DNA of 32,717 nt from the NCBI GenBank assembly GCA_030691735.1, contig JAUYDS010000077.1:1-32717 (forward strand), in the 5' to 3' direction. The DNA comes from Candidatus Aminicenantota bacterium. Lineage in GTDB: Bacteria > Acidobacteriota > Aminicenantia > Aminicenantales > UBA4085. The notes beneath the pieces were generated by a model, which ran no database searches, was not told where the DNA came from, and saw only the letters and a program-made list of their open reading frames with translations. This document shows positions 1 through 32,717 of the stretch, piece by piece; position 1 is the stretch's first letter; every line of letters begins with the position of its first letter. The position numbers and the translations under genes were made by a program.

Positions 1-2
1 GA

Positions 3-422
3 GAAGAGCCGTTGATGCTTCTGACCAACGTCCCTCTGAAGAAGACCAGAAGAAGCTTGTGGTGGGCGGTCGAAAGTTATATGACCCGCTGGACGATCGA
101 AGAAACGTTCCGCTTCATCAAGCAGTCGTATCAACTCGAAGATATCCGGCTTCTGACCTACGTCCGTCTCCAGAACATGATGGCGCTCGTTCTGGCCGCG
201 GCCTACTTCGCCATGGTCTATCTAAACCTGCGGACGAAGCTTCGCGTATTAACCGGCCACGTGCTACAGGCGGCCCGGCGGGTGTTCGGGATCCCCGACT
301 TCCGCTTCTACGCCCTGGCCGATGGGATCAAGGCGTATCTGTTCGGCCAAAAGAGGGGCCTTTACGGCTGTTTTTCCTCCCGCGACCCCGATACCGGACA
401 ACGATGGCTTTTTTCACCATAA
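3..422 (+). CDS. IS4-family transposase, C-terminal part (5' end outside window)
   Basis: The frame is open from the left edge, so the start codon and most of the DDE catalytic domain lie outside the window. The visible ~139 residues contain YMTRWTIEETFRFIK, an exact match to the IS4-family YREK signature (Y-x2-R-x3-E-x6-K), whose Glu is the third catalytic acidic residue of the transposase. A hydrophobic stretch (MMALVLAAAYFAMVYLNL) and a basic C-terminus follow, as usual in this family. No terminal inverted repeat could be identified in the 70 bases after the stop, so the element's right end is not defined and it may be a relic. Whether the gene is intact depends on sequence to the left. 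Confidence 0.75.
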   Translation, partial: EEPLMLLTNVPLKKTRRSLWWAVESYMTRWTIEETFRFIKQSYQLEDIRLLTYVRLQNMMALVLAAAYFAMVYLNLRTKLRVLTGHVLQAARRVFGIPDFRFYALADGIKAYLFGQKRGLYGCFSSRDPDTGQRWLFSP

Positions 423-454
423 ATTTTGGGGGAACTCCTCTCCCCTTTTTCCCC

Positions 455-483
455 TTGATTTGAGAGCGCATTTATTCTAATAT
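455..483 (+). promoter_or_regulatory. Candidate sigma-70 promoter for the DUF6677-like gene
   Basis: TTGATT (455-460), 17-base spacer, TAATAT (478-483). The predicted start of transcription is about 490, only ~5 bases before the ATG at 495, and no Shine-Dalgarno sequence is visible. This fits a near-leaderless mRNA. Confidence 0.45.
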
Positions 484-494
484 CGTGGCCGATC

Positions 495-863
495 ATGAAA
501 ATGAAAGGTCTGTTGGCGTTTCTTTTGGGCTGGCTCGTCCCCGGACTGGGGCACGTCGTCCAGAAGAAATACGGGCGCGGAGCGGTCTTTTTCACCTGCA
601 TCACGGCGATGACGGCCATGGGCCTCACCATGGGGGGGAAGATTTATCCGTTCCAGACCGAAAATCCCCTGACCATCCTCGCCTTCTTCGCCGACATCGG
701 GAACGGCATCATTTATCTCCTGTCGCGGTTCCTGCCCATCGGCTTGGGCGAGCTGAAGCGCGTCACCTTCGAATTCGGCACGGCCTACATCGCGGGGGCG
801 GGCTTGCTCAACTTCCTCATCGCCCTGGACGCCCTCGACGTCTCGCTGGGAAAGAAGACATGA
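495..863 (+). CDS. DUF6677-like small integral membrane protein
   Basis: A 122-residue hydrophobic protein with about four membrane segments (roughly residues 3-20, 30-47, 60-82, 95-112). The opening GWLVPGLGHVVQKKYGRG resembles the 'WLVPGLGH..' N-terminus of the DUF6677 family and of TM2-like proteins; the ending AGLLNFLIALDALDV also fits DUF6677 as I remember it. Function is unknown. The stop overlaps the ATG of the next gene (ATGA), so the two are translationally coupled. It lies directly upstream of ftsEX, and a role in envelope biology is only a guess from that position. The family assignment is from memory of the consensus, not from a search. Confidence 0.7.
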   Translation: MKMKGLLAFLLGWLVPGLGHVVQKKYGRGAVFFTCITAMTAMGLTMGGKIYPFQTENPLTILAFFADIGNGIIYLLSRFLPIGLGELKRVTFEFGTAYIAGAGLLNFLIALDALDVSLGKKT

Positions 864-1039
864 TCTTCAAGAGCCACCTCTTCTCCATGATCCTCTACGC
901 CTTCTTTGTGACCGTGGTGTTGGCTCTTCTCCGCCGCGACGACAAACGGGCCCGGATCAAATACGGCCTCTTTCTCTTCCTCATCATGATCGGCGGCGCT
1001 CTTCTCTTCGGCTGGCTGATGTACCTTTTCACTCTGTAA
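860..1039 (+). CDS. 59-residue membrane protein coupled to the DUF6677-like gene
   Basis: The ATG at 860 overlaps the previous gene's TGA (ATGA). The product begins MIFKSHLFSMILYAFF and has two membrane helices (about residues 6-24 and 38-57) separated by a charged loop, RRDDKRARIKYG. A longer reading frame is open upstream, but it only shadows the DUF6677-like gene; the ATGA overlap and clean hydrophobic profile favour this short start. No known function. The pair probably forms one membrane unit (inference from coupling). Confidence 0.65.
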   Translation: MIFKSHLFSMILYAFFVTVVLALLRRDDKRARIKYGLFLFLIMIGGALLFGWLMYLFTL

Positions 1040-1129
1040 GACGATCGTGGACACGCGCCGCGTTCGCTCTTCCCGGCCTCGCCCGCCGATCGGTCCCATC
1101 CGAATTCGGTATGTGTCCGCGACTTATTC

Positions 1130-1138
1130 TGTTATAAT
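1130..1138 (+). promoter_or_regulatory. Extended -10 promoter for ftsE
   Basis: TGTTATAAT is a perfect TATAAT (1133-1138) with the TGn extension. There is no good -35, as is common for extended -10 promoters. The predicted transcription start (~1145) is almost at the ftsE ATG (1148), and there is no Shine-Dalgarno, so the transcript looks leaderless. Confidence 0.55.
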
Positions 1139-1147
1139 TTCTCCCGG

Positions 1148-1813
1148 ATGATCGAGCTCTACCACGTCTGGAAGCAGTATCAGAAGCCCCACTGGGCGCT
1201 CTCGGATGTGACCCTCTCGGTGAGAAAAGGGGAATTCTGCTTCGTCACCGGGCCGAGCGGCTCGGGCAAGACGACGCTCCTCAAAACAATCTTCCGGGAG
1301 GTCCTTCCGACCGAAGGCCAGATCATCATTGGGGGGAAAAACATCCTGCGCATCCCCGATTCCAAGATCTACTCCGTCCGCCGCCACATGGGCATCGTCT
1401 TCCAGGACTTCCGCCTGCTCTTTCACAAGCGCGTCTTCGACAATGTCTCGATCGCCCTCCGCGTCCTCGGAGCTCCCCCCCGCGACATGAAGCGGAAGAC
1501 CTTCATCGCCCTGCGCATGGTCAATCTCCATCCGAAGATCTGGGACTATCCCTCCCAGCTGTCCTACGGCGAACAGCAGCGGGTGGCCATCGCCCGGGCC
1601 ATCGTCAACAATCCCCGCATCCTGCTGGCCGATGAGCCCACCGGCAACCTCGATCCCGATCTCGCCCATGAGATCTTCGGCCTTTTCCGCGAGATCAACA
1701 AGCAGGGGACGACGGTCATCATCTGCACGCACGACAAGGAGCTCATCCGCCGCTTCGGCGGCCGAGTTCTCCATCTTCAGGAAGGCAAACTCCACGGAAA
1801 GGATCTAGGCTGA
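1148..1813 (+). CDS. ftsE: Cell-division ABC ATPase FtsE
   Basis: FtsE is the cytoplasmic ATPase of the FtsEX complex, which couples divisome assembly to activation of periplasmic peptidoglycan hydrolases. The 221 residues carry a full ABC set: Walker A GPSGSGKTT (35-43), Q-loop Gln86, signature LSYGEQQ (138-144), Walker B ILLADE (158-163), D-loop, and switch His195. The length is normal for FtsE. A transmembrane partner with FtsX topology follows with a few bases of overlap, which separates it from related LolD/MacB-type ATPases. The start is ATG 1148, close behind an extended -10 box. Confidence 0.93.
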   Translation: MIELYHVWKQYQKPHWALSDVTLSVRKGEFCFVTGPSGSGKTTLLKTIFREVLPTEGQIIIGGKNILRIPDSKIYSVRRHMGIVFQDFRLLFHKRVFDNVSIALRVLGAPPRDMKRKTFIALRMVNLHPKIWDYPSQLSYGEQQRVAIARAIVNNPRILLADEPTGNLDPDLAHEIFGLFREINKQGTTVIICTHDKELIRRFGGRVLHLQEGKLHGKDLG

Positions 1814-2709
1814 TTCTTCAAAAAGCGAAATATTTCGTCAAGGAGTCGCTGCACAACCTCTGGCAGTTCAAGACGCGCCACTTTTTCTCTCTGACCATCA
1901 TCAGTCTGTCTTTTGTCGTCCTCGGCGTGTTCCTGACGATGTCGAACAACCTGCGCTTCCGGGCCCGGGAGCTGTCGAAGGACCTCACGGTCATGTTCTA
2001 TCTGCAGAAAAACATCCCGGCCGGAGAGCGCGACCTGATCGCCGACCAGATCCGGCGTTCTCCTTTCGTCGGCGCGGTCCGCTCGATCGACCCCGAGGAG
2101 GCCGCGGCGAAATTCGCGGCGGACTTCCCGGACCTCAAAGCCATCCTCGTCAACCTGAACGCCAATCCGTTCCCGGCCTCGATCGAAGCCTCGCTCAAGG
2201 ACCCCGGCCTCCCGACGGCGTCCGTCCTCCAATTCATCGCCGAGGTGAAAAAGAACGCCGGCGTCGAGGACGTCCAGTTCAACCGGGAGTGGGCCGATAA
2301 GATCCGCTCCCTCGGACGCCTGGCCGAGGCCGTCGGCCTGTTCCTGGGAGGGATTCTGGTCCTCGCCTCGTTCTTCATCATCTCCAACGTCATCAAGCTC
2401 AACGTCCTGGCCCGAAAGAACGAGATCGAGATCCTCCGCCTCGTCGGGGCTACGAACACCTTCATCCGGATCCCTTTCCTTTTCGAAGGCGTCCTGATGG
2501 GCGTCGCCGGAAGCACGCTTTCCCTTCTCGTCGTCCTGCTCCTGATCAAGCTCTTTCCGCTCTACCTCGGCAGCTCGCTCGGCGCGCTCCAGGAAATCGT
2601 CGGCTTTCGCTACCTGACCCTGGCTCAGGCCCTCGGGCTCGTCCTGGGCGGCGGAGGCGTCGGGCTGCTGGGCGGCCTGACTTCGCTCGCCCGCTTCCTC
2701 CGGATTTGA
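1810..2709 (+). CDS. ftsX: Cell-division protein FtsX (non-AUG start inferred)
   Basis: FtsX is the membrane partner of FtsE and transmits ATPase activity to periplasmic hydrolases. The product has a short cytoplasmic N-terminus, TM1 (FFSLTIISLSFVVLGVFL), a periplasmic domain of ~150 residues, then three C-terminal helices with the typical cytoplasmic loop ARKNEIEILRLVGATNTFI. The first GTG in frame (1927) would remove the N-terminal helix and most of TM1, yet the frame upstream codes for a normal FtsX N-terminus (ILQKAKYFVKESLHNLWQFK). No ATG, GTG or TTG exists in this frame back to the nearest stop inside ftsE. The likely start is CTG 1810 or ATT 1813, 6-9 bases after AAAGGA (1798-1803) and overlapping the ftsE stop; a sequencing error is the alternative. 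Length from 1810 is 299 residues, normal for FtsX. Confidence 0.9.
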   Translation: MILQKAKYFVKESLHNLWQFKTRHFFSLTIISLSFVVLGVFLTMSNNLRFRARELSKDLTVMFYLQKNIPAGERDLIADQIRRSPFVGAVRSIDPEEAAAKFAADFPDLKAILVNLNANPFPASIEASLKDPGLPTASVLQFIAEVKKNAGVEDVQFNREWADKIRSLGRLAEAVGLFLGGILVLASFFIISNVIKLNVLARKNEIEILRLVGATNTFIRIPFLFEGVLMGVAGSTLSLLVVLLLIKLFPLYLGSSLGALQEIVGFRYLTLAQALGLVLGGGGVGLLGGLTSLARFLRI

Positions 2710-2734
2710 CTTAAGTTCTTGATTATCCTAGAAT
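2706..2734 (+). promoter_or_regulatory. Promoter for the RodZ-like–NtrYX–recO operon
   Basis: TTGACT (2706-2711, overlapping the ftsX stop codon), exact 17-base spacer, TAGAAT (2729-2734). The predicted transcription start (~2741) coincides with the ATG at 2742, so the operon mRNA would be leaderless. There is no Shine-Dalgarno before this ATG. Confidence 0.6.
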
Positions 2735-2741
2735 TTTATCG

Positions 2742-3521
2742 ATGGCGACCTTGGGACAGGAGCTGAAAAGAGAGCGCGAGCTCCGGGCCATATCGCTTAA
2801 CGATATCGCCGGGCAGACCAGGATCGGCCTGCGCTATCTGCAGGCCCTCGAAGACGACCGGCTGGACCTGCTGCCCGGAGCGTTCTTCATCAAGAGCATC
2901 CTCCGCTCCTATTCCAAATGCATCGGCGTCGACGAGAACCGTTTCGTCAACAAGTATCACGAGGAGATCCTCCTCCAACGGGAAGACCTCAAGGAGACCG
3001 AACGCCGGCGCAGCGACGAAACTCGTCCCGAGCCGAAGACGCGGAGAGAGGCGGCTAGAAAAATCCGCTGGCGCCTGGCGGCCATCCCGCTTGTCCTCAT
3101 CGCCGCCGTCGCCGCATATTTTTTCGTTCTCAGGCCGCGGACGGACAACCGGCCGGTCATCCAGCGTCCGACCGTCGCCCCCCCGCAGGACCAGCTCCTC
3201 CCCCCTCCCGCGCAGACGCCGCTCGTCGATCCCGATGATCCGGCCAAAGCCGAAGAGCTGCGTCTCGACCTGGCCTTCACCGCCGAGACATGGATCCAAA
3301 TCGCGGCCGACGGACAGGTCCAGATGGAATCCATAAAAAAGGCGGGCGAGAAGGCGACCTTCACGGCCAAGAAGCAATTCCTCATCCAGATCGGGAACGC
3401 CGGCGGATTCACCTACGCGATCAATGGCCGCGAAGGCATCCCCCTCGGTGCGTCGGGAGCCGTCCTGACGGATATCAGGATCCACCGGGACAATCTCAAG
3501 GACTTTCTGGCGGCGCGCTGA
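2742..3521 (+). CDS. RodZ-like helix-turn-helix transmembrane protein
   Basis: The 259 residues follow the RodZ layout. There is an N-terminal HTH_25-type domain (about 1-75, with LKRERELRAISLNDIAGQT and the RYLQALEDDRLDLLPG motif), a basic juxtamembrane region, one membrane helix (about 109-127), a Pro-rich linker, and a C-terminal DUF4115-like beta domain (about 165-255). RodZ links MreB to the cell-wall elongation machinery; here the neighbours are ftsEX and a two-component system rather than mreB. It is the first gene of a tight run (12 bases to the kinase). It could act as a membrane-bound regulator instead of a cytoskeletal anchor; the sequence does not decide this. Confidence 0.8.
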   Translation: MATLGQELKRERELRAISLNDIAGQTRIGLRYLQALEDDRLDLLPGAFFIKSILRSYSKCIGVDENRFVNKYHEEILLQREDLKETERRRSDETRPEPKTRREAARKIRWRLAAIPLVLIAAVAAYFFVLRPRTDNRPVIQRPTVAPPQDQLLPPPAQTPLVDPDDPAKAEELRLDLAFTAETWIQIAADGQVQMESIKKAGEKATFTAKKQFLIQIGNAGGFTYAINGREGIPLGASGAVLTDIRIHRDNLKDFLAAR

Positions 3522-3532
3522 ATCGAGAGCCC

Positions 3533-5695
3533 ATGGACGATCCGAAGAAGAAAGGCTCCCGCGTCATCGGCGGGATCATCATCGTCCTCATCGTCCTGTT
3601 CCTGGTCATCGATTTCATCCTCCGCCGCTCCACCGAGTTCTCCCCGACCAACGTCACCGATATCCTTCTCGTCTTGCTCCAGATCATCGTCCTCCTCCTG
3701 GCCCTGATCCTCCTCTTCGTCCTCGGCCGAAACCTGATCAAGCTCACTCTCGAGCGCAAGCACAAGGTGGCCGGATCCCATTTTAAGACCAAGCTCGTCA
3801 GCTTCTTCACCGCCCTGTCCTTCATCCCCACGCTCCTCCTCTTCGTGTTCACCAGCCGTCTGATCAGCCGCAACATCGAGCAGTACTTCAAGCCCGACCT
3901 GACCCGGATCCTCGACGACGCCAAGATCATCGCCGATGGTTTCTATGTCACGACGTCGGACCTCACCCTTCATTACGCGACCCAGCTGAGCAAGGAGATC
4001 AAACGTCTGAACCTCGTCACCCCCGAGAACCGGGCCCGGCTCGAGGACTTCATTCGGAACAAGCTGACCGAGTATCGTCTCGACGAGATCGGCATCTTCC
4101 TCGAGGAGGAGGAGCTCTTCGCCTATTACAACCCCAACCTGCCCTTCCAGGACTATCAGGAACTCAAGGCCAGCACCATCAAGCTGGCTCACCTCGGCGA
4201 ACCCGTCAATGACATCCGTTCGATGGGCGCGGGCGAGTTCGTCCGGCGGGGCGTTTCGATCAACATCCCGGCCATCGGCAACGTCCTGGTGACAACAGGC
4301 AAGTTTCTGCCCCAGAACTACGCCCAGAAGATCAACGCCCTCTCGGCCTTCGTCCAGCGCTACCGGCAGCGCGGCCAGAAGGACATGTTCAAAACGCTCT
4401 ACCTGATGACCCTCATCTTCGTCACCCTGCTCATCGTCTTCGCCGCGACCTGGATCGGGTTTCACATCGCCAAGAGCATCACCGTTCCGATCGAAAAGCT
4501 GGTCAAGGCGACCAAAGCGGTCTCCAAGGGGGACTTGACCGTCCGCGTCGAGGACCCGGCCTCGGACGAAATCGGCCTCCTCATCGAATCGTTCAACCAG
4601 ATGATCTCCGACGTCGACCAAGGCCAGCGGGGGATCGCCCAGAAAACGGCCGAGCAGGAGGCCCGCAAGCAGTACATCGAGACGATCCTGAACACCATCA
4701 ACACCGGTGTCATCGCCCTGGACGCCCGGGGCTCCATCACCACGATCAATCCCTCGGCCCAGGACATGCTGGCCCTTCCGGACAAAGCCGTGGCCGGCCG
4801 GCATTACAAGGACGTCCTGAGCCTTGACCGCTACAAGGACTTCGTCAAGGGCATCGACGCGGCCATGAAGAATAGATCCAAGCTCACCGACAAGGAGATC
4901 CGGTTTTCCCTCAACGGCCAGCAGACGACCATTGCCCTGACCTTGACTCCGCTCCGGCAGCCGGGGCAGGAGTTTTCCGGCTTGATCGTCGTCCTCGACG
5001 ACCTGAGCCAGCTCATCAAGGCCCAGAAGATCGCCGCCTGGAAAGAGGTGGCCCAACGCGTCGCCCACGAGATCAAGAACCCGCTGACGCCGATCCAGCT
5101 CAACGCGGAACGGATCCTCAAGAACCTCAAGAAAGCAGAGGGGGGCGGCAGCGACGTCGTCGAGCAAGGGGCCCGGGTCATCATCCAGGAGGCCCAGACG
5201 ATCAAGTCCCTCGTCGACGAGTTTTCGGACTTCGCCCGGCTGCCGAAGATCAACCTCCAGCCGGCGGGGATCCACGACATCATCGGCCAAGTCGTCACGA
5301 TGTTCCGCGGCATCTTCGCCGACGTCGAATTCCAGGTCCTTCCCTCGCCGGATGTGCCGGCCGTCCTTCCGCTCGACACCGAACAGATGAAACGGGTCTT
5401 CATCAACCTGATCGACAATGCTATTGACGCCATGAACAAAAAGGGTAAAATCGTCATTCAAACATCGTTCGACCGAGAGGCCCATCAAGTGAAGATCGAC
5501 CTGACGGACACGGGACCCGGGATCCAGATCGAGGACAAAGACAAGCTCTTCTTGCCCCATTTCTCGACGAAGAAGAAGGGCACGGGCTTGGGGCTGGCCA
5601 TCGTCAATCAGATCGTCAAAGAGCATAACGGTTCCGTCCGCGTTCAGAACAACCGGCCGAGCGGAGCCAAATTCACCTTGCAGCTGCCCGCATGA
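3533..5695 (+). CDS. NtrY-like membrane sensor histidine kinase
   Basis: 720 residues. Three N-terminal membrane helices (about 12-30, 43-65, 88-108) precede an extracytoplasmic sensor region (~115-285). Then come a fourth helix (~288-311), HAMP (~312-365), PAS (~380-490), a dimerisation/phosphoacceptor box VAHEIKNPLTPIQL with His512, and an HATPase domain with N-box NLIDNAIDAMN, G1 DTGPGI (659-664) and G2 GTGLGLAI (683-690). This is the NtrY architecture and all catalytic motifs are intact. A longer upstream frame exists, but ATG 3533 lies just after the previous stop and yields a clean N-terminal helix. The stop overlaps the response-regulator start by 4 bases, so they are a cognate pair. 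The signal sensed is unknown. Confidence 0.9.
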   Translation: MDDPKKKGSRVIGGIIIVLIVLFLVIDFILRRSTEFSPTNVTDILLVLLQIIVLLLALILLFVLGRNLIKLTLERKHKVAGSHFKTKLVSFFTALSFIPTLLLFVFTSRLISRNIEQYFKPDLTRILDDAKIIADGFYVTTSDLTLHYATQLSKEIKRLNLVTPENRARLEDFIRNKLTEYRLDEIGIFLEEEELFAYYNPNLPFQDYQELKASTIKLAHLGEPVNDIRSMGAGEFVRRGVSINIPAIGNVLVTTGKFLPQNYAQKINALSAFVQRYRQRGQKDMFKTLYLMTLIFVTLLIVFAATWIGFHIAKSITVPIEKLVKATKAVSKGDLTVRVEDPASDEIGLLIESFNQMISDVDQGQRGIAQKTAEQEARKQYIETILNTINTGVIALDARGSITTINPSAQDMLALPDKAVAGRHYKDVLSLDRYKDFVKGIDAAMKNRSKLTDKEIRFSLNGQQTTIALTLTPLRQPGQEFSGLIVVLDDLSQLIKAQKIAAWKEVAQRVAHEIKNPLTPIQLNAERILKNLKKAEGGGSDVVEQGARVIIQEAQTIKSLVDEFSDFARLPKINLQPAGIHDIIGQVVTMFRGIFADVEFQVLPSPDVPAVLPLDTEQMKRVFINLIDNAIDAMNKKGKIVIQTSFDREAHQVKIDLTDTGPGIQIEDKDKLFLPHFSTKKKGTGLGLAIVNQIVKEHNGSVRVQNNRPSGAKFTLQLPA

Positions 5696-7053
5696 GCCAA
5701 GACCGCATCCTGGTCATCGACGACGAATCCAGCATCCGCTCCTCGCTTCAGGGCATCCTGGAGGACGAGACCTATGCCGTCCAGACCGTCGGGACGGGCG
5801 AAGAAGGGCTGGCCCTGCTCAAGACCAGGGCTTTCGGTCTGGTCCTGCTCGATATTTGGCTCCCCGAGATGAACGGCATCGACGTCCTCCGCCAGATCCG
5901 GCTTCTCGACGAGCCTCCCAAGGTCGTTGTCATCTCGGGCCACGGCACCGTGGAGACGGCGGTCAAAGCGACGAAGCTCGGCGCGTTCGATTTTCTGGAG
6001 AAGCCTCTCTCGCTCGACAAGGTCGTCCTGACCGTCAATAATGCCCTGCGGCAGCGCAAGCTCGAGGAGGAGAACGTCCAGCTTCGCGAGCGGATCAAGG
6101 CACGCTACCATCTCGTCGGGAAGAGCGCCCCGATCCGGAAGCTGCGCGAGGAGATCCGGAAGGCCGCCCCGACCAACGGCCGGGTCTTGATCTCGGGCGA
6201 GAACGGGACCGGCAAGGAGCTCACCGCCCGCCTCATCCATCAGCACAGCCGGCGGAAGGACAAACGGTTCATCGAGATCAACTGCGCGGCGATCCCCGAC
6301 GACCTCATCGAAAGCGAGCTGTTCGGCGCGGTCAAGGGGCATTCCGCCCATACCCCAAAGGACAAACGGGGGAAGCTCCTCCTCGCCGACGGGGGGACGA
6401 TGTTCCTCGACGAGATCGGAGAGATGAGCCTCAAGACGCAGGCCAAGCTGGTCAAGGCCATCGTCGAGCAGCGGTTCGAGCCGGTCGGATCGAACGAGAC
6501 CGTCGCCTTCGACACACGCCTTATCGCAGCCACGAGCAAGAACCCGAAGGACCTCATCGCCAAAGGCAAGTTCCGGGAGGACCTCTTCTTCAAGCTCAAC
6601 GTCATCCCCATGCCCATCCCCCCCTTGCGCGAGCGGCCCGAGGACATCCCCCTGCTCATCCACTACTATTTGAAAATCTATTCGCTCGAATACGGCAAGA
6701 AGCCCAAACGGATGCATCCGGAAGCGCGGAAGGCCTTCGTCAACTACGCTTGGCCGGGCAACGTCAGCGAGCTCATGAACGTCATCGAGCGGTTCGTGAT
6801 CATGGTCGAGGACGAAGAGATCGGCGTCGGCCACCTCAACCTGCTCGTCGAAACGCGGGAGCAGGAATATCTCCCGGGCCGCCCGCCCTTCCCGTCCCTC
6901 CAGCAGGCCGCCCGGCAATTCGAACGGAAATACGTCCACGGGACGCTGATCAGGAACGGCTGGGACCTGGCCCGAACGGCCGCGGAGCTCGAGATCCAGA
7001 CCGACGCCCTCAAGGACAAGATCAAAGTCCATCGCATCACCTTCCTCGACTGA
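5692..7053 (+). CDS. NtrC/NtrX-family response regulator lacking the GAFTGA loop
   Basis: 453 residues: receiver domain (acidic pocket Asp10/Asp11, phosphoacceptor Asp54, Lys104), AAA+ domain (Walker A GENGTGKE 169-176, Walker B GTMFLDE 235-241), and a Fis-type HTH at the C-terminus (~410-450). Where sigma-54 activators have GAFTGA, this protein has GHSAHT (about 216-221), so the loop that contacts sigma-54 is missing while ATPase motifs remain. It probably does not act as an ordinary sigma-54 activator. R. capsulatus NtrC, which works with sigma-70, is a known precedent for losing this loop. It is coupled to the NtrY-like kinase by an ATGA overlap, and recO follows 10 bases later. Confidence 0.9.
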   Translation: MSQDRILVIDDESSIRSSLQGILEDETYAVQTVGTGEEGLALLKTRAFGLVLLDIWLPEMNGIDVLRQIRLLDEPPKVVVISGHGTVETAVKATKLGAFDFLEKPLSLDKVVLTVNNALRQRKLEEENVQLRERIKARYHLVGKSAPIRKLREEIRKAAPTNGRVLISGENGTGKELTARLIHQHSRRKDKRFIEINCAAIPDDLIESELFGAVKGHSAHTPKDKRGKLLLADGGTMFLDEIGEMSLKTQAKLVKAIVEQRFEPVGSNETVAFDTRLIAATSKNPKDLIAKGKFREDLFFKLNVIPMPIPPLRERPEDIPLLIHYYLKIYSLEYGKKPKRMHPEARKAFVNYAWPGNVSELMNVIERFVIMVEDEEIGVGHLNLLVETREQEYLPGRPPFPSLQQAARQFERKYVHGTLIRNGWDLARTAAELEIQTDALKDKIKVHRITFLD

Positions 7054-7063
7054 GGACGGCGTC

Positions 7064-7798
7064 ATGCCCATCGACCAAGCCGAGGCCATTGTCCTGAGGA
7101 CGGTTCCCATCGGCGATCAGGACAAGATCGTCGTGCTCCTCACCCGCGACAAAGGCCTGATCCGGGGCGTGGCCAAGGGGGCGCGCAAGTTCGGGAACCG
7201 CTTCGGGAGCGCCCTCGAGCCCATGTCCCACGTGACCGCGTTCTATTACGAGAAAGAGCGCCGCGAGCTGGTCACGGTCAGCTCCTGCGACCTCATCGAA
7301 TCTTTTTTTGAGGTTCAGACGGACCTGAAGACGTCCCTGACGCTGACCTATTTCGCCGAGCTCATCGAAGAGTTCCTGCCCGCGCGGGCCAGGGAGGACA
7401 TCGTCTTTCGGCTGTTGCTGTCCGTCCTTCAAGCTCTCAAGAGGAAAAGCGACCTGGCTGTGGTGACGCGGTATTTCGAGGCCTGGTTCCTCCAGGTCAA
7501 TGGTTACCTGCCCGACGTCCGCCGCTGCAAAGGATGCCGGAAAGCGCTCGACGGACCCGGCTGGCTGGCGCCGAAAAAGGACGGCGTCTACTGCGACGCC
7601 TGCGCGCCGGCCCGGAAGGAGGAGGTCAACCCCGATCTCGGCCGCTTCATGCAGTGGGTCAGGAAAAACCCTCCCTCCAAAGCCGAGGAGTGCCCCTTCA
7701 CGCCCGCGGACCTCAAATCGATCCGGAAAGGCCTGCAGGCCATGATCGTCTATCACCTGGAGCGCGAGCCGAAGAGCCTGCGGTACATCAAGGATTGA
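7064..7798 (+). CDS. recO: DNA repair protein RecO
   Basis: RecO binds ssDNA and, with RecR, loads RecA onto SSB-coated gaps. The 244-residue product has the N-terminal OB-fold (~1-80; opens with the family's AEAIVLRTVPIGDQDKIVVL), a helical middle, and a four-Cys zinc site (Cys155, Cys158, Cys177, Cys180). Length is normal. It is the last gene of the RodZ-like–NtrYX run and faces a convergent prenyltransferase gene. The coupling to a two-component system is positional and need not be functional. Confidence 0.92.
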   Translation: MPIDQAEAIVLRTVPIGDQDKIVVLLTRDKGLIRGVAKGARKFGNRFGSALEPMSHVTAFYYEKERRELVTVSSCDLIESFFEVQTDLKTSLTLTYFAELIEEFLPARAREDIVFRLLLSVLQALKRKSDLAVVTRYFEAWFLQVNGYLPDVRRCKGCRKALDGPGWLAPKKDGVYCDACAPARKEEVNPDLGRFMQWVRKNPPSKAEECPFTPADLKSIRKGLQAMIVYHLEREPKSLRYIKD

Positions 7799-7869
7799 TG
7801 GATTCTGGATTCGCCGTGACCCCTGTGACTCGCGACGTCACACGGGATCGCCTCGTCCGACCTGTTAAT

Positions 7870-7891
7870 CCCCCTGAATTGTGTCAGGGGG
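7870..7891 (+). terminator. G+C-rich hairpin downstream of recO
   Basis: Perfect 8-bp stem CCCCCTGA/TCAGGGGG with a 6-base loop, followed by a G-run and an AT-rich stretch (TTTAATATTTAAA). It lacks a classic T-tract, so it may be an imperfect terminator or a REP-like element. Confidence 0.4.
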
Positions 7892-7946
7892 TAGGGGGTT
7901 TAATATTTAAATGGAGTCTTAGACCTGCTTAAATGGGTCCTCGCGA

Positions 7947-7994
7947 TGAGACGCGTGATTCGTCAGAATATCATTCTGACGAATCACTGTCTCA
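7947..7994. repeat. Long perfect inverted repeat between convergent genes
   Basis: A 15-bp perfect inverted repeat (7955-7969 with 7973-7987) has a 3-base loop and is flanked by a further 6-bp pair, TGAGAC/GTCTCA (7947-7952, 7989-7994), after a short asymmetric bulge. It overlaps the 3' end of the UbiA-family gene. It may stop transcription from both sides, but there is no T-tract, and a protein-binding palindrome or mobile repeat is also possible. Confidence 0.6.
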
Positions 7995-8870
7995 CTTGAA
8001 ATAATAAAGGATCCCCACGGCGGTCGCGATCCAGAGAAAGACCGAGACGGCGAGCGGCTTGTCCTTCAGGATCAATTCCTCCGGGCTCCCTCCCTGCCCT
8101 TTCTTGTGGACGAGATACAGATAGCGGAAGATCCCGTAAAGGACGAACGGCGTGGTATAGAGCAGGTGCGACGTCCCGAGTTTCTTGACCGTGTCTTCCG
8201 AGACCGTATAGAGACAGTAAGCGATGACCGTGGACGCCGTGACGACGGAGATCATCTGGTCCAGGAGATAGGCGCTGTACTCCTTGAGGATCGGGCGGTG
8301 GCTCGAAGCGTTCTCCTCGAGCAGGACGAGCTCGTGGCGCCGCTTGCTCAGAGCGATGAACAGGGCCAGAAGCGTCGTACAGATGAGGAGCCAGGAGGAC
8401 AGCGGGACGCGGATGACCAGGCCGCCCGCCACGACGCGGATGACGAACCCCGACGCGACAATGAAGACGTCCAGGATGACGACGTGTTTGAGCTTGATCG
8501 AATAGGCGATCTGAAGGACGAAATAGATCGCCCCGGCGATGAAAAGCCCGGGGTTCAAGACGAGGGCGCCGCCCAGGCTGACCGCCGCGAAAAAGACGGC
8601 CGTCCCCACCGCCGCTCCCCGGCCGATCCGGCCGGCCGCGATCGGCCGCCGGGATTTCTTGGGATGGACCCGATCCTCCTCATAGTCAAGGACATCGTTG
8701 ACAAGATAGATGGAACCCGAGAGCAGGCAGAAGACCGCGAACGCTCCCAGCGTGCTCAGAAAGAGCGGCCCGTCAAAGACCTTCCGGGCAAAGATGAGCG
8801 CCGCAAAGACGAACAGATTTTTCGTCCACTGCGACGGCCGCAAGGAGCGGATAACGTCACCGATGTTCAA
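7992..8870 (-). CDS. UbiA-family prenyltransferase (decaprenyl-phosphate phosphoribosyltransferase-like)
   Basis: 292 residues with about eight membrane helices. The first Asp-rich motif reads NDVLDYEEDRVHPKK (Asn58, Asp59, Asp62, Asp66), the Mg2+/diphosphate site of UbiA enzymes. The start RPSQWTKNLFVFAALIFA and the SIKLKHVVILDVFIVASGFV region resemble the branch that transfers phosphoribose to decaprenyl phosphate (DPPR synthase), which feeds arabinose-type glycan precursors. The substrate is inferred from family resemblance and could be another polyprenyl acceptor. The gene stands alone on this strand and has its own promoter upstream. Confidence 0.82.
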   Translation of the reverse strand: MNIGDVIRSLRPSQWTKNLFVFAALIFARKVFDGPLFLSTLGAFAVFCLLSGSIYLVNDVLDYEEDRVHPKKSRRPIAAGRIGRGAAVGTAVFFAAVSLGGALVLNPGLFIAGAIYFVLQIAYSIKLKHVVILDVFIVASGFVIRVVAGGLVIRVPLSSWLLICTTLLALFIALSKRRHELVLLEENASSHRPILKEYSAYLLDQMISVVTASTVIAYCLYTVSEDTVKKLGTSHLLYTTPFVLYGIFRYLYLVHKKGQGGSPEELILKDKPLAVSVFLWIATAVGILYYFK

Positions 8871-8891
8871 ATTCTGATCCCTTCAACACGT

Positions 8892-8921
8892 ATTCTAATC
8901 AAAGTCACCTCGTCCTGCCAA
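8892..8921 (-). promoter_or_regulatory. Promoter for the UbiA-family gene
   Basis: On the minus strand: TTGGCA (8916-8921), 18-base spacer, TAGAAT (8892-8897), about 21 bases before the ATG. An AAGGGA Shine-Dalgarno-like sequence lies between. The rest of the 249-base gap to 9120 shows nothing except the hairpin at 9087-9117. Confidence 0.45.
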
Positions 8922-9086
8922 GCGATTATTAAGTCAAAATATTTTCACGATGCGCGCCGGTCCATCTTCGGGGCTCAGGCGGCGGGGTCGACGAAGCGAG
9001 TCTCTTCTTGACCTCCCCCCTGACTTTTCTCATATCGGGTCGAGGATAGGGGAATTTCCGGACCTGGATCCTCAGACGCGCGCCCC

Positions 9087-9117
9087 GTTCTTTGGAAATC
9101 CGGATGTCTCCAAGAAC
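9087..9117 (-). terminator. Hairpin after the small membrane-protein gene
   Basis: Nine paired bases (GTTCTTGGA with TCCAAAGAAC, one bulged base) around a ~12-base loop, starting 3 bases after the stop codon of the minus-strand gene. There is no T-tract, so it is a weak terminator candidate. Confidence 0.3.
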
Positions 9118-9119
9118 GA

Positions 9120-9494
9120 TCAGTACTGGATGTCCGGCGTCTGCGGTTGGAACGCCGAGCTGGTGTTCAAGAAGACGAGCAGGATACGGATGGCCATGAA
9201 AATGATCCCGCCGGCCATGACGAGGGAATAGATCGTCAGGAACGTGACATAAAGGGCGGATTTTTTCCGGGAGAGGTCCTGGCTGAAAAGAAGGTCCGTC
9301 ACCGTCTTGCCGAAGAGGATGATCATGACGACGACCCCGGCGGAGGCCCGGTAGAAATATTCCAGGGAGCTGCGCAGTTCAACCTTCTCGAGCGTGATCA
9401 GGGGCATGAGCAGCCAGACCGTGAACAGCCAGACGGAAATGAAGATGACGATCCTCATCCGGGTGATGTATTGGGGGCTCCTGACCTTTCCCAT
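9120..9494 (-). CDS. Small integral membrane protein of unknown function
   Basis: 124 residues with three or four hydrophobic segments (about 13-31, 50-65, 79-98, 97-111), a basic N-terminus and a polar C-terminal tail. I do not recognise the family. The frame has one clean start (ATG at 9494) and a plausible membrane profile, and it is divergent from the MFS gene across a 149-base intergenic region that must hold both promoters. No enzymatic motif is visible. Confidence 0.6.
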   Translation of the reverse strand: MGKVRSPQYITRMRIVIFISVWLFTVWLLMPLITLEKVELRSSLEYFYRASAGVVVMIILFGKTVTDLLFSQDLSRKKSALYVTFLTIYSLVMAGGIIFMAIRILLVFLNTSSAFQPQTPDIQY

Positions 9495-9643
9495 TTTGAC
9501 TCAAGCATAGTCCTTCGAACGGGGAGCGTCAATCGATATTCTCCCAGACCGTTGAGCGCCGTTCGCGGCGGCCGGGACGTCAGGCATCATTCGGCGTCTG
9601 TCGCCGAAATCGGAAAAAGGGTAAAATAGTCGCCGGTCGAGCC

Positions 9644-11023
9644 ATGGAAGAACGAAAACGGAAGGCCGCGGGCGTCGCCGGCGGCCTCGCCTTCATCTTT
9701 GTCCTGCTCGTCCTCGTCTTCGACTTCGCCGACCAGGGCCTGCTCGGCCCGCTGGTCAATCCCCTGCTCCAGGATTTCTTCCGGAAAACGACGAACATCG
9801 TGCCGCTCGGCTGGATCACCTTCGTCTTCACCCTCCTCTCGGCCGTCTCGACGATCATCGCCGGCATCACCGCCGACCGCCGCTCCCGCGTCCGGGTCTG
9901 CGTCGCCGGCGGCCTGATCTACGGCGCGTTCTCGACCCTGGCCGTCCTTACGCCGCACGGCCAAGCCGGATACGTCTTCTTCTTCATTACCCGGGCGCTC
10001 AACGGCATCGGCATCGGCCTGGTCGTCCCGGCCGTTTTCTCGCTCGTCGGGGACATGGTCGATCCTCGCCGCCGGGCGACGGCCTTCGGCTTCCTGTCCG
10101 TGGCGATGCTCGTCGGGCGGATGGGCGGGTTCGTCCTGGCCGGTTCGGTCGGCGGCGGCTGGCGGTCGGCCTACGGCCTGGTCGGCCTCATCAACCTCGT
10201 CCTCGCCCTGGCCCTGCTTCTCGTCCGCGAACCCCAGCGCGGCGCCCGGGAGGAGGAGCTTCGCGACCTCATCCTCGCCGGCGCCGAATACCGCTTCCGC
10301 ATTTCGTGGAAGGACGTCAAGCTCATCCGCTCGGCCCGGAGCAACTTTTGGCTGATCGCCAATTTCATCGACGTGTTCCCCGGCTCGATCGTGCTCTTCC
10401 TCATCTTCAAATACATGAAGGACATCCATAACATGGACGCCGCGACCGTGAACGTCGCCATTCTGATCGTCTTCCTGGCCGGGGCCTTCGGCGCGCTGGT
10501 CTTCGGCCGGCTCGGCGACTGGGGCTACCGGAAGGACCGCCGGGCCAAGGTCCTCGTCGCGCTCTTCTGCAACGCGTTCCCGATCGTCTTCATGATCTTC
10601 TTCATCGGCTCCAAGGTCTGGATCCCCGCCGGCGCCACGGTGTCCCAGGCGCTCGCCGTCCCCGGAACGTGGCCGCTCATCCTGACCATCGCCGCGGCCA
10701 TGTTCATCAACCAGGGCGTCAATCCCAACTGGTACGGTGCGCTCGCCGACATCAACCTGCCCGAGCACCGGGCGACGATGATCTCGCTCGCTTCGGTCAT
10801 GGACATGATCGGCAACGCCCTCGGCCCGCTCCTCGCCTCCTACGTCGCCACGCTCTGGGGCCTGCGGGCGGCGATGGGGACGGTCCTTGCCTTTTGGGCG
10901 GTAAACGTCTTATTCTGGCTGCCGGTCCTCGTCCGCATCCGGGCGGACGTGGACCGCGTCCATGGCGTCCTGAGCGATCGGGCCGCCGACATGAGAAGGA
11001 GAATGTCCGAACGTGCCGACTGA
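9644..11023 (+). CDS. Major facilitator superfamily transporter (Spinster-like)
   Basis: 459 residues and about 12 membrane helices with a central cytoplasmic loop (about 195-225). Two MFS signatures are visible: GITADRRSRVRV after helix 2 and its counterpart FGRLGDWGYRKDRR in the second half. RALNGIGIGLVVPAVFSLVGD fits the Spinster/organic-anion type with PALMITATE- or sphingolipid-like substrates in other organisms, but the substrate here is unknown. A TAAAAT box at 9622-9627 is a plausible -10, giving a leader of about 10 bases. The end overlaps the next gene's GTG by 11 bases, so export of a lipid processed by the neighbouring kinase-like enzyme is conceivable (inference). Confidence 0.85.
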   Translation: MEERKRKAAGVAGGLAFIFVLLVLVFDFADQGLLGPLVNPLLQDFFRKTTNIVPLGWITFVFTLLSAVSTIIAGITADRRSRVRVCVAGGLIYGAFSTLAVLTPHGQAGYVFFFITRALNGIGIGLVVPAVFSLVGDMVDPRRRATAFGFLSVAMLVGRMGGFVLAGSVGGGWRSAYGLVGLINLVLALALLLVREPQRGAREEELRDLILAGAEYRFRISWKDVKLIRSARSNFWLIANFIDVFPGSIVLFLIFKYMKDIHNMDAATVNVAILIVFLAGAFGALVFGRLGDWGYRKDRRAKVLVALFCNAFPIVFMIFFIGSKVWIPAGATVSQALAVPGTWPLILTIAAAMFINQGVNPNWYGALADINLPEHRATMISLASVMDMIGNALGPLLASYVATLWGLRAAMGTVLAFWAVNVLFWLPVLVRIRADVDRVHGVLSDRAADMRRRMSERAD

Positions 11024-11948
11024 ACGAATCTCGATCCTTTACAATCCGTCCGCGGGGATGGGCCGGGCCCTTCGCCGGAAGCTCAAGCTCGAACAGATCC
11101 TCCGCCATTTGGAGGTCCGCTACGACCTGATCATGAGCCGAAGCGAAGCGCACCTCCGGGAATTGACTCGGGAGCACGCGAATAAGTACGGCACGCTTGT
11201 CGGGGCCGGCGGCGATTCGACCTTTCACATCATGGTCAACGAGATCATGGCAGCCGGTGCGGACGTCAACTTCGGCCTGATCGGCGTCGGCTCCTCGAAC
11301 GACATCACCCTGGAGTTCGGCGTCGATTCGCTGGAAAAGGCCTGCCGGGCCTTGAAAGGCGGCCGGGCCCGAAGGATCGATCTCGGCTGCGTCCGGGAAG
11401 GCGGGACGCCGCTCCGGTATTTCATCGGGCAGGCCAACATCGGCCTGGGGGCGTTCGTCAATATGCGCGTCGCGGAGGCAGCCCTCCGCAAGCCCTGGCT
11501 GGCGAAAAGGCAGACGCTGGCCGGCGTCCTTAGTATCAGGAAGGCGTACCGGTCAAAGAGCATTCCCCTGCCGGTTAAGATCGATGCGGAGACCCGCCGC
11601 ACGGAAGGCGACTTCGTCGCGGCGATCTTCAGCAACATCCGGTTCTGGGCGACGGGAAAGATCATCAATCCCGAAGCAGTCCCCGATGACGGTCAACTGG
11701 ACGCGTGTCTGATCCGGGATTGCTCCTTCTTCCGTCTGGCCCGCATTTCCCGGTTGGCCGACACCGGCCGTCATACCGCCGCCGCCGAGGTCGAGATCCT
11801 CCGGGCGCCGGCCTTCGAGGTCACGTCGGAAAAGCCCTTCGAGATCCAGTCGGACGGCGAGATCATCAGGACGCCTGACGGTCGTCCGACGTTCAACGGA
11901 GTCACGTTCAGCATCGTCCCGCGGGCGCTGAGTCTGATCTGTCCGTGA
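11013..11948 (+). CDS. Diacylglycerol/sphingolipid kinase-family protein
   Basis: 311 residues of the DAGK-catalytic (YegS/DagK/LCB5) fold. The N-terminal nucleotide-binding half carries NPSAGMGRA and AGGDSTFH, which corresponds to the family GGDGT motif with Ser for the second Gly; the C-terminal lipid-binding half has the usual DDGQLDACLI motif. The start is GTG 11013 inside the transporter gene, reading MPTERISILYNPS, which is the normal N-terminus of the family. It may phosphorylate diacylglycerol or a related lipid; the Ser substitution is mild and does not rule out activity. Co-transcribed with the MFS gene. Confidence 0.85.
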   Translation: MPTERISILYNPSAGMGRALRRKLKLEQILRHLEVRYDLIMSRSEAHLRELTREHANKYGTLVGAGGDSTFHIMVNEIMAAGADVNFGLIGVGSSNDITLEFGVDSLEKACRALKGGRARRIDLGCVREGGTPLRYFIGQANIGLGAFVNMRVAEAALRKPWLAKRQTLAGVLSIRKAYRSKSIPLPVKIDAETRRTEGDFVAAIFSNIRFWATGKIINPEAVPDDGQLDACLIRDCSFFRLARISRLADTGRHTAAAEVEILRAPAFEVTSEKPFEIQSDGEIIRTPDGRPTFNGVTFSIVPRALSLICP

Positions 11949-11950
11949 GC

Positions 11951-11969
11951 GGATCCAGCGGATCCCGAA
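11951..11969 (+). terminator. Hairpin between convergent kinase and nitroreductase genes
   Basis: GGATCC-AGC-GGATCC forms a 6-bp stem with a 3-base loop, followed by CGAATTTTG. A short T-run makes it a modest intrinsic terminator candidate for the transporter–kinase operon. Confidence 0.35.
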
Positions 11970-11976
11970 TTTTGTC

Positions 11977-12486
11977 TCACCACCTGTCGCGGCGGACGAT
12001 CTCGGCCATCGATTTTCGCGAGACCGGGCGCGGCGCCTCGTCCGAATAACCGATCGGCGTCATGGCGATCGGCTCGATGCCGTCGGGCAAGCCGAGCACG
12101 CGTCTCACAACGGTGGGGTCGAAAGCGCCGACCCAACAGGTCGCCAGACCCTCGGCGGCCGCCGCCAGGACCAGATGTTCGAAAGCGATCGCAACATCGA
12201 CGTCGGCATAGTTTTTCCCGTCCCGCCGGACCCAGGCTTTCGACGGCTCTCCACAGGCGCAGATGATGACGGGTGCGGAGTGAAACCATTCCCGGCCGTA
12301 GGCCTCTTTCAGAGCGAGCTTGACGTTCTCGTCGTGGATCACGAGGAAATGCCAGGGTTGGAAGTTCGCCGCCGAGGGCGCGATCCTGACCGCTTCCAGG
12401 ATCCGATCGATCTTGTTCTGTTCCACCGGAACTTTTTTATACTTCCGGATGCTTCGCCGTTTCTTTAATACCTCATAAAATTCCAT
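11977..12486 (-). CDS. Nitroreductase-family FMN oxidoreductase
   Basis: 169 residues. The N-terminal RRSIRKYKKVPVE and the APSAANFQPWHFLV motif (about 37-50) are the FMN-binding signatures of the nitroreductase superfamily. The Gly/Ala-rich helix AAAAEGLATCWVGAF and the closing IGYSDEAPRP are also typical. Such enzymes transfer hydride from NAD(P)H to quinones, nitro compounds or other acceptors; the physiological substrate cannot be told. A strong Shine-Dalgarno (AAGGAGAA) lies 8 bases before the ATG, and a TATAAT box stands further upstream, so it appears to be monocistronic. Confidence 0.88.
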   Translation of the reverse strand: MEFYEVLKKRRSIRKYKKVPVEQNKIDRILEAVRIAPSAANFQPWHFLVIHDENVKLALKEAYGREWFHSAPVIICACGEPSKAWVRRDGKNYADVDVAIAFEHLVLAAAAEGLATCWVGAFDPTVVRRVLGLPDGIEPIAMTPIGYSDEAPRPVSRKSMAEIVRRDRW

Positions 12487-12508
12487 CGTCCGGTTCTCCT
12501 TCCGCCCT

Positions 12509-12514
12509 ATTATA
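12509..12514 (-). promoter_or_regulatory. -10 box of the nitroreductase gene
   Basis: A perfect TATAAT on the minus strand, 22 bases before the ATG, followed by AAGGAGAA as ribosome binding site. No convincing -35 is seen at 16-18 bases. Confidence 0.4.
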
Positions 12515-12542
12515 AATGAAATGGAGACATAGGGGGAACTCC

Positions 12543-13994
12543 TCAGTTCGCGAATGTCATCGTCATCCGGACAAAATCGATCGTCCAGGCATACTTCTTT
12601 AAAAACTGGTGGCTGATGATCCCGTCGTTTATGAACCCAAGCCGCCAGTAGCTTTCAGGAGGATTGGCGCCATAATCGCCTTTCAGGTCCGCTTGGATCA
12701 ACGGCCCCAAACCCAGCCGGGCGATCTTGAATTGCCCGGTCGCGAATCCGCCGCCCCCTCCGCCGATGCCTTCCTCGACTTTCGTCTCGGGAATGGGAAT
12801 GCCGGCGTATTTCAGAGTCTGGACGGGCGCGGCAAAGGCCGCTTCGCTGGCCAGGCCGGAATCCACAAAAAAGGTCAGGCCGTCTTTCGAGTCGAGGCTT
12901 CCCCGGGCCATCATATAATGCGTCATGGCCAGGACGAACGGCAACTCGACTATGGTCTTCTCCTGCGCCGCCTGGCGCATGTCCTTCCGGCCATCTTCAT
13001 CCGCCCGCCTCAAAACCAATTGCCCGCCCGGATAATCCATCGTCGCCAGGAATTGTTTCAGAACGCCCGTCCCCACGATCCCGCCGATCGTGTATTTGCC
13101 ATCGGCGAACCCCTTGGAGAACCTCTGCGTGGGGAGGATCGAGATCGGGACCGCTTTGAGGGTCACTTGACCGATCTTCAGCGAATCCACCCGGCCGAAC
13201 CCGACCTCCGATTGTTTCCCGCCGGCGAACGTCCCGGTCATCGAAGCGATGGGCTTGATGTCCATGGCGGCGGCGAATTCCGTATCGAGCATGAACATGT
13301 CGGCGCCCGTGTCGATGAGCGCATAAATCTGTCGGCCCTGGACCTCCACGGAAATGACCGGCATCGGATCGGTCACCAGGAAGGGCGCCTTCGACAATCC
13401 GAAATCCCCGGGCCAGACGACTTGATAGGGGCGTTCCTGGCCGAAGGCCCGCATCAGGTCCCAGTGCGGCAACTTGATCTTGCCTTCCAATCCTTTGAAG
13501 AGGCCCGCCGACTTGGCATACTGGTTCGTCTGATAAAATGTCATTGCCCGTTTCGAATCCGCACGCGCCTGGATCTGAAGATCGCCGGGATTCAGGGCGA
13601 TGATCCTCGTATAAGTGCTTTCGGCGTCATCATAATGGCCGAGGAGATAATTCAGGTCCGCCGCGAGAAACAGGGCGTCGTTCGTCGGCTTCGCGGCGTC
13701 GAGAAGAGGCAGGACCAAGGACTTCGCCTTCTCGAATTCTCCTGACTGATAAAACAGCCTGGCCAGCTTGAATCGCGCCTCGGCATTGTTCGGATCTTTG
13801 AGCAACACCTCTTGGGCCGACGCGATCTCCTTCAATATCTGGCCGCGGTCCTTTTCCGCATCCGAAGCGGGCGGAGCCGCGACAGGCTTGTTCTGCGGCG
13901 GCGGGGCCTGGACCTGCCCGAAACTTGGGAGCAAAAGGAATAAAAGAAAGGCCCACATCGTCGTCGCCGGAACGGAAATGGGTTTTCGTGTCAT
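12543..13994 (-). CDS. Secreted TPR and retropepsin-like aspartyl protease-fold protein
   Basis: 483 residues from ATG 13994, chosen over an ATG 39 bases upstream because AAAGGA stands at the right distance and the product then starts with a clean signal peptide (MTRKPIS..., hydrophobic to ~26). A tetratricopeptide region (about 55-160) follows. Two aspartyl-protease-like lobes come next: LIDTGADMF (Asp228) and FFVDSGLAS (Asp378), as in the Asp_protease_2/clan AA family. A Gly-rich turn (IGGGGGGFATG) precedes the last strands. The DTGA motif is intact and the second lobe's DSG is close to consensus. It may be a periplasmic or secreted peptidase; proteolytic activity is inferred, not certain. 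Confidence 0.78.
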   Translation of the reverse strand: MTRKPISVPATTMWAFLLFLLLPSFGQVQAPPPQNKPVAAPPASDAEKDRGQILKEIASAQEVLLKDPNNAEARFKLARLFYQSGEFEKAKSLVLPLLDAAKPTNDALFLAADLNYLLGHYDDAESTYTRIIALNPGDLQIQARADSKRAMTFYQTNQYAKSAGLFKGLEGKIKLPHWDLMRAFGQERPYQVVWPGDFGLSKAPFLVTDPMPVISVEVQGRQIYALIDTGADMFMLDTEFAAAMDIKPIASMTGTFAGGKQSEVGFGRVDSLKIGQVTLKAVPISILPTQRFSKGFADGKYTIGGIVGTGVLKQFLATMDYPGGQLVLRRADEDGRKDMRQAAQEKTIVELPFVLAMTHYMMARGSLDSKDGLTFFVDSGLASEAAFAAPVQTLKYAGIPIPETKVEEGIGGGGGGFATGQFKIARLGLGPLIQADLKGDYGANPPESYWRLGFINDGIISHQFLKKYAWTIDFVRMTMTFAN

Positions 13995-14031
13995 CGGCTC
14001 ATTCCTTTCTTTTACAAAAACTTTGCCATTC

Positions 14032-14059
14032 ATTTTATCGTTTCAAAGCTCTCGTTCAA
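14032..14059 (-). promoter_or_regulatory. Promoter of the aspartyl-protease-like gene
   Basis: On the minus strand: TTGAAC (14054-14059), 16-base spacer, TAAAAT (14032-14037). Transcription would begin at about 14025, downstream of the alternative upstream ATG, which supports the start chosen at 13994. Confidence 0.5.
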
Positions 14060-14138
14060 AGGATTTGCGCCCCATAAGTCGATTCTGCCTGAAAATTCGG
14101 CAAAATGATACGAATCTATAGCGCCGAACGTCGTTTGA

Positions 14139-14740
14139 ATGAAATAAATCACGGCTTTAGTGCTCGCATTTCTTGTCATCGGGCTGCTCACCGCCTCGGC
14201 ATCGGCCCAGACCCAAAAGATCTAGCGGAATGCGAGCGAGCTCATACCGGGGACGAGCGTCCGGGCCAAGATCCCGGCCCACATGTTGGCCGCGCCCGAG
14301 CTGGTGAAGGGGGTCGAGTTCATGACCAAACCGGCGGGGACGGTCGCGGCGACGGTGCCGAGGGGCTATTTGGTACCGGCGGAACTGGATTACGTGGCTG
14401 AAAAGCTGAGAACGCACAATGTCAAGGTCAAGGTGCTGGCGAAGCCGATCAAAGCGGCCGGCGAGGAGTTCGTGATCCTCAGGATCGGGCAGGGCCGGGG
14501 CGGCGGCTATAACATGATCAAGCTCGAGGGCGGCTTCGCTAAATCACCGCTCAAGGAATTCCCGGCCGGAACGTTCAGGGTCGATCTGGCTCAACCGATG
14601 GCCAACGTGGCCTTTTATTGCCTCAAGCCGCGGATGGCTTTGTCGGCTGGGGCGTACTGGACCCGTACTTTAAGTCGATCGGGGCAGACAAGCGGAGCGT
14701 GGCGTATCCGATCTATAAGTATTTTAAAATAATGGAATAA
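14139..14740 (+). pseudogene. Decayed M14-type carboxypeptidase with catalytic domain deleted
   Basis: Reading frame 14139 starts MK, meets TAA (14145), then gives a clear signal peptide (ALVLAFLVIGLLTASASAQ), a second stop TAG (14223), and ~135 codons resembling the C-terminal region of secreted M14 zinc carboxypeptidases (VPRGYLVPAELDYVAEKL; FPAGTFRVDLAQPMANVAFY). Near 14625-14632 the frame shifts: a different frame continues the expected ending (ADGFVGWGVLDPYF … VAYPIYKYFK) to TAA 14738. The HxxE zinc motif and the rest of the ~300-residue catalytic domain are absent, so signal peptide and C-terminus have been joined by a large internal deletion. Family assignment is by recalled consensus; decay (two stops, one frameshift) is seen directly. 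Confidence 0.7.
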
Positions 14741-14780
14741 ACGCCTACTCCGATTTCCAATAATTCACGATCAAGCTGAC

Positions 14781-14939
14781 TGGCTGCAAATAACGGAAAC
14801 GATCCGCCCGTGCAACGTTCAGATCTATACCATCAGCCGCCCCATTCCAAGCCGAACGATCTCCCCGGCGGCGGCGGCCGAGCTTCTCGATATCCGCGAC
14901 CGCCTGAGGCAGAAGGGAATCGAGGCGGAGGTTTTTTAA
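14781..14939 (+). pseudogene. Possible C-terminal remnant of a radical-SAM gene
   Basis: Frame 14781-14939 reads about 52 residues ending at TAA 14937. It includes RPCNVQIYTISRPIPS and a helix AELLDIRDRLRQKGIEAEVF. This resembles the last ~50 residues of radical-SAM Fe-S oxidoreductases (…VQ-x-T-x-x-RP…, then a helix). No start codon or CxxxCxxC motif precedes it; the frame closes at 14729. If correct, it is a 3' relic left by the same deletion events that damaged the neighbouring carboxypeptidase. Confidence 0.35.
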
Positions 14940-14976
14940 GCTGGGATGGGAAGCCGTCATATTTCACATATTGATG

Positions 14977-15006
14977 TTGACAAAAAAATATTATTAATGA
15001 TAGATA
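14977..15006 (+). promoter_or_regulatory. Promoter of the redox gene cluster
   Basis: A consensus TTGACA (14977-14982) sits at the head of a markedly AT-rich island. TAGATA (15001-15006, 18-base spacer) or an overlapping hexamer would serve as -10. Transcription from ~15012 would leave a ~60-base leader before ATG 15075. Nothing else upstream could drive the cluster, and the preceding genes are relics. Confidence 0.5.
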
Positions 15007-15074
15007 TTGCTCACCCACCCGACTCCCAGGAGCCGGACGGAGAAAAGGGAGAGAAGAAGTTTGGGGCGATAACC

Positions 15075-15605
15075 ATGACCAAGGCGACCTGTCGACACAA
15101 ATGGATGATAATCAATCTCCGCGGCGGATATCTGGTGATCGAAGGCTGCTTCCACTGCCGGCAAAGGATCTCCCAGTTCTCAGAAGAGCCGGTCCCTCCG
15201 ATCGACGCCTATCGCGAAGCGGAGCATTTTTGGAGCCATTTGGGGGACTTTCAGGCCTCTAAGTTCGATCTCAAATGTGAAGAATGCTCGAAAGAGGTCC
15301 AGCTGCGCGATGTCATGGCAACGATGTTATGCATGAGATGCGACCCGGAGTGCGGCGTTTACAAAGTCGGCTCCCGGGCGAAGGGTGGCAAGTCATGGGT
15401 CTACGTGGCCCTCTGCGCGAACACATCTCACGCCTCCGGGACCTGCATCAGCGAGGCGGGGATCCGGGCCTTGAACGAGTATTTCAATCAAGATCTCCAC
15501 GATCCCGATAAAAAGATCATCGTCGTGCCGTGCGACCTGCGCAGATCCGTGGATACGTGTCAGGGAGTCGTCCTCGCCGATGTCGGCTTGACGGAACTTT
15601 ATTAA
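15075..15605 (+). CDS. Cys-rich double zinc-ribbon-like protein, first gene of the redox cluster
   Basis: 176 residues from ATG 15075 (longer in-frame starts lie upstream of the predicted transcription start). Two potential metal sites are visible: Cys6-x-His8 with Cys25-x2-Cys28, and Cys68-x2-Cys71 with Cys86-x2-Cys89 (Cys93 nearby). The rest is mixed alpha/beta with no signal peptide or membrane helix. I do not recognise the family. It leads a same-strand run of redox genes, 13 bases before a DRTGG-like gene, so it probably serves as a regulator, assembly factor or small subunit of that system. The Cys spacing suits structural zinc better than ferredoxin clusters. Confidence 0.65.
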   Translation: MTKATCRHKWMIINLRGGYLVIEGCFHCRQRISQFSEEPVPPIDAYREAEHFWSHLGDFQASKFDLKCEECSKEVQLRDVMATMLCMRCDPECGVYKVGSRAKGGKSWVYVALCANTSHASGTCISEAGIRALNEYFNQDLHDPDKKIIVVPCDLRRSVDTCQGVVLADVGLTELY

Positions 15606-15618
15606 AGGGAAGGTCAAC

Positions 15619-15945
15619 ATGAAAGTGTCTGAAATGGCGGCCAAGGCCGGCCTCAAGACTCTCAACGCGTGCGGAGACAAGGAGATCCGGGGGATCTATA
15701 TCTCCGACATGGTCAGCGACATCATTGGGATCGGAGAGGGGAATCTGCTGGTGACCCTGCAGACGCACAAGAACGTGATCGCGGCCGCCAACCTGGTCGA
15801 CGTGGCGGCCATCGTCTTCACCCGGGGGAAGACGCCCGCCGAGGACGTAGTCGCCCTGGCGACCAAAGCGGGGATCGGATTGCTGGGATTCGACGGGGAC
15901 ACATGGACGCTGGCCAAGAAGCTCTATGAACTCGGCATCCGATAG
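15619..15945 (+). CDS. DRTGG-like regulatory-domain protein (first copy)
   Basis: 108 residues that resemble stand-alone DRTGG-domain proteins found in bifurcating-hydrogenase operons (a fold also present in HPr kinase and phosphotransacetylase N-termini). Features are the N-terminal MKVSEMAAKAGLK, then IRGIYISDMVSDIIGIGEGNLLVTLQTHKN, whose core alternates strands and helices, and a VAAIVFTRGKTP segment. A paralogue lies at 21121 in the same cluster, sharing the MK(V/L)SE start and the (F/Y)xRGKxP motif. A ligand-binding or signalling role is inferred from family context; ligand unknown. The stop is 95 bases before the large Fe-S gene. Confidence 0.7.
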   Translation: MKVSEMAAKAGLKTLNACGDKEIRGIYISDMVSDIIGIGEGNLLVTLQTHKNVIAAANLVDVAAIVFTRGKTPAEDVVALATKAGIGLLGFDGDTWTLAKKLYELGIR

Positions 15946-16040
15946 CGCTTGGTTATCATTCCTTCTTTTCCCATAAATACATATTTTCCCGCATCACTTA
16001 GGCGGCGGCACTCATGATCAAAAATCATAAAGGGTGATCC

Positions 16041-18554
16041 ATGTCGCGAAAAGAACCTCGGACCCTGACGATGGAAATGGACCGCCGCAAGATCTACTTT
16101 CCGGAAGGGGTGACGGTCCATCGGGCCGCCGAACTGAACGGCGTCTATATCCCTTCCCTCTGTTCTCACAAGGATCTGTCCCCCTTCGGCGGCTGCCGGC
16201 TGTGCATGGTCGAGATCGAAGGGATGAGAGGCTATCCCCTATCCTGCAACACGACCGCCCAAGAGGGGATGAAGGTCCTGACCGAGACGCCGACGCTCCT
16301 GGAGCTCCGCAAGGAATTCTTGAAACTCATCCTCAGCGAGCACCCCTCGAGCTGCCTGATCTGCGACGAGAAATCCAACTGTCAGGAATATCAGGGCACG
16401 ATCCGGAAGAGCGGGATGACGACCGGCTGCCGTTTCTGTCCGAACGACGGTCAATGCGAGCTGCAAGACCTGGTCGATAAGCTCGGCGTGACGGATATCG
16501 ATTATCCCATTCTCTATCATGGCTATGAGCCTGAGCACGACGATCCCTTTTACGACAGGGATTACAACCTCTGCATTCTCTGCGGCCGGTGCGTGCGCAT
16601 GTGTCAGGAGGTCCGGGGGACCGGCGTCCTCGCCTTCACCTTTCGAGGGCCCCGGGCCAAGGTCGGTCCCGCCTTCGGCCGCAACCATCGAGAAGCGGGC
16701 TGCGAATTCTGCGGGGCGTGCGTGGATGTCTGCCCGACCGGCGCCCTGGCCGACAAGGCCTCCAAGTGGGACGGCCGTCCGGACGGCTATCATATCTCCA
16801 CTTGTCCCTTCTGCGCGATCGGGTGCCAGATCGAGCTGAGCCACAAAAACCGCCGGCTTTCCAAGGCCAAAGCCAACCTGGATCCGGAGGTCAATGACGG
16901 GCAGCTCTGCGTGAAGGGCCGCTTCTGCCTGCCGGAAGTGATCCACCATTTCGAACGGGCGAAACGGCCGATGCTCCAGAAAGGCGAATATTTCCGGGAA
17001 GTCGCCTGGCCGGAAGCCCTGGAGAAGGTCGGCGCCGAGCTCAAAGGCGTCCGCCCAGACGAGATCGTCATGCTGGTTTCACCGGACCTCACCAACGAGA
17101 GCCTCTTCGCCGCGCAGAAATTCGTCCGGGACTGCCTGGGGAGCCAGGCCATCGATTCAACGGCGCGCACGGAGCTGGCGGGAGGACTGGGTTTGTGGTC
17201 GAAGCTGTTCTCCCTGCCCATTTCGATCAAGGCCATCGCCAAATCGGACGTGATCCTGGCCGTCGGTCTCGACAGCCGGTTCGATTTCTCCGTAGTTGGG
17301 ACGAAGGTCCGGCAGGCACTCGACTCGGGCTCCAAATTGGTCGTGATCGATCCGCGGGCGGGCAACCTGGCCCGATATACGGACGATTGGCTGCGGCCCC
17401 GGCCGGGTATGGAGGGGGACCTTCTCAAGTTCTTTGCCGATCGCCTGGCCGGCAGGACGGCCGACGCCGCCTCAGTCGCGCGAGAAACATCGATCGATCC
17501 GGCGGACATGGACAGGGCTCTTGAGATCCTCTCTTCCGGCAAGGAACTGACGGTCATCCTCGGCCCTCAGGTCTTTCACTATGGGCGTAACGAGGCCCTC
17601 GTGGACGGCCTGATGACGCTGGCGGAGCGGAAAACCGCCAATTTCATCCCTCTCTATTTCGGGGCCAACTCGCGCGGAGCGCTGGAAATGGGGGTTTTTC
17701 CGGAGGTCGGTCCTGGCCTGACGGCCGGTCGGGGGACGGGGACCGCTTTGGCGGATATCATCAGCGGCTCCAAGAGGCCCAAAGTTTTGTATCTTGTCGG
17801 CGATATCCCTTTTCTGGAAAGACCGGACTGCGAATTCCTGATTGTCCAGGATATCTATATGCCGTCCTTCAAGGTCGACGCATTCCTGCCGGCCTCCGCC
17901 TTCGCCGAAGCCGGGGGAACGCTCATCAATATCGAAGGCCGCGTCCAGGAGGTCGTCCAGATCGAAGACCTGCCCGAAGGGGCGGTGACGGGTTTCATGC
18001 GGCCCGATTGGCTGATCTTCTCGGATCTCGACAAAGCCCTGGGCGGCACGACCTTGAACTATCACACGGCCAAGGACGTCCAAAAGGACATTCAAAAAGC
18101 GGTGCCGGATTTTGCGGCGGGGAACCGGAAACCGCGGCGGATGCATCCCGCAGACCATCTGGGGCTCTTTCCTTCGGCGCAGGAAAAGATCTCGATGGGG
18201 GATTTCGTGCTGGTAGCCGGACCGGGCGGATACCGCCATCGAGGGATCGACATCTCGTCCAAGGTCGGCGGATTGAACGAACTGGCCCTCGAAGAGGGCT
18301 TCCGGATGTATCCAGCCGATATCGTCTCGCTCGGCTTGAAGGATGGCGATCCGATCACCCTCTCGATCGAACATGGACGGGCGAGCGCCACGGGGCCGGT
18401 TAGATCCGACATGGAATGCCCGCGGGGCGCGATCTATTACACGCGGCCGGCCGTTTTCGGCGGGCTCGAACACCGGCGAGAGATGTCTTCGTTCTATCGC
18501 CTCATACCGAACCCGATCCAGGTCAGCGTTTCCAAGGCGGGAGGTTTAAAGTGA
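16041..18554 (+). CDS. NuoG/formate-dehydrogenase-like multi-cluster Fe-S protein without Mo ligand
   Basis: 837 residues. N-terminal [2Fe-2S] domain (Cys41, 52, 55, 69); His-ligated [4Fe-4S] (His101, Cys105, 108, 114); an extra CRFCPNDGQC motif (Cys130, 133, 139) that repeats the previous one; two ferredoxin [4Fe-4S] sites (Cys178-188, Cys221-231); a molybdopterin-oxidoreductase [4Fe-4S] (Cys255, 258, 262, 290) followed by KGR; then the large molybdopterin-oxidoreductase body and a C-terminal dinucleotide-binding domain. At the place where formate dehydrogenases have Sec/Cys, the sequence is IDSTARTELAGG, with Glu (~377) instead. This argues against formate oxidation and for an electron-relay role like NuoG. 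Flanked by a DRTGG-like gene and nfnA; a 231-base spacer follows. Shine-Dalgarno AGGGTGATCC precedes ATG 16041. Confidence 0.85.
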   Translation: MSRKEPRTLTMEMDRRKIYFPEGVTVHRAAELNGVYIPSLCSHKDLSPFGGCRLCMVEIEGMRGYPLSCNTTAQEGMKVLTETPTLLELRKEFLKLILSEHPSSCLICDEKSNCQEYQGTIRKSGMTTGCRFCPNDGQCELQDLVDKLGVTDIDYPILYHGYEPEHDDPFYDRDYNLCILCGRCVRMCQEVRGTGVLAFTFRGPRAKVGPAFGRNHREAGCEFCGACVDVCPTGALADKASKWDGRPDGYHISTCPFCAIGCQIELSHKNRRLSKAKANLDPEVNDGQLCVKGRFCLPEVIHHFERAKRPMLQKGEYFREVAWPEALEKVGAELKGVRPDEIVMLVSPDLTNESLFAAQKFVRDCLGSQAIDSTARTELAGGLGLWSKLFSLPISIKAIAKSDVILAVGLDSRFDFSVVGTKVRQALDSGSKLVVIDPRAGNLARYTDDWLRPRPGMEGDLLKFFADRLAGRTADAASVARETSIDPADMDRALEILSSGKELTVILGPQVFHYGRNEALVDGLMTLAERKTANFIPLYFGANSRGALEMGVFPEVGPGLTAGRGTGTALADIISGSKRPKVLYLVGDIPFLERPDCEFLIVQDIYMPSFKVDAFLPASAFAEAGGTLINIEGRVQEVVQIEDLPEGAVTGFMRPDWLIFSDLDKALGGTTLNYHTAKDVQKDIQKAVPDFAAGNRKPRRMHPADHLGLFPSAQEKISMGDFVLVAGPGGYRHRGIDISSKVGGLNELALEEGFRMYPADIVSLGLKDGDPITLSIEHGRASATGPVRSDMECPRGAIYYTRPAVFGGLEHRREMSSFYRLIPNPIQVSVSKAGGLK

Positions 18555-18611
18555 TCTGGGCGTTTTCGCGGAAACCCGATCGGCGAAGCCGAGTCAAGGG
18601 ACGAGCCTTCG

Positions 18612-18731
18612 CGGCGGAAGTGGACCCCCGGGCAAAGCCCGGGGCATTCACCCGCGATGTAAATACGCGGCTGAGTACGGCGGAAGCGGATCCCCAGACA
18701 AAGCCTGCCCTCATTCGCTTCGCGAATGAGG
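18612..18731 (+). repeat. Repeat/hairpin element in the spacer between NuoG-like and nfnA
   Basis: The 231-base gap 18555-18785 has no credible gene. It contains two copies of a 28-base unit (18612-18639 and 18678-18705; 24/28 identical) and two hairpins: an 8-bp stem CCCCGGGC/GCCCGGGG with AAA loop (18626-18644), and a 10-bp stem CCTCATTCGC/GCGAATGAGG with TTC loop (18709-18731). It resembles a REP-type repetitive element; in position it could stabilise or attenuate the operon mRNA. Confidence 0.65.
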
Positions 18732-18785
18732 ACTGCAAAGCCTGGGGCCCCTGCCGCCGCCCCGACCGCCGGGGGGAGGATTTGA

Positions 18786-19619
18786 ATGTACTCGATCGTT
18801 GAACGGCGGATGATCGTCCCGAATATGCATGAATTCATCGTCCGGGCCCCGGTGGTCGCCGAATCTGTCAAACCCGGCAACTTCATCATGCTCCGGCCCG
18901 ACCCGACCGGCGAGCGGATCCCCTTGTCTGTCGCGGACTGGGACCGGGAGGCCGGCACGGTCACGTCCATCTTCATGCAGGTGGGGGGAACGACCGCGAA
19001 GCTGGCCCGACTGAAGCCCGGCGACACCATTCCGACCTATGTCGGACCGCTCGGCAAGGAGACCGTGATCGACAAGTTCGGCACGGTCCTATGCGTCGGC
19101 GGATGCTACGGGATCGGGTCCATCTACCCCATCGCCCGGGCCTTGAAAGAGGCCGGGAACAGGGTGGTCGTGCTCCTGGAAGCGCGAAGCTCGTTCCTTC
19201 TGTATTGGGAGGACAAATTGGCCCGCGTCGCGAATGATCTGTTCGTCATCACCCGCGACGGGACCAAGGGGCGGAAAGGGCACATCGACAAGATTCCCGA
19301 GTTGATGGGGGCCGCCGGAATCGTTCCCGATCGGGTGATCGTGAACGGATGCACGTTCCAGATGATGCGGGTCTCCGAGGTGACGAAACCCCTGGGCTGG
19401 AAGACCATCGTCAACATGAATCCCATCATGATCGACGGAACGGGCATGTGCGGAGTTTGCCGGCTGTCGGTCGGGGGAAAGACGAAGTTCGCCTGTGTCG
19501 ACGGCCCCGACTTCGACGGCCATGAGATCGATTGGGCCGAATTCCTGGCCCGGCGCAAGGGCTACAGCCCCGAAGAGGTCGATCCGCTCCGCCATAGCAG
19601 CTGCCGGTCCCGTTTTTAG
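18786..19619 (+). CDS. nfnA: NfnA-like FAD/[2Fe-2S] subunit
   Basis: 277 residues of the ferredoxin-NADP reductase/dihydroorotate dehydrogenase electron-transfer fold. The FAD-binding motif is RIPLSVADW (44-52), the NAD-binding region starts GTVLCVGGCYGIGSIYP (99-115), and the C-terminal [2Fe-2S] site is DGTGMCGVC…C (Asp218, Cys222, Cys225, Cys237), which matches the Asp+3Cys ligation known for NfnA. In NfnAB this subunit binds NAD(H) and carries electrons from the bifurcating FAD. Length fits NfnA/SudB. The strong Shine-Dalgarno GGGGGAGGA precedes ATG 18786, implying independent translation after the repeat spacer. NfnB follows 36 bases later. Confidence 0.88.
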   Translation: MYSIVERRMIVPNMHEFIVRAPVVAESVKPGNFIMLRPDPTGERIPLSVADWDREAGTVTSIFMQVGGTTAKLARLKPGDTIPTYVGPLGKETVIDKFGTVLCVGGCYGIGSIYPIARALKEAGNRVVVLLEARSSFLLYWEDKLARVANDLFVITRDGTKGRKGHIDKIPELMGAAGIVPDRVIVNGCTFQMMRVSEVTKPLGWKTIVNMNPIMIDGTGMCGVCRLSVGGKTKFACVDGPDFDGHEIDWAEFLARRKGYSPEEVDPLRHSSCRSRF

Positions 19620-19655
19620 AACGACCGCCCGGACGGATAGAGGAGGTTGCCGAGC

Positions 19656-21089
19656 GTGGCTGAAGAAAAACCTGAAAAGAAAAAGCTGGACCTGCAGCGG
19701 CGGCCCATGCCGAAGCAGAACCATTGGGAACGGGTTAAGAACTTCGACGAAGTGGCTCTGGGATATCCCGTCGCCGCGGCCGTCGAAGAAGCCTCGCGCT
19801 GTATCAAGTGCAAAAAGCCGCTCTGCAATCAAGGCTGTCCCGTGGGGATCGACATCCCCGGCTTCATCAAATGCATCGTTGAGGGTGACTTCGGCTCCGG
19901 GATCAGGAAGATCAAGAAGACCAACGCCCTTCCGGCCATTTGCGGCCGAGTCTGCCCTCAGGAAGAACAGTGTGAAAAAACGTGCATCCTCGGGAACAAG
20001 CAAGCGCCCGTGGCGATCGGCCGTCTGGAGCGGTTCCTGGCCGACTGGGAAGCCGCGGAAGGCAAGATCGAGGTCCCCGACATGGCTCCTAAAACGGGGA
20101 AGAAAGTCGCCGTGATCGGGGCCGGGCCGGCCGGCATCACCGTGGCCAACGACCTCATCATTCTCGGGCACGAGGTGACCATCTTCGAGGCGCTCCATGA
20201 ATGCGGCGGCGTCCTGATCTACGGGATCCCGGAGTTCAGGCTCCCCAAGGCGATCGTCAATCGCGAAGTGAACTATGTCAGGAGCCTCGGGGTAAAGATC
20301 TATACGGATTTCGTGGTGGGGAAGACGAGGACCGTCAACAGGCTCCTCGAGGAATTCGATGCCGTCTTCGTCGGCTCCGGGGCAGGGCTGCCTTGGTTCA
20401 TGGAGATCCCCGGCGAGAACCTCAACGGCGTCTATTCGGCCAACGAATACCTCACCCGGGTGAACCTGATGAAGGGATTCCGCTTCCCGGAGTACGACAC
20501 GCCGGTGAAACGGCCGTCCCGGGTGGCCGTCGTCGGCGGAGGGAACGTGGCCATGGACTCGGCCCGGACGGCCGTCCGGCTGGGCGCCGATGAGGTCCAT
20601 CTGGTCTACCGGCGAAGCAAGGCGGAGCTCCCGGCCCGCGTTGAGGAAGTGGAGAATGCCGAGGAGGAAGGGGTCATTTTTGATCTTCTCAATCTGCCCG
20701 TCCGGCTCATCGGCGACGAGAACGGCTGGATCAAAGAGATCGAATGCCTGCGGATGGAGCTGGGCGCCCCCGACGAATCAGGCCGGCGCAAGCCGGTTCC
20801 CATCCAAGGGTCCAACTATCGCGTCTCCTTCGACGCGATCGTCATGGCCATCGGCAACGGCCCCAACCCGTTGATCCAGATGACGACGCCCGGGTTGGAC
20901 ATCAATAAAAAGGGGGGGTTGGCGACCGATCCGGCAACGGGCCGGACGTCCAGGCCGAACATCTGGGCCGGCGGGGACATCGTCAGGGGGGCGGCTACGG
21001 TGATCAGCGCCATGGGGGATGGACGGATCGCCGCGGCCTCGATCCATCGCTATCTCATGAACAGGGAGGGCGAAGCCCCTGTGACATGA
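19656..21089 (+). CDS. nfnB: NfnB/GltD-like FAD- and NADPH-binding subunit
   Basis: 477 residues. Two N-terminal [4Fe-4S] motifs are present: CIKCKKPLCNQGC (Cys49, 52, 57, 61) and CGRVCPQEEQCEKTC (Cys96, 100, 106, 110). The FAD Rossmann motif is VAVIGAGPAG (151-160), and a second nucleotide-binding motif is VAVVGGGNVAMDSARTAVRL, followed by the YRRS basic segment for NADPH. This is the NfnB/GltD/SudA family; in NfnB the FAD bound here is the bifurcating flavin. The start is GTG 19656, nine bases after AGGAGG; a TTG at 19647 abuts the Shine-Dalgarno and is less likely. Paired with nfnA, so a full NfnAB module is present. Confidence 0.88.
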   Translation: MAEEKPEKKKLDLQRRPMPKQNHWERVKNFDEVALGYPVAAAVEEASRCIKCKKPLCNQGCPVGIDIPGFIKCIVEGDFGSGIRKIKKTNALPAICGRVCPQEEQCEKTCILGNKQAPVAIGRLERFLADWEAAEGKIEVPDMAPKTGKKVAVIGAGPAGITVANDLIILGHEVTIFEALHECGGVLIYGIPEFRLPKAIVNREVNYVRSLGVKIYTDFVVGKTRTVNRLLEEFDAVFVGSGAGLPWFMEIPGENLNGVYSANEYLTRVNLMKGFRFPEYDTPVKRPSRVAVVGGGNVAMDSARTAVRLGADEVHLVYRRSKAELPARVEEVENAEEEGVIFDLLNLPVRLIGDENGWIKEIECLRMELGAPDESGRRKPVPIQGSNYRVSFDAIVMAIGNGPNPLIQMTTPGLDINKKGGLATDPATGRTSRPNIWAGGDIVRGAATVISAMGDGRIAAASIHRYLMNREGEAPVT

Positions 21090-21120
21090 CCATCGTCCGG
21101 AGATCGAATCAGGAGCCCAT

Positions 21121-21465
21121 ATGAAATTATCCGAGATCAAAGAGCTTCTTCAATGTGAAGTTCTCGCCGGAGAGGACGATCTGTCCGTGGACATCCAGCA
21201 GGTCGTGGCCTCGGACGGCATGAGCGAAATCCTGGCCTTCGCCAAGTCCCGGGAATTGATGATCACGGGCCTCACCAATATCCAGTCCATCCGCACCGCG
21301 GATGTCGCCGGCGTCAGCGCCGTCATCTATTGCCGGGGCAAGCGCCCCGACAAGAAAGTGATCGATTTCGCCAAGCAAAAACAGATCCCGGTCCTCGTCA
21401 CGCCGATGGTCATGTTCGACATCTGCGGGATCCTCTTCAACCGGGGTCTTAAAGGCGTCTCATGA
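21121..21465 (+). CDS. DRTGG-like regulatory-domain protein (second copy)
   Basis: 114 residues, related to the product at 15619: it begins MKLSEIKELLQCEVL, has the ASDGMSEILAFAKSRELMITGLTN core in the place of the DRTGG fold, and YCRGKRPDKKVIDFAK. Shine-Dalgarno AGGAGC precedes the ATG. The stop overlaps the ATPase start (ATGA), so the two are translated together. In other anaerobes such proteins sit beside bifurcating hydrogenase genes; their ligand is not established. Here two copies flank the catalytic genes. Confidence 0.72.
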   Translation: MKLSEIKELLQCEVLAGEDDLSVDIQQVVASDGMSEILAFAKSRELMITGLTNIQSIRTADVAGVSAVIYCRGKRPDKKVIDFAKQKQIPVLVTPMVMFDICGILFNRGLKGVS

Positions 21466-21902
21466 CGGCCATGGAATTGCTGCGGGAATGCTATGAGATC
21501 CAAGGGAAGAATTTCGACAAGGCCGGCGAAGTCTCCGGCGAGATCAAGGTCGTCCTCCGGGATCTCGGCATCGACGCGGCCCATCTCCGGCGCCTCGTGA
21601 TCGTGGCCTTCGAGGCGGAGATGAACGTGGTCATGTACGCCCAGAGGGGGACGATGACATTGATCGTCACGGAGGAAGACATCAATCTGGAAACCACAGA
21701 CGAGGGTCCGGGCATCCCGGACATCGAACTGGCCTTGCAGGAAGGATATTCGACGGCCTCCGACGAGATGCGCGAGATGGGCTTCGGCTTCGGGATGGGC
21801 CTGCCGAACATGAAAAAGAACTCCGACGAATTCCGAATCGAATCGAACGTGGGGAAGGGAACCTCGGTCTTTTCGAAGATCCGGCTCCCGGCGCATGAGT
21901 GA
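21462..21902 (+). CDS. RsbW-like (GHKL) ATP-binding protein
   Basis: 146 residues with an HATPase_c-type domain like anti-sigma factor kinases. The N-box is EAEMNVVMYA, the G1 box DEGPGIPD, and the Gly-rich G2 region GFGFGMGLPNMKKNSD, followed by GKGTSV. There is no phosphoacceptor His, so it is not a normal sensor kinase. Related proteins accompany HydS/Hyd gene sets, where a regulatory phosphorylation or partner-switch role is assumed. Overlaps both neighbours (DRTGG-like upstream by ATGA, hydrogenase-like downstream by 8 bases), which ties it to both as one regulatory unit. Confidence 0.8.
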   Translation: MTAMELLRECYEIQGKNFDKAGEVSGEIKVVLRDLGIDAAHLRRLVIVAFEAEMNVVMYAQRGTMTLIVTEEDINLETTDEGPGIPDIELALQEGYSTASDEMREMGFGFGMGLPNMKKNSDEFRIESNVGKGTSVFSKIRLPAHE

Positions 21903-23199
21903 ACTTAAGCACGGGTTCAGGATCAACACGGAGATGTGTCAGGGACGGATGCACTGCATGCGGGCCTGTCCCACCCGCGCCATCCGCGTCAAGAACGGCA
22001 AGGCGCACCTGATCTCGGAGCTCTGCATCGATTGCGGGTTGTGCCTGACCGTCTGTCCCACGGGGGCCATCGCCGCGACCACGCTCACCTTCGCCGAGCT
22101 GGACCGGTTCAAGTTCAAGGTCGCCGTGGCCTCGCCCGCGCTGTTTGCCCAGTTCGGTATGAGCGACACGCCGGAAAGCGTGGGTCGGGCGCTCCTCGAG
22201 CTCGGCTTCGACGCCGTCTGGGAATACTCCGTGGACATCGAGCTGATCGACCGTGCCATCGCGGCCTGCGTCAAAAAATGGCCCGGACCATTTCCCCTGA
22301 TCTCCAATTCGTGTCCGGTCGTCGTCCGGCTGGTCCAGGTCGCCTATCCCTCGATGGTCGAACAGCTGATCCCCGTCGACGCCCCGCGGGAAATCGCCGC
22401 CCGGGAATTGAAGCGAAGATATTCCCAGGAGCTGGGGATCGCGGCCGAGGACATCGCCGCCATCTACATCACTCCCTGCCTGGCCAAGACCATTTCCATT
22501 CTCCAGCCCGCCGAGGAAGAGAAGAGCCATCTGGACGGCGCCGTCGGCATCTCCCAAATCTACAATGACATCCTCTATAAGCTCCGGACGGGCCTGACGC
22601 GTGAGAACGCCTCTAGAAAATTTTCTTTTTCGGGCGAAATGTTCCATTGGGGAGCCCCGGAAGGCGAGTTCCCCAGCCTTTCGCGAGAGCATTACCTCCC
22701 CCTCACGGGTCTGACGGACATCATCAAGGTTTTCGACGATATCGAGAAGGGCAAGCTCCGCAATATCGAGTTTCTGGAGTGCCATGCCTGTCAGGGAGGG
22801 TGCGTCGGTGGAAACCTGACCGTCGAGAATCTCTATGTCGCCCGGAGCAAGAATCTGCGTTTGGTCGCCAACATGCCGAGATCCGTTTCCAAATTCGAGG
22901 AGGAAGTCCAGCGGCGCTATGCCATCGAGGATTTTTCACTGCGGCGGTCCTTGAAGCCCCGCAAGATCGAGGGAGAGACCGGAGATCTTCGGGGACGGGT
23001 CCTGAGGAGAAAGAAGGCGGAGGAGCTATTGAAGGCCCTGCCCATGCTAAACTGCGGGCTGTGCGGCGCCCCGACGTGCAAGAGCCACGCGGAGGACGTC
23101 GCCGCATCGCGGGCAGAGATCGGTGATTGTATCTTTCTCTCCCCGGACCGGATCGTCCATCTCAGGGCCTTATATTTAGATCATCAAGACACGAAATAA
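21895..23199 (+). CDS. Sensory-type [FeFe]-hydrogenase homologue (HydS-like)
   Basis: 434 residues. An N-terminal 2[4Fe-4S] region (Cys15, 21, 25 with Cys54; Cys44, 47, 50) leads into the hydrogenase large-subunit domain, which keeps one Cys in L1 (SNSCPVVVR, Cys140), one in L2 (TPCLAK, Cys195) and two in L3 (ECHACQGGCVGG, Cys299 and Cys303). These are the four H-cluster-anchoring cysteines. The proton-transfer Cys of catalytic enzymes (TSCCP) is Ser here, and the L3 Met is His. A C-terminal FeS domain (NCGLCGAPTC, Cys387, 390, 395; Cys412) is typical of sensory group C/D enzymes. It probably senses H2 or redox state rather than producing H2. No PAS domain is present. Confidence 0.82.
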   Translation: MSELKHGFRINTEMCQGRMHCMRACPTRAIRVKNGKAHLISELCIDCGLCLTVCPTGAIAATTLTFAELDRFKFKVAVASPALFAQFGMSDTPESVGRALLELGFDAVWEYSVDIELIDRAIAACVKKWPGPFPLISNSCPVVVRLVQVAYPSMVEQLIPVDAPREIAARELKRRYSQELGIAAEDIAAIYITPCLAKTISILQPAEEEKSHLDGAVGISQIYNDILYKLRTGLTRENASRKFSFSGEMFHWGAPEGEFPSLSREHYLPLTGLTDIIKVFDDIEKGKLRNIEFLECHACQGGCVGGNLTVENLYVARSKNLRLVANMPRSVSKFEEEVQRRYAIEDFSLRRSLKPRKIEGETGDLRGRVLRRKKAEELLKALPMLNCGLCGAPTCKSHAEDVAASRAEIGDCIFLSPDRIVHLRALYLDHQDTK

Positions 23200-23248
23200 A
23201 TCCATGATCGGAACGACTTCGAACACGAACGATCGCAAGGAGGGCGGG

Positions 23249-23749
23249 ATGACGGCGAAAGCTGAGACAGACGTTCTGGATAAAACCCGCGAGCGGCGGA
23301 AAGAGGTAATCCCCCTTCTCCAAAAGGCCCAGGAAGTCCAGGGGTATCTTACCCCCGATGCCATCCAAACCATCTCCCAGACGCTGAAGGTCTCGGAAAA
23401 CGAGATCTACGGAGTGGCCACGTTTTACAGCCAGTTCCGGTTCCGGCCGCCTGGGAAATACAACATCAAGGTCTGCCTGGGGACTGCCTGCCACGTGGGC
23501 GGCGGCCAGAACTTCATGGAGGTGATGAAAACGGACAAGAACCTCGACCATGGCGAGACCTCGCCGGATGGGAAGTTCAGCCTGGAGCGGGTCGCCTGCC
23601 TAGGATGCTGCGCCCTGGCCCCCGTCGTCGTCGTCAACGAGGAGGTCCACGGCCGGATGAACCGGGTCACCTTCACGAAACTCCTGGAATCGATCGATCC
23701 TCCTCCCCCCGCGGAGGTGGTGCCGGACACGCCGGCGTCCAAAGGATAA
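23249..23749 (+). CDS. nuoE: NuoE/HydC-like [2Fe-2S] subunit
   Basis: 166 residues of the thioredoxin-like 24-kDa subunit family. The N-terminal helical bundle contains LLQKAQEVQGYLTPDAIQ and GVATFYSQFR; the [2Fe-2S] ligands are Cys76 and Cys81 (VCLGTACHV) with Cys117 and Cys121 (ACLGCCALAP). ATG 23249 is used because AAGGAGGG stands just upstream; an earlier in-frame ATG at 23204 has none. This subunit passes electrons to or from the FMN subunit encoded next, as in NuoEF and HydCB. The 99-base gap to that gene shows no feature. Confidence 0.92.
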   Translation: MTAKAETDVLDKTRERRKEVIPLLQKAQEVQGYLTPDAIQTISQTLKVSENEIYGVATFYSQFRFRPPGKYNIKVCLGTACHVGGGQNFMEVMKTDKNLDHGETSPDGKFSLERVACLGCCALAPVVVVNEEVHGRMNRVTFTKLLESIDPPPPAEVVPDTPASKG

Positions 23750-23848
23750 AGAAATCATGAACCGCCGCCCGACGATGCGCGTTTCGAGACGATCCGAGGC
23801 CGCGCGCGCTAGACGGCATAATCCCGTTCATGCAAAGTGGGAGCCCTC

Positions 23849-25717
23849 ATGAGCCTAAATGAACCAAGAATCCAAACCCCGCCCTCGGGAGCCGCGGCGG
23901 GAACCGTCCCGCCGGCCAAGATCCGCGTCCTTGTCTGCGAAGGCACCGGGTGCGTGTCCTCGAAATCGCCGGAGATCCGAGCCGCCCTAGAGAAGGCCGC
24001 TCAAGAGTTCGGCCTGGGGGACCGCGTCGAAGTGGGGTTCACGGGCTGTCACGGCTTTTGCCAGAAAGGTCCGATCGTGGTCGTCGAGCCCGAAGGGATT
24101 TTCTACTGCCGGGTGAGCCCGAAGGATGCCAAAGACATCGCCGAGTCCCACCTGGTCGGCGGGGAACCGGTCAAACGACTGTTTTACCGCCACCCCGTCA
24201 CCAAAGAGGTCGTCCCCTATTACCGGGACATCATGTTCTATAAAAAACAACAGCGGGTCATCCTCCGGAATTGCGGTAAGATCAATCCGGAAAAGATCTC
24301 GGATTACGAAGCCCATGAGGGCTATCAAGCCCTCCGGAAGGCCGTCACGACCATGACCCCGGCCCAGGTTGTCGAAGAGGTCCGCCGTTCCGGATTGCGC
24401 GGGCGCGGCGGGGCCGGTTTTGCCGCGGCGATCAAATGGGACGTCTGCCGGAAGCAGCCTGGGAAGGTCAAATATGTCATCTGCAACGCCGACGAGGGCG
24501 ATCCCGGGGCTTTCATGGACCGCAGCATCCTCGAGGCCGATCCCCACATCGTCCTTGAGGGGCTCAGCCTTCTCGGATTCGCCATCGGAGCCCGGAAGGG
24601 CTTCATCTACTGCCGCGCGGAATATCCCCTGGCCGTCAAAAGGGTTCGCATCGCCCTCCAGCAGGCGTGCGAAAAAGGATATCTGGGAGAGAGGATCCTC
24701 GGCTCAGATTTCGATTTCGACATCGATATTTTCGAAGGAGCGGGGGCCTTCGTCTGCGGCGAGGAAACGGCCTTGATCGGATCCATCGAAGGCTCCCGGG
24801 GGATGCCGCGCAGCCGGCCGCCCTTCCCCGCTGAAAAAGGCCTGTGGGGAAAACCGACCGTCATCAACAACGTCAAGACGCTGGCGTCGGTCCCGGTCAT
24901 CATCAATCAAGGCGCGGACTGGTTCGCCTCGATCGGGACGGAGAACAGCAAAGGAACCGCCGTCTTCGCTTTGACCGGGAAGATCGCCAATTCCGGGCTC
25001 GTCGAAGTGCCGATGGGGACCCCTCTGTCCACGATCATCTACGAGATCGGCGGGGGCATCCCGAACAAAAAATCTTTTAAAGCCGTCCAGACCGGCGGGC
25101 CATCAGGAGGATGTTTGCCGGGGAGCCTGCTGGAGCTGCCGATCGATTTCGATTCCTTGAAGGAGGCGGGGTCCATGATGGGATCCGGCGGTCTCGTGGT
25201 GATGGATGACGACACGTGCATCGTGGACGTCGCTCATTTCTTTCTGTCCTTCACCCAGAGCGAATCATGCGGCAAATGCGTCCCCTGCCGGGTCGGCACC
25301 CGCCACATGGTGGCTCTCCTGGACAAGATCAGGACCGGAAAAGGGACCGAGGCGGATCTGGCGAAGCTGGAGAAGCTGGCCCATATGGTCAAACAAGGCT
25401 CCCTCTGCGGCCTGGGACAGACCGCTCCCAATCCGGTGCTCACGGCCCTCCGATATTTCCGCTCCGAGTTCATCGCCCACGTCGTCGACCGGCGCTGCCC
25501 CGCAGCGGCCTGCCGCGACCTTGTCACGTTCCGCATCATCCCTGAACGGTGCACGGGATGTCAGATGTGCGTCAAGGTCTGTCCGACGAAGGCCATCACC
25601 GGACCGCGCGCCCAGGCCCACAACCTCGACCAGGCGAAGTGCATCAAATGCCGCTCGTGCTACGAGATCTGCCGGTTCGATGCGGTCGCCGGCGACGCTA
25701 TCATCATGGTGTCCTGA
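23849..25717 (+). CDS. nuoF: NuoF/HydB-like FMN- and NAD-binding subunit (BfuB type)
   Basis: 622 residues from ATG 23849 (GGGAG upstream; a GTG at 23837 is less likely). An N-terminal thioredoxin-like [2Fe-2S] domain (Cys30, Cys35, Cys67, Cys71) precedes the NuoF core: FMN motif GRGGAGF (185-191), NADEGDPGAF (213-222), and the [4Fe-4S] site CGKCVPC with Cys520. Two extra ferredoxin [4Fe-4S] clusters finish the chain (Cys568, 571, 574, 578; Cys598, 601, 604, 608). Ordinary NuoF of complex I lacks both extensions; they define the HydB/BfuB group used in flavin-based electron bifurcation. It would bind NAD(H) and hand electrons to ferredoxin. Last gene of the cluster. Confidence 0.93.
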   Translation: MSLNEPRIQTPPSGAAAGTVPPAKIRVLVCEGTGCVSSKSPEIRAALEKAAQEFGLGDRVEVGFTGCHGFCQKGPIVVVEPEGIFYCRVSPKDAKDIAESHLVGGEPVKRLFYRHPVTKEVVPYYRDIMFYKKQQRVILRNCGKINPEKISDYEAHEGYQALRKAVTTMTPAQVVEEVRRSGLRGRGGAGFAAAIKWDVCRKQPGKVKYVICNADEGDPGAFMDRSILEADPHIVLEGLSLLGFAIGARKGFIYCRAEYPLAVKRVRIALQQACEKGYLGERILGSDFDFDIDIFEGAGAFVCGEETALIGSIEGSRGMPRSRPPFPAEKGLWGKPTVINNVKTLASVPVIINQGADWFASIGTENSKGTAVFALTGKIANSGLVEVPMGTPLSTIIYEIGGGIPNKKSFKAVQTGGPSGGCLPGSLLELPIDFDSLKEAGSMMGSGGLVVMDDDTCIVDVAHFFLSFTQSESCGKCVPCRVGTRHMVALLDKIRTGKGTEADLAKLEKLAHMVKQGSLCGLGQTAPNPVLTALRYFRSEFIAHVVDRRCPAAACRDLVTFRIIPERCTGCQMCVKVCPTKAITGPRAQAHNLDQAKCIKCRSCYEICRFDAVAGDAIIMVS

Positions 25718-25745
25718 GGAATTTTCAATTCCGGGACTTTTTCTT
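25711..25745 (+). terminator. Intrinsic terminator of the redox cluster
   Basis: GGAATT-TTC-AATTCC (25718-25732), extended by GTCC/GGAC across a small internal loop, overlaps the nuoF stop codon and is followed by CTTTTTCTTTG. This is a good Rho-independent shape. Confidence 0.6.
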
Positions 25746-25750
25746 TGTTC

Positions 25751-27190
25751 TTATTTCTGCTTCGGCGCCGGGATCGCGACGTCGATCACGTTGACGCTGC
25801 CCAGCGTCGACAGCGGCTTGTCGAAGTCGGCCTTCTTTCCGACCACCAGGATATGGACCTTGTCCGGTTTGAGGTACTTCTTGGCCACGCGCAGGACGTC
25901 GGCCTTGGTGACCTTCTCGACGCCCGCCTTCTGTTTTTCGGTAAAATCGAGCGGATAGCCGTAGTAAGCGTAAGTCAACATCCGGTTGAGGACCTGGGAC
26001 TTGCTCTCGAAGTTGAAGACGTAGGAATTGAGATACCCGTCCTTGGCCTTGGCCAGCTCCTCGTCGCTCACCTCCTGCTCCATGATCCGCTTGATCTCCT
26101 TGAGCATGATCTCGATGGCATACATCGTGGATTGCGATTTGGTCTGGGCGCCGCAACTGAAAGCGCCCGGATAGATGTAGCCGGCGCCGTACGCTCCCCA
26201 GACGCTGTAGGCCAGGCCTTCGTCGGTGCGGATCCTCTTGAACATGCGCTCGAAGGACAGGATCTGGTTCATGATGTCGAGGGCGGGGAGGTCGGGATTG
26301 TTCATCAGGCCGCCGAGATGGCCGAGCATGATGTTGGACTGGTTGACATCCGGCTTGTCGACGAAATTGACGGTATATTTGTCCTCGGCGACGACCTTGG
26401 GCCAGGGTTCGGCCGAGGCTTTACCCTTTTTCCATTTGCCGAGGGCGGCCGCGAGCTTGACAATCATGTCCTTGGTCTTGAAGTCGCCCCAGACGGCCAT
26501 GGACGTATTATTGGGATAAAAGTAGGCGTTGTAGAAGTCGACGAGGTCCTGCCGGGCGATCGCCTCGATGGAGGCGTACTCCGTATGCCGGGCATAAGGG
26601 CTGTCCTTGCCGTAGATGAGTTTGCTGAACTCACGGGACGCGATCCCCCCGACATTGTCGTTTCTCCGGGATACCGACGTCTTCTGTTGAACCTTAGCCA
26701 GGTCGATCTTGTCCTGGGGAAACGCGGGATCGGTCAGGATGTCCGCCAGGATCCCCAGAGCCTTGTCGAAGTCCTCCTTGAGGACCGAGACCGAGATGGT
26801 GCCCGAGGTCGGGCCGATGCTCGTCGATACGGTCGCGGCCAGCGTGTCCAATTCCTTGTCGATCTGATCGCCGGTTTTGGTCTTCGTTCCCCCCGTCCGC
26901 ATGACCGATCCGGTGATGGCCGCCAATCCGATCTTGGAGGCCGGCTCGAAAACCGAGCCCGTCCTGACCATCGCATAGATATCGATCGTCGGAAACTCGG
27001 GGTCCTCGACGAGGAGGAGTTTCAAGCCGTTGGGAAGCTCGGCCTTTTCGACCTTGGGCATCTTGATCGGGTTCAGAGGGCCGAAGACGAACTTGTCTTT
27101 GGGGTTCTTCTGGGCGTAAGAGGCGCCGAATATGAGGGCCAGGAGTAAAAGCCCGCTGAAAACCTTTTTGGCTGTGATCTGTTTTCTCAT
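25751..27190 (-). CDS. Secreted M16 peptidase-like protein, non-catalytic partner
   Basis: 479 residues with a signal peptide (MRKQITAKKVFSGLLLLALIFGASYAQ). The M16 fold is clear from GTKTKTGDQIDKELD, the DLVDFYNAYFYPNN segment, and the C-terminal SFERMFKRIRTDEGLAYSVW, which carries the substrate-binding Arg/Tyr pair of M16 partner subunits. The place of the HxxEH zinc motif is AAITGSVMRTGG, with no zinc ligands. Bacterial two-subunit M16 systems usually combine one such inactive subunit with one active one; the active partner lies 21 bases upstream (27212). Likely acts outside the cytoplasm in peptide degradation. Confidence 0.9.
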   Translation of the reverse strand: MRKQITAKKVFSGLLLLALIFGASYAQKNPKDKFVFGPLNPIKMPKVEKAELPNGLKLLLVEDPEFPTIDIYAMVRTGSVFEPASKIGLAAITGSVMRTGGTKTKTGDQIDKELDTLAATVSTSIGPTSGTISVSVLKEDFDKALGILADILTDPAFPQDKIDLAKVQQKTSVSRRNDNVGGIASREFSKLIYGKDSPYARHTEYASIEAIARQDLVDFYNAYFYPNNTSMAVWGDFKTKDMIVKLAAALGKWKKGKASAEPWPKVVAEDKYTVNFVDKPDVNQSNIMLGHLGGLMNNPDLPALDIMNQILSFERMFKRIRTDEGLAYSVWGAYGAGYIYPGAFSCGAQTKSQSTMYAIEIMLKEIKRIMEQEVSDEELAKAKDGYLNSYVFNFESKSQVLNRMLTYAYYGYPLDFTEKQKAGVEKVTKADVLRVAKKYLKPDKVHILVVGKKADFDKPLSTLGSVNVIDVAIPAPKQK

Positions 27191-27211
27191 GATCGTCTCC
27201 TTCGTTTCCGT

Positions 27212-28717
27212 TCACTTCTCGGTAACGATCTCGCCGATGGTCCGGTTGGTTTTGACGAGATACTGGTTGGCGACGCGCTTGATGTCCTCGGCGGTCAGGG
27301 CCTTGATCTCGTCGATCTGGTCGAAGGCCTTGCCGTAATCCCCGAGGACGACGTCGGCGTAGGTCAGGAGCGCGGCCATGTTCGGGTTGGATCTCAGCTG
27401 GGCCAGAGCGCTCTTGATGGTACTTCTCTTGAACTTCGTCAGCTCGTCCTCGGTCACGGCATCCTTTTTGATCTTCTCCAGTTCCTCTTCGATGGCGGCC
27501 TGACACTCGGCCGCGGTCTTGCCGGCCGCCGGCATGGCGATGACGGCGAAGAGGTTGGGAAATTTATCGCTGGGGAACCCGCTCATGGCCTGGACCATAG
27601 CGGCGATCTTCTTGTCTTTGACGAGCGTCGTGTACAATCTCGAGGAACGACCCTGCCCGAGGATGTTGGCCAGGGCCTCAATAGCCCGGCTATCCTTGTT
27701 CCGGGCGTCGGGCACGTGATAGCCGATGAGCAGGAAGGGCTGGGACTTGGCCGACACGGCCACCCGCCGTTCGCCCCACTGTTCCGGCTCCTTCGTCCGG
27801 ACGGGTTCCGGCCGGGGGCCGCTCGGGACCCGGCTGAAATAGGTTTCGGCCAGCTTGAAGACCTCGGCCGCCTTGACGTCGCCGACGATGCCCACGGTCA
27901 GGTTGCTCGGGCTGTAGAATTTTTTGAAATAATCCTCGACGTCCTTGCGGGTGATGGCCTGCAGGTCCGACATATGGCCGACGACCTCATGGTGGTAAGG
28001 GTGAGCTTTGAAGGCCACGGCCATGAAGTCCTCCATGAGCTTGCCGGTGGGCTGGGTTTCGACGCCGAGCCGGCGCTCCTCCTGGATCACGTCGCGTTCT
28101 TTAAAGAATTCTCGGAAGATGGGATTCAGGAACCGGTCCGAGGTCATGGCCATCCAGAACTCCAGCCTATTCGAGGGGAGATAGTTGATGTATTGGGTAG
28201 CGTCATTGGAGGTGTAGGCATTGACGCCCGCGTCCCCCTCCCTCATCATCATGTCGAAGTATTCATTGTTGATGACGAAATCCTTGGCCTTCTTTTCGAG
28301 ATCGGTGAACTTGGCCTTCAGCTGGGCGAGCTTGGCCTGGTCCGGATTGACCCGGGTCTCTTCCTGCCGCATCTCGGTGTAGGCCGCGTCGAGCTCGTCG
28401 AGGACCTTGGATTCCGCGGCGAAATCCTTGGTCCCGACCGTTGTCGTTCCCTTGAAGGCCATGTGTTCCAGGATGTGGGAAATACCCGTAATGCCGTAGG
28501 ATTCGTTGGCGCTCCCGACGTCCGCGTAGACATGGAAGGCCGCCACCGGGGCGTCGTGCCGTTCGAGGACGATGAACTTCATCCCGTTCGATAGCATATG
28601 GGTCCGGACCTGCTTTTTAACGGCGTCAAAGGTCTGGGCCGGCGCGGCGACTGAAAAAAGGACAAAAACGGCCAGGATGAGAGATAGCCTGGAAAAGAGA
28701 AACTTTCGGGATATCAT
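27212..28717 (-). CDS. Secreted M16 zinc peptidase, catalytic subunit
   Basis: 501 residues with a signal peptide (basic start, hydrophobic ~10-27, cleavage near APA-Q). The inverted zinc motif is HILEH (His81-Glu84-His85), with the third ligand expected in the FKERDVIQEERR segment. An insertion rich in charged residues (~100-150) separates the two, longer than in most M16 enzymes. GIVGDVKAAEVFKLAE and the C-terminal half follow the standard fold. AAAGGAGG is placed well before ATG. It forms a two-gene operon with the inactive subunit and probably a processing or oligopeptide-degrading complex in the cell envelope. Confidence 0.92.
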   Translation of the reverse strand: MISRKFLFSRLSLILAVFVLFSVAAPAQTFDAVKKQVRTHMLSNGMKFIVLERHDAPVAAFHVYADVGSANESYGITGISHILEHMAFKGTTTVGTKDFAAESKVLDELDAAYTEMRQEETRVNPDQAKLAQLKAKFTDLEKKAKDFVINNEYFDMMMREGDAGVNAYTSNDATQYINYLPSNRLEFWMAMTSDRFLNPIFREFFKERDVIQEERRLGVETQPTGKLMEDFMAVAFKAHPYHHEVVGHMSDLQAITRKDVEDYFKKFYSPSNLTVGIVGDVKAAEVFKLAETYFSRVPSGPRPEPVRTKEPEQWGERRVAVSAKSQPFLLIGYHVPDARNKDSRAIEALANILGQGRSSRLYTTLVKDKKIAAMVQAMSGFPSDKFPNLFAVIAMPAAGKTAAECQAAIEEELEKIKKDAVTEDELTKFKRSTIKSALAQLRSNPNMAALLTYADVVLGDYGKAFDQIDEIKALTAEDIKRVANQYLVKTNRTIGEIVTEK

Positions 28718-28747
28718 AGGTTCTTCCTCCTTTGAAAGAAAAATATG

Positions 28748-28776
28748 ATTGTATGCTATTGTCCGAGCTTGTTCAA
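28748..28776 (-). promoter_or_regulatory. Promoter of the M16 peptidase operon
   Basis: On the minus strand: TTGAAC (28771-28776), exact 17-base spacer, TACAAT (28748-28753), about 30 bases before the ATG, with AAAGGAGG in the leader. The -35 lies inside the 3' end of the decayed TPR gene. Confidence 0.6.
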
Positions 28777-28960
28777 CAGCGCCTTGAAGCGCGGATGCGG
28801 CCGGAGCGCGTCTCGCTTCTTCATAGTACCGGACCGCTCTCTCCAGGTCCCCATGGACGAAACAATGGCGGACATAGAAATACCAGGCCTCGAACAGGTC
28901 CGCTTCCGCGACGGCGTAGATCGTGACGTCATCATGCCTCTCGATCCTATAAACGTAAAC
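28756..28960 (-). pseudogene. C-terminal relic of a TPR protein
   Basis: On the minus strand, one frame reads about 45 residues of helical repeat (…DLFEAWYFYVRHCFVHGDLE, then RAVRYYEEARR) and a different frame continues with LRPHPRFKALLNKLGQ and TAG at 28756. 'DPRFKALL.K(L/M)G.' is a very common ending of bacterial TPR proteins. A single frameshift near 28800-28820 is needed to join them, and a TGA closes the frame upstream at 28961. The main body of the gene is missing. The gap 28718-28999 otherwise holds only the peptidase promoter. Confidence 0.45.
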
Positions 28961-28999
28961 TCATAAAAAAAGATTCAGCCGGCCGGGTTCCGGCGGTCT

Positions 29000-29380
29000 T
29001 TACGCCTTGCTCTTGACCGGCACCGGCCGCCGATTCTTGCCGACGGCGACGAAGACGACCTCCGCTTCCGTCACCTTGACCGTCTTCTGGTCGTCGGCGC
29101 GCGTCGCCTCGACGACCACTTTGGTCGTGACGGACGTCCGGCCGATCTTCAGAGTCTCGGTGTAGAAGCTGACGACGTCGCCGACGAAAACCGGTTTGTG
29201 GAAGACGACCTTGTCCATGGCCACGGTCACGAAATTATGCGGCCCGCAGGAGTTGCGAGCCTCGATGGAGCCCGCCAAGTCGATGTGGCTCATGATGATC
29301 CCCCCGAAGATCGTCCCGAACTTGTTCGTGTCGCGCGGCAGAAGCGTCACCCGGAGCGTCGGATCGCGTCGATCGATCAT
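29000..29380 (-). CDS. Hotdog-fold acyl-CoA thioesterase (YciA-like)
   Basis: 126 residues. The opening [28 protein letters not shown] is the standard acyl-CoA thioesterase signature: Asn in the first strand, the GxxFGG loop, and the Asp of the long helix as catalytic acid. [25 protein letters not shown] follows. The enzyme would hydrolyse CoA thioesters, perhaps to recycle CoA during fermentation; chain-length preference cannot be told. GGGAAGGAGA is placed 8 bases before ATG, and a TAAAAT box stands upstream (29413-29418). It appears monocistronic. Confidence 0.88.
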
Positions 29381-29492
29381 AGCGAGTCTCCTTCCCTGCG
29401 AATACGGAACATATTTTAGCGGATGATCTCCTTCAAGCTTTTCTTGAAATAGAGTGACTATAAGCCTGTGTCCAGGATATTGTCAACCGCCT

Positions 29493-30239
29493 TCATGTCT
29501 TTCCTCTCAAGGGCGGCGGGCCGTAGATCTTGCGAAATTTCAAGGCCATCAGCAGCGTTTCCATGAGGGTCAGGCCGCTCAATTTCGTCCGGCCGCGTTT
29601 GCGGTCGACAAAGACGATGGGCCGTTCATGAATCGACGCGTCCATGAGGATCAGTTTGTAAAGAATTTCCAGGACGATCGACGGGCCTGTGGAGAGGAGG
29701 TCGTCCAGGTCCAATCGTTCCAAGACGTTCCGTCTGAAGCAGCGGAAACCGGAAGACACGTCGCGGACAGACGTCCGGAAACGCCGCCGGATAAAACGCC
29801 TGACGAGCCAGGTGATCGCCCGGCGGAAGAGGCTCCGGTCGGAGTCCGCGCCGCCGCGGACGAAACGGGAGCCGATGGCGACGTCGCATCTCGCCATTTC
29901 AGCGAGCAGGGGTTGGATGAAGCGCGGTTGATGGGAAAAGTCGCCGTCCATTTCAACGACAAAGTCGGCGCCGAGGGCCAGTGCGGCCTTGAATCCGTCG
30001 ATCCCCGCCGCTCCCCGCCCTCGCTTTTTTTTGCGGACGAGGAGATGGACACGAGGATCGCCGGCCGCCGTCTTTTGAACGAGTTCGCCGGTCCCATCCG
30101 GCGAGTTATCGTCGACGACAAGAACGTTCAGGTCGCCGATAAGCGGGAGCGTCAGAATTTCGCGGATGAGGGCCTGGATATTTTCCGCTTCATTGTAGGT
30201 CGGGATCATCACGACGATTTTCGGATTTTGGCCCGTCAT
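29493..30239 (-). CDS. GT2 glycosyltransferase (polyprenyl-phosphate mannose synthase-like)
   Basis: 248 residues from ATG 30239. The GT-A fold has MIPTYNEAENIQALI (11-25), VVDDNSPDGT (41-50) and the metal-binding MDGDFSHQP (Asp98, Asp100). SSGFRCFRRNVLE and the closing RKRGRTKL segment are as in dolichol-phosphate mannosyltransferases (DPM1). There is no C-terminal membrane pair, so it is the short soluble type. It likely makes polyprenyl-phosphate hexose for cell-surface glycans. A TTG at 30272 would add 11 residues inside the GT9 gene and is less likely. It lies 7 bases downstream of the GT9 gene, in one operon. Confidence 0.87.
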   Translation of the reverse strand: MTGQNPKIVVMIPTYNEAENIQALIREILTLPLIGDLNVLVVDDNSPDGTGELVQKTAAGDPRVHLLVRKKKRGRGAAGIDGFKAALALGADFVVEMDGDFSHQPRFIQPLLAEMARCDVAIGSRFVRGGADSDRSLFRRAITWLVRRFIRRRFRTSVRDVSSGFRCFRRNVLERLDLDDLLSTGPSIVLEILYKLILMDASIHERPIVFVDRKRGRTKLSGLTLMETLLMALKFRKIYGPPPLRGKT

Positions 30240-30246
30240 GAAAATG

Positions 30247-31341
30247 TCAAAGCGCCTTTTTGATTTCTGCAAAGACCTGTTCGGGCGCGATCTCGCTCAT
30301 GCAGGTCATGTCCGAACACGTGGATCGATAGCAGGGAGAGCAGGGCGCGCCGGCAAAGAGCTTGGCCCCGCGGCCGTAGAGAGAAATCTCCTGAGGGCAG
30401 GTCGGCCCGAACAAGGCGATGACTTTTTTCCCGAGGCCGATGGCCAAATGCATCCCCAACGAGTCCGAGCTCACGACGATATCCATGGCCTCTATGAATC
30501 CGGCGAACTCCAGAAGCGAATGATCGTTCCCGGTATTAGTGACGCCCTTCGTCGTCACCCGCTCGAGCGACCGGTTCAAGGACCGCTCTCTCTCCCCGCC
30601 GAGCAAGAAGATATCGGCCTTGAGCTCCGTCGCCAGGAGCCGGACGAGGCGGCGAAAATGCTCCGGCGGCCACTGTTTGGTCTCGAACTTCGACCCGGCC
30701 CCCGTGTTCAGGCCGACCGCCGGGCGGCGGCCTCCGATTCGGTGGAGCGAAAGAAACTCCCGGGCCTTACGGCGATTTTCATCGGTCAGAGAAAAGACAT
30801 AGGGATCGTTGAGATGGACGATCCCGGCCATCTCATAGATGATCTCCTGATAGGTCTTCGGGTTCTTGAAGAATTTCAGATCGTTGTCGATCCCCAAACG
30901 ATAGGCGTAATCGGAGGCGACATTGAAGATTGTGAGATTCCCGTGCTCGTTCATGCCGAAGCCGAATTTTTTGGGACATTCGATTTTCGTCGCCAGGGCC
31001 GTGGCGGCCGGGTCTTTATCCAGGCAGATCACGATATCGAATTTCGCGACGAAAAGGGGCAGAAGGTTTTCCGGGGTGAAGGGGATGATCCGAGCGATAT
31101 AGGGATTGTTCTTTAGAAGCTCGACGCTCTCCTTGTCGACCGCCCAGAAGACGGAGCCGCCGGGATACTGCCTTTTAAGGCCGGGAAGAAGGGCGGTCGT
31201 CCGGAGGACATCCCCCATGGCCGCGCGCTTGATGAGGAGGATCTTTTCATGGAAAGGCGCATAATGCGGGCAGTCGTCGCAGACGCGACAGAAAGAACAC
31301 GGCGTTTCGCCCTTAAAATGGAGACAATCACTGTGGACCAT
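30247..31341 (-). CDS. GT9 (heptosyltransferase-like) glycosyltransferase with Cys-rich N-terminus
   Basis: 364 residues. The GT-B fold of family 9 is shown by ILLIKRAAMGDVLRTTALLP (about 34-53), VGLNTGAGSKFETKQWP, and the donor-site region SSDSLGMHLAIGLGKKVIALFGPT. A 25-residue N-terminal extension has Cys6, Cys15, Cys18, Cys21 and Cys24 followed by His26, and the C-terminus adds five more cysteines (CSPCYRSTCSDMTC). Classical heptosyltransferases add heptose to lipopolysaccharide; the acceptor here is unknown. The Cys-rich N-terminus would suit a metal site. ATG 31341 has no clear Shine-Dalgarno, but the Cys cluster is then complete. GT2 follows in the same operon. Confidence 0.85.
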   Translation of the reverse strand: MVHSDCLHFKGETPCSFCRVCDDCPHYAPFHEKILLIKRAAMGDVLRTTALLPGLKRQYPGGSVFWAVDKESVELLKNNPYIARIIPFTPENLLPLFVAKFDIVICLDKDPAATALATKIECPKKFGFGMNEHGNLTIFNVASDYAYRLGIDNDLKFFKNPKTYQEIIYEMAGIVHLNDPYVFSLTDENRRKAREFLSLHRIGGRRPAVGLNTGAGSKFETKQWPPEHFRRLVRLLATELKADIFLLGGERERSLNRSLERVTTKGVTNTGNDHSLLEFAGFIEAMDIVVSSDSLGMHLAIGLGKKVIALFGPTCPQEISLYGRGAKLFAGAPCSPCYRSTCSDMTCMSEIAPEQVFAEIKKAL

Positions 31342-31437
31342 GGGAAACTCAAGCGAAAAAATAAGCCCTATTTATGCCACAAATCCAGGATAAAAGCAAA
31401 AGGGGGACAAGACCGAGAGGGAAGCGAATCCTCCGGC

Positions 31438-32717
31438 TTATTCCCGGGCAGGATTAGAAAACCCGCTTGCGTTCCCTCCCGAATCGAGGGCCCTGATCAC
31501 ATAAATACATTTTTCGCTGAACGACAGATTCCGGTCCTGGTATTCGACGGCGCTGCCGGCGAGGGAGGCGATGAGTTTGTATGCGGAATCGTCTTGATCG
31601 TCTTTTTTCCGGAAAATATTATATTGGGCGATGGTGACGGTCGTGTTCAGCGGATTCGCCTGCCAGGAAACCACGTTGATTTTTTCTCTCCGAAACAACG
31701 AATTGTTGACGACGGTTTTACAGGCGGCGGCCAGCGGCGGGAAGGTGCTGATTTCGGTCACGAACTCCGAGCGCTCGCTTTCTTTTGCATAAGGGTCCAG
31801 AGGGATCGTCGTCAGGCCGTAGGTGAACTTCTGGTTCAGGGGAAGTTCCCTGTCCATGTATTGGAACGTCTCCGGGGAAACCGAGGCGATTTTCGCAAAA
31901 TCGCCGTCCGATAGATTGGCTCTTTTGCGGTAAATCCAATACTCCTTGAGTTCAATTCCGGCGTTCTCGGGGTTTCTGGACCAAATGAGCGTGTTGATTT
32001 TATTGGTTTGGGAGGCATCGAGCCCGGTCTCCAGAGCGGGGTCCAGAGGAGGCTTGGGGACGGGAATGAGAATGAAATTGGACTTGATCGTCATATAGTG
32101 ATCCACGGTGATGGTGATGGGATTGGCATTTCCGAAAGCATCTCCATACCAAGCACTGAGTCGATACCCGGCCTCCGCAATGGCCCTGACGCTGACGCTG
32201 CTGCCTTTATCGTAACGATACGTCCCCGGACTCGGATCGGTCGTTCCTCCGGAACTGGTTTGGATAACCAGCGTGGATTGTTCGGTGAAATTGGCCTTGA
32301 CCGTCATGTCGTGATCCACGGTGATGGTGATGGGATTGGCATCTCCGAAAGCATCTCCCGACCAAGCACTGAATCGAAACTCGGCCCCCGCAATGGCCCT
32401 GACGCTGATCCGGCTGCCTCTACCGTAACGATATGTCCCCGGACTCGGATCTGTCGTTCCTCCGGGACCGGCTTGGATAACCAGCGTGATTTGGCCGGCG
32501 AAATTGGCCTGGATCGTCATATCGCGATCCAACGTGACGGTCACGGTCGTGGCATTTCCGGAAGCATCACCCGACCAAGAGCTCAATTGATACCCGGCGT
32601 CCGGGATGGCCCTGACGCTGACGCTGCTGCCTTTGGGGTAACGATAGGAACCCGGGCTCGGGCTTGTCGTTCCTCCGGAACTGGTTTGGATCGTCAACGT
32701 TTGTTTTTCGGTGGTGA
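31438..32717 (-). CDS. Repeat-containing secreted/surface protein (N-terminus outside window)
   Basis: The frame runs off the right edge, so signal peptide and start are not seen. Three tandem 71-residue repeats (TLxIQxxxGGTTxPSPGxYR … WSGDA … VDHDMT(V/I)KANF) match the bacterial repeat family with the GxxxxPxxGxYxxG and 'W.GD….(T)V.m….V.A.F' pattern (InlB/Flg_new-like beta domains). They are followed by two fibronectin type III-like domains (about residues 215-310 and 325-419; each with a WxxNP…Y-I(Y/F)RK core). No enzymatic domain is visible. It is likely extracellular and adhesive or a module of a larger enzyme. Upstream sequence would settle this. Confidence 0.8.
   Translation of the reverse strand, partial: TTEKQTLTIQTSSGGTTSPSPGSYRYPKGSSVSVRAIPDAGYQLSSWSGDASGNATTVTVTLDRDMTIQANFAGQITLVIQAGPGGTTDPSPGTYRYGRGSRISVRAIAGAEFRFSAWSGDAFGDANPITITVDHDMTVKANFTEQSTLVIQTSSGGTTDPSPGTYRYDKGSSVSVRAIAEAGYRLSAWYGDAFGNANPITITVDHYMTIKSNFILIPVPKPPLDPALETGLDASQTNKINTLIWSRNPENAGIELKEYWIYRKRANLSDGDFAKIASVSPETFQYMDRELPLNQKFTYGLTTIPLDPYAKESERSEFVTEISTFPPLAAACKTVVNNSLFRREKINVVSWQANPLNTTVTIAQYNIFRKKDDQDDSAYKLIASLAGSAVEYQDRNLSFSEKCIYVIRALDSGGNASGFSNPARE
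32062..32700 (-). repeat. Three tandem 213-bp coding repeats
   Basis: Repeat units 32488-32700, 32275-32487 and 32062-32274 encode 71 residues each. Units 2 and 3 are closest to each other, including long identical stretches around ATCCACGGTGATGGTGATGG, so they probably arose by recent duplication. Confidence 0.85.

Follow-up and report, generated by a model that had tools for sequence, protein, structure and literature searches.

A HydS-like protein of Candidatus Aminicenantota is probably an iron-sulfur switch beside an NADH/ferredoxin enzyme and not a hydrogen enzyme

The window analysed here is the whole 32,717-nucleotide stretch of contig JAUYDS010000077.1 (assembly GCA_030691735.1) from a Candidatus Aminicenantota bacterium, in which a HydS-like gene lies among forward-strand genes for NuoEFG-like, Nfn-like, DRTGG-domain and HATPase_c proteins (Table 1). 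The HATPase_c gene overlaps the HydS-like gene by 8 nt and that of DRTGG-domain protein 2 by 4 nt, and the overlapping RsbW-like and DRTGG-like neighbours through which an earlier note had routed a signal are real. The NuoF-like subunit comprises an N-terminal thioredoxin-like [2Fe-2S] domain, an FMN/NADH domain and a C-terminal pair of [4Fe-4S] motifs; together with the NuoE-like subunit it has, by domain content, the BfuB plus BfuC pairing of the Bfu core. Profile searches found no H-domain in the NuoG/FDH-like subunit (837 aa), which also gave no match to the C-terminal molybdopterin-binding domain. The Cys-rich protein (219 aa) has homologues in 13 of 80 HydS loci, and is kept beside DRTGG-domain protein 1, HydS, NuoEFG and NfnAB in loci from Zixibacteria, Calditrichota, KSB1 and Latescibacterota.

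Table 1. Features of the HydS-like locus, in window positions
Feature	Coordinates	Strand	Evidence
Cys-rich protein, family unassigned	14946..15605	+	no Pfam, NCBIfam or PHROG match
DRTGG-domain protein 1	15619..15945	+	Pfam
NuoG/FDH-like subunit (BfuA-type N-terminus + molybdopterin-oxidoreductase domain)	16041..18554	+	profile matches
NfnA-like FAD/NAD + Fe-S subunit	18786..19619	+	NF004862 over cut-off
NfnB/GltA-like NADPH-binding subunit	19647..21089	+	TIGR01316 over cut-off
DRTGG-domain protein 2	21121..21465	+	PF07085; homologue in 61/80 loci
GHKL/HATPase_c protein (SpoIIAB/RsbW-like)	21462..21902	+	PF02518 E 3e-10; TIGR01925 below cut-off
HydS-like (group D-type) protein P0001	21895..23199	+	ORF, Pfam, tree, AlphaFold model
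NuoE-like (BfuC-type) [2Fe-2S] subunit	23204..23749	+	profile matches
NuoF-like (BfuB-type) subunit	23837..25717	+	Pfam

The HydS-like gene is an intact, ATG-initiated frame of 434 codons. Its product has two N-terminal Fer4 motifs, an iron-hydrogenase large C-terminal domain (PF02906, residues 76–306, E 1.3e-24) and an FeS domain (PF04060, residues 382–414, E 1.2e-10) that brings a C-terminal Cx2Cx4Cx16C [4Fe-4S] motif, read as CGLCGAPTC-x16-C; as the earlier note had stated, no PAS or kinase domain was found fused to it by Pfam. Compared in the CpI numbering of PMC8163306, its L1 motif is SNSCP, with S139 in place of C299; its L2 motif is TPCLAK, with T193 in place of M353 and a lysine at K198; and its L3 motif is FLECHACQGGC, with H297 in place of M497. 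All four H-cluster cysteines (C140 in L1, C195 in L2, C299 and C303 in L3) are present, which bears out the retained cysteines, the serine at the proton-transfer position and the L3 Met to His change previously described for this protein. The L2 Met to Thr change and the C-terminal four-Cys motif had been overlooked, as had R18 (21946–21948), an Arg where the first ferredoxin motif normally has its second Cys. With R18 the first N-terminal cluster can have at most three Cys ligands, and since one cluster cysteine is replaced we are unsure of full cluster occupancy.

Orthologues in other genomes of the order are 66–78% identical to the HydS-like protein, and the gene is under purifying selection, with dN/dS of 0.12 against a same-genus genome (N-terminal 209 codons) and 0.10–0.33 against other genomes. 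An AlphaFold model, for which 45 window and locus sequences were used, has a pLDDT of 88.6, is weakest in the loop around residues 231–270, and finds only [FeFe]-hydrogenases as its best PDB matches. Conservation, selection and a hydrogenase-like model together mean that the open reading frame is not a chance one.

A careful maximum-likelihood tree was built from 70 rows, TamHydS itself not among them. In it the HydS-like protein groups with Bacillota HydS (support 99/99), and the rows of group C (100/99) and of group A (100/100) stand apart. Within this grouping it falls in a mostly non-Bacillota sister clade (94/85) whose members come from Aminicenantota, Acidobacteriota, Zixibacteria, Calditrichota, Ignavibacteriota, WOR-3, Planctomycetota, Myxococcota and others. 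Two earlier trees had one and three group A rows respectively, and in the second, a quick one, the non-Bacillota split was less well supported; the careful tree is therefore preferred. The Bacillota rows are called group D because they carry the TamHydS proton-path residues (equivalents of E252 in 28/29 and of D265 in 29/29). By sequence and tree position we therefore classify the window protein as a relative of group D (M2e, TamHydS-type). It has the non-Cys residue at C299 and the Ser/Thr at M353 expected of that group (S139, T193), and its domain plan apart from the one Cys missing from the first ferredoxin motif; of the proton path E252-E289-S249-D265 it keeps E258 and E295, with P255 and T271 replacing S249 and D265. 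The group A motifs TSC[CS]P and [AS]C.GGC..GGG are not found in it. Thus the sensory kinship with groups C and D proposed earlier holds for group D but not for group C, and the catalytic group A placement that would have spoken against it did not emerge.

The earlier note had also argued that an H-cluster could be bound, and had named the absence of hydE, hydF and hydG from relatives as the finding that would overturn this. No HydG was found by profile search in the window's own genome (assembly 92.5% complete), and across the order, surveyed in 94 genomes (the window's own and 93 relatives), none of HydE, HydF or HydG passed the cut-off. Of these genomes 45 reach 90% completeness or more with contamination of 5% or less, two are single contigs, and most carry at least one HydS-like gene. 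The Thermotoga maritima control was positive in this survey, and HydF was called at E<=1e-40, a looser search matching every GTPase. Radical-SAM matches to HydG and HydE below the cut-off in a few genomes of the order, though not in the window's, were rejected as partial. Beyond the order, 50 further HydS-bearing genomes from many phyla, searched with the HydG profile alone, comprised 6 with HydG and 44 without. The 6 positive genomes coincide exactly with the ones in which a high-scoring group A hydrogenase occurs (n=50; Fisher p 6e-8), and the 44 that have neither include seven chromosome records; among Bacillota genomes with a HydS homologue, HydG is present in 24/40. Most of the surveyed genomes are MAGs or drafts, and these presence calls rest on HMM cut-offs. 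As HydEFG, by which the [2Fe] subcluster is known to be made, is missing, a canonical H-cluster in the HydS-like protein is very unlikely; its absence is well supported, and the outcome named in the earlier note is the one observed.

The only PF02906 matches in the window's own genome are the HydS-like protein and a HydS-kinase interrupted by TAG, and the [NiFe] large subunit PF00374 has no match in the assembly at E<=1e-15. This second hydrogenase-like protein (locus L001, 46–2130) is fused to a histidine kinase, falls in group C in the tree, has C-x2-C spacing in L3 and carries its in-frame TAG at 802–804; the counterpart in a same-genus genome (G008) is an open frame of 699 aa.

Residues of the [2Fe] pocket were compared between Bacillota HydS (n=29) and non-Bacillota HydS (n=79), counts which reflect shared ancestry and are not independent events. 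The D265 equivalent is found in 29/29 Bacillota sequences versus 1/79 elsewhere, the E252 equivalent in 28/29 versus 13/79, and the inner Gly of L3 (G301) in 26/29 versus 8/79. The C299 position is often Phe or another, larger side chain in non-Bacillota loci, the first L3 Cys has become His in seven loci of Zixibacteria/Calditrichota type (L087, L088, L089, L094, L096, L099, L101), and the first ferredoxin motif, whose second Cys is kept in 29/29 Bacillota, has Arg or His there in most others. Most of the non-Bacillota clade has thus lost residues that surround the [2Fe] site. Erosion is milder in the small clade to which the window protein belongs (E258 in 8/10, the L3 GGC in 8/10), and the HydS-like protein and its nearest orthologues retain K198, E295 (E289 equivalent), E258 (E252 equivalent) and the GGC of L3, with E258 lying in a low-confidence loop of the model (pLDDT 57–72).

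Across the 80 related HydS loci the HATPase is found in 77, DRTGG-like genes in most, and NuoE and NuoF in more than 50, many contigs ending early. The third partner of this DRTGG-HATPase-HydS/NuoE-NuoF set varies, being a group A HydA, HdrA-MvhD-[NiFe] or, as in the window, NuoG-Nfn. The partner is group A HydA at 12 Bacillota loci, every one of which comes from a HydG-positive genome, and in the contig scan group A HydA was nearby in only one of the 80 loci, from a Clostridia genome (L117). The constant company of the module is therefore an NADH/ferredoxin core, named BfuBC in PMC9304861, and not a hydrogen enzyme. A paralogous operon of the order has HdrA, MvhD and a [NiFe] hydrogenase as the partner and a sigma-54 response regulator after them; its gene order (L041 6179–14974, L207 1901–6357) is DRTGG-HATPase-HydS-DRTGG-PHP-HATPase-NuoE and then 2Fe2S-NuoF-HdrA-MvhD-MvhG-[NiFe] large subunit-sigma-54 response regulator. 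In four other loci (L197, L198, L199, L202) the NuoG/FDH-like partner is in two or three pieces, perhaps reflecting an in-frame TGA for selenocysteine, and HydG over the cut-off is missing from 3/4 of their genomes.

Among the closest characterised proteins is TamHydS of Thermoanaerobacter mathranii, of group D (M2e), which has the same domain plan, the Cx2Cx4Cx16C tail and no PAS domain (PMC8163306, PMC10407848, PMC13104023). Shared with it are a hydroxyl residue at M353, the replacement of C299, equivalents of E252 and E289, and a HATPase neighbour; unlike TamHydS, the window protein has no D265 or S249 equivalents and has R18 for a ferredoxin Cys, its genome has no HydEFG, and no group A hydrogenase adjoins its gene. 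The putative sensor TmHydS of Thermotoga maritima, of group C (M2f), follows the same ferredoxin/H-domain/C-terminal [4Fe-4S] plan (PMC10055695), but group C rows differ from the window protein in forming a separate clade, in their fused sensor or kinase domains and in their C-x2-C spacing in L3. The group C1 proteins of Hydrogenedentota are likewise hydrogenase homologues doubted as H2 sensors and associated with HATPase_c (PMC11406978), although their Cys motifs are mostly unrecognisable, whereas in the present case the four cysteines are kept and the maturases are missing. The window resembles the NAD(H)/ferredoxin bifurcating Bfu family of PMC9304861 in its BfuC- and BfuB-type NuoE and NuoF and in its Nfn-type partner, but differs in that this partner is NuoG-like with separate NfnA and NfnB; in the searched text of that 2022 paper there is no mention of a sensory HydS/DRTGG/histidine kinase module.

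We propose that the HydS-like protein is probably a conserved iron-sulfur switch beside an NADH/ferredoxin enzyme and not a hydrogen enzyme. For the fuller explanation, that this group D-type homologue senses redox state for a bifurcating NADH/ferredoxin complex, or regulates it, without using an H-cluster, we see an even chance. It would be a multi-[4Fe-4S] redox switch without an H-cluster, sensing how far the NADH/ferredoxin pool, or else the NuoEFG-Nfn (Bfu-type) complex encoded with it, is reduced; a conformational signal would pass to the overlapping HATPase_c and DRTGG proteins, and these may adjust the complex or its expression. Apo-TamHydS produced without HydEFG contains four [4Fe-4S] clusters (PMC8163306). 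We infer cluster occupancy, redox sensing and the path and target of the signal, and draw the regulator role from the gene neighbours alone.

The main rival, which we think rather unlikely, is that the protein is an electron-transfer subunit or an assembly or stability factor of the Bfu-type complex, using the apo-hydrogenase fold in a Nar1-like way and with the HATPase driving assembly instead of signalling. Such a role would suit the tight co-location with NuoE and NuoF whatever the third partner, the four potential [4Fe-4S] sites and the lack of a DNA-binding domain in the window's module. However, SpoIIAB/RsbW-like HATPases and DRTGG proteins are typical of regulation, the paralogous operon ends in a sigma-54 response regulator, and solved HydABC complexes are not known to contain subunits other than A, B and C.

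That the protein truly senses H2 with a complete H-cluster, matured by divergent or unknown enzymes or by maturases that went unnoticed in draft genomes, seems improbable: three maturase families are absent from 94/94 genomes, HydG from 44/50 others, and the D265 and S249 equivalents are lost, even though this orthologue retains the four cysteines together with K198, E258 and E295, its pocket is among the best kept, and group D enzymes supplied with the H-cluster are active (PMC8163306). It is doubtful indeed that the [2Fe] cavity of the H-domain, once vacated, binds another small molecule or metal, as the Phe, Thr or His that replace cavity residues in the clade, including His at 297 and 299 in some members, might suggest, since no consistent new ligand set runs across the clade. 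It is hardly credible that the gene is the decaying remnant of a hydrogenase system since lost; no catalytic hydrogenase was found in the genome assembly and the HydS-kinase paralogue has an in-frame stop, but decay of the HydS-like gene itself is rejected by its dN/dS of 0.10–0.33, and the operon is conserved and present across many phyla.

The redox-switch reading bears on how HydS proteins are understood, as their shared H-cluster fold is the reason why they have been taken to be H2 sensors. The TamHydS paper argued from well-conserved HydEFG that all groups depend on the H-cluster (PMC8163306), and another remarks briefly that [FeFe] hydrogenase genes occur in a few species that lack the maturases (PMC3226654); we found no earlier report of HydS without HydEFG in the open-access literature, which is weak evidence of novelty. 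A large clade that has the cysteines and the signalling module without the maturases breaks this inference from HydEFG conservation. It is possible, and we suggest it tentatively, that across many phyla the HydS-like clade serves as an H-cluster-free general redox-sensing or regulatory partner to bifurcating complexes of the NADH/ferredoxin kind, and that H2 sensing, as done by true HydS proteins, is one version of an older or parallel redox role. Annotation pipelines would count genomes of this kind as hydrogen-metabolising, which may be wrong, and the clade without HydEFG provides a direct comparison for what the HydS module senses.
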